Shown here one piece after another: positions 1 to 64,000 of a DNA stretch of 64,000 bases (position 1 is the first letter of the stretch; each line of letters opens with the position of its first letter). Under the pieces are notes generated by a model, which saw only the letters and a list, made by a program, of their open reading frames with translations, searched no databases and was not told where the DNA came from. The stretch is from Polytrichum commune (Eukaryota > Streptophyta > Polytrichopsida > Polytrichales > Polytrichaceae), in the NCBI GenBank assembly GCA_950295325.1, contig OX485806.1:55609169-55673168 (forward strand), written 5' to 3'. The translations under genes and the position numbers were made by a program.

Positions 1-1312
1 AGGTTTTGTTGGGAGAACAGTTTGTTATTTTGATTATAGTCGGATGGGACAAAGCATATTGTTCCTAGACCAAATTAGTAGGCCTTTTTGGTGCGGCAAG
101 CCTTTTAAGATCGTGTGTTGGTGTGTTTGGAAGCATTGGCTGAGGTATTGATGGACCAGGGGAGAAAATTCTTTGGTGTTCTTGAGGAGTTATGCACTAA
201 GGCTCTCATAGACCACCGTACCACCTCGAGATTATCCGGAGGCAGATGGCTTGGCTAAACGGGTTGTTCAGACAACAAAATGTGGCTTGAGAAAATATGG
301 ATTACTTTGGGGAAGCCATCGAGATTAGGACCTTATGTTACCTTATGTTGCTATGGGCTATCGATTTAGTAGGCAGGCCCTACAACCCATACATGTTATT
401 GTATGGACGTGAGCTTGTACTCTCGAGTTCTATTCCGGAAAAACTAACTCATGTTATGGATTTGGATGATCCAAACGTTTGGGCAGAATGTTGGTAGGAT
501 CAAACTCAATTCTTCTAGACGGCCATGCCTATGGCCATAGAAAATTTGTTCATTGCTCAGCATCGTAACACATTGCGTTATGCACGCATTCATAGTGGTG
601 TTTACTGACCTCAGTTATAGAGATTCCATCAAGGGAATTATGTTTATTGCCAATGTGAGGCGCCTACAACATTTGATGTCAGGGCGGGATGCACTATGCT
701 TTGGATGAAAGAGGTGTTGCCGAGTGGTGTGTTATTGCTAGAAGGCAGGAATGGCAGGGAATGTCGCCAACATTCCAAAAATTGTGCCCTATGTCATCTA
801 TCCATTGAAGGTACATTACAGTACAGAGGGTCTTCTATGTTTTGTGTGTGGGGAGAAGAAATGAGCGGATATTATGTTCTTGTTTGATCAGTGTCAACGT
901 GGTTGGCACATGGCTTGCCTAAGGCCATCTTTGACTACTCTACCATCTAGACAGTGGAGTTGTCCTTGTTGTCAAGGATCTTTGGTACCTGGTGTTTCCA
1001 CCAATCATACTCATTGATCCTGTATGGTTTTCACTATGTTGTACCTGCCCAAATGGAAAATGAAGAGTTATGGTTTGAAGACACGATCAAACGCGAAACG
1101 ATGGAAATAATTTTTTGGAATGTGATGGCCAAACATCAGAGGTGATTAAAAATGGGGCTCACATTGTACCCAACCTATAGTTCCTTGGAATGACATTCAT
1201 TACACTAGTTGGTTGCGGAGAAATTCTTCATTATTTATGCCTTTTGGATTGGCATTCGTCCTAGCTGCTTGGTGGGGCTTCATAGTCAGCTAAGAGGGAG
1301 CATGTGGAGGTG
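1..1312 (+). pseudogene. Ty3/gypsy family E integrase with C-terminal PHD finger, decayed
   Basis: This is the 3' end of a gypsy pol gene. Residues around 300-500 (MLLYGREL, then VMDLDDPNVWAECW) match the better-kept minus-strand copy at 62133-63050, which shows this is integrase followed by its C-terminal tail. Near 830-985, combining frames gives CFVCGEKK, then FDQCQRGWHMACL, then WSCPCC, the Cys4-His-Cys3 spacing of a PHD finger. In the related family members this reader would bind chromatin and could guide integration; that role is inferred. The reading frame is broken by several stops and shifts, including TGA at 31-33, 606-608 and 862-864, each at the same site in the other copy. The element enters from outside the window on the left. 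Confidence 0.8.
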
Positions 1313-1696
1313 TGTTGTGTATGTGTGCCTTTGCTATGTTTTATTGTTATTGTTTTATTGGTGGTTGGTACTCAAGCTGTAGTGACACACAATTGTTATT
1401 TACATGACAGTTGTTACGGTATGCGGCGTCGGTGGCCACACCTTATCCGTGGGATTTCATCCATTTAGATTTGGATGGATGAATCCTAGTAGTTGAAGAG
1501 ATGCTCCTTCATGAAGAGCCTCCATCTTGGCGTGGCATTTTTGCTAAGTCAAGCCTTGTGAGTGAGTGTGTGAAGAGAGCTTGTTTGAGATGAAGATTGC
1601 ATATTTTTGAAATAAAATCTTGAATTATTCTCCCCTAACTTACACTCTTGGATTCTCCCATGGTGGAGTGAGATATAACTTGACTCATTATGTGCA
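1313..1696 (+). repeat. 3' LTR of family E gypsy element
   Basis: The purine-rich tract TAAGAGGGAGCA lies immediately before a TG at 1313, as expected for a polypurine tract and LTR start. About 384 bp later comes TTATGTGCA at 1696, a CA end. The same sequence, including the block ACCTTATCCGTGGG, recurs on the minus strand at 61030-61422. The outer 3' boundary is approximate because the sequence after CA is partly shared between the copies. Confidence 0.7.
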
Positions 1697-1840
1697 TTTG
1701 AGGACTATTGACAAAGCGGGAAATGATTTCTAGATTTTTAGCAGAAAAACTGTGGGCAATCTGTTGAGATGGAAAGGAGATCAAGATTGTAATTTCTGGA
1801 TGATTTTGTCCAAATTTTAGAGTCTAGGATAGAAAAAAAT
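1697..1840. other. Short spacer, nothing recognised
   Basis: This is AT-rich sequence between the family E LTR and the next gypsy fragment. I see no open frame or repeat structure in it. Confidence 0.5.
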
Positions 1841-2295
1841 TTAACCAATTTTCTTGTCTCCAAATCCAAATAAATACAATTTATTTAGTGAAGGCAATGG
1901 ATATTGATGCTTTATGGTTAGATTATTCAAAGCTCTATAATCTATCACCATTTTTAGTCCACCATCTTTCTTCGTGGAAAACAAGATTGGTGATCCATAA
2001 GGTGGAGAGTTTGGTCCTATCCACTCTTTATGGATATATTTAGTAGTTTCTATTTTGGCTTCTTCAATATCCAAAGAATTGAATCTATAAATAAGTCTAA
2101 AAGGTGGTTTATGACCTTTGTCTAGTGGTATACTATGGGCCATCTTGCTCTGGTACAAGCCCTACATGTATGGATTGAAATATATTTTCATATTCCTTCA
2201 CCAAAGACCTTACAAGGTTTTTTTCCAAACTTGAAGATGGTTCTTCATTGTATATATTTTTCAAATGAATGAATAAAGGTGTACAACCTTTTTTT
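1841..2295 (-). pseudogene. Ty3/gypsy reverse transcriptase, N-terminal half
   Basis: Read on the minus strand, the sequence gives the linker and first RT blocks: SIPLDKGHKPPFRLIYR, then SPPYGSPILFSTKKDGG, then MVIDYRALNNLTIKHQYPLP. These are the hallmark motifs of gypsy RT blocks 1-2. The upstream part, 2160-2295, translates in another frame as an acidic linker (SLVKEYENIFQSIH), so a frameshift separates them. The fragment stops just after the YPLP block. The second half of RT in the same style is found facing it on the plus strand from 4820. The protease at 4264-4720 is on this strand too and would lie upstream of it, with repeat D' in between. Confidence 0.85.
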
Positions 2296-2299
2296 GTTA

Positions 2300-4262
2300 C
2301 ATGTAGTTAGCTTTTTGGTTACAAACAAAATCCAGGGAAACACTCAGGGAAGACTCAAAAGGTGATTTCTATATCATCTAGGTGTCTTAGATAAGGTTTA
2401 TTAGGGAAAACACAAGGTTATAACACTTCATTTCAAGTCAGGTATGACAATTGGTTTACGGGCAGGGGATAAAAACATCTAAAAAATCACTCCACAACAG
2501 TGCATGCAAAGCTTAGACAATTGACTTAGCAACTCATTTCATTATTATGAATAATGTTTAAACGATTCATTCCTTAAAGTATTAAAAGGTCCAATTCACT
2601 TTAATCCTTGTAAGGTGTGAGACAATAATCAAATCATACCAATATGGTGAACGGCATGTCCTTCCGGTTCTTCCACCATAAGTTCACCTTCCAAAGTCTA
2701 TGGACTCAACTTGTTGGCTTTTCAATCTCCATCAAAGGTTGTAAGGGAACAATTTCTCCATTTACACATAGAAGACAATGGTCTTGTTCCTTGACCTTAT
2801 CAATTATATCCTTTCACATATTACAACGACACAAAACTCCTTACTCGAATTAATTAAACCAAAGGATTCATATTAATGACAATTGACCTGATGACGCTCA
2901 GTTGTAGAGACCATTCAGAAGTATGTATGTGCAACAACAAGAAGACGCTAGTCTCTTAACCAGATCATACACTCAAACAAGAGAATTATATATTAGAACA
3001 ATGGTGTGCTGACAATCCAAATCCAATCATCAGATTACATCTCAATTGACTGGGGAATCTAAACTGAGGAATCACTCCTCTTACGCATCGTTGACGTCCT
3101 TAATTATATTACGAAAGTTACAACAACAAGGTTCAGATTAATGTATCTACAGTCATCATCTACTCAAGAGCCAAAGACTATAGTCGAAGGGGATTGCACC
3201 AGAATTATTCCCTCAATCAATTCAGTTTCAATTGTAAACAAATCAAATCTGTCGTATAAAGGGAGATCAACATTCCATTCTATATATCCTACCTTATTAA
3301 TACTCAATGACCATAGCCTCGAATCAAATCATTCACACTATCAGGAAAGAGTTAAAAGGAACCTGACCCTAATTATCATTCATTTTGAGACGTCAATGTA
3401 AATCATGGTAGATATTCTCTCTGGATAAAGAGTTAAGTATCAAACCAAAGTATTCACGGACGATGGTCTCGCATTCTCGCGATTTTTAAGAGTATTTCCT
3501 GTAATTAATTCAGCAAGTCCATTGACTTAGAATACGGTTATTCCTCCTCTGTGCTCTGCCGTAATTACCATAATCTAGGGTCCCTGCCTTACAACTTTGC
3601 AGCAATACATTCGACTACAGAAGAATCAGACAATGGACTCAGTGATTGACCTAGTCAACTAAAGTTAATAACCCCTCACTTTATAGACCCTCGGCCTTAT
3701 TAACTCAATATTCAGACACTGCATTAACTCCAGATTATCGCCAGGCAATCACAATGTTAATTCCTAAACGCAGTTTTCAACTGTAACAACAGTCAACCAC
3801 AAGACAATGGACTATCTGACGTAATCCGATTCCAATTTCAATGCCTCAAACACCCGGATTTATATAACCAAGATGCTCAATATAATGGAATTGTATATTA
3901 TATTCCAGCACAACCACTCTGGAATCTCACAGATTTGTAACCTGCAGGTAAAAATGAATTTACGACAATAGCAAAAAGTCATTCGAATGTTCACCAAAAA
4001 CATAAGTAAAAGTTCTGCCTATCTTGCGGCTTTCCCAGCCTTTTGCTCCGAGTTCGAGAGAGAGAGTGAACTCTCCAACCTCCTAATGAATCCAGAGGTT
4101 CGGCCAAGTCTCAGTAACTTCCTCAACCGCCACAGACTATTGTCCTTACTATTCATTGTTTCGACTTTCCCTAGACAATTGCCTATTCCCACGAACCAGT
4201 TTGAGTAGTAACCAGCTAAGTAAAGGATCTATTTACATTCGATTCAGAAATGAACCAAAAAG
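2300..4262. repeat. Repeat D', probable solo LTR or unclassified element inside gypsy pol
   Basis: About 1.96 kb of non-coding sequence separates the protease and RT of a gypsy element, so it is an insertion. It shares landmarks with the block at 39941-42590 (repeat D), for example CACTCCACAACAGTGCATGC here against CACTCACAACAGTACATGC there, and a CAGGGAAGAC block. The ends carry AGCTTTTTGGTT and its near complement AACCAAAAAGTT, but I could not define a target duplication. Open frames inside (for example 3141-3401 and 3987-4208) have no recognisable motif. Confidence 0.5.
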
Positions 4263-4263
4263 T

Positions 4264-4720
4264 TTTAAAATTCCTACCACATTACCTTTTTAAATTGCAA
4301 AGCTAATAACATGTTGTCTTGAGGCATGGACTTCTTCTTGCTTATTACCACTCATTGAGTTGTAATTTTCTTATTGGCCTTATGCAATATACAAGCTTTA
4401 GAATCATAATCAATGTGAATTCTATGTTTATTCAACCAATTATCTTCCAAAATCAAGTAAAAGCCACCACTTAATTTGATGACCAAACAAGAGACTTGAG
4501 ATTGGTATTGTTGAATTTTCACATGCACATTGACGGTTCCCTTCATTTCAATTTCCAATCCATTTTCCAACACCATTTTATCATTTTTTTTCACATGCAA
4601 ACCAATGCGTTAGACATATGATGAACTCAAATAACAATGATTGGCAATGTTATCTACTAAAATATACCCTTGATCCTTTTTCTTTACTACTAAAATGCAA
4701 GCACTAGTCTTAAAGGTTTT
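4264..4720 (-). pseudogene. Ty3/gypsy retropepsin (aspartic protease) remnant
   Basis: The minus strand reads ILVDNIANHCYLSSSYV, then GLHVKKNDKMVLENGLEIE, then LILEDNWLNKHRIHIDYDSKA. The last block is the characteristic second conserved region of gypsy proteases (L-I-L-G-D-x-W-L followed by IDY). The catalytic D-S/T-G triplet is not preserved: the matching place reads LVDNIA. A stop lies between the two blocks. In an intact element this protease would release Gag, RT and integrase from the polyprotein. Its partner RT is at 1841-2295 on the same strand, beyond repeat D'. Confidence 0.75.
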
Positions 4721-4819
4721 TTTGTTTTTTTATTATATATTTTACATAAGCACCTACATACTTCTCTAGGTTTTAGGAATATGAATCAATAAGTAAATAA
4801 TGACCAAAAACCTTGGAAG

Positions 4820-5900
4820 AATTGATGATCTATTTGATCAATTGGCCGGATTATGGACCATTATCTTTTGGCCATTATAACATCAATTCAGAGTTTTGAG
4901 TTTTGAATTGACTAATGCACCTGCAATTTTTGAAAGGGTGATGAAATAGAAATTTTCAATTGCATTTGGAAAATTTTATTTTGTTATATCTTGATGATAT
5001 TTTGGTGTCTTCAAAGACACAATAAGAACACCTTAAACATTAAAGCAAAGTATTCAATATACTACGCAAGAATCAATTATATGCTAAGTTAACTAAGTGC
5101 CACTTTGCAAATAGTGAGTTAGAATACCTTGGTCATGTGGTGGATAAAGATAGAATTAAGGTCGACCCTCAAAAGTTTGATACGGTGACTAGATGGACAA
5201 GGTCCAACGATGTAAGTCAATTGCTTTCATTCTTGGGTCTTAGTAATTATTTCTATTGATTTATTCAAGGTTATTCAACCTTGGTCGTTCTTGTGACTCA
5301 TTTAAGAAAAAAAAATGTGAAGTACATTTGGATTGATTAACGTCAAGAGTCTTTTGAAGGAATGAAGTATGCGTTAACTCATGCGTCCGTTTTGAATTTA
5401 CCAATATTTGGTGAAAGATTTGAAGTCATATGTGATGTTTTCTTGTTGGATAGAGGGGTAGTTCTTTTACAAAAGATAGACCAATTGCGTTTGAAAGCTG
5501 TAAGCTTACACATGTCGAAAGAAATTATACCCCATGTGAACAAAAATTAACATCCGTTGTGCATGCCTTACAAACATGGCGTTGTTTTTTAGAGGGTTCA
5601 AAATGTGTAATGATTACAGATCACAATCCATTAACCTATCTAAAATCACGACAAAATTTGTCAAGGTGTGAGGCTCAACAGTTAGAGTATTTGGAGCAAA
5701 CTTTTTATTATCAATGAGAGTATTGTCTTGGGAGAAGCAATGTCGCCAATCCATTAAGCAGGAACCCATTAGATGAAAACCAAGTCAAATTAGTCTTACT
5801 AACAAGAAGCACTTCAAGTGGTAGCTTCCAACTAGTGGCAGCCACCAGTAGGAGGAGTGTTCTCATGGAGATGACCAACACTAGGAAAAATCCCATGGGG
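4820..5900 (+). pseudogene. Chromovirus RT (palm/thumb) and RNase H, decayed
   Basis: The plus strand gives RIDDLFDQLAG, then ELTNAPAIFERVM, then the catalytic box LLYLDDILVSSKT with YLDD encoded at 4987-4998. After it come CHFANSELEYLGHVVD and FLGLSNYF, typical of the RT thumb. RNase H follows: CDVFLLDRGVVL, then ERNYTPCEQKLTSVVHALQTWRC, then ITDHNPLTYLKS, and ends near SNVANPLSRNP. At least four stops and one frameshift break it (for example near 5030 and 5338). This is the continuation expected of the RT half found on the opposite strand at 1841-2295. Confidence 0.9.
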
Positions 5901-5929
5901 TTGACAATGAATTCTTTAATAAAATCATT

Positions 5930-6970
5930 TCATGGTAAGCTTTAGACCCGTGGTTTAAAGATCTAGTTAATTTAGCAAAATTGGTCTTCAAAAATATAAT
6001 TTGGTGGTTCCAAAATGCAATTGTGGTACTTGATGTGGGTACTTGTTTTTGTAAAGATACACTATTTAAATGTCATGATGTTTTTTATAGTGGAAATATG
6101 GGTATTACGAAGACCTTGACACGAGTTGAGATCAATTTTTGGTGGCCAAGATTGAGGAATGATATCAAGACTTGTGTGAATATATGTGATGTATATCAAC
6201 ATAGTAAAGCCTCTACTACAAGAATGGCAAGATTTTATCACTAGAATTACTCCCAGAAAATAAGGGCATGATGCAATATTGGTGTGTATGGATAAATCGA
6301 GCAAGATGTCTCATTTTATAGCCACAGTGACCATAGTTACTGCAAAAAAAAGATTATTCATAAACTTTGAGTATAGGCATCATGGTCTTCCTAGAAAGCT
6401 AGTTAATGATCGAGATACTCAATTTACTAGTTGGTTTTGGGTTGCATTATGTAATGTTTTGGGCACAAAAACAAACTATGTCTACATTTTTTTATCCTTA
6501 AACAGATGGACAAATGGAGAGAGTTAATAAGATTCTAGAAGCTATGCTAAGGCATTATGCTAGCCCAACTTAAGATGACTAGGATCTTTATTTATCCTTG
6601 GTTGAGTTTGCATACAATAATGCTTGGCAAGAATCAATTCAAACCACTCTTTTTATGTTGAATCATGGTCAGCATCCCTTGACACCTTTGAATATTGGGA
6701 TCAACAACTGCCATATCATTACGGCAAAGGACTTAGTGGAATTGATGTTTAGTATTATGCAAGAGGCTAAAAAACATTTGCTAGTAGCACAAAATAAATA
6801 GAATTCCTATGCTGATACAAAAAGATGTGAATATTTTGATGTTGGAACTCAAATGTTGTTGAGTACATCTAACATTAAGTTAAAGATATTAGGAGCAAGG
6901 AAGTTGCTACCTAGATGGATTGGTCCTTTCAAGGTATTAGAAAAGGTGGGAAAAATGGCTTACATATTAT
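5930..6970 (+). pseudogene. Chromovirus integrase, decayed
   Basis: The zinc-binding N-terminal region reads KCHDVFYSGNMGITKT, then FWWPRLRNDIKTCVNICDVYQ, so the two cysteines remain while the second histidine has become Asn. The core is visible as VCMDKSSKMSHFI and then KLVNDRDTQFTSWFW, which holds the second catalytic Asp; a frameshift near 6515 separates it from VNKILEAMLRHY. Downstream, LVEFAYNNAWQESIQTTLFML and then LLPRWIGPFKVLEKVG mark the C-terminal integrase fold. The enzyme would join element DNA to the host genome; here it is inactive. Stops at about 6241, 6799 and 6970 interrupt it. Confidence 0.88.
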
Positions 6971-6972
6971 AA

Positions 6973-7380
6973 TTGCCAGAGACATTGGAAATACATGATG
7001 TATTTCAAATCTCACTTTTAAAGTCATGTAAGACTTATGCTAAAGTACAACCTCCGCCACCACCAATCCTAGAAGATGAATTGTCGTTCGATGTTGAACG
7101 CATTCTTACACATGAGGTGAGAGGTAGTTGTATGAGGCCTCAAAAATTTTACCTCATTAGGTGGCTTGGATATGGACTTGAACATAATTCTTGGGAGCTA
7201 AAAAAGAATTTGAGTTCAGAAGTCTTCAAAGAATATTGGGATACTGTGGCCCAAAATAAAGGTGTCAAGAGTGTTAGTGTGTCAATGAGATCAATAGAAG
7301 AAGCAATAATAAATGAAAGCGAGCCGATGCCTTGGGAGTTTGAGATAATGTATCATTTTAGTAGAGACACTCAAAATTAA
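6973..7380 (+). pseudogene. Chromodomain tail of chromovirus integrase
   Basis: An open stretch of 135 codons begins with the end of the integrase (LEIHDVFQISLLKSC), then an acidic linker, then FDVERILTHEVRG, then QKFYLIRWLGYGLEHNSWEL and VFKEYWD. The aromatic and YGxExxSWE-like pattern is that of a retrotransposon chromodomain, known in chromoviruses to recognise histone marks and bias insertion toward heterochromatin. The stop at 7378-7380 precedes a polypurine tract, so this is the true end of pol. It is the best-preserved part of the element. Confidence 0.92.
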
Positions 7381-8850
7381 ATGAGGAGGAATGTAATATG
7401 GGCCATTATTGGTACATGTTGAATAGAAGATAACGGTAGTCTAAAATAAATGTAAAATAAAAGCATAGAGGTCATTATATTTGCTAAGATTGAATATGCT
7501 TATACTTTGGTTAAACTTAAAACAACTGGGCATGGTGGGTAGATATATAAAAAACTTTTGCACAAGATTAATGGGTTTTTTTTATCTTATCTAGTGGTTG
7601 GGTGGTTCTTGAAAAAAAAATTCAACAAGAAATTAAAGTATTTGTTACATATTGCTTATGCAACTCATAGAAACATTATAACTAATTAACCATTGTGTAG
7701 TACACCTTGAATGCTATGATGCACCTTATTGAGGGCATTCTCAAAGTGTAACCTATGACCATGTCAAATATTGAGTCCTGTAATTAGCAAATCACATAGC
7801 AAGCCACTTAGGATTAGTGGATTCTAGGTTAGCCAACTACCACTTAGGCCACATAGGTGAGGTAAATCAGAGGTGGAAGTAAATAAGGGCCAAGAGATGA
7901 CTTCTTGGTTAGCCTTAGGATTTTTTTCCATGTCTACACAATATAAAGGTAGATTCTAGAATACAATTTACCACATTTTGTTTGTAAATAAAAAAATGGA
8001 GATTAAATGTATTCTCTTTGAAGGTGTCCAAATTGTTTTTTCATCTTCTTAGAAAAATAAAAGATATAGGAATATAAGAGGGTGGTACATGTTAATCACC
8101 ACCTTCTATTATATATAGAGTTAGGAGTAAAGTTAGCACACCTTATTCATGATAATAGGCTATACAAAAGCTAAGTCCCTTGTATCTTTACCACTTTGGA
8201 ATACAAAAGTTTCAAGCTCAAACCTTCTTCTTAATTATTCAAGGTAAAGGCAAAATAATTGATAGTAAAGACATCATCAAGTTGATTATATTTGAATGTG
8301 TGGATGAGTGTCACCCATAGGAACTCACATGAGGTGAGATAGTCTCATGAGTCGGACATTGAGAGTATTGAGAGAATTATATATAATTTACAAGAAATGA
8401 GGAAATTGTTAAAGTTGAAGGCAATTGTATAAGAGTGAAATTATACTTATGTACATGTGGTGAGAGAAATTGTAGTAATGAAAAGCAATTGTGTAATTGT
8501 TGAGTGGTCATAGAAGTTTACATGAGGTGAAAGTAATTGTATTACAAAGTTTATGATTGGAGTGGTTTACCAAAAAAAACCCATAAGAATTTAGCACTCA
8601 TACGTGTGAGATAAACTATTGGAAGGAGAATGTATGAGGTTACATGCAAGGATGTTGATAATTGAGTACGTGTACCTTTCTAAATCAATGTCACTATGAA
8701 TCTAAGAGATATCAAGATTGTAATATAATCAAATACAAATTTGTTCTTTCCATATTCATATCATTCAGCTATCATTCTTATTATGATGACTCTTAGATCT
8801 ACATTGTATGTGCTTCATAAGCATGATTCATTGTCTAAGGAAATTAACTA
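7381..8850 (+). repeat. Polypurine tract and 3' LTR of the chromovirus (end approximate)
   Basis: ATGAGGAGGAA (7381-7391) directly follows the pol stop and precedes TGTAATATGGGCC, so the LTR starts at 7392. A TATA-like TATATATAG lies near 8112. I did not find the other LTR in the window, so the right end is a guess; a direct repeat of GGAAATTAACTATATCA at about 8839 and 8866 lies near it. No coding capacity is seen. Confidence 0.6.
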
Positions 8851-8859
8851 TATCATGTA

Positions 8860-9179
8860 TGGTTATGGAAATTAACTATATCAATTGTCTTTGATAAAAG
8901 ACAGAGAGTATCTCTAATGGAGATTGAGAAAATGAGAGAGATTACTTAGTCCAAAAGAATGACCAAAGGATGCCTCTTCAAGAAAGAAAAAGGAAATGGG
9001 AGGTTGGTAAAGGCATTATCACCCGTATAGAGAGGAAATCCACTCTACATGGTAAAAAATGTTTAACAACAACTTGATTACCATTAAATTGCTATCTACA
9101 CATGTTTCAACGGAAAGAAGTTCCAGTGACAAAGACTAACGATGAAGAGACTATGAAGAAGAGTCGAGAGAAAGAAAAA
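8860..9179. other. AT-rich spacer, nothing recognised
   Basis: I see no convincing frame, repeat or RNA structure in this stretch. It is purine-rich on the plus strand. Confidence 0.4.
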
Positions 9180-9545
9180 TTGGAACAAAAAATACTCGGT
9201 TACTTAGCCATTTAGTTAGTTGACCTAAGAACAAAGGTTACCTAGTTACTTGGCTACTTAACTAGTTACCACCAAAAAGAAAAGCTACTTGGTTATTTAG
9301 TTATTTGGCTAATTACCAATTTGGAAAAAGAGTTAACTTGGTAAGTTGGTTACATAGTCTCTTGGATACTTAGAGAGTTGTCACCGAGAGAAAAATTGTT
9401 ATTTGGCCACTTAGCGTTTGGAAAAAAAAATAAAATTGTTACTTGGTTAACTTGTAAGAGATAGTTACTTGGATACTTGTATCACTAGGTTACTTAAGAT
9501 ACTTAACTATTTGAGGAAAAAATTAGTTAATTATTTGAGAAAAAA
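9180..9545. repeat. Degenerate TTACTTGG/TTACTTAG low-complexity repeat
   Basis: Short words such as TTACTTGG, TTACTTAG, TTATTTGG and TTACCTAG recur more than fifteen times, spaced by purine-rich interruptions like ACCAAAAAGAAAA. The array has no fixed long period. It may be the remains of a repetitive coiled-coil coding segment, since the flanking sequence on the right reads like one, but no frame stays open. Confidence 0.55.
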
Positions 9546-9549
9546 AGCA

Positions 9550-10130
9550 GACAAGTGTGGCACATGAAGAAGTTACAATACTACAACACACAAAGAGAAG
9601 TGAACAAGATCTAGATCAATGTTTGGAAGTAACACTTGAGCTTAAAGAAACAATTGCGGCACATAAAAAATTCAACACAAGGAAAAACTTACAAACATAC
9701 AAGTTGATAGATTAAAAACAACATTTTTGTCCAGAGTTTCCGAACTAAAAAATCAAAAGGAGAGATAATAGAAAGTTTATCATATGTAAAGCATAAGAAA
9801 GATGAATGAATAAAAGAGTTATTTGAAAGTTGCGGTTTTGAAGATCGTCTCAGATCCAGATGAGCAATTTGAGAGAATTGGGTTCCTAAATGGAGTATGT
9901 GAATATGTGGTTTTACTACCTAGTAACGACCTGGCCACTCCAAAGGCATAGGCTCATAAAGGAAAGAAAGGTATACTCAAGAAAAATAGAATGAGAGAAA
10001 AAAATGTTGTGGATGAAAATAACAAATAATTGGATAACGATGATAGAAATAATAATAATAATAATAATACTAAGGAAAATTCCAAGGCTGTAGGAAAAAA
10101 ATTAGAAGGAATAGCTCTAGACGGCAGGTG
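9550..10130 (+). pseudogene. Coiled-coil-like coding remnant, probably from a retroelement
   Basis: In shifting frames the plus strand gives heptad-rich text: EVTILQHTKRSEQDLDQCLEVT, shortened here to its clear part EQDLDQCLEVTLELKETIAA, then IIESLSYVKHKKDE and IKELFESCGFEDRLRSR. The charged, leucine-spaced pattern suggests a coiled coil. Many stops break it. An AAT microsatellite lies at about 10047-10069. I do not recognise the family, and no catalytic motif is present. Confidence 0.35.
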
Positions 10131-10269
10131 ACATTAAACAAAGGTAGTGTGTTGAAGATGCCAAAACCCTAGACTCTATGTACAAGTGTGAGCAAAGGAC
10201 CCCTTCTCCACCTTTAATTGCGTCGTAGTCTGAGTTTCTCTTCACACAAATTGTAACTAGCTACTCCTT

Positions 10270-10534
10270 TATTGAAATCCATAGGAGATAAGATTGCAAA
10301 AGCATAGACACCTATACAAAGGCATATGAATAATGCTTGGAGTAAGATGGTTTCATGTTCTCCTTGCTTTGCTTATTATTAAAAAAATTCATCATTGGTT
10401 CACACAAAAAATATGGGATAGCTCGTATCCCTTTTTAGATTAGCATGCTAGCCTTATTTTAACCTTATTTTTTCTCATCCTTCTTCCTTTATATTTCTAT
10501 TGACTACAAGCAATCTAATGCTCTATCTTTTACA
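10270..10534 (-). repeat. Copia LTR C1 (3' LTR)
   Basis: This 265-bp block matches the copia LTRs at 54284-54542 and 58600-58834, sharing CATAGACACCTATACAAAGG and the TATTG terminus. On the minus strand the purine tract AAAATGGGAG lies just before TGTAAAAGATAG, so it is the 3' LTR of the copia fragment that follows on the right. Confidence 0.8.
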
Positions 10535-11200
10535 CTCCCATTTTGCAAGTAGTAAAAGGCTTCAAAACCCATTACCTTTGTTAATATTTGATGCCTATCC
10601 TCCGTAGGACAATACTTCAAACATATATTTTGGTTTTCTAGTTTCTCTCCAATGAAAAGATGTTGTACATCGATATGTTTGGTGCAAAAATGGTGTGTGA
10701 GATTCTTTGCAAGTGCTATGCATCCTTGATTGCCACACATCATGGATCTCGATCCTTCTTGCACATATCCCACATTCGCCAAAAGTTACCCAAGCCAAAC
10801 CGCTTCCTTAGTACAATGGCTAGTAACCATGTACTCCGCCTCCCTAATAGATAATAAAATGATTGGTGGTTTCTTGCATTTCCACGAAATGACTCCAACG
10901 CCAACAAAAAATACATACCCCATGGTCGAAATGCCCTTCAAATACCTCATGATGCGTTTTACGGCCATCCGATGCGGTGGACCGGCCTTCGACATGAATT
11001 GGCTCATAGTACTCACCGCAAATGCAATATCAACATTTGTGGCCACCATTGCATACATGAAAGATCGTACTCCAGCCTAGTATGGAACACCTTCCATTTT
11101 CATTTGCACATTTCATAAATTCTTGATCTTATCTGTATATTTGTATTTTGACAGAAAAATATCCTCCACTATCGAAATGAAAGACATGACTTCTTCTAGT
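10535..11200 (-). pseudogene. Ty1/copia RT end and RNase H
   Basis: Minus-strand frames read YAMVATNVDIAFAVSTMSQF, then KRIMRYLKGIS, then VISWKCKKPPIILLSIREAE and YMVTSHCTKEAVWL, then MMCGNQGCIALAKNLTHHF and KHIDVQHLFIGEKLEN. This is the RT tail and RNase H of a copia polyprotein, ending ALDCL beside the LTR. A frameshift near 10785 splits the two open parts, and about 40 residues between LKG and the SWK block are missing. Upstream (11059-11200) traces such as MKMEGVPY continue the RT. The same family occurs at 23478-39940 and 54284-58834. Confidence 0.88.
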
Positions 11201-11204
11201 TTGC

Positions 11205-11366
11205 AATTTCACCCTCCAAAACTAGGTTTGATTGGATATTTTGCCGAGTCATTCAAAATATCAACCTCTCCATGAGCAAACCTCCTTGGAGAAGATGTTG
11301 CACTTGACTCCACCTCCCTTGAGACAGGTGGTGTAACTGCACGATTTTTTGTTGGAAGAGGTGGGG
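11205..11366 (-). pseudogene. Gag N-terminal fragment of element F, distal part
   Basis: The minus strand reads TPPLPTKNRAVTPPVSREVE and then RRFAHGEVDILNDSAKYPI, a proline-rich segment. It continues the open frame seen at 14886-15026, which follows a primer-binding site, so LTR B4 splits one gag gene in two. The join to copia sequence near 11200 is a deletion or older junction. I place it in a gypsy-type gag by position only. Confidence 0.5.
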
Positions 11367-14300
11367 TGTGAGCCCAAAAAGTTGTGCTCACATGGTTGTT
11401 AGTTTCACCATAAAGGTAAGAAATGGAAAACAATTTTAATAATAGTCAACCTTACCTTTGGGAAGTGGTAAGGCAAATTAAATAAAAACAAAAACAAATA
11501 AGTACACTTGAAGGGTGTGGGCAAGTGGGGTCTTGGAAGGAAACGGCAAGGAAGGAGTCCAAACCCGTTTTTCTTTCCGGGTGGTCCGAAAGATGCCGGG
11601 CAATGCGAGGAAAAAAAAAATACTTGGAGGGGTCTCAGGAGGTAGGAGGTTGAAGCCTCATTATGCATGTAGGAGGGAGTAGAGGAGAGGAGAGACAGGG
11701 GTAGTAGGAGAAGCCCTGCCTCGGTGGGGATTGCAGCAAGGAAAGAAGGAGATGAGGGAGAACGGTGGAGGACGCAAAACCCTGCCTCAACCTAGAGGAT
11801 GCATTGTCGCGCACCTCTCCATGAGAAGTGCCCGAAACACCATGGGCACAAGGGGGACCCCGGAGTGACACCCGGGACTTGTGGCGCCGTTGGTGAGAGG
11901 GCCCAAGTGATCCTAGTGTAGGTGAGGGCCCCGGGCGTTGGGAAAGCCTCCCACCCACGGAGACTAGGAGGCATGAGGGTAAGGCCATAAGCTATGCGTA
12001 GCTCATGGCGTGGTGATTCTAGAATGCTCAAGATCACCTCAATCGGAGGTGTGAGCTAGGAGTTATGGCCATTTGAGTGGGGCGCTATCCCGGGACAGCG
12101 CCCTGGTACAGCAGTGCCTAGGATTGATTCCCGGGACTGCCAAGGTTCAAACAGGCATAACTTCCTCAAGACTGCCCGATTGGGGCAAGTGAGGAGTCCA
12201 TCGGCATTTACGTGAAGTGTAGATGAAGATGGAGTGGTTGGTTGTTATGATCAGACATCATACAAGGAAGTTATGATGGTCTGAAGCTGTTGGGGGGTTC
12301 TAGGCCCAGCAGCTAAAGGAAAATGTCCACTTGGCCCCAACTCTTGATAGAGAGACAAGAGGTCTCTTGACGGTGGGGTAGGGGCCCCGCGGAGAGTCCT
12401 AGAGGCTTATATGGATGAGGTGGTGTGGCTTCACCCCCCAAGGCCGAACGGCACGGCCTCCATGGGCATTGGCCCAATGTGAGGCCATAGTTGCCTAGTA
12501 CGCTTCGGGTTGTTGTAGTGTTGCTTCGGGAACGCGATGATCAACATAGGATTGGACTTCCATGGATGGAAGTCCACATTGGGGAAATGGGTTACCGATT
12601 AAGGGGTGAGTCCCGAAAGCAAAGTAGGAGGGTTGGTTCCCCTCTTATGAATTATAAGGTCTGGGGTAGGAGGAGCTAACCGTTAGCATGGCGGTATGCG
12701 AAGGATTAGCGCTCATAACCTTTGCAAGAAACGAAAATTGGAAAGATTGTTAAGGAAGCTAGCAAGGGTTGCGACATGCACACAAGCGTATTCGCGGGGT
12801 TTTCTTTCCTGCATACGGATCGTTGACGGCAAGGATACAAAACGACCACGGAAGGAATCGGGAGAGAGGAAGAGAAAGCTAGGAAGAGAAGGTGAAGGGA
12901 GGGTGCAGCAGGAGATTGTCACCGCCTGAGGCCAGATTCACCGAGACAGGGTTAGGTGCCACAACGATCGAAATCAATTCCGGGAAAAGAGCTTGTGCCC
13001 AGGACAGGGTTAGTGGGAAGTCACCTGGACAAAAGTGCGTTCGGGAACCCAGGAGGGAAATGCGACGGAATTTGATCAATGTGGCTGAGCCGTGAACCTC
13101 AAGGTCTAGAAAAACATCCCACAATTCGTCGGCTTGGAGGATTGAGCAGTCGGGTCAACACTGTGACTCCAATTGCGAGGCAAAATGTGAGGAAGCCTCT
13201 TCAGCTTCTTTTGTTGCGGTGGTCCTTGCCAGAGGTGCCGAGTCTTCCACCGCAGGCAGCTCCAGCGGGACGAGCAGGCAGCAGGAAGTCGTGCGGTAGA
13301 GAAAAGGGAAAGCACTCATGAGATGGAAGGTAAGAAGAGGGTAATTCAATCTTCTGGTTGGTGGCAAGAGGATGCATGGTGAGGGAACAAGAAGGAGTCC
13401 CTATTCAGCAGTTGAGGTTGGAGTTCGATCATGGTAGCAGGGAGACACGGGAGGGAGCGCTCTAAGGTCTGCCTCAAAAGTTCATCTAGTAGGTTCATTC
13501 CGATTCCACCCATGTGCCATTCCGTTTTAATTTTTGCCGTTGCGAAAAACCTTCTTACGCATCTACATCTAGACCTTGCTTGGAGAGCCAGCGTTAGGGG
13601 AATTGAATCGGCTAAGATTTCCGAGCCTGCCCACACACCGAGGGCAATAACTCAGGGTACAATGGGGTGGATTTAGAATATGCGTGTGAGTGACCATTCA
13701 ACTCACGGGTTCTAACTGTGAAGTAGACGTCGAAGATGAGAAATCACCGCAGAAAAGCTCATAGAGGGCCGTAGAAATGAAACATCTAGTTGGTTCCGTC
13801 CGAACTACAGTTAGTTCATTATTTTGTCTTGTTCTTCGTGAATGTCTTCACGGGGAGCTCCTGGACCAGTGTAAAGTAGAATTGAAGTAGTCACAGCTCT
13901 TGAGCCTGCCAACGAACGGAGAACCTAGGGTCGGAGATCAACTGCAGCAGAGAACTACAGATAGGGAGAGGGGGAGAGATGATGTTGGAAGGAGAATTGT
14001 TGAGTGGGTCTGGGAGGTAAGGAGTGAATTCGCTGGAGGGAAAGTGTGGTCTGCAGGTGGGTGGGCATTGTGCAGGAAGAAGGAGGAGGCCTAATTGAGG
14101 ATGGTAGCGAAGCTGGAAGAGGTGAAGTGCAGGTGGAAGGTGAGCCGATAGAGGCCAACTCAGTGCGATCTGCCGGGAGGATACGTGCTACCTCGACCAT
14201 CGGTGTTGGGTGAAGTGGGCAGGATGTTGTTGGCTTAATCACATTGGTGGATCTTAGTGCCAGGCCGACATTTGGAGGCTTAACACCCAAAGTAGGAATG

Positions 14301-14885
14301 AAGAGAAGAAAGGTGTCGCGAAGGCTGGGAAAGGGTTCGTTAGGCGTCAAAATAAAACTCGCAACTTTCACGGAGGAACCTTGAATTTTGTGGGTTCCAG
14401 TCCTTCCGGTCTCCATAGTGAAACATGCAGCTGGTGTTTGGGGAGAAGGAGCTGCCAGAGCCCTCTTAACGGTGGGTAATTGCTTGACAAGGGATTAGTG
14501 GAGAGCAGGAAATGTTGGGCTAATTGGAGACGCGCAGGTAGGGTCAAGAAATAGTAATAGGGCATGAGCTTGTGGGGCACTAGGAAGTGGAAGATTCGTG
14601 ACAAGCTTGTTTTCCCTCTTGCAAGTAGAATTGTCTCGTTACGTTAGGATGTGTCAAGGACATGATTGATTCATTAATGAGTGACATTGTATGGTGATTA
14701 AGCATTTGTGAATGCTTGTTTGGTTTTAATAAAAAGGAACAAAAGGGTGTTATACACACCACTTCTCCCACTTCAATTGGATTGAATTTGTGTTTGCTTA
14801 TGGGGATGTTTGGTTTGGGATGTGGCACATGATCTCCCACCCGGACTAGGACGCAATTGAAAGGTGGGGGTGATTGGGGCTCACA
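11367..14885 (+). repeat. LTR B4, solo LTR of family B, itself containing solo LTR A1
   Basis: It starts TGTGAGCCCAAAAAG and ends with the family tail CACCCGGACTAGGACGC followed by GGGGCTCACA. The flanks TGGGG (11362-11366) and TGGAG (14886-14890) form a 5-bp duplication with one difference. Without the nested A1 it is about 2.54 kb. It is diverged from B1-B3 in its middle, has no tandem array, and is purine-rich between 13.8 and 14.1 kb. Open frames inside show no known domain and I treat them as chance. Confidence 0.72.
11805..12776 (+). repeat. Solo LTR A1 (family A gypsy)
   Basis: This is a 972-bp LTR from TGTCGCGCACC to GGGTTGCGACA, flanked by TGCAT (11800-11804) and TGCAC (12777-12781), so a 5-bp duplication with one difference. 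It is GC-rich and contains the family palindromes, here with one mismatch in the central one (CTATCCCGGGACAG). It lies inside LTR B4 and is therefore younger than B4. Confidence 0.92.
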
Positions 14886-15026
14886 TGGAGAGTAAGGAGG
14901 AGTCTTTCTCTAGGAAGAGGTGGGATACTGGTTGTACTAAATCTTGGTTTTCCTTCAATGCAGTCAAGACGGCTCTAACATTCATTTCCTCAAAACCCTC
15001 CATGGAATCCATCCCTACCCTGATAC
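14886..15026 (-). pseudogene. Gag N-terminus of element F, proximal part
   Basis: Directly after the primer-binding site, the minus strand opens with MDSMEGFEEMNVRAVLTALK, then ENQDLVQPVSHLFLEKDSSL. Position just inside a 5' LTR and PBS makes this the start of gag. The frame is cut by LTR B4 and resumes at 11366. Confidence 0.6.
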
Positions 15027-15036
15027 CAATTTGTAA
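15027..15036 (-). promoter_or_regulatory. tRNA-iMet primer-binding site of element F
   Basis: The minus strand reads TTGTTACAAATTGGTATCAG. TGGTATCAG is complementary to the 3' end of plant initiator methionine tRNA and follows an LTR end in ACA by three bases, the usual layout. It defines a minus-oriented element with its 5' LTR on the right. Confidence 0.75.
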
Positions 15037-15039
15037 CAA

Positions 15040-16300
15040 ACCTCTCATAGGTTTGTCATCAACTTTCATACTAACAATTATCAATCAAAACAATGAATTA
15101 AATAACTCAATTTATTTCCCTTATAAAGTCAAATTACAATCCTAGACCAAGTGGGTCTTCATTTAAGCTCAACCACCCGACCATAGGAGAGAGACAAAAA
15201 TATCCTCCCTCCTCCCCCGATCTTCCTCTTATGCCAAAGGTATTACTTTTACTTTCTATTTTCACATATAGTAAAATTATTTTATTCATAGCTCTATATT
15301 TTAGTTCTATCTTTGGTTCTTCTAGAACCTTCTTCCATCTTTTAACTCAATCTCTTTATTCCAATTGAAACTGTTTAATTCCAACTTGATTCATCCATCG
15401 TTTACTCTAGTTGGAATTGTCTAATTCCAATTTGGTTCAGACAAACATTCTTATGGTTGGAACTATCTAATTCCAACTAAATCTATTTATTTATTGAGAG
15501 TTTTCTAACCCTAATGAATAGCATTCATTTTTCTAAATTTGGAGTGGTCTAGCTCCAATGCACCTTATCCAAAGCTGTCTAATTCATGTGCACATGTTCT
15601 CAATATGGAATGGTCCAATTCCAATGCACTAAATGCAGAGTTGTTTAACTCCAGTGCACATGTTGTCAATATGGAATTGTCTAACTCTAGTCCATCTTGT
15701 GCTTACACACTGGCACATGTGGTTAGAACATTCAATCATCCATCAATATATCTAGTCACCTTACAACTATAGAAACAACCTCTGGTTCTTTACGAGGTAG
15801 CATTTGTCAACTTATTGTTGAGAATTTTAAGGCCAAGACGGTGATGGTTGATTCATCATGCCTTGATAGACTAATTACTGACTGGATGCCGTTGCCAAAC
15901 CTAGAGCTTCTTAACAACTCTAGGTTTTGCAACGCCATTGTGATCCAAACGTTGTGGAGCTATGATGTTGATCCATCTAAGAAGGGTAATAACAACAACA
16001 ATTCATTATGCAACAATGCAACTTAGTCCTTTCGATTTCCTCATCAACTTGGGTTACAATTCAGCTTGTCTACGGATCATTAACAAATAGACAAATGGAT
16101 GGCTATATAGATAGAAAGATAAGTGCATGGGAACACACTAGAGTAGATGCTTGAAGTACTTAGCTGGCCAACAACCCATAACACTCGGCTCCAATACAAA
16201 ATATTGCTCGGGTTAAGAAATTAGGTAGTCTAAAAAGATTGCTTGCTTGTGGACGTAAACACATTGGCCAACTAGAGAGTGCAAACATTTCAAATGGTTC
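15040..16300 (-). repeat. 5' LTR region of element F, with hairpin array
   Basis: The LTR end (TTGTTACA, minus strand) lies at about 15040. Its start is not clear, because A2 is inserted or abuts at 16301. Between 15361 and 15700 it holds at least eight copies of a short inverted repeat of the form GGAATT-loop-AATTCC. An open frame at 15841-16026 has no recognised motif. Confidence 0.55.
15361..15700. repeat. Array of short imperfect palindromes (TTGGAATTGTCTAATTCCAA type)
   Basis: Units include TTGGAATTGTCTAATTCCAA near 15412, TTGGAACTATCTAATTCCAA near 15456, TTGGAGTGGTCTAGCTCCAA near 15538, TGGAATGGTCCAATTCCA near 15605 and GAGTTGTTTAACTC near 15638. Each can fold into a 6-8 bp stem with a 4-base loop. 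In several units, changes on one arm are matched on the other (AGTGG with AGCTC). Confidence 0.75.
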
Positions 16301-16442
16301 TATTGCAACCCTTGCTAGTTTCCCTTAACCATCTTAACCAATTTCATTTCTAGCAAGGGTCACGAGCGATAACCCTTCATATTCCGCCATGCTAATGATT
16401 AGTTCCTCATACCGGGAACCTTATAGTTCATAGAAGGGGAAC

Positions 16443-18072
16443 TGTGAGCCCAAAATGGTGCCCACATGTGGTGATTAACTCTTCGAAACCAATTTTAGTT
16501 TGACTTTGATGTGTTATGATTATTCACAAAACATAAAAAGAGTGAAGTGTGGTTTGGATTTAAGTTTAGGCTTTAGAATGTGTTGGGTGGTTATTTCAAG
16601 GGTTAAGTTCAATAGGATAATGCCTTGATTATGTGAGTAAGGGGTAAGGTGAGGCAAGGTGAGCTCCACGGGTTAAATGCCCACTTTTGGATCCATCTTG
16701 TTAGTTTAGGAAGAAGGAAGCTTGGTGGAAGGGGATTAGTCCCTACTTTGAGGGTGAAGGTTAAGGGATTGTGATTGGAGGTGCTAATCCTCTCACCCTA
16801 TCCTCACCTTTCTCTCCCTCTCCCTCTCTCTCCCTCTTTGCTACTTAAGGTGTTTTCTCTCTCATTTTTCTCTCTCTCCATCAAGCGCTCTCAAGGGAGC
16901 AAGCTCTTAAGAGCTTGAGCCACGTGTGTGGGACATTAGTTTTTAGTGAAGTTAATTAGTTAAGCTCTCTCTCTCTCTTGTGTGGGTGTGTGTGTGTGTG
17001 TTGTAGTGAGGTAGAGGAGATAGTGATTAGAGGGAGTTTAGAGGAGATAGTGATTAGAGTTAAGTTTAGATAAGATAGGGAGTGGAGGGAGCTAATCAGG
17101 TTAGCAGTTGGGTTAGAAGAATTCATGCTGGAGCTAACCCGGTATTGCAGCTGGTCTTAGAAGAATTAAGGCCGGAGCTAACCCAGGCAGCAACTGGGTT
17201 TAGAAGGATTCGGGCTGGAGCTGACTCAGGCAGCAGCTGGGTTTAGAAGGATTCAGGCTGGAGCTGACCGGCAGCAGCGGGTCTTAGACGAATTAAAGCT
17301 GGGACTAATCAGGCGGCAGCTGGGGCTTAGGAGAGTTAAGGCCGGAGCTGACCCAGGCAGTAGCTGGGTTTAGAAGGATTCAGGCTGGAGTTGACCGGCA
17401 GCAGCGGGTCTTAGACGAATTAAGGCGGAAGCTGACCCGGTTTAGCAGAGGGGGCTTAGGAGAATTAAGGCTGGAGTTGACCGAAAACAGCTGGTCTTAG
17501 ACGAATTAAAGCTGGGGCTAACCCGGTTTAGCAGGTGGGGCTTAAGGTTAAGGCTTTAATAAGTTAGGCTACTTTGGGGGTTGTAGTTAGGCTAATCCCT
17601 TGCGGGATTACTAGACCATACTAGATTCTTTCATGCCATCTTGGTTTTTAGGTAGAGTTGGATTCATTAGGAAAGTAGAAGTGTGTGTGACTTTTAAATG
17701 TGTTGATGGTTACCCATTGAGGCAAGTGTTTTTAAACACTCGTACTCTTTGGTTGGAATATATTACGTGCACAAGTAATGGAGAATGTGGAGGATCCTAG
17801 CAAGGACAAGATAAAGGAAGTAAAGATCAAGAAGTCTAGAGGGATCTCTTTAAGGGCATGTGTGGCCAAGGCTGCGGGTTGGACCCTTGAGAAATCAAAT
17901 TCCACTACGAGCAACGATGCTCACAATAATAAAGCAAGTAAGTTAAGGTGAAGTTAGTACCTTGGACATGAGAGCCATATAGCAATTCATGTTATGGTAT
18001 TAGGAATTGAATGTGATTCTCAAAGCCATCACCCGGACTAGGACGCTAAAGGGTGGTGGATTTGGCCTCACA
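16443..18072 (+). repeat. Solo LTR B1 (family B) with perfect 5-bp TSD
   Basis: It is 1,630 bp, from TGTGAGCCCAAAATGG to TTTGGCCTCACA, flanked by GGAAC on both sides (16438-16442 and 18073-18077). It contains a pyrimidine-rich tract (about 16795-16880), a GT run (16988-17003) and a minisatellite. No internal coding region of family B exists in the window, so the autonomous partner is unknown. Confidence 0.93.
17091..17545. repeat. Minisatellite in B1, about 42-bp unit
   Basis: About ten units follow the pattern GGGTTTAGAAGGATTCAGG, CTGGAGCTGACC, GGCAGCAGCT. Spacing is about 42 bp with unit variation (TTAGAAG, TTAGACG, TTAGGAG). It occupies the same LTR position as unrelated arrays in B2 and B3. 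Confidence 0.85.
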
Positions 18073-18968
18073 GGAACCAACCTTCCTACTTTGCTTTCAA
18101 GATTCACCCCTTAATCGGTAACCAATTCTTAGATGTGGACTTCCATCCATGAAAGTCCAATCTTATGTTGATCATCGCGTAGCCGGAGCAACACTACAAC
18201 AACCCAAACCATACTAAGCAACTATGCCTTCACATTGGATCAAAGCCCATGAAGGCCGTGTCGTTCGGCCTTGAGTGGGTGAGGCCACACCGACTCACCC
18301 ATATAAACCTCTAGGACTCTAGGCAGGGCCCCAACCCTATCGTCAAAAAACCTTTTGTCTCTTTACCAAGAGTTGGGGCCAAGTAGACATTTTGTCTTAG
18401 CCGCTGGGCCTAGAAGCCCCTAGCAGCTTTAGACCATCATAACTTTCTTATGTGATCTCCAATGTTAACAAGCAACCACTCCATCTTCATCTACGCTTCA
18501 TGTAGATGCTATGGACTCCTCACTTACCCCATTTGAACAAGTATAGAGGAAGTGATGCCTATTCAAACCTTCGCAGTCCCGGGAGCCACTCCCAGGCCAC
18601 TGCTGAACCAGAGCGTTGTCCCGGGACAGCGCCCCACTTAAATTGCCATAACTCCTAGCTCACACCTCCAATTGAGGTGTTCTTAAGCATTCTAGAATCT
18701 ACATGCGATAAGATACGCATAGCTCATAGCTTTATGCTCGTGCCTCTTAGTCTCTGTGGGTGGGAGGCGTTCCCAACCCCCAAGGCCCTCACCCACACTA
18801 GGATCATTTGGGCCCTCTTACCGAGGGCGCCTAAAGTCCTAAATGTCACTCCGGGGTCCCCCTTGTGCCCTTGGTATTTTAGGCATTCCTCATAAAGAAG
18901 TGCGTGACACCCTTTTACATGGTCAAATAAATGTTTTTTAGGTTCAAAGCTAACCTCACTATTATACA

Positions 18969-19891
18969 TGTCGCAACCCTTGCTAGTCCCCTTAAAAATC
19001 TTGCCAATTTCCATTTCTATCAAAGGTTACGAGTGCTAACCCTTCGCATACCGCCATGCTAATAGTTAGCTCTTCCTACCCCGAACCTTATAGTTCATAG
19101 GAAGGGAACCAACCCTCCTACTTTGCTTTCGGGACTCACCCTTTAATCGGTAATCCATTTCTTCGATGTGGACTTCCATCCATGGAAGTCCAATCCTATG
19201 TTGATCATCGCGTTGCCGGAGCAATACTACAACAACCCGAAGCATATTAGGCAACTATGGCCTCACAATGGGCCAATGCCCATGGAGGCCGTGCCGTTCC
19301 GCCTCGGGTGGGTGAGGCCACACCACCTCACCCATATAAGCTTCTAGGACTCTACGTGGGGCCCCTACGCCACCGTCAAAAGACCTCTTGTCTTTCAACC
19401 AAGAGTTGGGGCCAAGTAGACTTTTTCCCTTAGCTGCTGGGCCTAGAAGCCCCCAGCAACATCAGACCATCATAACTTCCTTGTATGATGTCTGGTGCAA
19501 ACACGCGACCACTCCATCTTCATCTAAGCTTCATGTAAATGCCGATGCACTTCTCACTTGCCCCATTCAGGCAAGTATTCACGAAGTTATGCCTGCTTGA
19601 ACCTTGGCAGTCCCGGGAATCACTCCCAGGCACTGCTGTACCAGGGCGCTGTCCCGGGACAGCGCCCCACTCAAATGGCCATAACTCCTAGCTCACACCT
19701 TTGATTGAGGTGTTCTTGAGCATTCTAGAATCTACATGCCATAAGCTATGCATAGCTCATGGCCTTACCCTTGTGCCTCCTAGTCTCCGTGGGTGGGAGG
19801 CGTTCCCAATGCTAGGATCACTATGATGAGCCAAACCATCCACACTACACTAATGCCAATGCCCGGGGCCCTCACCCACACTAGGATCACT
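18969..19891 (-). repeat. LTR A3 (family A), truncated
   Basis: It starts TGTCGCAACCCTTGC and follows the family for about 920 bp, then diverges after CACTAGGATCACT. The central palindrome is perfect at 19644-19667 (arm GGGCGCTGTCCC). Near 19812-19910 the segment TAGGATCACT-GATGAGCCAAA occurs twice, a local duplication of LTR plus flank. It lies 59 bp from A2 in the same orientation. Confidence 0.85.
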
Positions 19892-20391
19892 AGGATGAGC
19901 CAAAGCATCCAAGAAATGCAAATAGAAGAAGGCAAAGCTCTTTCAACACCAGAGGAGTTCATACCTTTGTACCATCAACTAGTTGTGATGAAAAGATGCC
20001 AATGATTATAGTGGTGACGTAGAATAAGAGAATACCAAACGTACTAATAAATGGAGGATCAAAAATCAATATTATGATGAATGCATTAAGAAAATGAATT
20101 GGGCAATACCAATATAGAGGCGGCCTCATTTACGATCACGATGGCAAACCAACGGAAAAGAATGCCTGTAGGATTGATTATAAACTTGAAAATAAACGTA
20201 GGAAGAGTGAAAAAAATGATGACCTTTAATGAACAACGATTATGAGACGATGTTAAGAAGAATATGGTTGAAACAAACTCAAGCAAAACATGACTAGGGT
20301 ACTAATATAATTACCCTCCAAGACGGGAAAGAAGAAGTAGTCGTGAATGTACAATGGCGTTTGGCAGTACCAACCTCTAAGAGGGCATTGG
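19892..20391 (+). pseudogene. Ty3/gypsy protease remnant
   Basis: The plus strand reads RIPNVLINGGSKINIMMNAL, then after a frameshift SFTITMANQRKRMPVGLIIN, then LKINVGRVKKMMTF. The layout matches gypsy retropepsins, where a D-G/T-G triplet (here NGG) is followed by an ADQR-like turn and VGLI. Upstream, MSQSIQEMQIEEGKALSTPE may be the end of gag or a spacer. LTR B2 cuts the gene at 20391, and it resumes at 22108. Confidence 0.7.
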
Positions 20392-22107
20392 TGTGAGCCC
20401 AAAATGGTGCCCACATGTGTTCTTAACCCTTTGAAATTATTAGAAGTTATGTTTTGATGTTTTATAATTATTCACAAAAATATAAAAAGAGTGAGGCTTG
20501 AGTGAAGTTATGTTTAGACCTTAGGTTAATTAGAAGTTTAGCGGTGTGAAGAAAATTCCTTAGTTAGGTGAGCATAGTATGTGGTGAACCAAGGGTGGCT
20601 CCTTAAGTTAAATGTTTGAATTAGGATCTATGTTGTTGGTTTAAGAGTTGAAGGCTTAAATGATAGGATGAGAGCCTACAAAGTAGGAAATGATCAAAAG
20701 GTTTATCTTGAGCCTTGGGGGTGCTCACCTGCTCCCTTGAAGGCTTAAAGGATAGGATGAGAGCCTACAAAATAGGAAAGGATCAAAAGGTTTATCTTGA
20801 GCCTTAGGGGTGCTCACCTACTCCCTTTCACCTCACTATATAATCCTCACTCTCCACTTTTTTTTTTTTTTTTTCCTTTGTGCTCCTTGGCACCCCACGT
20901 GTTATGAGTGTGGGTGTGTGGGAAACAAGAAAGGAGCACGTGTGTGTGTAAGGTCTCAAGGTGAAGAACCAAGACTAATTAGCCTTGAAATTAGTTGACA
21001 CTTGTTAGGAGTAGTCTTTGGTTTGAGGCATTTAGAGCTTAACTCGTTGTATTATAGTAGAGAGTAAAGAGCTGTGATAGTAGAGAGCTGGGTGTATCCA
21101 CAGCTGTGATATTAGGGAGTTGGGTGTATCCACAGCTGTGATATTAGGGAGCTGGGTGTATCCACAGTTGTGATATTAAAAAGCTGGGTGTATTCACAGC
21201 TGTGATATTAGGGAACTGGGTGTACCCACAGCAGTTGGGTGTATCCACAGCTGTGATAGTAGAAAGTTGGGTGTATCCACAGCTGTGATATTAGGGAGTT
21301 GGGTGTATCCATAGCTGTGATATTAAAGAGCTGGGTGTATCCACAGCTGTGATATTAGGGAGTTGGGTGTACCCACAGCAGTTGGGTATATCCACAGCTG
21401 TGATAGTAAAGAGTTGGGTGTATCCACAACTGTGATATTAGGGAGTTGGGTGTATCCACAGCTGTGATATTAGGGAGTTGGGTGTACCCGCAGCTGTGAC
21501 ATTAGGGGGGTTGGGTTAAACTAGCGAAGGGGTTTAGTTGATAGCTGGGATTAGTGCAGTGGCTTTGAGGTTGTCACCAAGGTGGCGTTAAGCGTGGAGT
21601 CGATATTAAGGGTGAAGTTGACGTCAAGCGGGGAGTCGACATCGACGTGGAGTTGGCACCAAGTTGCTAGGTTGGTCATCACCTCATGGATTCTACAAGG
21701 CTAAGTTCTTCCACAGTTAGAATCTTAAGAGGAATGTCGGCAAGGGTAGGCATGGCTAAAACCATGACGTGGAGACTTGATTAGGCTAAAGGTGTGCTCG
21801 CACATGATGCTAGCATTAGCGAGGTGTTGTTGCCTCAAGTGATGTGGGAAACTCAAGAGAATCACCAAGTGAATGAAAACCATAAAAAGAGGTTGGAGTA
21901 AGGTTAGTGAAATAGTCACTTTCACTTGCACTCACAAGAGTGAGTAAGAAGAAGTACGCATGTGACTAGTAGAGGGGAATTAATAAATTACTTGGACGGA
22001 AGACCCAAGTTGGATTTTGTGTTTCTTTAATTGTCATTACAAGACATGTGATTCTCAAAACCATCACCCGGACTAGGACGCTTAAGGGTGGCGGGTTTGG
22101 CCTCACA
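20392..22107 (+). repeat. Solo LTR B2 (family B) with perfect 5-bp TSD
   Basis: It is 1,716 bp, from TGTGAGCCCAAAATGG to TTTGGCCTCACA, flanked by ATTGG at 20387-20391 and 22108-22112. It shares the start, the pyrimidine tract (with a T-run at about 20861-20876, and CTATATAATCC just before) and the tail CACCCGGACTAGGACGC with B1 and B3. Confidence 0.93.
21062..21512. repeat. Minisatellite in B2, 32-bp unit
   Basis: About fourteen units of GGGAGTTGGGTGTATCCACA plus GCTGTGATATTA, with single-base variants and a few shortened units (CCCACAGCAGTTGGG). The unit is unrelated in sequence to the B1 and B3 arrays but sits at the same place in the LTR. Confidence 0.92.
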
Positions 22108-22360
22108 ATTGGCATGGGAAAACTATGTTTGGGAATTTGGATTATTTGATGAAGAAAATGCTATGGTACACAAAGCCTTTCCGAAATTCCAACCCATAGC
22201 TAAGGTAGATTTATCTGGATTCAAGGAGTTTTATGAGGCGGTATGCCATGTTGTAACTCCAATTGAAGAGACAAATGGACAACTAAGTGCACGAGGTGGG
22301 TTGACGAGTGGCAACATTTCAAAGAACGGTAATGGAGATATTTTCATAATATTTGAATAA
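22108..22360 (+). pseudogene. Gypsy pol spacer after the protease
   Basis: This resumes the element split by B2. One open frame reads LAWENYVWEFGLFDEENAMV, then AVCHVVTPIEETNG, and ends at 22360. It has no catalytic motif; by position it is the linker between protease and RT. No RT follows. Confidence 0.4.
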
Positions 22361-23228
22361 ACTCATGAAGGTGTTCCTTGTATTAGATTTCAAGTTTACC
22401 TATTCATAAAGGATAACAATTGCCATTGTTTATAATTGTACAAAGTTTCACCTCTACGTATATTTTTACACAATCATCAAGTATTTTGGAACCAACACCC
22501 AATAACGTTATTACACATTAACCTTGCTCTAAATACCTTCACCATGTTTCATGAATCCACCATCCTAAGAACCAAACATAATGAAAGGAATCGCAAAAAT
22601 ATGTGTTGACCGTAAATCAATGAATGAGGAGAAATTGGGTAAAGTCAATAAAAATTCTAATGTTTCCAAATCCAACCAATTACATGTTCATTTCTTGTAT
22701 ATTTTCTTTATTTATTTAAATAACATTCCACATATTCCTATGACATAATAGGCGTTTGGCCTGGAGTCTTCAATTTGAATTGGTCAATTCTTAAACTTTA
22801 TTTGCCAAGTTGTAACTAGTGGTCGGATCTATTTTTTAATAGCTTGAAATCATGCTTAGCTTGTCAAAATTACAACGATTGTATTCTTATATCCAGTATT
22901 TGCCTCTCCCATGTAGGTGGTTTTAAATTTCCTTCATAGAGATGGACTCCACCTAACTTTAACACTTCCCCTCCTTCATTTATCCACCACATTGGAAACT
23001 CTATGAACCTAATTTTTTAATTTGTTCCATTGAACTAGGTATCATATAGCCCCCTTTGGTATTGGATGTAACATCTTAATCAAAATGGTTTCCACATACA
23101 AATGATTTATCACAAAATATCTTGATGATAATAGGGTGAACTACCCCCGACATCAAGGGTGGTATGAAAACTCCAAGTTCATTGGAATGCAACTCTAGCA
23201 ATAAAATGTTAACTAACCAACCATTTAG
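22361..23228. other. AT-rich stretch, nothing recognised
   Basis: No coding motif, long repeat or RNA structure was seen. A few ACATCTTAATC-like and simple AT words occur. It separates the gypsy remnant from the copia-2 element. Confidence 0.4.
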
Positions 23229-23490
23229 TATTGGATGTCAATAGGACTAGAGATGAGATTGCACAAGCATATAGACATACACAAAATCATATGAATAGTG
23301 TTTGGAATGAGATGGTTTCATGCTTTCATTGCTTTGCCTTTTATTGATTTTTTCTCTTTGGTTCATACAAACAATATGGGATAATTTTTATCCCTCTTTG
23401 GACTAGTGTTGTGGCATTGTTGTGATCTTATGGTTTTTTATGTTTTTTCGATTACGTTCCCATTGACTATGAGAAATCTAATATATTTTT
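23229..23490 (-). repeat. Copia LTR C2, 3' LTR of copia-2
   Basis: It matches C1 and C3 (TATTGGATGTCAATAGG terminus, AATATGGGATAA, CATTGACTATGAG). Its start near 23490 and the polypurine tract have diverged, so the right limit is approximate. Confidence 0.7.
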
Positions 23491-24640
23491 GGATTTTTAA
23501 GTTGTGATATTGTATATAGATACGTTTTGTACGAGGATGATGTGTGGGATTCTTTGCAAGTGCTATGCATCCGAATTGTGGTACATGACGGGTGTCGGTT
23601 TTTTTTGCATGTATCCACCAATTCTAATCCAAATCGCTTCTTTCTTGCAATGGCTAGGGGCCATGTACGCTGCCTTTGTTGTAAACATTGCAATGTTTCA
23701 TTGTTTCTTGCATTTCCACAAAATGATTCCATTGCCAGTAAAAAAAATGTGTTCCCCGTGGTGAACTGCCGGTCGTTTTTATCTCCCGCCCAATCCGCAC
23801 TGCAAAACCCTTTCAAGGCAATATCCTTGCCTCCAAAACATAATTTGAAATTCAAAGTGCCCTTCAAATACCTCATGATGTGTTTCACGGCCATCCAATA
23901 TGGTGGACCGTCCTTTGATATGAATTGGCCCACTGTACTCATTGTAATTGTAAGATTGGCCCTCGTACCCACCTTTGCATACATGAGAGATCTTATCCCA
24001 ATGTTGTATGGAATACTTTCCATTTTTTTACATTCTTCGTACGAAAGTTTTAACAATCTTAAATTTGCGTCGAATAGAGTTTCCACTGATTTACATTCTT
24101 CCATGTTGAAACACTTGAGGACCCCCTTGATGTAGTTCCTTTGGTTTATGGGGATGGTACACGGGGAGGTCACTCCATTGTCAAGTTGAAAACCACGTGC
24201 GAACAAAAAAAACCTACTTTTTCTAAGTTGCATCAACAAAATGGGTCAAACTTTTATTAAAAAAAAACTTATGAGTACATATACATGGTATCTATTACAT
24301 AGTAAAAATTGATAACCAAAATTGATCATTTTTCTTCTTCTAGAAAACATACCATTTCTAATTAGAATGACGCAGAATTGAACTAAAAAAATTAATAGAA
24401 AAAATGGAGATGATTAACATTTTCAAAAAAATATACAAAAAGATATCATCAATGGATATGTATATATAGAAAAAATATCATAATTTTTAAAATTATCTAT
24501 GGCATATAATATAGGGGTAGCAAACTTTGTTCGCACGTGGTTTTCAACTTGACAATGGAGTGACCTCCCCGTGGGATGGTACGAGCTTTTTTATTCCTCT
24601 CAAATTCCACTTTTAGGCAATAAAATAATTCTTGTATGAA
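23478..24640 (-). pseudogene. Copia-2 RT (C-terminal) and RNase H, split by a MITE
   Basis: The minus strand is open for 253 codons at 23478-24239: INQRNYIKGVLKCFNMEECK, then MYAKVGTRANLTITMSTVGQ, then AVKHIMRYLKGTLNFKLCFG and LKGFCSADWAGD, then RMHSTCKESHTSSSYKT. These are copia RT and RNase H blocks. The first residues of that frame come from the MITE (24161-24572). The copia sequence resumes at 24573-24640 and breaks at the A4 fragment. The RT core from AFLNG to about the YVDDL box is missing. RNase H has further shifts near 23600-23700. Confidence 0.88.
24161..24572. mobile_element. 412-bp MITE with perfect 47-bp terminal inverted repeats
   Basis: The left end ACGGGGAGGTCACTCC and right end GGAGTGACCTCCCCGT are perfect inverted repeats over 47 bp (24161-24207 and 24526-24572). 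GGGATGGTAC flanks both sides (24151-24160, 24573-24582), a 10-bp target duplication, which points to the Mutator group. If the TIR is read one base longer (CACGGGG), an 8-bp duplication fits hAT instead. The core is AT-rich and non-coding. The homologous copia at 55360-55385 shows the uninterrupted site. Confidence 0.93.
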
Positions 24641-25097
24641 GGCTGATGCTAACAAGCGAGCACTCCATCGTCATCTACGCGTCACGTAGATGCCGATGGA
24701 CTCAGGACTCATTTGCCCCATTCAGGCAAGTATTGAGGAATTTATGCCTGTTTGAACCTTGGCAATCCCAGGAATCACTCCCAGGCACTGCTGTACCAGG
24801 GCGCTGTCCCAGGACAGCGCCCCATTCAAATTGCCATAACTCTTAGCTTACACCTCCGATTGAGGTGATCTTGAGCATTCTAGAATCCCCACGCCATGAG
24901 CTACGCATAGCTCATGGCCTTAACCTTGTGCCTCCCAGTCTCTGTAGGTGGGAGGCGTTCCCAATGCCCGGGGCCCTCACCCACACTAGGATCACTTGGG
25001 CCCTCTCACCAACGGCGCCACAAGTCCCGGGTGTCGCTCCGGGGTCCCCCTTGTGCCCATGGTGTTTCGGGCACTCCTCATGGAGAGGTGCGCGGCA
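24640..25097 (-). repeat. LTR A4 (family A), 3' truncated fragment
   Basis: It is about 458 bp of the family A LTR, from the region of CATCTACGCGTCACGTAGATG to the LTR start, here GGTGCGCGGCA on the plus strand. It sits inside the copia-2 RT and coincides with loss of the RT core, so an insertion followed by deletion is likely. The palindrome has one change (TGTCCCAGGACAG). Confidence 0.85.
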
Positions 25098-25657
25098 TTA
25101 CTCTTATTTGGAAGATCTCCCAATCCATGGCCGATCACGTTGTGAGAATGCATCCAATGGTGATTAACTTGGCCATGGGGACAAAGGTTTCGTTAGAATC
25201 CACTATGGCCACTTCAAAGTATATTTTTGCTATTAAATTTGCCTTATGCCTAACAATTCCATCCAATGCATCCCTCTTGGTTTGGAACACCCATTTGTAC
25301 CATACACTCTAATGATCATTTAGAACGTTGGTCAGTTTTCACATATTGTTGGCAATGAACGAGTAAATTTTTTCTTGCATTATAGCCTTCCACTTGCTCA
25401 CATAGTTGGATCTCAACGCTTTGCACAAATTCAAATGATCATTCTAAAATGCCACATTGATCCATTCTTTGCGGTGTTGGCATAGAATATGTTTCTTCCA
25501 CCATTCTCTAGGCAGGTGCGGCTCCCTTGTAGGATATCTTCCATCTTTGCCAAATCTATTGATGCGGACATTATTCTCTTCTGGTCATTCATTTGTTTTT
25601 TTATTCGCAACCAAGTCATTTCTCACAACAACCACCAAGTGCACTCATGCCTTCATT
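25098..25657 (-). pseudogene. Copia-2 RT N-terminal region
   Basis: The minus strand gives KKQMNDQKRIMSASIDLAKM, then KWKAIMQEKIYSFIANN, then YKWVFQTKRDALDGIVRHKA, then DSNETFVPMAKLITIGCIL and SAMDWEIFQI. KWVF and the ETFxPxAK block are diagnostic of copia RT. Several stops break it. Its upstream neighbour, the integrase, lies at 34560-35598, beyond the DNA transposon, which inserted between them. Confidence 0.88.
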
Positions 25658-25688
25658 CCTTGCACTCGGGGGGGGGGGGGGGGGCACT

Positions 25689-26040
25689 GGCGAAAAACAT
25701 AGGAACTACGTTCGATAAAATATAGGGTCTTGTATAAAAATTTGGCGTAAAATTTGTAAAATTATTAGATGTTGTATAGGGTGCTTTGGGATTATGAAAC
25801 ATGATTATAAGTAATATAGCATTTGACAAAACATGATTAAATTACCTAAGTGGTACATATAAAATAGCATGGAGAAAAAACGATAGTTTCAAAAATTAAA
25901 TACTTTGCCACCAAAAAAACTCCAGAATGCTCGGCAATTAGCCGTTTCCTCTATAGAACTCCCTGGACTCTGCTCCCACCCTCGCCTCCGTCAACCCTAG
26001 TTCCTCTCTCGCCCCCGCCTCCGTCAAGCTTGGTGCAAGA
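25689..26040 (+). promoter_or_regulatory. 5' non-coding region of the transposase gene
   Basis: An AT-rich left half changes to C-rich sequence at 25920-26035, where CGCCTCCGTCAA occurs twice (about 25985 and 26011). That composition resembles a plant 5' UTR. A TATA-like CTCTATAGAA is near 25950. No transcription start can be fixed from sequence. Confidence 0.35.
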
Positions 26041-26119
26041 ATGGCACTCTGCTTCTCCGAGGCCCTGGAACAATCGGAGGATTCACAATCAAGCAATCAC
26101 CACCGGAAGCCTTGTCGCT
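26041..26119 (+). pseudogene. Transposase exon 1
   Basis: ATG at 26041 opens MALCFSEALEQSEDSQSSNH and ends CGCT before GTAAGT at 26120, a strong plant donor. The split codon T/GT is completed by exon 2 at 26555. Too short for most gene finders. I chose this ATG because it is the first one after the C-rich leader; it is not proven. Confidence 0.6.
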
Positions 26120-26554
26120 GTAAGTGCCTTTTATGACTTTCATTTAAGCATGTTCTGAAAATTTTGAGATTGTTCTCAACTGCTGCAATGTACAATTGAA
26201 ATGCTTCAATGTGTTCTACACGAAATCACTTGATATTCTTCCACCGCAAGTAACCAGTAATGAGGGATTTCAATTCACCTCTTATAAAGCCGAAGCTCTC
26301 TATTCCAAAGCTATCACCAGATTCAGCTTAGCCTTCGAAATCCTCAAACTCTTAGTCTTGTTCGCAATCTGATTTAGCTTTCCGCACACCGAATTGCAAA
26401 GCCTGCTGGATACATGAACAATCCGTACAGTAGTTTCAACTTGAAAGTGTTGCCGTTATCTTTCAAGTGTTGTCTGAAAATCAATACTAGCAAGGATAGG
26501 TATATGCTAAAGTAGCTGAGAGAAAATTGCTTGCAATTTTTGTTCCGAGTGCAG

Positions 26555-26701
26555 GTTTCGCTGCCGGGGTTGGATTCGACTGCTCCAGTTACTTCGCTTT
26601 CAGAGCTTTGGGGATCGAATTGGAATGTCGACATAGCCAGTTCATGTAGCAATTCATCCGGTGTTTTTCACATGGTCGTGGAAGCCTGGCCATCCCACAA
26701 G
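26555..26701 (+). pseudogene. Transposase exon 2
   Basis: It follows the acceptor GAGTGCAG and reads FAAGVGFDCSSYFAFRALGI, then ELECRHSQFM, TAG at 26647-26649, and QFIRCFSHGRGSLAIPQ. The donor is AAG/GTGTCT at 26701-26702. The frame agrees with exons 1 and 3. The single stop fits a CAG to TAG change. Confidence 0.65.
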
Positions 26702-28149
26702 GTGTCTTTTCTATCCTGAGACCAACAAGATAGCAAAGAGATCCTGTTAGAGCTCAAAATCCTCCTGCTCCTTCGATTTAGGGGGGAGGCTGGGCTTCTT
26801 GGCAGGTTTAGAATCTTTGCTTTTATAAAGATGTCCATCTTTCTCGAGTTTTCCAATGTGCTTTGCACCACTTGACTTCCGTTTCTATCCCAAGTTCTTA
26901 TCTGGTGCATCTTGTTGGTTCCTGCAAGTCCCAATAACAACAAGCCTAGGGTTAGTATGTGCAAGTGCAAAATTAGTTTCTCTACTTTCTATTTGCTTAT
27001 TGAAGTGTGTGATTCTTGCAATTCCAGTGCTCCAATGAAGTGTTTTGAACTCGTGCTCTCTCCTCTTCCTAAATATGCCTTTAAAATTATTGTGAAGGAA
27101 ATTGGTAATTTATCTATCTGGTGCATCTTGTTGGTTCCTGCAAGTCCCAATAACAACAAGCCTAGGGTTAGTATGTGCAAGTGCAAAATTAGTTTCTCTA
27201 CTTTCTATTTGCTTATTGAAGTGTGTGGTTCTTGCAATTCCAGTGCTCCAGTGAAGTGTTTTGAACTCATGCTCTCTCCTCTTCCTAAATATGCCTTTAA
27301 AATTATTGTGAAGGAAATTGGTAATTTATCTGATCAGCTTTAGCATCTACATTAATTAGTACTTGTGATATAACCCCATCATGAGCCTCAAAAACTCGTT
27401 GCAATTGGCCTGATTTGAGAGGCGCTTCATTTCTACATAATATAAGTTAGATTTTTCCACAAGCAAATCCTGTTTGCACCTTCTTTCTCCTTCATCTCAG
27501 GGGCTCGCTCAATCTTAGGTGATCCAGGTCAATATTTTTGCCTGTCCTTTTGAAAATACTCTCTTAAGTTAAGCGGGTAAAAGTCTGTTCTTGATCTTAA
27601 ATGGACACCTATATTTGAGCTATGTGGTTGGGTGTGAATTCTAGAACGGACACCATAAGGATATGGTTTTAAAAGAGATTGGCTACCTGCTCAAAATTTA
27701 TTAACCATTCTCGGTTCAACAGTGAACATTATTGGAGGGACCTATATGATCATTTATTGAGAAAGAGGTTTAGCAATTTGATAGTGAACAAGATATTCAT
27801 ATGAGCTGTGAAAATCATGAGACAAATGACTACGGCCTGAATTGGAGTTGCCAATCATGTTGTACTAATTGTGTGTTTCATATCCTACAGAAAGTGGGTG
27901 CAGAGCTCAAGGTGTCCATTTAGACCTGCTTGCTCTAAAACTTCTGAGCAAGAAAACTATGAACAACAAAGTAGTATGGAAAATTTCTCTCTGATCATGG
28001 AGATTGTTTCTGTATACGTTCACTCACTTCTTGTATCTATCAAATGCTCCAAACTGACCCATCACATACTAGCAGTTGCTGTTCCTTCTTAAAATTTTGT
28101 TCAAAACCTGGCTGTATTAATTGTTGAACCGGTTGTCTTTGTATTCCAG
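26702..28149 (+). other. Transposase intron 2
   Basis: A 1,448-bp intron from GTGTCT to TGTATTCCAG. It contains a recent 216-bp tandem duplication (26901-27332). Open frames in it, including one across both copies, show no known domain and are probably non-coding. Confidence 0.6.
26901..27332. repeat. 216-bp tandem duplication, nearly identical copies
   Basis: TCTGGTGCATCTTGTTGG begins each copy, at 26901 and 27117. I count three differences over 216 bp (for example GTGATTC against GTGGTTC). The length is a multiple of three, so an open frame (26912-27343) runs through both, but this lies in intron 2. Confidence 0.95.
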
Positions 28150-28332
28150 TTGACACGATTTGGGGTTCGACTTTCAAAACAATTGGCCATTAGCTTAGGC
28201 CACCCATTGATGGGATCATTGATCCTTCTTAATCCTATAGCGCCATCGAGCAAATTAGAGCAATCGAAAGGCCATACAGTTTCGGTGGAGTGCGTGTTGG
28301 TGCAGGGTTTGGCGCTAATCCTTACAATTCAG
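28150..28332 (+). pseudogene. Transposase exon 3
   Basis: After the acceptor TGTATTCCAG it reads DTIWGSTFKTIGH, a TAG (28191-28193), LRPPIDGIIDPS, a TAA (28230-28232), then SYSAIEQIRAIERPYSFGGV and RVGAGFGANPYNS, joining exon 4 in phase. Both stops fit CAG and CAA decay. The glycine-rich end flows directly into GLICQQRPKRSG of exon 4, which supports the splice model. Confidence 0.68.
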
Positions 28333-28511
28333 GTACGATTTCAACTCGTTTGTTTTTGTTCTATCTGCAAAATGTGAGTGCAATGCATTGGAATTTAGGG
28401 TTTGATCTTGGGGTTGGAGTTGCGGATCTAAGTTCGGGGTTGGGGTTTGAAATCTAGGGTTTAGGTTCAGGGTTTGAATTCTAAGGTCGGGCTTGGGGAT
28501 TTTGTTGTAGG
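28333..28511 (+). other. Transposase intron 3 with TTTAGGG-like words
   Basis: A 179-bp intron from GTACGA to TTGTTGTAG. It contains several GGGTTT/AGGGTTTG words, reminiscent of plant telomere repeats and of telo-box elements seen in 5' parts of plant genes. These are too short and irregular to be telomeric DNA. Confidence 0.55.
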
Positions 28512-29940
28512 GTTGATCTGCCAGCAACGTCCCAAGCGTAGTGGCACCATGAAGGTGCGGGTGAAGATATATTTTCTCAAGCAAGAAGGAGACCTTCCTA
28601 AGTTGTTGAGCCCCATTGACACTGAAAAGGATGCTTCGCTAGAGACTCTACGGGCAAGATTGGAGCAGCTCAACGTCTTCAAGCGGTTGGGGCCCTATCA
28701 GTTTTGGGATGCCGAGGAGGGCTGTAGGATTGACATCGACTTTGAAGCCTTGAATTCAATTCGAGATTGTGTTCACTTGATTCCAGCAGAGGACGATGAG
28801 GCTGGACGATGTTGTAAGCGTCCTCGGGTGGATGACGTTGTATTGGGTGGGGAATATGTTGGAACTACAGATGAAATACCAAACGCGCATGCAGAAGAAG
28901 CTGATCTTAAGAGCAGAGAACCTGTACAGACGGGTCCAGCCTCCTCTTCAGGAGTTGGTGCACTGGAGGAGCATTCAGTGACAGACAACCCTGCTATGAA
29001 GTCCACCCTTGTGCCCAATGACGTGCTACAGTGGTACATGAAGGCGGAGGAGAGACTTCGTAAAGATCTCAAGCAAGTTTCTATGGAGGATCACGACTGG
29101 TCGTTGCGTTCTTGGGACCAAGGCGGGGCTGGAGTTGTGAAGTTGTATTGTGGTGAGTGTCGAAGTCCGATTGGTGGAAGCACGGGCAAACATACTAAGA
29201 ATTCTGTCGCGAATTTGTTTTCTAATTTTTTAAAAAACCATCTAAATAGTGCTAGCCACATAAGGAACTACTGCCGGCAGAAAGGAGTGGAATTTTCCAA
29301 TCACCCCCTAGCTGGCAGCACAAGAGACAATCCCTTGATATTTACTACTGCTGACCACAAGAGGATGGTAGAAGAAGGCATCGGGATTATTGCAACTGTG
29401 AATAAATCTGTTGATCTAGACAAACCAACTTTCCAATTGGTTGGTGACCCTGATGACACTCTGATGAAGTCCTATTGATTTAAGGTGAGGTGTGTTATAT
29501 GCCCAAAGGAAGTATTTCAGTTGTGCCCACCCCAACGGAATTTGGAGGCAAATCTACTCAACCATGTCCATGGAGTGGTGCACGCTAAAACCTTGGAGGA
29601 TTTGAATGCCCAATTTGCAAAAGGGTCAGCTTTATCCACCGGGAAGAGGGGCAGGCCAAGTCGATCCTCGGCATCCAGTGGTGAGGCTAGCCATAAGGGG
29701 TTGCATTCATTCTTCCGACATGTCAAAGGTGAGTTACAATCTTATGATAGAGAATCCTTGTCTTTGCTGGCATGTTGGGGTATGAGAGGGCCTAATTGTG
29801 TTTATGCTGGGAAGTCGTATGGTATCAATGGATTGTTGTTTGATCCCCATCTAGGTAAATTGTGGTACCCTGAGCCTCACTTAGAAGCATTGTTGAATGT
29901 AGATGGTGATGTTGTCATTGTAAAAGGTGCTTTCCGGCAT

Positions 29941-30912
29941 TGTCGCGCACCTCTCCATGAGGAGTGCCCGAAACACCATGGGCACAAGGGGGACCCCGGA
30001 GTGACACCCGGGACTTGTGGCGCCGTTGGTGAGAGGGCCCAAGTGATCCTAGTGTGGATGAGGTCCCCGGGCGTTGGGAACGCCTCCCATCCACGAAGAC
30101 TAGGAGGCACAAGGGTAAGGCCATGAGCTATGCGTAGCTCATGGCGTGGTGATTCTAGAATGCTCAAGAACACCTCAATCCGAGGTGTGAGCTAGGAGTT
30201 ATGGCCATTTGAGTGGGGCGCTGTCCCGGGACAGCGCCCTGCTACAGCAGTGCCTGGGAGTGATTCCCGGGACTGCCAAGGTTCAAACAGGCATAACTTC
30301 CTCACCACTTGCCCGAATGGGGCAAGTGAGGAGTCCATCGGCATCTACGTGAAGCGTAGATGAAGATGGAGTGGTTGGTTGCTGGAATCAGACATCATAC
30401 AAGGAAGTTATGATGGTCTGAAGCTGCTGGGGGCTTCTAGGCCCAGCGGCTAAGGGAAAATGTCCACTTGGCCCCAACTCTTGGTAGAGAGACAAGAGGT
30501 TGGTTGACGGTGGGGTAGGGGCCCCGCGTAGAGTCCTAGAGGCTTATATGGGTGAGGTGGTGTGGCCTCACCCACCCGAGGCCGAACGGCAAGGCCTCCA
30601 TGGGCTTTGGCCTATTGTGAGGCCATAGTCGCCTAGTGTTCTTCGGGTTGTTGTAGTGTTGCTCCGGCAACGCGATGATCAACATAGGATTGGACTTCCA
30701 TGGATGGAAGTCCACATTGGGGAAATGGGTTACCGATTAAGGGGTGAGTCCCGAAAGCAAAGTAGGAGGGTTGGTTCCCTCCTATGAACTATTGGTCCGG
30801 GGTAAGAGGAGCTATCCATTAGCATGGCGGAATGCGAATGGTTAGCGCTCGTAACCTTTGCTAGAAACGAAAATTAGCAAGATTGTTAAGGGACCTAGCA
30901 AGGGTTGCGACA
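29941..30912 (+). repeat. Solo LTR A5 (family A) inside transposase exon 4
   Basis: A 972-bp LTR from TGTCGCGCACC to GGGTTGCGACA with a perfect GGCAT duplication (29936-29940, 30913-30917). Removing it and one GGCAT rejoins KGAFRH to RSCTRFSMSSEP in frame. It has intact palindromes at 30216-30239 (arm GGGCGCTGTCCC), 30120-30145 (arm GCCATGAGCTA), 30692-30713 (arm GGACTTCCAT) and near 30342-30362 (CATCTACG with CGTAGATG). Confidence 0.97.
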
Positions 30913-33824
30913 GGCATAGGTCATGTACAAGGTTTTCCATGTCAAGTGAACCGTTTCAGAACTTTACATGCTCGATGTGCTCTAGTATTGTCTTGGAAAT
31001 TGATTTCAGATTACGTGTTGTTCGTGAGGAATATGCGATTGATAAAAGAGGCCTTAGGAATACTGGTAGAGGTCGTAGGGCTGGGTACTTGTCAGTTTTT
31101 GAGTTGTGCTCCTACAGTCGGACATTGGCTAAAAAAACATAGACTTGAACATATGCGACATTGGTCTGCAAAGGTTAGAATTGCTCAATTGAAAATGAAA
31201 TGTCCTACGTTGAAAGAGTCTGCCAAGGGCGCATCTTATCAACATAACATTTACAAGTTCTGCCATGATATTATCAAAGCACATAGGACGGGGGCAATGG
31301 AAGGGAAACCGACGCTGTGGAATTATTTGCGTGATGTTGCTAGCAACCTGAACCATTCGAAACAAGGATTCAGATGGTCCACTAACTCTAAAGCATTTTC
31401 GCAAGCCATGAAAATGTATGGAGGTAGGCGCATGTGCGATTTGTTTGCATTGAATTATGCTGGTCCTAATTCCAATACTACCAAAAAAGAAAACCAGAAA
31501 GGCGTGCAATTTGTTCATGGGGAACATGTGGATATTTTTCGAAGTGTGGCCCAGATCTACAAAGACGCTTAGGCTGCTCATGGAATCGTTGGCCCTGTGC
31601 CAGTAATCATTGCAGAGGACGAATCGAAGGTGAAAGGCCGGATTGCATGGAATCATCGTTGGGACACTCTAACTAGATTCCGTGGCCCCAATGATAATCA
31701 TGTGTGTGTTTCTAATTATAAAGAAGTTGTGGGCTCAGGTGAGGAGGGGTATAATAAAATTGTGGATAGTTTTCGTACTAACCGTGTGGGAGCTTTTGCT
31801 AGGGTTGTAATGGTAAATCCCCTACACCAGAGTTTGCCTCGACTTGTATTGGTAGTCATGTGTACTTGTAATTGCTTTGATGCGCCGTGGGTGAGGCAAC
31901 AATGGCTAAGAATTGAGGACTTGTGGAATAAAGAGTGTAAAGACATTGTGGGACCCATTGTCGGGCATGCTAGCGACGGAGACAGTAGATGAAGGCAGCT
32001 GATGTTGTCCGATTACAAGTGCCAAGAAAAGACTCGATTGAGGGTCGACTGGGATGGTTGGTTGCTGACAGCCTCACTCAATGAACATGGCGATGCTAGC
32101 GGGCTTCACGATCAAGACTGGATACACAATGGAAAGAAGTTGATCAATCCTCTTGACTCGCCGGTGAAGACACTCCAGCTTGGAGAAGACGGCGCATTCC
32201 ACAGTCATCTTGGTATGATATACAACAAATATACCTTTGATGAACACGGCCTGAAATTGGAGGATGTTAAACGCAAGGACCGGCAGAACTGGGTGTCCGC
32301 GCAACGCGTGTGTCAAAGAAAATCCCAATAGTGCCTTGCAGCGATGAGGAACAGTCCTGAGGCGCACCGTGACTGCACTTTTGGCACAGAAATGTACTTG
32401 CAGATATGTGGTGACTATATCGACATATTTGCTTCACCCATTCTTGACGTGTGTAGTAGGATAGTGCTAGCCTCTAAGGTTTCTTTCTTTTTCAGGCTTT
32501 GGAAGTTGTGGTTTACTCACGGAAATCACGCGGTTGGAAACAACTCTGTGACATTTAAGCCTGCAGAGAGTTTTGTTAGCCAACAATGTTTCTTGGATGT
32601 CCAACTCTCTTGTCACTTTGTTGTTCTTCTGGTCAAGCACTTTCGGGATAAGTATCCACATCTCCCGGTCCCTTTTCATCTAACCGGGAGCGACAGTTGT
32701 GAGATTTTTTTTTCAAAAATTGGAGGTATGAACGGCATGGAGCGGTCTTATGACTTTCATGACCTAGTCAATACTGCTAACACCTTGAACCGCCTCTCAG
32801 GAGTTGAATACGGTGAAAATGGGCTTCAGTTCGGGAGAGTGTACAATAAGATTGAGAATATATGGTATGTCTTGCATCCGCTAGTCGAGGGGCAGACCCC
32901 CGCTAATCTCAGTGACTACTCATTGGTTGCTACAGATGATGACATCATTATAGCCTTGAAAGAAGGCTTCAAAAAAGCCCAGGTAATGCTACGAGTTTTG
33001 AATATGGCTCCATCTAACCAAGCATCGGTTCCCAAGAAACTATGGTTTGTCTCTCCTTAGAAGTTTGAAAAGCAGGATCCAAAACACCTGGCCTATCAAC
33101 CAGCAGCGACTCTAGAGTCGGGGCTAGATGGAGATGCGGAATGCGAGCGTGCAAGACTACAAGCCCTCCCCGAAGTTGGACTTGAATCAGGGAGTATTCC
33201 TAACCCTAACGATCTACTTGAGGATGATATTTTTGATGATGGTGTAGTGTGCTTGCCCGTATTAGAGGAGGAAACACGGGATGTGTTTATTGAGCTTTTA
33301 AGTGATCATGAAGTATAAATTTAGATGATTACCTTGCTGCTGCGTCATCCACTACATCCATGTTGTTTGGTTTGGGGTCTGACGTTGGTGTTTACTTCAA
33401 AGATTCTAGGGGATCTGGAACTTAATCAACCATGATGGCAGCAAAAAAAAGGACGAGGGGTAGACCCACTGCCGTCAATCGTGGAGTAGATAATGGCATG
33501 TTCTATATATGAAGGGTTCAAAAGATAAGGGTGAAGGTTGGTACTAAGTGGGGCAATTGTTGGCAACCCATTGACTTGATGAAACGTGCAGTCCAGAACG
33601 GAAATAGAGAAACGCTCTTCCCAACTGCTATGGCTTACCTCCATTGGTTCAAAAAACAGCCGGGTCTCAACAAATATAAGTATGTTGAGAGTGACTGTGT
33701 GTGGGTTGATGTGGATGCTATTATCTCAACTGTGTATCTAGAGTATGAATCAACTAGCAAAATCTACACCTTAGATGAGGTAGATGCAAACTCATTGAGT
33801 GAGTTCATTTCAAATAAAAAATAA

Positions 33825-34530
33825 AACCTGCTAGATTTGTACTATCTCACACATGTGGAGATATAATTTGGAAAAGGGCTGAATGATCATTAGTATACCT
33901 TGAAATCTGCAGTAGTCATTTCAGTTCGAGTACCCTCATATCTCCCACATGTGTAAATGGTAGCTTAGCTAGTTTAGGTGGATTTTGCTTGCATGGCGTG
34001 GGATTTTCCTCCAATGTGTAGGATTGGAAGATCAAGGCATCAATTGTAAACCTTGTAAATGTGACTTTGAGACACATGTGGCCGGCTTGTTCCCTAAGAC
34101 CTCAAGGTTTCTAACTGTGTTATCCAACACAACTTTTATTCGTTGGCTCGTGTTGCTTAATGACATGTAATTGCAATATTTTGTTGTTATTGTTTGGTGT
34201 TTTGCTTTGCCCGGACTTCAGTGTGACCCTAAATCCTAAACCCTAGTAAATGTTTGTTTCTCTTACTCTGTACACGTGCTTCTAACGAGAATTCTACTGT
34301 GTCATACACTTTAAGGAATAGGGGCAATCAGGGGAAAAAAATTACATATAAGTAATATAGGGTACCATAAAATCAACCATCCAAGAATTTATAATTACCA
34401 ATAGGGTGCAAATAATCACAACAATTTACCATTATTTCAAAAATTAGCATCCCTTATAATCCTTTCTCATAGGTAAATAACCCCCATTTTAATAGGTCAT
34501 TATCGCAGGTGTATGCAAAATATACAAGGG
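33825..34530 (+). other. 3' non-coding region of the DNA transposon
   Basis: It has an inverted repeat of CACACATGTGGAGATAT (near 33850) and ATATCTCCCACATGTGT (near 33938), which could form a stem close to the transcript end. The rest is AT-rich with no motif. The terminal repeat follows. Confidence 0.5.
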
Positions 34531-34559
34531 AGTGCCCCCCCGAGTCCTTGCACTCATGT

Positions 34560-35598
34560 TATCTTTCATGAATACTATATTTCTACAAATTCCCTTGTTT
34601 TAATTTTAAATACATTAGCCTATAGGCCTTATATTAATTCCCTCATAGTAACCCAATAACAAGCATTTGGTACCATTTTCATCGAGTTTATCCATTTTTT
34701 TTATATGGCATCATTGCATAGGCAACGCATCCAAACTCATGCATAAACACTTTTCTTCCCCCTGAAATGATTTGCAAAGGTTTTGAACACGAAGCATGCT
34801 CATTGCTATCTCCACGATGGTGCAATTTGTACAGTTTATTATTTCATTTTGTTGAGGCCTATACGGGATGGACGTTTATTTCTCAATGTTATGTTCTTTC
34901 AAAACCGCTCGAATATCTTGGAAATGTATTTCCCACCATTGTCAAATTGCCTTGATTTTGTGCTTTAATTGCTTATCTACAAGCGCTTTGAGATTCCTTA
35001 AACCTTTGAAAACTCTCTCCTTTGGATATACACACATACAACCATACCTTCCTCAAAAAATCATCAATGAAGGTCACAAAACACCTTGAACCACCCATAG
35101 ATGTATTCCTCATAAGGCCATATACATTGAAATGCACAATCTCCAAAAGCTTGATTACTCGCCTTCCCCCCTCATTCAAAAATGCAGTCATATGTTGTTT
35201 GTCAGTTATGCACGTTTTCAAAGCAACCAAGAAATTTTTCTAAGGTTCATGTCAATCACCATGTTTTGAAGTGTATAACAATGCTCAACTGGCCAAGGCG
35301 CCAGTGCCGAACCTCGAGCGCACCATCTCCTATCAGAGATTGCACCAAGTTGGCTGCAACCGTGCCGTGTACCTTCGTTAAATTCATTTTGTGCAAGTTG
35401 CCTTCACATGGCGCAATTGCAATGGCTTCGCCATCGCAAGCTTTTACAAAGCATTCTTTTAAGTTGAATTGCACTTTCAATCCTTTCGATACAAGATTTT
35501 TCACTAAGAGCAAATTGGTTTGTAACTTGGGCATATCAAATACATCTTTGATACAAATTCGGTTGATTTATCTCTCAATTTTGGTTTCATAATGATGG
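34560..35598 (-). pseudogene. Copia-2 integrase and GAG-pre-integrase
   Basis: The minus strand, from right to left, gives MPKLQTNLLLVKNLVSKGLK, then VQFNLKECFVKACDGEAIAI, then LEVRHWRLGQLS (integrase zinc region), ITDKQHMTAFLNEGGRR, then LEIVHFNVYGLMRNTSMGGS and CFVTFIDDFLRKVWLY, which holds a catalytic Asp. The core's last block lies near 34800-34960 in decayed form. Stops and shifts are many. Solo LTR B3 cuts it at 35599, and the DNA transposon follows at 34545. Confidence 0.88.
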
Positions 35599-36650
35599 TA
35601 TGAGCCCAAAATGGTTGCTTATATTTGTTTTATGCTTAGGATCTACTTAGAATTGCATTTGGAGTGTTATTGAAACAATTAAAAGTATAAAAAGAGTGAG
35701 GCTTGGTGTGGATTTATGTTTAGGCCTTAAGCCTATTTGTGTGGTTAATTAAAAGCTTAGCGACATTAGGGAGTGTTTTGGTTGAGTGAGTAATGTTTGA
35801 GGAAGCAAGGGGAAGGGCCTTTGATTTAAATGTTTGAATTAGAACATGCTCTTGTTGGTTTAGGGGGTGAGGTTTTAGTGAATAGGATAAGGTCCTACTA
35901 AGTAGGAAAATGTTAAGGGGGTTGTGGTTGAGGGATGCCCTCTCTCATTCCTTCCTCCTCTCTCATTTTCTCTTTCTCTTTCTCTTGTGGTTGTGTGTGG
36001 GTGTGTGTGTGTGTGTTGTGTAGTGTGGTAGAGAATATAGTTGATTAGAGGGAGCTTAGAAAATTAGCTGATTAGAGGGTAGCTGCGACAACAACTTACT
36101 AAGGGTAACTGAGACAGTAGCTATACTAAGGGTGTTGCGACAATAGCTGGGACGAAGGCCGAGCTGCGACAGCAACTTACTAAGGTTAACTGAGACAGCA
36201 GCTTACTAAGGGTACTGAGACAACAACTATACTAAGGGTGTTGCGACAATAGCTGGGACGAAGGCCGAGCTGCGACAGCAGCTCTACTAAGGGTAACTGA
36301 GGCAGCAACTATACTAGGGAGCAGCTGGACTAAGGGGCAGTTAGAATGAGGGGTTAGTTAGATCTGGTACCCTAAGTTAAGATGGATGGGTTAACTAGGT
36401 AGTTAGCTATCCGTGTAATCGGGGGTGCAATTGTGTGGGGAGTTGATAAAGGGTGTGAAGATAGTACTAATAGAGAAAAGCGTTTATCAACGCTTGTACT
36501 CATAATATGGAATAAATTGGTGTGACCCAATGTATGTGTGATGTCATGGGGATGAATGACGGAGGAAGGGTAAACTAGGATGAATATGAATGTGATCACC
36601 ATACCCTCACCCGGACTAGGACGCTTAAGGGTGGGCGGTTTGGCCTCACA
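35599..36650 (+). repeat. Solo LTR B3 (family B)
   Basis: A 1,052-bp LTR from TATGAGCCCAAAATGG (first G of TGTG changed) to TTTGGCCTCACA. The flanks GATGG (35594-35598) and AATGG (36651-36655) match at four of five bases. It carries the family pyrimidine tract (35940-35990), a GT run (about 35998-36017) and its own minisatellite. Confidence 0.9.
36070..36335. repeat. Minisatellite in B3
   Basis: Units near 27-30 bp combine ACTAAGGGTAACTGAGACAG, CAGCTT and GTTGCGACAATAGCTGGGAC. About eight to nine units are present. It differs from the B1 and B2 arrays and lies at the matching LTR position. Confidence 0.8.
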
Positions 36651-36655
36651 AATGG

Positions 36656-37235
36656 ATCCCATTTGAATGGCTTCAACAACATTATCATCATGCAAATGCA
36701 CATTGTGTGGAGCAATTACCTCATAACTGTCGAATGCGGTCTTATGTAAAGTCATGTTTTTTTTAGCTCCCAAATTCATGATCCACTTACACATACTCTT
36801 GGAATGTGTCCCATTAGGCATTAGAAATACGTAGCCATTATTGTCTTGTACACTCTTCACTTATTTGCATCATTTGTTCTTTATTTTGTACTAAAAATGT
36901 GCATTGTAGTCTTGTATGCCACAATAGAAGCATAACCTTGCACATTGGTACGGAAATGAGTTGTCTCTTTTGTTTTGTTGTACTTTCATGAAGGCATCCT
37001 CACCTCTGGGTTTTTCTCATGCATCAAACGCATCGTGACATAGTCCATGGTAAGTTCTTTCATTGGAATCATCTTCAAGGCAATGATCAAGTATTTGTAC
37101 ATCACCGACAAACTTTTGAACAAGGCAATGAAGATGTTTTTGTCTGTCACAAATACTTCCAGACAAGGAAAGTGATGCACAAACATTTGATTTTGTTGAC
37201 ATGGTCTAACAAGTTGTTGCCTTTTTGCACCCTGC
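36656..37235 (-). pseudogene. Copia-2 Gag C-terminus and protease
   Basis: The minus strand reads NLLDHVNKIKCLCIT, then CLEVFVTDKNIFIALFKSL, then ALKMIPMKELTMDYVTMRLM (the UBN2 Gag block), then a zinc-knuckle trace CFYCGIQDYNAHF, then SVQDNNGYVFLMPNGTHSKS and MCKWIMNLGAKKNMTLHKTA, where the protease D-S-G-A motif has become NLGA. It ends HDDNVVEAIQMGS at LTR B3. The rest of Gag lies beyond 39560. Confidence 0.88.
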
Positions 37236-39560
37236 ATGTGGCGTTTTTGGGCCACCCCCCTCCGAGGGAGGCTAAAAATGCCACACAAATCCTTAGGTGA
37301 GGATGGCTTGCAGGTGCCCAAACCAAAATCGGATGGTAGGTGTATGAGATGAATGCTTAGATTTATGAGGGGAATAAATCTGCATTTATAATACCTTCGG
37401 AGGTTGGGCCTTATTTTTTATTAATGTGGCTCTAAAACCCACTAATCATTTTCATATCTAGTTCCAACCTAGACCTACGACCTAATCTAAGCATAATTGC
37501 ACCACCTTTAAAAAAATGTTTAAGCATAAATGCAATCCTAACTTATAAATTGACATGGTATTGGCATACACCGACCAATATGACTCATACCACACATAGC
37601 ACCATAGACAGAATAATAACAGTTTGATTAACCGTTTGATTTCTTCCTACTTCTTTATTAAGTTTTGTTTAAATTTTCTAAACTGGGGACTTGGCTTAAG
37701 TCCCATCCTTTACACAAATTCCTTACTTATTTAATTTTGTTCACACATCTTATCTTACTACATTCATGCATTAGGTATCAACCCTATTTTGGTTGGTGCA
37801 CCTCTTAGCTCAAAACCTTCTAGGGCCTTGTGTAGGTCCCTTGAAAGTCCAATGACAGCTCAAACCCTTTGGATTTCAATGGTCCAAAGGGTGGTGTCAC
37901 CTTACCGAATTAAGTTCCCAATTCGAGTTTTTTTTGTCAACTAGGATTCACAAATTGTTTTTATGTTTTTATTGTTAAATATGTTACACATGATGGACTA
38001 CAAAACACAATTTAATGGGACCAGGGTGACAAACAACTTGTAGGTTCAACTTGTTATACAATCTTCATGAATAACTTCCAATCCATGGGACCAATAACAC
38101 AATAATAGATTCTAGGGTCATTAACCCCAATTTTCCACAAACAACATGTAGACTGATTGTGCCGGTGATTAATCTGACTTCATCACATACAAAAAATTTC
38201 TAATAATCAAGGCTGCTACCACAAAACATATTAAGTAGCCTTGTTAACAATAAAGTTGGATATTCTCCTTGGCGGTCAAATAATTCAACCATCTGATCCT
38301 GAGAGATAGGTGAATAGGTTTAGGAATGCACACCTTGGCCGCGCTCCCTCCAATTCAAAATAAAACACTTGGGTTACTTGGTTTATTTGAGTGCTCCTCG
38401 TTTGATTGGAATCGATGTAAGCTGAGCGGCTACCTCTTTGTTTTACTGCACCAAGTTGATTTTATCTCCTTCTTTGTAGCTAATTGAGTTGTGGAACTTA
38501 GGTTATTCCATGGTTAGTACATCATTTTAATACATTATAATTCTGGTTTCATCATAATTAATCTGCTCGTACATATCATAAGTTTTTTGAAGATCTAAAA
38601 TCCACATTAATTGGATAAAAATTATAAAAATTATGAGGTCTGGAAATACAATGTCTATTCAACATATCAGTCTACCTCCAACTTTACAAATTCATAACTA
38701 AATCATCATTTCTTGGATTTAGGTTTGCTATATATATTTGAAAAGCTAGCCAAACGATCTATTAGAGAGAAATAAAAGCTCAAGAATGTAGATCGAGATG
38801 GATCCAACAACCTCACTATAATGCAAGTAGTCAGCTAGAAACCTAAACTATAAACTAGAAGGTTTATTTGATGAAAATAAACCTTCTTAATTCATATCTC
38901 ATTTGTGGTAATTATGGGCACCCGCCTCTGAGGGAGCCTAAAATTTACTTGCAAAAAAAATTAAGTTAAAGTTTTTTTTAGGCCACCATGTCTGATCCAA
39001 TAGCCGTAGTTGAAAGAAATACCCTATTTTGTACTCTAACTTTGGAAATAACTCTTTGCTCCCACACTAAGTTTTTTGAAATGGCTATGAATAGCTATAA
39101 AAAAAACTCTAACAAAGGAGAATGATAAATGTTGAATTCAATATAGTCAACAATGCCTCAAATTTTTAAACATGAGGTTGTCACCCTCTTACCGAGGTGG
39201 CTCCAACTGGAGTCCTTCAAATTTTCTCTAATAATTTACCACCTAGTTTGCAAAACAACAAGGGGTAAATGGGAAAATGGGCAAATGGCCCCTTTGCTTC
39301 TTTTTTCTAAAACAAATTTTTTTTTTGTTAATTTTGGTCTCTTATGCCAAACACCTCCACTTATCGAGCATGGCCTATACTAATTAATAAAATAATCCTT
39401 GCTTAGCTAGCCTCTACTAATTTAACCTAGCTAATTTCTTTTACTAGCCAGAATTTCTTCCCTCTAAGCTAGTTTCCTCCTAGTTAGCAATTTTTTAAAC
39501 TTAGCTAATTTCTACCACCAGTCAATTGTCATTGTACTAACCCTACTTTAACCATTTTTT
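37236..39560. other. AT-rich insertion in copia-2 gag, with GC-rich palindromes
   Basis: This 2.3-kb block separates two parts of the copia gag. It begins with a hairpin at 37234-37281 (GTGGC, TTTTT, then CCCCTCCGAGGGAGG, AAAAA, GCCAC). A similar palindromic block, GGGCACCCGCCTCTGAGGGA, lies at about 38921. No coding motif is seen. It is probably one or more unclassified elements; termini and target duplication could not be defined. Confidence 0.45.
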
Positions 39561-39940
39561 TCCATCACAAGTGGAGAACCAAAATCACATTTGGTGCAAA
39601 ATGCTTAATGAACTAATTTTCTCTAATTTCCTATCAATTCTACCTTTTAATGCTAAAATCCTAATTAAAAGTGACTCGGCAGTGTGGTGGACCTCTCTAA
39701 GTGTTCACATTACCACGTTTCTATGGGTCTTTTGCACTTTTAATGTGCGCATGTTGGTTGTCCGCCAAGTCAAGGTTGGTAATGGACATGTCTTTTTTTA
39801 TGCACCATTGGTACTTCTTCAACACTTTGGGATCCGCTTTCGAACGTAGAGTTTTTTTGAATCCATCCACAATGTTTTTCTTTTCACATGATATCATCAT
39901 ACGCTTGAATATATTTTCAAAACACTCAAAATAGCATTAC
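39561..39940 (-). pseudogene. Copia-2 Gag N-terminal remnant
   Basis: Nucleotide blocks such as GTTGGTTGTCCGCCAAGTCA and CACTTTGGGATCCG match copia-3 at 57590-57690, where they encode the Gag N-terminus on the minus strand. Frames here are broken. Repeat D begins near 39941. Confidence 0.7.
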
Positions 39941-42590
39941 TTGGCCAACAATCAATCCAACCCAGGTTAAGAAATAACCTCTTACATTCTGTAGATAGGA
40001 TCTTAGATTGGGTTCCAATTAAGAAAACCACACAGGGAAGACCAAATGAGTGTCAGGTGTTACATCTAGGGATCACCATTAAGTTAATTGATAGATGACA
40101 AAGGAATTAAGATGAATTTAAGTCAACAAACACAGGGAAAATGATTTCTAAAATGAATTTTAGGACTTGTTTAATTAAGGTTGAAGGTCACTCACAACAG
40201 TACATGCAATTGCTCAGTCACTCCCTTACAATCTACTCTCGTTAGTAACATCACTCTTATGGTGATGTAACAATGCAGAGAGTCACAACTCAATAATAGT
40301 CTTTTGAGTACGCCATAGTCTCATAACTCCAAGGCCAGGGCACCTCAGTTAGGTCCATAGTCTCTTCAATTAAGTATCCAGGGACCATAGGCCATACCCC
40401 AGGTTAGTATATATCTATCACACCTCATCCTCATAATCTTCAAATTATTGGATTAATCAAATTAAATTAATGTTGTAACAGACAATCACTACTTAGTCCT
40501 CTGAACTTAAAATGATCGTATCAGACTTAGTGCGTTAAAATTAATTATTATTATAATTAGCAAAAGTCTAGTTACAAGTAACACGAACCAAGTCTAATCC
40601 CTAGAACCATAGTCTAGACGGGCACGACCATAGTCTCAAGAGATAGTAACCAGTCACCAGTTCCAAGTAACGAGTCTCATCAGAGTGGGCCATAGTTTTA
40701 GTAACAAGTAGCAAGTAACTAGTCTCCAGGTCCAAGTCAACATCTTGTTATCAAACAAGGTGTTGGCCACTTCTCCTTATAACCTTGCCCTTGAGCCTTC
40801 CCCCAAACCATATGGGATAAAGGGCTTACCCTTTTCGCCGCAGTCGCACCTACTCCCTTCGCGCATCGTCTGTTCTTTCCAAAGCTTGGTTGAATTTATC
40901 TTTGGTATTCTGGGTACTGCAATCAATTGCTTGATTTCCCCTCTACGTCCTCTTAAATCCACTATCCACCGCCAAGATCTTAGCTTGGAAAGTATTGGTT
41001 TCGAATGAAATATGTAGATTCTACCTGAAATCATTTTTCTACTTTGAAGGTCTGCTCCGCACTGATTTCGGCATGCCTACACTCACGAATTCCTCCTATG
41101 AGTGATCTCCCTCTATCTCAATCAACACTGGTACACGAGGACGAAATATTCTTACTTCAATCAACGAAACATTGAGGTGAACTTTGAAGTAAATTGATTT
41201 CCTACCATTTCATCTGTCAGTTTGTCAAGGAATATTACAACTTTCTGAAAGATAGATTGAGTTTTCAGTCACAAATTACTATGAAGAAAGTTACATCATT
41301 CTTCTTTAACAATTGTAGACTGACTCACTTCAACATTTCCGATCAGACATGTTTCCAATAAGGCTTTGTGAACAGAACTCTCAATTACGGAATTCAAGAC
41401 GAAGAGGAAGACCAGTTTCTCGCTGGTTTACATCCACATTTAAAAGTGTGTTTACGAGAAGCTCAAGGGTTTCACACCCGATCAATACTGAACTTACAAG
41501 ATTAATCCCTTAATTGGGTGTACAAATTTCTCTCTCTCTTCACGAGATAGTACCAAATTGCTCTTATTGATTTCACTGGACAGAATTTAACCTCTACACA
41601 CATCAGGATGTGACATCAGATACACCCAGGAATTAGGACAGGACTCTTAAGACATCTCAATTACTCTACCCATGATTAATTTTGGAATAGCTTTTATCAA
41701 TCTTGACCGAATTAAAACTTCAACATGAGATACCCAAATTGAATCTAAACAGTGTTCGCAAAACAACAAACTTCACACCTAATCACTTCTAGGAATCCGA
41801 GGTTCTTTCAAAGATGACAAATAAAACATTCACTCTCTTCACAAGAGGATGATGAATTCTGAGGTTGAGTGAAGAGCTGATTTATACTCTTTGCATGAAC
41901 CTGGGTAATGACGAAGTGCCATGAAAGGCAGGAGCCACTTCACTACCCTTGAATGTCCAACTTACATTTACTCCCAGAGAACAAGATACAAGTGATAATA
42001 ATTCACTGGTTCATAGCCGGATTCATTCAAAAGCGTGTAATTACAGAGGTTCCAGGGGTGTCACACCCCTTTTTACTCTAGAAATTTGATTTTTATAGAG
42101 AGTAGACAGGGAGCCAGAAGAATTCTCTCTCTTCACGAGAGGAAGGTACATTGACACACACACACTGTTAATTACATTGAACCAGACATTATCATCCACA
42201 GCCTCACAAGTAATGTAATCCAACCAACAACAAATTGTAGGGGTAATAATCTGTAATACGTTTTATATTAGAAGGCATCTGATACATATGAAAAAAGGCT
42301 TCACACCCGGATCAATCAACCATGCTAAGGGTGTTAAAAATGATAGGAGAGACTCTCTTCTCGAGAGGAACTGAACTCTCCTCCCCCCTCTTCCTAATCT
42401 ATATCTCATGAACCAACTCCCCCAACTGCCACGTCTCTCCGTAGCTTGATCTCAAGAGTCTCCTCAACATATTCACATGACTAAAGTCCTGCCCAAATGA
42501 CTCTTCCACTCTGAGATTGGACTTAACTACGTAAAATGAATCTCCTTTTGCTCATTTCTATTAACTAATCACTAATCTACTATTTCAGTG
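39941..42590. repeat. Repeat D, non-coding, with about 300-bp degenerate tandem units
   Basis: Inserted in the copia-2 leader. Its first part shares CACTCACAACAGTACATGC with D' at 2500. CCATAGTCTC recurs about six times at 40310-40690. From about 41460 to 42370 a unit of 230-300 bp recurs four times, each with TTCACACCCG (41469, 41772, 42058, 42298) and CTCTCTTCACGAGAG (41529, 41831, 42124, 42352). No coding domain was found. It is probably an LTR, but without clear TG-CA ends. Confidence 0.55.
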
Positions 42591-42599
42591 TTCAGTTGG

Positions 42600-42990
42600 C
42601 TTTCTCATTTACATTTTGAGTTCAGATTTCATCAAATTTCCAAAATGTCTACACCTAGACCAAAAATCTGTACCACACATTCAAAATATTTGTTTACACC
42701 TCAATGTAGTGAAAACATGCCCATAAATTCTAAAATTGGTCTTTTTGTCTCTAAAATGCTAGATTTTCTATACCTTATGTTAAATTTTCTACACCGCAAG
42801 AGAATTCATAAAGTATCCAAATCACTTAAATAAGATTTTTTTCACCTCAAATGACTTAACCTTTCAAAGACCTCAAGGTAGATTTTCTACACTTCAAAAG
42901 AGTTCTTGATACATTCAAATAAGATCTTTTTGACATGAAATACCTTACTCTCTCAAATAAACTTCTTCATAATCAAGCGTCTGATGTCAT
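42600..42990 (-). other. Copia-2 leader with CTCAAATGACTTAAC-type repeats
   Basis: Repeating words such as TCACCTCAAATGACTTAAC, TAGATTTTCTACAC and CATTCAAATAAGATC match the 5' leader of copia-3 at 57850-58150. Non-coding. The copia-2 5' LTR is not found; the A element begins at 42993. Confidence 0.6.
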
Positions 42991-42992
42991 AT

Positions 42993-43478
42993 TGTCGCAA
43001 CCCTTGCTAGCGCCCCTTAACTAATTTGGTCATTTTTTAATTCAAGCAAGGATCACGAACACTAACCATTTGAATTCCGCCATGTTAATGGTTGCTCCCA
43101 TTTCGGCAAGTAATGAGAAAGTTATGCATGTTCAAACCTTGGCAGTCCCGGGAGCCACTTCCAGGCCACTACTGCACTAGGGTGTTGTCCCGGGACAAAA
43201 CCCCATTCAAATTGTCATATCTCCAAGCTCATACCTTTGATTGAGGTGCACTTGATCATTCTAAAATCCGCACGCTATAAGCTACGTATAGCTTATGGCC
43301 TTATCTTTGTGACTTCTAGTCTCCGTGGGTGGGAGGCGTTGTCAACGCCTAGGGCCCTCACCCACACTAGGATCACTGGGGCTCTCTCACCAACTGCACC
43401 ACATGTCCCGGGTGTCATTCCGGGGTCCCTCTTATACCCATGGTGTTTTAGGCAATTATCATGGAAAGGTGCATGACA
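42993..43478 (-). repeat. LTR A6, 3' LTR of the gypsy-A element, internally deleted
   Basis: It runs from TGTCGCAACCCTTGC at 42993 to GGTGCATGACA at 43478, with roughly half of the LTR missing after GGTTGCTCCC. On the minus strand the purine tract TTTGGTGGGGGTGGG lies immediately upstream, as a polypurine tract should. That ties family A LTRs to the gypsy coding sequence on the right. Confidence 0.85.
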
Positions 43479-43489
43479 CCCACCCCCAC

Positions 43490-43925
43490 CAAATGGAGTC
43501 GATGCCCTCATCGATTATACCTGTAATTGACACATAGAATTCATTCATAGTTTTCCTTAAATGGCTTTGATAATAAGACATGGAATGTCTGATGCACTTT
43601 GATCTCGGGTGGTAACTCCAACTTATACATGTCCTTGAAAACTCATTCCACAATGGGAAATGGAGCTCCAATTTTTGGATATGAATTTTGGATTGAGGCC
43701 TTTGGGCAAGGTAAAGTAGTTCACATTCAACAACACCTTTTTGGCCCACCTCATACTCCACTTTGCATCTTCTGGCATTGATTTGTTTTTTTCCACCAAC
43801 AACTTGGCCATCCCCAAGACTTGTTCACGCTTCTTAGCCAAGTCCTCACCATCTTGGTTGAACTCTACTGTTGAATGTGCCCCCTCGAGAGATAGGGTAG
43901 TAGGTTAGAGCGAATCCATTCCAAA
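43490..43925 (-). pseudogene. Gypsy-A integrase C-terminus
   Basis: Minus-strand frames give LAKKREQVLGMAKLLVEKN, then NVNYFTLPKGLNPKFISKNW, then LPPEIKVHQTFHVLLSKPF. These match the end of gypsy integrases (the KVLL region, the SxKxxPxFxGPF region and the LPPxxxxHxVFHVSxLKP block). Two frames are used, so at least one shift is present. The integrase core is missing; A7 is inserted at 43926. Confidence 0.85.
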
Positions 43926-44898
43926 TGTTGCACACCTCTCCATGAGGAGTGCCCAAAACAATATGGGCACAAGGGGGACCCCAGAGTGACACCCGGGACT
44001 TGTGGCGCCGTTGGTGAGAGGGCCCAAGTGATCCTAGTATGGGTGGGGCCCCAGGGCATTGGGAACGCCTCCCACCCATAGAGACTAGGTGACACAAGGG
44101 TAAGGCCATGACCTATGCGTAGCATATAGCGTGGTGATTCCATAGTCCTCAAGAACACCTCAATCAGAGGTGTGAGCTAGGAGTTATGACAATTTGAGTG
44201 GGGTGTTGTCCCGGGACAACGCCCTGATATAGCAGTGGCCTGGAGTGGCTCCCGGGACTGCCAAGGTTTGAACAGGCAACTCTTTCTCAATACTTGGCCG
44301 AATGAGGCAGGTGAAGCGTCCATCGGCATTTACGTGAAGCGTATATGAAGATGGAGTGCTCGCATGTTAACATCAGACATCATACAAGGAAGTTATGATG
44401 TTCTGAAGCTGTTGGGAGCTTTTAGGCCCAACGGCTAAGGGAAAGTGTCTACTTGGCCCCAACTCTTGGTAGGGAGACAAAAGGTTTGTTGACGGTGGGG
44501 TAGGGGCCCCGCCTAGAATGCTAGAGGCTTATATGGGTGAGGTGTTGTGGCCTCACCCACCCGAGGCCGAACAACACGACCTTCATGGGCTTTGGCCCAA
44601 TGTGAGGCCATAGTTGCCTAGTATGGTTCGGGTTGTTGTAGTGTTGCTCCGGCAATGCGATGATCAACATAAAATTGGACTTCCATGGATGGAAGTCCAC
44701 ATCTAGGAATTGGTTATAGATTAACGGGTGAGTCTCGAAAGCAAAGTAGGAGGGTTGGTTCCCCTCCTATGAACTATAAGGTCCGGGGTAGGAGGAGCTA
44801 ACCATTACCATGATGGAATGCGAAGGGTTAGCGCTCGTAACCTTTGCTAGAAATGAATATTCGCAAGATTGTTAAGGAAGCTAGCAAGGGTTGCGGAA
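43926..44898 (+). repeat. LTR A7, 5' LTR of a nested plus-strand gypsy-A fragment
   Basis: It starts TGTTGCACACCTCTCC and ends GGTTGCGGAA, right before a primer-binding site, so it is a 5' LTR rather than a solo LTR. The central palindrome reads GTTGTCCCGGGACAAC: both arms have changed in a matching way compared with the consensus. Confidence 0.88.
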
Positions 44899-44900
44899 CG

Positions 44901-44912
44901 TGGTATCAGAAC
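44901..44912 (+). promoter_or_regulatory. tRNA-iMet primer-binding site of the gypsy-A element
   Basis: TGGTATCAGAAC follows the A7 LTR end by two bases. It is complementary to the initiator methionine tRNA 3' end with one change at the end. It shows that family A is an iMet-primed retrotransposon. Confidence 0.85.
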
Positions 44913-44946
44913 AAGGTTCCAATTTTTGAGCTAGCACTTTGAGGGA

Positions 44947-45590
44947 GACATGGCTATCAAATGTGTGGGTTGTGATGGTAAGCCCGAAGTTTCGAAAAGG
45001 TTGTGATGCTCAAATTGGAACAAGGATCATGTACAAGTGGATTTTGACCACACCATTGATTATAATGTCAATGGTGGGGATGATGGTGAATTTGGTAAGG
45101 AAATGGGGGGAGCCTTTTGAAAGGGCTCCCGCAAACCTCAAAATGTATTCGGGGGCTAAAATACCGAATGCACCCAAAAGCTTGGAAGGTGGTAATCTTG
45201 GATTGAAATTCCAAATAAAAATGCTTAGAATGTGATGATGTTGGAATGAACTTGGTGCAAATGAGGCACCCGGGCCCTCTTAAGGCCTATGTGTGCTATT
45301 CAAACACACAAATGAATGATACACCTAAAATGGATGAGCTTTGTAAAAAATGCATCATTTTAGATGGGGTTTCAAAAGCGGGAAGTGAATAACATGTTCA
45401 AATTTCCAAAGTTTATTGAGGTTGTGGCGGGGATCATCAAAATTGCCAAGAGCATTAAAGCCCATGACCCCGAGAAAAAATTTGGCGGTGCCTTACAATA
45501 ATGGGCGTTGAGGGGAGATAGGTACCAAGCCAAATAATATTTGTGCCACCGACGGAATGTTAAAAGTTGGCTTTGCGGACATAGCCTCAA
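44947..45590 (+). pseudogene. Gypsy-A Gag fragment (nested copy)
   Basis: The frame opens after the primer-binding site with MAIKCVGCDGKPEVSKR. Further on, in other frames, MNDTPKMDELCKKCIILDGV and MFKFPKFIEVVAGIIKIAKS match the Gag on the minus strand at 47663-47910. The end (YLCHRRNVKSWLC) matches the tandem repeat at 47098-47425. It joins minus-strand pol near 45590, marking the limit of the insertion. Confidence 0.8.
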
Positions 45591-46790
45591 CTTGCTTTTA
45601 GGCACAAACACTCAAATTTGCTTATACTTGAGCAATCCGTCCACCAACTTGACCTCTTTGAGCGCCTTGCCCTTGCGAAGCTCTCTTAGAAGCCTTTCTC
45701 CTTTGGGGTAGTTAATGTATCCCTCCCTTATGTTGCATCACAAGTTTCCTTCATTGGTAAATATTAGCCACAAGATGAGATGGTGTTCATTGCTTGGAAC
45801 TCTTCATGTTTACCTAACGCATTCGTCACCACATTGCCATGGCCTGGATTTGTGGATCAAATCCACCTTCATAAGCGCCAAGGTATTGTGCCACCGCAAT
45901 GCCTTGGCTCTCACTTGTGCTTGTGTCACAAAATACTTCAAATACACATTGTTTGTGTACACCTTGGACTTGGGCAACCCCAACCAGTGTTGCCACATCT
46001 CCAAGCAATGCACAATGGCAAAGAATTTTTTTCATTAGTTGGCCATCTCCTTTGACAACCATCGAGCTTCATGCTTTAATATACAATGGCCATTCATCTT
46101 GCATCAATATTTGCCAATGGCAAAGTTCCTCGCCTCCGTATGCACCTCAAAATGATTGTGAAAATCCAAGAATTTGAGTACATATGGTGAAGAGAATTTT
46201 CTCTTGCATTGCCCAGAGGCTTGGTGACAAGGCTCATCCCACCCCTGGGATAGACATTTTTCAAACAAGTTGAACAAGGTCCTAACAACCTTAGAAAATT
46301 CTCAAATGAAGCGGCAGTAGTATTTGGCTTGGCCAAGCAACGACTTAAGTTTTTTTGGGGGTTAAGGGTTGCTTCCATTTTTTAATTGCCTTGACCATCT
46401 TCATGTTTGTTCATCAACTTCATTTATCACCACATAGCTCAAGAACTCAATCTTTTGTTGAGCAAAGTTGTTTTCCACTCCTTGGCGGCACCTTTTTAAG
46501 CAACTCATTTGTGAATTATCTTTATACCTTGCCAGCACCCCACAAATGTGGTTTAAGAAATGTCCATCTTTCCTAGCCTCGCCATGAGTTCCTTGGAATT
46601 GCTCCAATCAAACCACGACCACTACTTGTTCATTTTTCATTTGCTCCATTGAAACCGAGCTCAACTTGGCTCCTCCTACCATAGGACTCATTGTCAATTT
46701 CAAACTCAAATTTTTTGGGGCCATCATGGTACACCATAAACGCCTTTCATTTACCGGGTGAGTTTCAATGAAGGTGTCCTTCAAAATGAG
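45590..46790 (-). pseudogene. Gypsy-A RT and RNase H remnant
   Basis: From right to left: MAPKNLSLKLTMSPMVGGAK, then LSSVSMEQMKNEQVVVVV (protease-RT linker), RQGVENNFAQQKIEFLSYVV (RT thumb), then RNase H as MHCLEMWQHWLGLPKSKVYT, LKYFVTQAQVRAKALRWHNT and NVVTNALGKHEEF. The last is the VADALSR end of RNase H. Beyond it LVDGLLKYKQI and VFVPKSKLR begin the integrase zinc region. Most of the RT palm is missing or unreadable. The nested A7 copy interrupts the integrase. Confidence 0.85.
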
Positions 46791-47050
46791 GTGCACCTCA
46801 TCGATTTCACATAATGTGAAATCTTCAAAAAATTTAATGTGTCACAATATAAGGTCACATTCAGTAGCCTCATTTATTTCATGCCGCACATTTTTTCCCA
46901 ACCGCTCATTGATGGGTTTGCCCGCTCTAAGAGTTGGCAATCCCCAACTCCTTTGTGAGCTTTGGGCTCATGAAGGAGTGTGTTGCGTCTTTGTCAACCC
47001 ATAAAACATTTCTAGCATTCATTTGAGCTTCAAGATACAAATGACTTAGC
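46791..47050 (-). pseudogene. Gypsy-A protease remnant
   Basis: The minus strand reads MNARNVLWVDKDATHSFMSP, then KLTKELGIAN, and later EVHLILKDTFIETHPVN. The first matches the D-T-G-A-T-H-x-F-I active site of gypsy proteases, with DTG changed to DKD, so the enzyme is dead. Stops occur in between. Confidence 0.8.
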
Positions 47051-47097
47051 CTTGGCTTAACGTTACTAGCCTTGGCCGCAAAACTACCGTGTAACAT

Positions 47098-47425
47098 TTG
47101 GTCCGTGGCAACAATATGATGAGGCTTGGTTCACAAAGCCAACTTTTAACATTCCGTCTGTGGCACAAATATGATTTGGCTTGGTACCATAAAGTTAGCT
47201 TCTTAAATTTTGCCCAAGGCACAAACATATTTTGGCTTGATATCACAAATCCAATTTTTAATATTCCATCCATGATTCAAACATGATTTGGCTTGATATC
47301 ATAAATCCAACTTTAAATATTCCATCCATGACATTAATATGATTTAGTTTGTATCACGTATTCAACTTTTATTATTCCATCTGTGACATATACATGATAT
47401 GGTTTAGTATCATAAAGCCATTTTT
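47098..47425. repeat. Tandem repeat of about 57 bp in the Gag tail region
   Basis: Six units share ATATGATTTGGCTTGRTATCA, ending in AACTTTTAACATTCCRTC, with RY ambiguities marking variants. The period of about 57 bp is a multiple of three (19 codons). One unit occurs in the nested Gag copy at about 45530-45580. It lies between the Gag core and the protease. Confidence 0.8.
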
Positions 47426-47662
47426 TTGTTTACAACATTGGGAAGTTTTCTTCCTTGGATGCCACCCTTGTTGGAAGTTGTACCTTTGGCTTGCCCTCTG
47501 TGCTGGTTTGATGGCCCAAATTTTTGTATTATTTGCCTTAGGACCTATTTCACCTCAAGCCGTTTATTATGAGGCACCGTTTGATTTCCTTTCAGCCCAT
47601 TGGTTTCATTGTTCTCGACAATTTTGAAGAACCTCGCCACATCCGCGAGATGTTTTGGGAAC

Positions 47663-47910
47663 TTAAACAAAGCATCCACCATCCATTTTTGAAACCCCAT
47701 TTATAACGATGTATTTCTTAAAAAACTCAATCATCTTAGGTGTATCATTCATTTTGGCGTGTAAATCATGTACATAGGCCTTAAGGGATTCCATGTGCCT
47801 CATTTGGACCAAGTTCATAATCTCATGCAATTCTTGGCAATCCGGTGCGAACCTCTCAACAAACAACTCTTTGAAACCAACCCAAGTCAAGCTTGCCACC
47901 ACCTCGGGTT
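47663..47910 (-). pseudogene. Gypsy-A Gag core (retrotransposon gag domain)
   Basis: The minus strand gives LTWVGFKELFVERFAPDCQE, then LHEIMNLVQMRHMESLKAYV, then HDLHAKMNDTPKMIEFFKKY. This is the retrotrans_gag fold: the W-x-x-F-x-x-x-F...F start and the SLKAY(V/I)xxF pattern. The N-terminus and primer-binding site are missing because LTR A8 joins directly at 47911. Confidence 0.88.
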
Positions 47911-48592
47911 TGTTGCAACACTTGCTAGCCCCCTTAACAATCTTGTTCGTTTCTATTCCTAGCAAAGGTTACAAGTGCTAACCCTTTGTATTCCGCCATG
48001 CTAATGGTTAGCTCCTCCTACCCCGGACCTTATAGTTCATAAGAGGGGAACCAACCCTCCTATTTTGCTTTCAAAATTAACCCCTTAATCGGTAACCAAT
48101 TCTTAGATGTGGACTTCCATTCATGGAAGTCCAATCTTATGTTGATCATCGCATAGCTGGAGCAGCACTATAACAACCCAAAACATAGTAGGCAATTATG
48201 CCCTCACATTGGACCAAGGCCCATAAAGGCCGTGCCGTTCGGCCTTGAGGGGGTGAGGCCACACCACCTCACCCACATAAGCCTCTAGGACTCTAGGTGG
48301 GGCCCCTACCCCATTGTGAAGAAACCTTTTGGCTCTTTACCACAAGTTGGGGCCAAGTAGACATTTTCCCTTAGCTGCTGGGCCTAGAAGCCCCTAGCAG
48401 CTTCAGACCATCATAACTCCCTTATGTGATCTCCGATGTTAACAAGCAACCACTCCATCTTCATTTACGCTTCACGTAGATGCCGATGGACTCCGCACTT
48501 ATCCCATTTGGACAAGTATAGATGAGGTTATGCATGTTCAATCCTTCGTAGTCTCGGGAGCCACTCCCAAGCCACTAATGTACCAGGGCACT
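47911..48592 (-). repeat. LTR A8, 5' LTR of the gypsy-A element, truncated
   Basis: It starts TGTTGCAACACTTGC against the Gag core and follows the family for about 680 bp, ending near GTACCAGGGCAC, just before the central palindrome. With A6 on the left it brackets a single minus-strand element, 42993-48592. Confidence 0.83.
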
Positions 48593-49325
48593 AGTGTACC
48601 AGGAATGTGAGTAAAAATTAGTATATAATTTATTGGAGACCAAAGAAAATCACAACAATTGAGTGTTTCATGGTGGTAAACCCTTCGGGGTCAATGAAAA
48701 GAATTTGAGTTTGTTGCCCTCAAATCCGCACCATCTCAGAGGTAAAAAAATGGCTCCACTTGAGTCCATGTGCCTTGATCGGGTCATATAGGGGTTCATC
48801 AGTTTTCCAACATATTGAGACCAATATTCCACCATTTCATATTTGTACTAAGATACGTGGCCCTATTTTGGGCACTTCAAATTCCATAGACAATTTTTGA
48901 CCAATTGATCAAATGGAGAATTGTCTTTTTATGCTGCGAATTATGAATTGTGCAAATTGTCATTTCAAGTGGAGTTGAGATGCAAAACTTATGGGAGGTC
49001 AAAGGGAAGAATATATCTAAAAATGATCGCATAGGGCCTACTAATTTTGTTCGCAATTGGACCAAAAATGGTTAATAAAATCTGATCTTATAGTCCAATC
49101 TGAACTTAATACATGGCATTTTGGTAACCATTCCTAACTGCAATCCTTTTCACATACCCCTCAAATGTAGGTGTCCAATTAAGAAGCATGACCACATAAG
49201 GCCCACAAACCTTAAGTTCTTAGGTTTCTGCCACTCAGATGGAAAGTTTTAAGTGGATAATTTACACGTACAAATTGCAGTGCGATTGAGGTTATGCACC
49301 TATCTTATGTTGTCACTGCAAGTAC
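48593..49325. other. Stretch without recognised features
   Basis: No coding motif or repeat was identified. A short echo, GTACCAGG twice within 20 bp, marks the break at the LTR A8 end. Confidence 0.4.
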
Positions 49326-49328
49326 TAA

Positions 49329-50454
49329 GGGTGGCTTTATACACGGCCTAGGGCCGGTTGGAGCACCGGCCCGATGAAGTCCTCAATCCGGCCCCACTTT
49401 ATGAACTTTTTTGGCGCCCAACCTTGTCACATGTAAAGTGGTGAGGCCCGATTTTAGGGCATGATGGTCTTGAGGGTTAAGTTTCATAGAACTTACCATG
49501 GTCAATGTTCGGTGTTCTCGACAATTAAGTTTCACAACACTTAACACTATGGGGATGACATCTATAGGGTTGTGATTAGTGAATTGAAATTGGGTCCCAC
49601 TAGACTAAATTCGGGCCTTTGAATCTATTCCAGCATCAAAATGCTTATATAAATTTATCTACCATGTTCAATGGATTAACCGATGGGTGTGGTTTAAGAG
49701 GCACACCATATTCTTGATTAACAGCTTAAATGTTTCATTCTTGATTTAATTGTATAATTAACACCTTAATTGTTGTGTTATTAGCCTAATGCTACCATAT
49801 TTATACTAATTGTTGTCTTATTAGACTAACCCATTGCCTAATGCACGCCAAATTCTTGATTGACAACTTAAAATGTTTCATTTTTATCTTAATTGTATGA
49901 TTAACGTCTTAATTGTTGTATTATTATTATTCTATTGCTAACATACTTATCCTAATTGATGCATTATTATACTAACCCATAGCCTAAGTCATACTATATG
50001 CTTGATTAAATGCTTGAATGTTTCATTTTTATCTTGAGTATGTGATTAACGCCCTAATTGTTGCTTTATTAGTCTAATGCAATCATATTTATACTAAATA
50101 TTTATGAAATCATATTTTTATTCTCTTACTAGAGGATTGGAGTGAAGAAGAGAGGAAAAGAATTTAACCCCTAATGATTAACGGACAAAATGAGCTCAAT
50201 CCAATGGAGGACCCCAATCGGGCCCTAGATGGGAGTTCGGGCCGAGGAAAAGCTCGTCCCGAACTCTCATCTAGGGCCCAATGGTTTGGCGCCAAAATTG
50301 TGCCACCTAGGACGCCACATGGGATGAGTGAGTGTTCGGGCCGGCCCCAAGTATAAAGCCCTTGGGCCCGATTTGATGAAATCGAGCGATATATTGGTCC
50401 AAATTTTGAGAGTTTGGGCCGGCCCTCAATGTGGCTCCAAGTATAAAGTGGCCC
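49329..50454. mobile_element. Harbinger-like non-autonomous element, 1,126 bp
   Basis: The ends are GGGTGGCTTTATAC and GTATAAAGTGGCCC, inverse over 14 bp with three mismatches. TAA flanks both sides (49326-49328, 50455-50457), the usual target duplication for PIF/Harbinger elements. Inside are GGCCGGCCC palindromes near both ends, a second AAGTATAAAGCCC at about 50348, and three 145-bp tandem units. No transposase is encoded. Confidence 0.68.
49711..50110. repeat. Three tandem units of about 145 bp
   Basis: Each unit has CTTGATT, then AATGTTTCATT, then ATTAACGCCTTAATTGTTG, then ATATTTATACTAATTG. Units start at about 49711, 49853 and 50000. They lie inside the Harbinger-like element. Confidence 0.8.
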
Positions 50455-50457
50455 TAA

Positions 50458-52229
50458 CAAGCATGCGAATCTATCAACATTTCCTTTTTAATTGACTTTA
50501 GTTTATTGTCTTTCTTATTAACAGATTGGGGCCAGAGAGGAATTATCACATACCAGCATACCTCTCATCCATACACCATTAAAACTTTGACCCCCTATAG
50601 GTTTGTGCTTGATTCATCTCAAATGACCTGCACTAGAGTACTTCAACATCTTTAAAATTAATTCAGGTGTCCGATCGACCAAAAACAATAACACCCAAGC
50701 TACATCCTATTTCAAGGTATTTATGTTGAATGAATGATAGGTACAATTATATGCAATAATTCCTCTCTCTGTCTAGGGGGCACAAAAATCAGTGCCACGG
50801 TTAATAAAAAATACTATTATATTTTATCATACCTATTAAAAGCAAAGAAGTAGGTGGGCTACACTAGATTGTCCTATTATAGTGGGTGGACAGTTAATAT
50901 GGAAATAATTGATGTGGACCACGTTAATGGTCTAGTTAGAGTGGAAATAACGTTCGCCCTAAACTCCAAGTCTTCTTCTGAGTCTCTCCAAGCATGCACC
51001 AAAATCTTATTGAACATGGAAGATGTGGTATGCAAAACAGCCAATTCCTGACCAAAAATCCAATGAGTTTATAAGTCTAATGTTGTGGACACTTGATCTA
51101 AAGTTTCTAGTGGTATTTGTTTGCTTAAAAATAAATGCCAAAGATGATAGTAGTCATGACTCTCATTAGGGTTGAAAATTTTATCAACATAAAGAGGATG
51201 AATATCATTTTTGAGGATTTGGCAATCGACCTACAAGCCCACTGGGTGGAAATCCACCAAAAAGAAAATAGAATGAAAGAAATAACAAAAATATATGCTA
51301 AGAGCTATTGCTTTGGCTAGGATAAGGATATTTTCCCCATGTACACAATGATGGCACATCCAATTGTGGTTTCTACATTCTCTTATTTTCTTCCAAATAT
51401 CTATTGAAGATTTGTATCAATATAAAACACATCATGTTGCTTAGATTGTGGTGTTTAATATTATTTAAAACAAACAAACAAAAGGATATAATGGTTAATA
51501 TAAATTGTTACACCTTGAGAATTATGGTATTAAACTGGACTGAACACATTTAAAATAATCATCTAGGATTTGAAATTTGAGAACAAACCATTATGTAAAT
51601 GTAACCATAAAATGCTAAAGATAAACATACTTATATGGCACTACAAGCTATTAAAAAAACTCAATCCATATTGGCAATTTGTTTTTGGAAATTTGATAAA
51701 AATAAGAAATGTTGTGCAAAAACAACCTCAAGAAGTGTCATTATAATCTATTTACATAGCAATATTGAAACCTTTCCTAAGTAATCTAACAACATGCAAT
51801 ATGGATGCTTTGATCAATCTCAACGAAGTCATAGTGAAATACATGTATATTTTGATTTATCCCAACACAGTTCTCAACATGTAATGTGTCATAAAACCAT
51901 CTCCATTTGTGATTGGGTATTCATGATATTATCATATCAAATTAAGAGGTGGTATTGATATCATACAACATTCATCATAGAATGGTGGTCGTTTCCAAAA
52001 TTCCACATGCTTTTGGCTAATTGATGCCCAACAACAATCCAATGCAAGGTAGACACCATCTTCAAGGAAATTTTGAACAAATTCATAAAGATCATCTTGG
52101 AAAATTTCAACATCTACATCAACATTAAAACCCATAATTTTTTTGCGATCTTGTCAATCAAATATCATCATTCTTGTCATTTTTTTCTATAGTTGTCATT
52201 AGCTTTCATTATTTCTAAAAAATATTAAA
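50458..52229. other. AT-rich stretch, nothing recognised
   Basis: Open frames of up to about 67 codons (50854-51051, 51932-52135) have no motif I know. No inverted or tandem structure stood out. It may be old transposon sequence. Confidence 0.4.
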
Positions 52230-53420
52230 TTCTAAAATGATTGAAGCCTCGGTGACCATGCCAACACCTAAGAATCCTCATGATTATCAAGTTTTCAATA
52301 TGAGGTTTTTCAAGCATTTCATGTTCAATATGGTTACCACCATAAATTTGGTGGGCCAAGCATAGGGGATTATGTGGACAACCAAAATGCCAAAGCACCT
52401 TCAATTATATGTTCAATAAGCAAATATGCCTATCCTTATAATTTTTGTTGGGGTGTGGAATCTCATGCCCATTAAAACCACCTTTAACCTTGTTGTAGAA
52501 GCTATGTTAACTCATAATATTACCAAGGAAAACATTCAATGAATTTCAAACACATTTTGCTTACGAAACAAGGTGGATCACAATTATGCAACTCCAACAT
52601 GAGAAACCTTAGTTATTGTCTATACCTTTCATAATCTAAAACATTTTACTATTGGGTGATAGATTTTTTAATTTAGTATATTTGATATATAAAACACATG
52701 TCTTCCATAAGTTAGCTATATGGTTTTTATTGGCCTCAGAATATGATTTCACAATCATATACAAACCAAAAAACCATAATGTAGGTGACAATCTCATTGG
52801 GTAATCCTATTTGGAATAACCTACAAGAGTATTGGATCATTCTATTGATGTTACGTTGTGTTAGGTGCAAGTACCCTAGGATGCCAATTTGAAAGCTCAT
52901 TTATTTACCCACAAATTATTGACCCATTTTACAAATGAACAATAATGCCAATTGGTTTTCTAGTATTTTTCTTATAGATGAGTCCCCTTTAAGCTAAATC
53001 AAGATTACCTACCACATCAATGTTTTAATCAGATGTCGTTCATCAAATATCACAATAGCTTCATCATAGACTAGGATGGGAAAATACGAATACATGTGAT
53101 AAACATTACATAAGGTCACCCTAAATTACAATTGTAGTTTTGATCATTGCCACAAAACAAATGGGTTCATTACTTGCCCTATAGCCCAATTATTCATGTC
53201 TCTATTGCTTGAGCCATTCATGATGTGGGATATGGATTTTATTGGACCTATTAAAATATGAAAATATGAAAATACTTTGGAAAGAAATATACTATGGTAT
53301 AGATAATATCCTTTATTAAATGGATGGAAACTATGTATTTTCCTACATGAAAACATTCCTACAATAGATAATCGAATTAATTAACCATTTAAATGGCCAT
53401 GGTTTTTAACAAAGACATTT
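52230..53420 (+). pseudogene. Ty3/gypsy RT thumb, RNase H end and integrase, strongly decayed
   Basis: The plus strand gives EASVTMPTPKNPHDYQVFNM and RFFKHFMFNM (RT thumb), YDFTIIYKPKNHNVGDNLIG near 52745-52800 (end of RNase H), and WDMDFIGPIKI at about 53225, the first integrase catalytic block. After it, decayed LKWMETMYF-like text follows. Nearly every frame is broken, so this is an old copy. It is unlike the E and A families. Confidence 0.65.
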
Positions 53421-53866
53421 CTCTCTAACTTGACAAACTGATGGGCACCTTGCCCCAACATAACAACAAAACCTTGAATGTGCCCCCTTTACCTCCACCA
53501 ACAAACCAACCACATTCCCTACAAACCTCAAATTGTTTTTCACCAAGGTTGCACAAACAATGCATTTAATTTTTTGTTGGCATCTTTACATATTAACACA
53601 ATGGACGTCCACCCATACCCATGGCACTAATAGATACATCCAACATATACAATTTGAACCATTTTTTAAGCCTAATATCCTTTCTACCCAAATAATCTCA
53701 TCAAATAAACCTTCACACTTCAAGAAAAAGACTAAGCACACAAACACTGATACCCAATATTTTACTTAAAAGAATACAAAATCATTTTGAAGACCATAAA
53801 TGTATAGGAATCAACCATGACATCAAACTCTTGAGCCCAATATTCAATATGGCAATTGATTTAAGA
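53421..53866. other. G-poor stretch, nothing recognised
   Basis: The plus strand is rich in C and A and poor in G, as in the LINE remnant at 59150-60870. An open frame at 53533-53769 has no clear motif. Confidence 0.35.
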
Positions 53867-53982
53867 CCATATTCAAAATTTTGGGAGATTTCCAGTCTCC
53901 CAATTTGATGACAGTTTAGGTGGAGTCGACCTAAACTGTATTTTCCCAAAATCATGGAATTTTCCCAAAATTTCAAATATGG
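53867..53982. mobile_element. Palindromic mini-element, 116 bp
   Basis: The ends CCATATTCAAAATTTTGGGA and TCCCAAAATTTCAAATATGG are near-perfect inverse. The centre is a perfect 11-bp stem (ACAGTTTAGGT with ACCTAAACTGT) around a 7-base loop, and GGGAGATTTCCAGTCTCCC forms a side stem. The whole can fold as one long hairpin, as in some MITEs. No target duplication is clear. Confidence 0.75.
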
Positions 53983-54283
53983 TGTTATTTTTGCGAAACC
54001 TCAAATCATTATGGAAATAATTGTATTCCACCATATATGAGAATTGTTTTGTAGAAACATCTGTGCAAGATCACAAAATGGTACTTTATATAGTGGAATT
54101 TTACCTTGGTCCATCCAATATTAATGGAAAAAAACATTTACAAATCTACCACACCTCAATGGAAGATTTCATTCAAATAAAACCTTATCATAACCCCAAA
54201 CCTATTAGAGATCATAAACATAGACCAATTTTTTATTTTTCTCCAATATTTATACATCATGACATATTTCATATAGATCAACT

Positions 54284-54542
54284 TATTGGAATCAATAGAA
54301 GACAAGATTTCTCAAGCATAGACACCTATACAAAGGCATATTAAAAATACGTGGATTGAGATGGTCTCATGCTCTCCTTGCTTTGTTTTTTTTTTGTTTT
54401 CATTGATTTACACAAACAATATGGGATTACTTGTATCCCTTTTTGGACGAGCATGGTAACCTTATTCTAACCTTATTTATTCTAATACATCTTCATTTAT
54501 ATTTATATTGACTACGAGCAATCTATTATTCTACCGTCTACA
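54284..54542 (-). repeat. Copia LTR C3 (3' LTR of copia-3)
   Basis: On the minus strand, the purine tract AAAAGTGGGAG is followed by TGTAGACGGTAG at 54542. The other end is CCAATA. It shares CATAGACACCTATACAAAGG with C1 and C4. Confidence 0.88.
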
Positions 54543-55773
54543 CTCCCACTTTTCAAGTAATCAACGGTTTCTAAACCCATTGCCTTTGTTAATGTTTGAT
54601 GCCTATCATTTGCAAGTGGTTTGGTTACCACGTCCATTATCATATCTTCCATTGGACAATACTTCAAATATATCTCTTGGTTTTCTAGTTTCTCTCTAAG
54701 GAAGTGATGTTCTACATCAATATGTTTGGTGCGAGAATGGTGTGTGGGATTCTTAGCAACTGCTATGCATCCTTGGTTGTCACACATGATGGATGTCGGT
54801 CCTTCTTGCACATATGCCAATAGTTGCTTAAGCCAAACCGCTTCCTTAGTACAATGGCTAGTAGCCATGTGCTCTACCTCCATCGTAGATAATGCAATGG
54901 TTGGTTGTTTCTTGGAATCCACAAAATAACTCCAATGCCAACAAAAAATACATGTCCCACGGTAGATCGCCGATCATTTGCATATCCTACCTAATCCGCA
55001 TCATAAAAACCTCTCAAGACAATATCTTTGCCTCCGAGGCATAATTTGAAGTCCAAAGTGCTCTTCAAATACCTCATGATGCGTTTTACGACATCCAATG
55101 CAGTGAACCGGCCTTCGACATGAAATGGCTCACCGTACTTACCACAAATGTAATATCGGCCATCATGGCCACCATTGCATGCATTAGAGATCCTACTGTA
55201 GCCTTGTATAGAACACCTTTCATTTCCCTTTGCACATTCACAAATTCTTCATCTGAAAGTTTTAATAATTTATAATTCACATCAACGGAGTTCCAACCGG
55301 TTTGCATTTTTCCATGCTAAAATGCTTAAGAACCTCTTTGATGTAGTGCCTTTGGTTCATGTTAATGGTACAAGCTTTTTTTTCTCTCAAATTCCACTTC
55401 TAGGCAACAATGCACTTCTCCAAGATTGCTTATCTCAAATTCTTTCTCGAGCCCCGATTTGAGCCACTTCAATTGGGTTACAGTGCTTGCCAATATGATC
55501 AAATCATCTACGTAGATGATTCCCACTAACAAATATTCACCCCGTTTGTTTGACGTACAATGAATGATCCACTTGACTCTTATAAAAACTCTCGTTAATG
55601 AAGAATAAGTCGATACGGTGGTACCATGCTTTTAGCGATTTCTTGAGCCTATACAATTTTTTTTTTGAGTTTGCATATAAGATATTTTTCCCCTCTTGTA
55701 CGAAACCCTCTGGTTGATCCATACAAATTTCCACATCTAATGTTCTATTCAATGTTCGTACCATCCTCCACAA
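54543..55773 (-). pseudogene. Copia-3 RT and RNase H
   Basis: The minus strand reads DVEICMDQPEGFVQEGK, then LKAWYHRIDLFFINESFYKS, then the RT catalytic box IIYVDDLIILA with YVDDL at 55500-55514, then NYKLLKLSDEEFVNVQREMK and MADITFVVSTVSHFMSKAGS. RNase H is open at 54512-54922: STMEVEHMATSHCTKEAVWL, then IMCDNQGCIAVAKNPTHHSR, then MIMDVVTKPLANDRHQTL. Stops and shifts separate the parts. RT and RNase H would copy the element RNA into DNA. Confidence 0.92.
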
Positions 55774-56709
55774 ATACCACGAATATTTTTTTAGTTTGTA
55801 AATACATTATCCTATAGGCCTTAATCCCCTTATAAGAACCCAAAAATAAATATTTTATGCCCTTTGCATTCAACTTATCTCTTTGTTCATCCATCATCAT
55901 TGCATAGGTAAGGCATCCAAACACACGTGTGTATGCAATGCAAAGCCTCATTCCGCTTGGCATTTCATCAGGCATAATGGAATCAAACATCCTTTTAGGA
56001 TAACAATTTGGTGTGTAATCCACATTGACCACCGCTTCCGCCCAAAACAATTTATCGAGGTTCTGAAAATGAAACATGTTCCTTGCCATCTTCACGATGG
56101 TACAATATGCATGCTCCACCACTCCATTTTGTTGAGGCATATATGGGGTAGACGTTTGTTTCTCGATACCATGATCTTTCAAAAAATGGTTAAATGCCTT
56201 GGAAACAAATTCTTTGACATTGTTTGATAGATTTTTTTGATTTTGTGGCTTCATTGCGTCTCTATGAATAATTTGAACTCTTTGAATTTTTCAAACACAT
56301 ATAACGACATGTCTTTTGCATTTCAACACATATAACGACACCATCCTTAAAAAATTATCAATAAAACTTTGAAAATACCTTGCACTGCCCATAGATGTAG
56401 TCTTCATGGGGCCACACACGTCAATATGCACAAATTTGAAAGAATTGGTCGCTCGCCTTCCTCCCTCCTTCGGTAACGCAATCCTATGTTGTTTACCTTT
56501 GATACACACTTCACAAAACAACGAGGATGTGGGACAAAAAATTTACTAAGGTTTATACCATTTACCATGTTTTGGAGGGTATGAATGCCCTTCACGTTCA
56601 CATGGCCAAGGTGGTAGTGCCAAAGCTTGAGCTTGTCATCTCATGTTGGAGATTATACCAAGTTGGCCGCTTCCACTTCGTGCACCTTCACAAATTTGAT
56701 TTTGTATAA
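55745..56709 (-). pseudogene. Copia-3 integrase
   Basis: Zinc region and first core block: FCEVCIKGKQHRIALPKEGG, then FKFVHIDVCGPMKTTSMGSA and FQSFIDNFLRM, with two Asp residues. The second open part (55745-56254) has FLKDHGIEKQTSTPYMPQQN and GVVEHAYCTIVKMARNM, with the catalytic Glu kept. It continues with AYTRVFGCLTYAMM and KYLFLGSYKGIKAYRI, the usual copia integrase tail. A frameshift near 56260 splits the gene. Confidence 0.92.
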
Positions 56710-57700
56710 GTTGCATTTTCAAGGCGCAATTGCAATGGCTTTTCTATTGCAAGATTTGACAATGCATTTGTTTAGGTTGAATTGGACACTTTAATCATTC
56801 TACGCAAGTTTGGTCACCGAGAGCAAATTGACATGTAATTTGGATACGTGAAGTACATATTTGATACAAATTTGGTTGAATTTATTTTCCAAAATTGCTT
56901 CCACGACAATGGATTTTATTCTGATAGTTTGGACAACCCTATTATCACCCAAATGTATTTGCGTGATGTGAATACCTCATACGTATTAAATACAACCTTA
57001 TATGAAGTCATGTGCTTAGAAACACCTGAATTCATGATCCACTTACACATGCTCTTAGAATGTGCTTCATTATGCATTACAAATGCATAGTTGTTATTGT
57101 CCTTTGCAATCTTTGTTTTTTCTTGCTCCTTGTTCTTTGTTTTGTAACAAAAATATATAATGTAGTCTGGTTTACCATAATAGAAACACAATTTTACGCC
57201 TTGGTGAGGAAATAAGTTGTCGTCTTTGTCTTGTCGCAACATCATGGTGACATCCTCACTTAGGTCTTCAATCTCCTTACGCTTTGATATCCTGTGCAAC
57301 AAACGCGATGTCATGTAGTCCATCATAAGTTCCTTCATTAGTATCGTTTCTATGGCGGTGATGAAATATGAACACGACAATGTCTTCATCTCTCACAAGT
57401 ACTTTCAACCAAGCGAGTTGATCAGTAAGCACCTTGATTTTGTTAACGTGGTTCAACAAGTCATTGCCCGCTTACATCTTGAACATGAAAAACTTATGGC
57501 GAATGAAAAAAATATTAGACAAACTCTTCGTCTTGTGAATGTTGAAAATGATTTTTCATGCCTCCACGGGTCTTTTGTAACTCTTTATGTGGGTAAGTTG
57601 GTTGTCTGCCAAGTTGAGGCCAATGAAAGACCCGGCCTTCTTAACGTGTCTTTGGTACTCTTTCAACATTTTGGGATCCGTATTGAAAAATAAAAGTTCC
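56710..57700 (-). pseudogene. Copia-3 Gag and protease
   Basis: Gag: LNHVNKIKVLTDQLAWLKVL, then LMKELMMDYMTSRLLHR and a knuckle trace CFYYGKPDYIIYFC. Protease: SKSMCKWIMNSGVSKHMTS, where the D-S-G-A motif reads NSGV. The order and spacing match copia-2 at 36656-37235. Several shifts are present, for example near 57277-57389 where two frames overlap. Confidence 0.88.
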
Positions 57701-58599
57701 TTGGATCTGTCCACAATATCTCAGAAATTCATGGATGCAATAACATTTTGATTTTAAACTTCCAAATCTTGAATTTCCCTCCATTGAGCTTATTAATGAT
57801 TTTAGTGGCCTTTCTTTTAAATGATGTCATTGTACACTCGGATATATGCTCTAAACACTCATATAATATATTTTTCACCTTAAATGCCTTACACTCTCAA
57901 ATATCTCAAGTTAGATTTTTTACACTTTGTGAAAATTCTTAAGACACTTAAATGCATTTTTTTAAGCTCAAATGCCTTACATTTTCAAATCATTCAAATA
58001 AGATTTTCTAATCCTCAAGATAATTCAAAAGATATTAAAATAATTAAAATAATATTTCTTATATTTCAAATGCTTTACACTATCAAATCATTCAAATCAC
58101 TCAAATGAGATCTCTTCAATTCAAATGCGTCTTACACTTTCAAAAATTCTTCTCAAAACTCAAGTCTTTCAAGTGATGTGCTATTGGAGTCTAAACATCT
58201 TCAAAGCTCTCAAAGAAACTCTTGAACGTTCAAAATATTCAAGGCAAATGAGTTTTTCAACACTCAAGTCTCTCAAGTCATGTGTTATTAGAGTCTAAAC
58301 ATTTTTAAAGCTCTCAAAGAACTCTTGAACGCTTAAAATATTCAAGTCAAATGTTTTAAAGTCTAAACACCTCCAAAACTTTCAAATAAGTCTCTCAACA
58401 TTTAAGAAACTCAAATCACATGTTTTTGCATCAATCATATATTCAAGAAAAATAAAAAAACAACGAAATACTTACAACAATAAAATGCGCCCTCGGATAC
58501 ATCCAACACTCCGAAGCGCCAACTCCTCAAGATCCACTCCGCAAACTCAAATGCAATTAAATCTCTAGGCACTTCATTTGCATGATGGGCCGATAACTT
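57701..58599 (-). other. Copia-3 5' leader with tandem repeats
   Basis: Non-coding. At 57850-58150, words like CAAATGCCTTACACTCTCAA recur about every 60 bp. At 58157-58360, two units of about 104 bp share GTCTAAACATCTTCAAAGCT. The same leader motifs occur in copia-2 (42790-42970). Confidence 0.7.
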
Positions 58600-58834
58600 A
58601 TTGGAATCAATAGGGTATAAAATTGCACAAGCATAGACACCTATACAAAGGCATATGAATAATGTTTGGAGTGAGATGGTCTCATCATAACCTTGCTTTG
58701 CATTTTATTGGTTTTTTTTCTCAAACAATATGGGATTACTCATATCCGTTTTCGGACTAGCATAGTAGCCTCATTTTAACATTAATTTTTATATTTCTAT
58801 TGCCTATTAGCAATCTAATGTTCTATTCTCTACA
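58600..58834 (-). repeat. Copia LTR C4 (5' LTR of copia-3)
   Basis: A 235-bp LTR with TGTAGAGAATAG start (minus, 58834) and CCAATA end (58600). It pairs with C3. TGGTATCAA lies just outside the start on the minus strand, in the wrong place for a primer site, and is probably chance. Confidence 0.85.
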
Positions 58835-59149
58835 CAACTTGATACCATACACAAAGAATTAAAAAATAATGTTTGAAAAAATTAAATTGCACAACACTTA
58901 AAAATTACAAAAACATCTTTGAAAAATACAATTGCAACCTTAAATACATTTGAAAATGACATAAGAACAATTTTCTTCAACATTCCATCTGAATCATACC
59001 AAACCTTCCATTTGTCCCCATTGGTTATTTCTTAACCACCTATCCCAAATTTAAAAAAAATATATTAATACGGACAATATTGCTTCAACTTTATGATCAC
59101 TACATACTCCGCTTACATGTTTGTAATATACCAATATATTCCATTGGCA
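58835..59149. other. Short stretch without recognised features
   Basis: AT-rich sequence between copia-3 and the LINE remnant. It may include decayed LINE sequence. No motif is visible. Confidence 0.35.
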
Positions 59150-60870
59150 TGGCGTTGATGAATTTTACCTATAACAATGGGGTGCCCCACCATTCTATTA
59201 TATAGAAATGTTTGTTGACCAATACCTAAACAACGTCCCATCCTTGAAAGCCCATGGACTGGATGGCATTCCAATCAAGAATTGGAAATTTTTCACCTTG
59301 AACATCTATATGGAATATATTTTATATTTTGCTATGTATTCCACCACAAACACATACTGGCCAAATAGGACTACGATGAATAAATATTAATAACACCAAT
59401 AAAGATTTCCACCTTTCTTCCTACCACTCTGCCTAGTCTCCTAAGCCAACACAAACTACAAATTCTTTACAAATATCCTAATTAAAATCCTGACCAACCA
59501 TAAACTTCGGAATAATTTCCTAGGTTTGCAACATACTGAACAATCACTATAAGACCTATGTATATTATAATCAAACTTCAAAATGCATTTGGGTTCGTCC
59601 ATCACACTAGAATCTTTGCCATCATGGAATTCCTAAGCTATCCCACGTAATGCATTTACTTCATAGCACACATATATACAATTTTATCCACATCTTCTAA
59701 ATGCCTAATTTTTGACAACTCCCCCCCCCCCTGGGAATCACCATGCGAGGAGATAACCTCAACCCTATTTAATATCTTTATGAAACCCTCAATCATAATG
59801 CATTGTTATGTGGCTAGACCACATAACTTGCACTAATCAAATATAAACATTTGAATGTGCATATGCAAATGATATATTTTTCTTATCAACTGTTTTTTTC
59901 CTCCTCTAGGAACAAATATGTGTAATATAGAGATTCATTGATTGGGTAAGCCTAACATATGGCCTCCCAAATGCGATGTCATTAGAATTACACATAAAAA
60001 TAAAATCACCAATGACACGTTGGTAGACAATCTATCTACATGCATTGAATACAAAGAATTTTTTTACATCCCCTCTTATATCCTAACTCCCATACATCTA
60101 CATTGGAATATCACTCACGACTGACCCAATAACAACCGTGAGTTCCACTTTACCACATACAAGGTCAAAATCAAGTGCTCCACACAACATACGTCCCCAA
60201 CTTCACATCTTGAGAAAATGCACATCCTCAACAAAATAATAGTGCCTTTTATCACATACTCCATCCATGTCAATCTCCTCTCCAATCCCCATATTACCCT
60301 TGATTGTGGCCTAGCTAAACTCACCAAAGGAATCTATAATTTTCCCAACTTTACCTTTAACCCAATCACACACATTCTTCTTTATTTGTACGGCATCAAG
60401 GCCACCCCCTCAATTTTTAAGCACCCAATTCACCAAAGCATTAAACAACAATGGTTGACCATCTACTACAAACTCATCACCCACTTAGAACTTAGCGGAT
60501 TACAATTTTCTTCATTATAAACCCACCCCAACTATTGTTGCTCAATTTTCACAAACATATTCCAATTCTTCCACACGATGGACATTACCATCCCAATGCC
60601 CACCACTCCACCTCCCACATATTGCCTTACATCAAACCCACCCCACCAAAACCCACAATCATTGCACCACTCATCACAATAAAATACATATGCCTTCATT
60701 TGCATAATTTCAACCCAACGGATCACAAATATTAACACCTACATTCAAAAATTTGAACCACATCAACATCAATAACAACATGCAATTTATTGAAGGTTTA
60801 GGCAAACATTTATCACACCAAGCTTTCAAAACACATTGCTACACCTTAAACACACCCATAAAAAACACCA
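59150..60870 (+). pseudogene. LINE (non-LTR) reverse transcriptase remnant
   Basis: Plus-strand frames give SLKAHGLDGIPIKNWKFF (the KAPGPDGI box), TNYKFFTNILIKIL (the YKxxxKxxxxRL box), then near 59760 an ITMRGDNLNPI-like block, then CAYANDIFFLS at 59856-59883, the RT catalytic box with one Asp changed to Asn (AYAND at 59859-59873). Later MHILNKIIVPFITYSIHVNL matches the thumb. Stops are frequent, so it is old. The plus strand is strongly G-poor. No endonuclease or poly-A tail was recognised. Confidence 0.7.
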
Positions 60871-60872
60871 TA

Positions 60873-60979
60873 TTGTCGTGTAAATAGAGATTGTGTGTCA
60901 TTGCAGCTCGAGTATCAATCACCACTAACAAACAACACTAAAATATAGCAAAATCACACATAAATAATACACCTCGACA
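60873..60979 (-). repeat. Partial second copy of family E LTR start
   Basis: About 107 bp repeat the first part of the E LTR at 61316-61422, from CCTCGACA (60972-60979) to the GTCGTGTAAATA block. It lies 443 bp from the first copy in the same orientation and is cut off after about 107 bp. Confidence 0.85.
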
Positions 60980-61029
60980 GAGAAGGAAAATAGTCAAACA
61001 CTCATAAGAACTTTAAATCTCTCTTCAAA

Positions 61030-61422
61030 TGCACACAATGAGTCAAACTATCTCTCACTTCACCACGGGAGAATCCAAGAGTGTAAGCAGGGGAAGAAGA
61101 TTTCAAGATTTATTGCAAAAATATGCAATCTTCACCTCACACAAACTCTTTCCACACACTCACTCACAAGACTTGACTTGGCAAGAATGCCAAGCCAAGG
61201 ATGAGGTTCCTCATTTAGGAGCCTACCTCTCCACACATAAGATTCATCCATCCAAATCTAAATGAATAAAACCCAACGGATAAGGTGTGGCCGTCGACGC
61301 CGCATACCGTGACAACTGTCGTGTAAATAACGATCGTGTGTCACTGCAGCTCGAGTACCAATCACCACTAATAAATAACACTAAAACATAGCAAAGTCAT
61401 ACATAAACAATACACCTCGACA
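61030..61422 (-). repeat. 3' LTR of the minus-strand family E element
   Basis: On the minus strand, TGTCGAGGTGTATTG begins at 61422 right after the purine-rich GAGGGGTGGCA. The other end is GTGTGCA at 61030. It matches 1313-1696. Confidence 0.75.
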
Positions 61423-61729
61423 TGCCACCCCTCAGCTGACTATGGAGTCCCGCCAAGCAGCTAGGACCGATGCCAATCCAAAGGGCATGGATAATGAAAG
61501 ATTGCTCCGCAACTAACTAATGCGGTAAACGTCATTCCAAGGAATTGTAGGCTGGGTGCAATGGGAGCCCCATCCTTAATCGCCTCTGATGTTTGGCTAT
61601 CAGATTCCAAAGAATTAATTCCACCACCTCATGTTGATTGCGTCTCTAAGCCATAAATCCTCATTTTCCACTTGGACAGGCACAAGATGATGAAAATCAC
61701 ACATGATCATTAAGTATGATTGGTGGAAT

Positions 61730-62132
61730 CACCAAGTACTAAAGATCCTTGACAGTGAGGACAACTACACTGTCCAGATGGTAGAGAAATCAAGGGTGGC
61801 CTCAAGCATGCAATATGCCAACCACGTTGACATTGATCACACAAGAGCATAGTAGCCGCTCATTTCTTCTTTCCACACACAAAACATGGAAAACCGTCTG
61901 GCACGATGGCCAGTTCAGGATGAATTGTACCCTCAATGGGTAGATGACATGGGACACAGTTTTTGGAATGCTCGCGACATTCTCTGCCATCCTTGCCTTC
62001 CAACAACAACAAACCACTTGGCAACATGTCCTTCACCCGAAAGATAGTGCTTCCCGCCCTAACATCCAATGTCGTAGGCGCCTCACGTTGGAGATAAACA
62101 TAATCCCTTTGTTGGAATCTCCGCAACTGAGG
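61730..62132 (-). pseudogene. PHD finger and tail of family E pol
   Basis: The minus strand reads RRFQQRDYVYLQREAPTTLD, then LPSGLLLLEGKDGRECREHS, then FPCFVCGKKK, TGA (61860-61862), and in the same frame MLLCDQCQRGWHIACLRPPL, ending CSCPHC. All eight zinc ligands of a Cys4-His-Cys3 PHD finger are present. The frame is open to the integrase except for TGA at 62133-62135. PHD fingers typically read histone H3 tails; a targeting role is inference. Confidence 0.88.
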
Positions 62133-63110
62133 TCAGCAAGCACCACTGCGAATGCGCGCATAACGCAATGTGTCACGGTGTTGAGCAATGGACAAATTCT
62201 CCATGGCTATAGGCATGGCTCTTTGGAAGAATTGAGCCCGCTCTTGCAAACACTCTACCCAAATGTTTGGATCATCCAAGTCCACAACAGGAGCTAGCTT
62301 TTCCCAAATGGAATTCGGGAGTATAGGCTCACGTCCATAAAACAACTGATACGGGCTGTAGGACGCCAAAGAGACATGCCTACTATATCGATAGCCCATA
62401 GCAATCCAAGATAACATGAGGTCCCAATCCCGATGGCTTCCCCGAAGTAATCCATACTTCCTCAAGTCATGTTTGGTTGTCTGAACAACCCGTTCAGCCA
62501 AGCCATCCGCCTCCAGATGATCCCGAGAGGTGGTGCGGTGATCTATGAGCGCCTTGGTGCACAACTCCTCAAAAACACCGAGGAACTCCCTCCCTTGGTC
62601 CGTCAATACCATTGCCGGTGCTCCAAAACGTGCCAACACAAGATCCAAAAAGGCGGCCGCGGCCAACTCTGTAGAGTTTTGGGGTAAAGCAACAAGCTCA
62701 ATCCACTTGCTAAAATGCTCCACCATCACCAACACGTACTTTGTTCCACGTGGCGTGACAACCAACGGTCCCGCAAAGTCCAGCGACCAACGGTAGCCCA
62801 ATCCCATGATAGGTAAGGGTTGTAATTGAGGTGACAAGGTCTTAAAGCTAGATCTGACCCGGTCACAAACTCCGCACCTCCCGACATAAGCAACCACCTG
62901 TTGATACATGCCAGTCCACCAATATTGGCCACGCAACATCGAATGTGTCTTGCGTATGCCAAAATGACCAAGTTCCTTGTGCACTTGTCGCACCAAGGAG
63001 GCCCTCTTATCTGGCCTAGGGACAATGCGCCTTGTCCCATCCGACCACAATCAAAACAACAAACCGTTCTCCTAATGGAACCTTGTTATTTGATGTCCAA
63101 TCCTATCCCT
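62133..63110 (-). pseudogene. Family E integrase, nearly intact
   Basis: 305 codons are open after TGA at 63051-63053. The zinc region is HKELGHFGIRKTHSML followed by YVGRCGVCDRV. The core has YRWSLDFAGPLVVTPRGTKY, then MVLTDQGREFLGVFEELCTK, then EADGLAERVVQTTKHDLRK, so D, D and E are kept. It continues LASYSPYQLFYGREPILPNS and VVDLDDPNIWVECLQERAQF, and ends RIRSGAC at a TGA. It is the best-kept integrase in the window. Regions 61800-63050 and 31-990 share their three TGA positions. Confidence 0.93.
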
Positions 63111-63424
63111 TTCCATTGTCGATGTCGACGAAGGAAAAATCCCTTGCTAAAGCTTATGCAATACGGGAAGATCCTCGCATATATCCGCAATAGCTTGAAG
63201 TCGATTAGTCTCATCATCCGAGCCCTATATTGGAACCTCAACAGCCGCACCAGAAAATAAGGTGAGGTAAATAGCCGCGTGCCAACCTGGAACCGCCTCT
63301 CGATCACAATCTCCATGGCACCTGGCCCCGGTCAAGTCGTCATCCGAAAGACTTGGATTGCGTGAGAGTCCATCTGCATCCAGGTTGGTAATCCCAGCAC
63401 GGTGCACCACCTTAAAGTTGTACT
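63111..63424 (-). pseudogene. Family E RNase H C-terminus
   Basis: The minus strand reads EYNFKVVHRAGITNLDADGL and SRNPSLSDDD, the end of gypsy RNase H, then a linker with GSDDETNRLQAIADI. TAG at 63225-63227 and others interrupt it. The protein is cut at 63425 by LTR B5. Confidence 0.85.
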
Positions 63425-64000
63425 CTGCGAGCCCAAGGATAGGGCCCACACAGGTTCTTAATGTCTAGAAGTAATAAAAACTTGTTATTTATTTTTCCAA
63501 TAAAAAATTAAAACATAAAAAGTGTGGGTTTCAAGTTGGATCGTGATTTAAGCTTAAGCTATAGTGCTAGTATTAATTAGTTAAAGATGGACAAAGAGTA
63601 ATTAGGAAGGGGCCAGGGGATTGTCGGATTAGGCCTTGGGTTCAAGGAGCAGGGTTTTTAATTGCTTGAATTAGGAGTGGTTGGTGCTCATTCTAGGGGG
63701 GGCATCACTGCACCCCTAGAAATTCCCGGGCCTCGGATCAGTTGGGGCCGTTAGGAGGTTGCTGGTTCTCAGAGAACTCTCTCTCACCGAAAAGCCACGA
63801 AATGCCGCACCAAGGGAGCGGCGAAGGAGATTTTCGGCAGCTGGGAAGGAAAAGAGGCACCTAGGCAGCACCAGGAGGGAGTGCAGGAAGGATGGGTAAG
63901 GCCGGAACTCTGAGGTAGGACTGATGTAAGAGGATGGTACGGCAGAGAGCTGCAAGGCGCTGAGAGAGCATGAATGAGGGATTGAGTGTGGCAACAAGAG
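63425..64000 (+). repeat. LTR B5 (family B), running off the window
   Basis: TGCGAGCCCAAGGATAGGGC resembles the family start (TGTGAGCCCAAAATGG), and the following AACATAAAAAGTGTG block matches B1 (AACATAAAAAGAGTG). It enters the family E RNase H, so it is a later insertion. The right end is outside the window. Confidence 0.75.

Follow-up and report, generated by a model that had tools for sequence, protein, structure and literature searches.

A decayed transposon copy in Polytrichum commune with a probable distant relationship to the P superfamily

The window analysed here (the whole stretch of 64,000 nucleotides of Polytrichum commune, contig OX485806.1, positions 55,609,169 to 55,673,168) contains one DNA transposon copy of 8,880 bp with short terminal inverted repeats (TIRs), which is very probably the decayed copy of an autonomous cut-and-paste transposon from a family that is related to the P superfamily but divergent. 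The first-pass annotation had proposed a P- or hAT-related transposase with motifs in the order D-D-DxxH-E between 26041 and 33824. The motif order and the transposase identity hold, and the unit that carries the gene is larger, a TIR element extending from 25665 to 34544 with an exact 8-bp target duplication on both sides (25657-25664 and 34545-34552). Its features are as follows.

25657-25664, no strand: left target site duplication TCCTTGCA, 8 bp, identical to 34545-34552
25665-34544, plus strand: whole transposon copy, 8,880 bp
25665-25688, plus strand: left TIR, CTCGGG(n)CACT, terminal motif similar in other copies
28549-33824, plus strand: broken transposase gene, a single ORF in intact relatives
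29149-29259, plus strand: first finger, BED-like, C-x2-C...H-x5-H, read by eye, no Pfam match
29491-29583, plus strand: second finger-like stretch, CxxC...HxnH, read by eye, no Pfam match
29641-29667, plus strand: AT-hook-like GKRGRP
29941-30912, plus strand: nested solo-LTR-like insertion, TG...CA, 972 bp, foreign to the transposon, with a 5-bp duplication GGCAT
30921-30980, plus strand: third finger-like stretch, C...CxxC; the FRH part of the motif precedes the nested insertion
31303-31488, plus strand: putative helix-turn-helix region, aligning with PF12017, the P-element HTH domain, in distant members
31612-31626, plus strand: first catalytic Asp motif, AEDES (AEDET in relatives)
31969-31989, plus strand: second catalytic Asp motif, ASDGDSR, directly followed by a TGA stop at 31990-31992
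32110-32142, plus strand: DxxH motif (DQDWIHNGKKL), start of an insertion of about 195 residues
32683-32712, plus strand: catalytic Glu motif TGSDSCEIFF
33447-33821, plus strand: C-terminal domain together with the second AT-hook-like motif, read in a different frame in the window copy
34531-34544, minus strand: right TIR
34545-34552, no strand: right target site duplication, 8 bp

The protein-like text noticed at the first reading is indeed homologous to intact proteins, the closest match of the window gene being P0001 (1,479 aa), which aligns over 28555-33821 in four tblastn pieces with 65-76% identity and E-values from 0 to 1.8e-28, a homology far above chance; scanning the window pieces against Pfam and PHROGs gave nothing useful. 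The gene carries seven in-frame stops and frame changes, one of them near 31128-31132, and at 33315-33318 the counterpart of P0001 residues 1260-1311 is lost, together with another change of frame. It is further interrupted by the nested 972-bp insert, a stretch similar to which is present in the loci L023 (96% identical) and L035 (94%). Judged from its sequence, the window copy is decayed and cannot encode a working protein.

Intact copies, for which the first-pass annotation had proposed a search of plant genomes, are present in P. commune itself, where 8 of 30 loci (the window copy, L028, being one of the 30) carry the entire gene in one ATG-to-stop ORF, 1,490-1,509 codons long. Since these relatives carry the gene uninterrupted, the proposed reading of four exons joined by splice sites in one frame fails, and the gene is a single-exon ORF broken by stops, the insert and frame changes. 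The estimate of about 1,580 codons is likewise unsupported, and the start at 26041 has no counterpart, as similarity begins at 28555 with P0001 (tblastn) and at 28672 with 33 P. commune loci (blastn).

Matches to the family occur on all seven large contigs of P. commune. The loci L012, L013 and L018 are 99.5-99.9% identical and yet differ in their flanks and duplications, and from such near-identical copies at separate sites the family apparently has been active recently. Twelve insertions were available with both ends, and their 8-bp duplications are exact in 11 and match at 7 of 8 positions in the remaining one (L047); the duplicated target sequences are unrelated to each other, and the TIR ends read CTCGGG, CCCGGG or CACGGG. 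Between subfamilies dN is 0.19-0.55 and dS, which was not computable, is taken as saturated; finite ratios are limited to near-identical copies, with few changes behind them. Non-autonomous derivatives are also present: among 40 matches to the L012 end that were scored (of 334 candidates), 31 retain only about 167 bases, a count specific to the L012 end. Four of these 31, when fetched, proved to be 337-341 bp long and composed of both ends, and such derivatives of about 340 bp carry the family ends and 8-bp duplications. A terminal pattern, TTGTATAGGGT, was no commoner than chance (24 matches against a mean of 21.8 expected). The family thus has the TIRs, fixed-length duplications, transposase ORF and non-autonomous derivatives of a cut-and-paste TIR transposon.

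The four motifs named by the first-pass annotation all lie where it had placed them, with the exception that its second motif, read as ASDGDSRRR, is broken after ASDGDSR by the TGA stop. The spacing of the catalytic residues (D-D, D-DxxH and D-E) is 119/47/242 in 17 of 19 proteins. The N-terminal part, which had appeared unfamiliar, remains so, and no transposase Pfam domain exceeded the cut-off in the plant-side proteins scanned; C...CxxC stretches related to the third finger are present in distant members. The protein is very probably a DDE transposase with a putative RNase H-type core, suggested by the motifs and split by an insertion of about 195 residues from DxxH, as in P, with the finger-like and AT-hook-like stretches and the putative P-type HTH mostly ahead of the core. 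These regions would be responsible for binding to the TIRs and to a subterminal site (TGMGAWMA), which lies about 40 bases in from the element tips. The predicted reaction is excision of the element followed by its joining to the target at positions 8 bp apart, as the observed 8-bp duplications suggest. The internally deleted copies of about 340 bp, with the shared ends and duplications observed, would move in trans.

The relationship to P was examined by domain scans and profile comparisons. A Pfam scan of 41 members at E<=10 matched 33 families, and among the 25 of these that were listed TNP-like_RNaseH_N was found in the most members (4 of 41, best E 0.044); Tnp_P_element is one of four families found in 2 of 41 (best E 0.061), and TNP-like_GBD was found in one (E 0.13). 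Unrelated families gave better best E-values in the same scan (Fam20C, 0.0033, two members; Astro_capsid_p, 0.0045, one member). The RNase H model PF21787 reached at best E 0.044 (P0093; 14.5 bits, below the cut-off of 24.6) and the GTP-binding-domain model PF21788 E 0.13 (P0022; 13.1 bits, below 24.8); no plant-side member scanned reached the Pfam cut-off for any P domain. A whole-genome search with PF21787 at E<=1 gave no match in P. commune, and its controls likewise gave none. The HTH model PF12017 exceeds its cut-off of 23 bits in the distant members P0178 (27.3 bits) and P0143 (24.1 bits) and is found at E<=1 in 8 of the 13 proteins of the group holding both; the plant HTH region aligns to the PF12017 region of distant members, though its match to the model is too weak when taken alone. 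For P0138 a precomputed PF12017 is listed, and scanning at E<=1 gave none.

The profile of the plant proteins matches that of a PHD-type group (probability 100, E 1.3e-41) and that of an insect-type group (probability 100, E 2.8e-51), with the four motifs aligned in both, and reversed, column-shuffled and hAT controls gave probabilities of 0.3 or less, the hAT control consisting of fragments of 104-182 residues. PDB sequences were searched with a piece of the window, with the profile of the plant proteins, with two of the distant members and with the group profiles, and no transposase was found among the matches listed; in one of these searches, the 60 matches listed of 182 were all PHD-finger proteins and SUMO proteases. 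The family is best regarded as a probable divergent relative of the P superfamily, tied to it through intermediates and not placed inside P.

The splice sites reported at the first reading would suit a host gene or a domesticated transposase containing introns, the kind of gene to which four exons would point, but the matches on all seven large contigs, the TIRs, the duplications and the intact relatives with a single ORF oppose such a gene, the probability of which is negligible. Membership of Dada, which likewise combines a DDE core and a C/DxxH signature, is contradicted by the anatomy of the family, namely its TIRs and its 8-bp duplications, whose sequences are unrelated, and is equally hard to credit. 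A lineage of the hAT superfamily with BED-type fingers, a D-D-DxxH-E core and 8-bp duplications deserves more weight, as the duplications, the BED-like fingers and DxxH are all compatible with hAT. However, no hAT model appeared among the 25 listed of the 33 Pfam families for the 41 members, nor among those listed for 13 PHD-type and 17 insect-type members, although hAT dimer-domain matches above the cut-off are plentiful in the P. commune genome (150 scored). P-type models recur in its place, and a hAT origin is very improbable. Between the two superfamilies suggested by the first-pass annotation, P is favoured because P-type models recur weakly and exceed the cut-off in two distant members, and no hAT model was seen.

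The family could also belong to the Repbase superfamily Novosib or to another named superfamily, a reading that is unlikely, if less so than hAT. Novosib has 8-bp duplications and algal hosts, and both speak for this reading. It is counted among the DDD/E superfamilies (PMC9587614), and low counts are tabulated for it in three angiosperm genomes (PMC8729191).

Named relatives outside P. commune come from liverworts and a fern, and the elements are a large family of DNA transposons shared by liverworts, a fern and P. commune, very probably a divergent P-related clade, of which no description was found in the literature searched. A wider proposal, tentative and held at somewhat less than even chances, is that the plant family and the linked unnamed and insect groups may form a separate DNA transposon superfamily, sister of P, which would occur in land plants, insects and other hosts, lack a Pfam model, have its own C-terminal domain (KST...LSxDRL) and conserved subterminal sites in P. 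commune, and have been kept in land plants since before the liverwort/fern split. P is missing from the six TIR superfamilies that a 2022 review gives for land plants (PMC9033089). With its full-length ORFs, its matching miniature copies and its liverwort and fern relatives, an apparently recently active P-related family would extend the known hosts of P-type transposition, offer a natural test of which parts of P are ancestral (the insertion domain, GTP use and subterminal binding sites) and supply models that end the annotation of such genes as 'hypothetical protein'.

Among known systems, hAT shares with the family 8-bp duplications, BED-like fingers and a C/DxxH signature, and differs in that no hAT Pfam model was seen in the family among the Pfam families listed. 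Dada shares the DDE core with C/DxxH; it is described as lacking TIRs, with 6-7-bp duplications and small RNA gene targets (PMC3706591), whereas the present family has TIRs and 8-bp duplications, and no RNA-gene target was seen. The family protein is far longer (1,490-1,509 codons in intact copies) than the P transposase of about 750 residues, with an extra N-terminal finger-like region and a C-terminal domain, and P TIR sequences differ from the family ends. No THAP domain was found in the Pfam scans (among the families listed for the 41 members), and a review describes this domain as restricted to animals (PMC7776569). The family gene is a single ORF, whereas P is described with four ORFs (PMC7776569). 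In Drosophila P the residues D230, D303, D339 and E531 (PMC8230255) give a spacing of 73/36/228, so that its first two Asp are 73 apart against 119 in the plant family, and the spacing from the second Asp to DxxH and Glu is similar (36/228 against 47/242). Common to the family and to Drosophila P and THAP9 are the 8-bp duplications and internally deleted non-autonomous copies, and probably also the D-D-E residues, an insertion of about 190 residues from DxxH and an HTH ahead of the core (PMC7776569, PMC8230255).

The first-pass annotation of this region as a four-exon transposase gene at 26041-33824 was too small in extent and too complex in structure, the feature being one 8,880-bp element with the 5' tip CTCGGG(n)CACT, its inverse at the 3' tip and identical 8-bp stretches (TCCTTGCA) on either side. 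The gene inside is broken. Its top match, the 1,479-residue database protein P0001, aligns to it in four pieces at 65-76% identity, and similarity to intact proteins spans 28549-33824. The pieces carry seven in-frame stops in total; there is a frame change near 31128-31132, and the equivalent of P0001 residues 1260-1311 is missing, with another frame change there. Thus, the presumed exons are parts of one gene separated by stops, frame changes, a loss and a 972-bp insertion rather than by introns. The proposed start at 26041 falls within a 2.9-kb leader that neither P0001 nor 33 loci from this genome match; a 216-bp tandem duplication (26899-27330, 99% identical) also lies in this leader. The features in and around the element are as follows.

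25657-25664 and 34545-34552: target duplication, two identical 8-bp copies of TCCTTGCA
29941-30912: TG...CA insertion of 972 bp with a 5-bp duplication, inside the transposase gene
23478-24245, minus strand: Copia-like protein piece flanking the transposon, recognised by eye only
36372-36860, minus strand: Copia-like protein piece flanking the transposon, with Pol_BBD above the cut-off

The transposon may have inserted into a Copia element. The nested LTR-like sequence has a second, partial copy on the opposite strand just beyond the transposon (24612-25097 against 29941-30422), aligning over 390 nt at 93% and 92 nt at 79%.

Searching the 408-Mb assembly (seven large contigs) with P0001, with 32 of 1,979 candidates scored, gave at least 36 matches, distributed over all seven. 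Thirty loci were derived from these matches, one of them (L028) being the copy described here. The whole gene is a single ATG-to-stop reading frame of 1,490-1,509 codons in eight of the 30 (L011, L012, L013, L015, L016, L018, L021 and L022). Across subfamilies, 26-52% of residues differ and dN is 0.19-0.55; dS was not computable and is therefore taken as saturated, on which assumption the protein sequence was held while silent sites were randomised. Over 6.75 kb, identity among L012, L013 and L018 is 99.5-99.9%, and their flanks differ, which indicates recent movement of these copies.

Both ends were available for twelve insertions (eight of autonomous size and four miniature). Eleven of them are flanked by exact 8-bp repeats, and in L047 the two copies differ by one base. 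Tips start with CTCGGG, CCCGGG, CACGGG or, in L045, CTTGGG; a G run comes next, and then usually CACT or CAGT. Of 22 ends, 16 contain a core, TG[AC]GA[AT][AC]A, at 38-43 bases from the tip; those lacking it are the left ends of the window element, L032 and L034 and ends of L009, L014 and L026. This core is a candidate transposase binding site and serves as a lead rather than a test, since the copies share ancestry and the pattern was picked after the data had been inspected.

When 300 bp taken from the L012 end served as the query, nine of the 40 scored matches (from 334 candidates) spanned nearly all of it and 31 covered the first ~167 bases only. Four of the latter, on examination, measured 337-341 bp and comprised ~170 bp from each end of an L012-type element; these four ~340-bp miniatures are internally deleted derivatives of such an element. 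Because they share its ends and the same duplication length, we infer that they would be mobilised by the family's transposase. The transposition chemistry, GTP use and trans-mobilisation of this family are likewise putative.

The relationship to the P superfamily was examined at several levels. Plant-side proteins scanned with Pfam contained no transposase domain at the cut-off. A sensitive scan of 41 members (E<=10) gave 33 families, of which 25 were listed; TNP-like_RNaseH_N was the most frequent among those listed (four members, best E 0.044), followed by Fam20C (best E 0.0033), Tnp_P_element (0.061), Rep_fac-A_C and DNA_pol_phi with two members each, while TNP-like_GBD matched one (E 0.13). 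On their own, these P-type matches are a weak link to P. The sub-cut-off matches in P0093 and P0022 sit on the corresponding protein parts: the RNase H match in P0093 (206-277) stops just past SDGD (267-270), and the insertion-domain match in P0022 (898-999) begins directly after DxxH (894-897).

A profile from eight distant members, scored against the 7,998 candidates with the most shared words, matched 237 proteins at E<=1, 120 of which were listed; the matches listed include insect proteins (Bradysia, Neodiprion, Venturia canescens, Frankliniella, Coccinella) and PHD-bearing proteins. The P-element HTH model exceeds its cut-off (23 bits) in P0178 (27.3) and P0143 (24.1) and matches eight of 13 PHD-type members at E<=1; P0138, listed with this domain, had none on its own scan. 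Weak matches occurred among the 17 members of the insect-type alignment, three to the RNase H model (best E 0.035) and one to the insertion-domain model (0.03). The 28-member plant alignment matched the insect-type (E 2.8e-51) and PHD-type (E 1.3e-41) alignments, each at probability 100 with all four motifs aligned; reversed, column-shuffled and hAT controls gave 0.3 or less, the hAT control being a weak one built on fragments of 104-182 residues. The plant family's connection to the P superfamily therefore runs through intermediates. Among the PHD-type proteins (the group of P0143 and P0178), matches at E<=1 place a PHD finger (7/13) and a Ulp1/SUMO-protease-like stretch (6/13) alongside the P-type HTH. 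The insect-type P0181 carries the public name 'Maturase K [Frankliniella fusca]', an apparent misannotation.

Relatives with an organism name were the fern Adiantum nelumboides and the liverwort Calypogeia fissa (two of 28 proteins) in the first search, and Riccia sorocarpa (nine) and Calypogeia (one) among 90 proteins in the second. In a midpoint-rooted tree of 48 proteins with SH-aLRT support only, 18 proteins termed the land-plant group (six plant-named, six from the same genome and six without an organism name) are separated from the insect-type and PHD-type proteins by a branch with support 99 and are adjoined by 12 proteins without an organism name (support 91). The tree points to a land-plant host. 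L022 and database protein P0006 are almost the same sequence, which indicates that this database includes the host or a close relative. The predicted Adiantum protein P0027 joins a family member to a Copia Pol_BBD domain, either by nested insertion or in a fused gene model. The P0056-P0061 group comprises a ~1,070-residue relative with a conserved C-terminal tail, in clusters of up to 223 sequences (P0059).

For land plants, a review (PMC9033089) names the TIR superfamilies Tc1-Mariner, hAT, Sola, MuDR, PIF-Harbinger and CACTA. None of the titles or abstracts listed by searches for transposons of P type or of new superfamilies in bryophytes or in land plants generally, in a collection without most subscription journals and Repbase, describes this family. 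The family may be a separate superfamily or, less probably, belong to Novosib or another named superfamily; we call it a putative variant of P-like cut-and-paste transposition.

By eye, the plant proteins have, on the N-terminal side of the core, CxxC...H...H stretches, an AT-hook-like RGRP and a C...CxxC stretch, to none of which Pfam gave a match. The four motifs were checked in nineteen proteins, 17 of which have spacings of 119 (first to second Asp), 47 (second Asp to DxxH) and 242 (second Asp to Glu). The Calypogeia protein P0022 has 119, 52 and 247, and L018 missed the pattern through a substitution two residues before CE, with the Glu retained. In Drosophila P, the corresponding residues are reported as D230, D303, D339 and E531 (PMC8230255), giving spacings of 73, 36 and 228 against 119, 47 and 242 in the plant family, and the insertion domain occupies residues 339-528, ~190 residues as compared with ~195 in the plant family.
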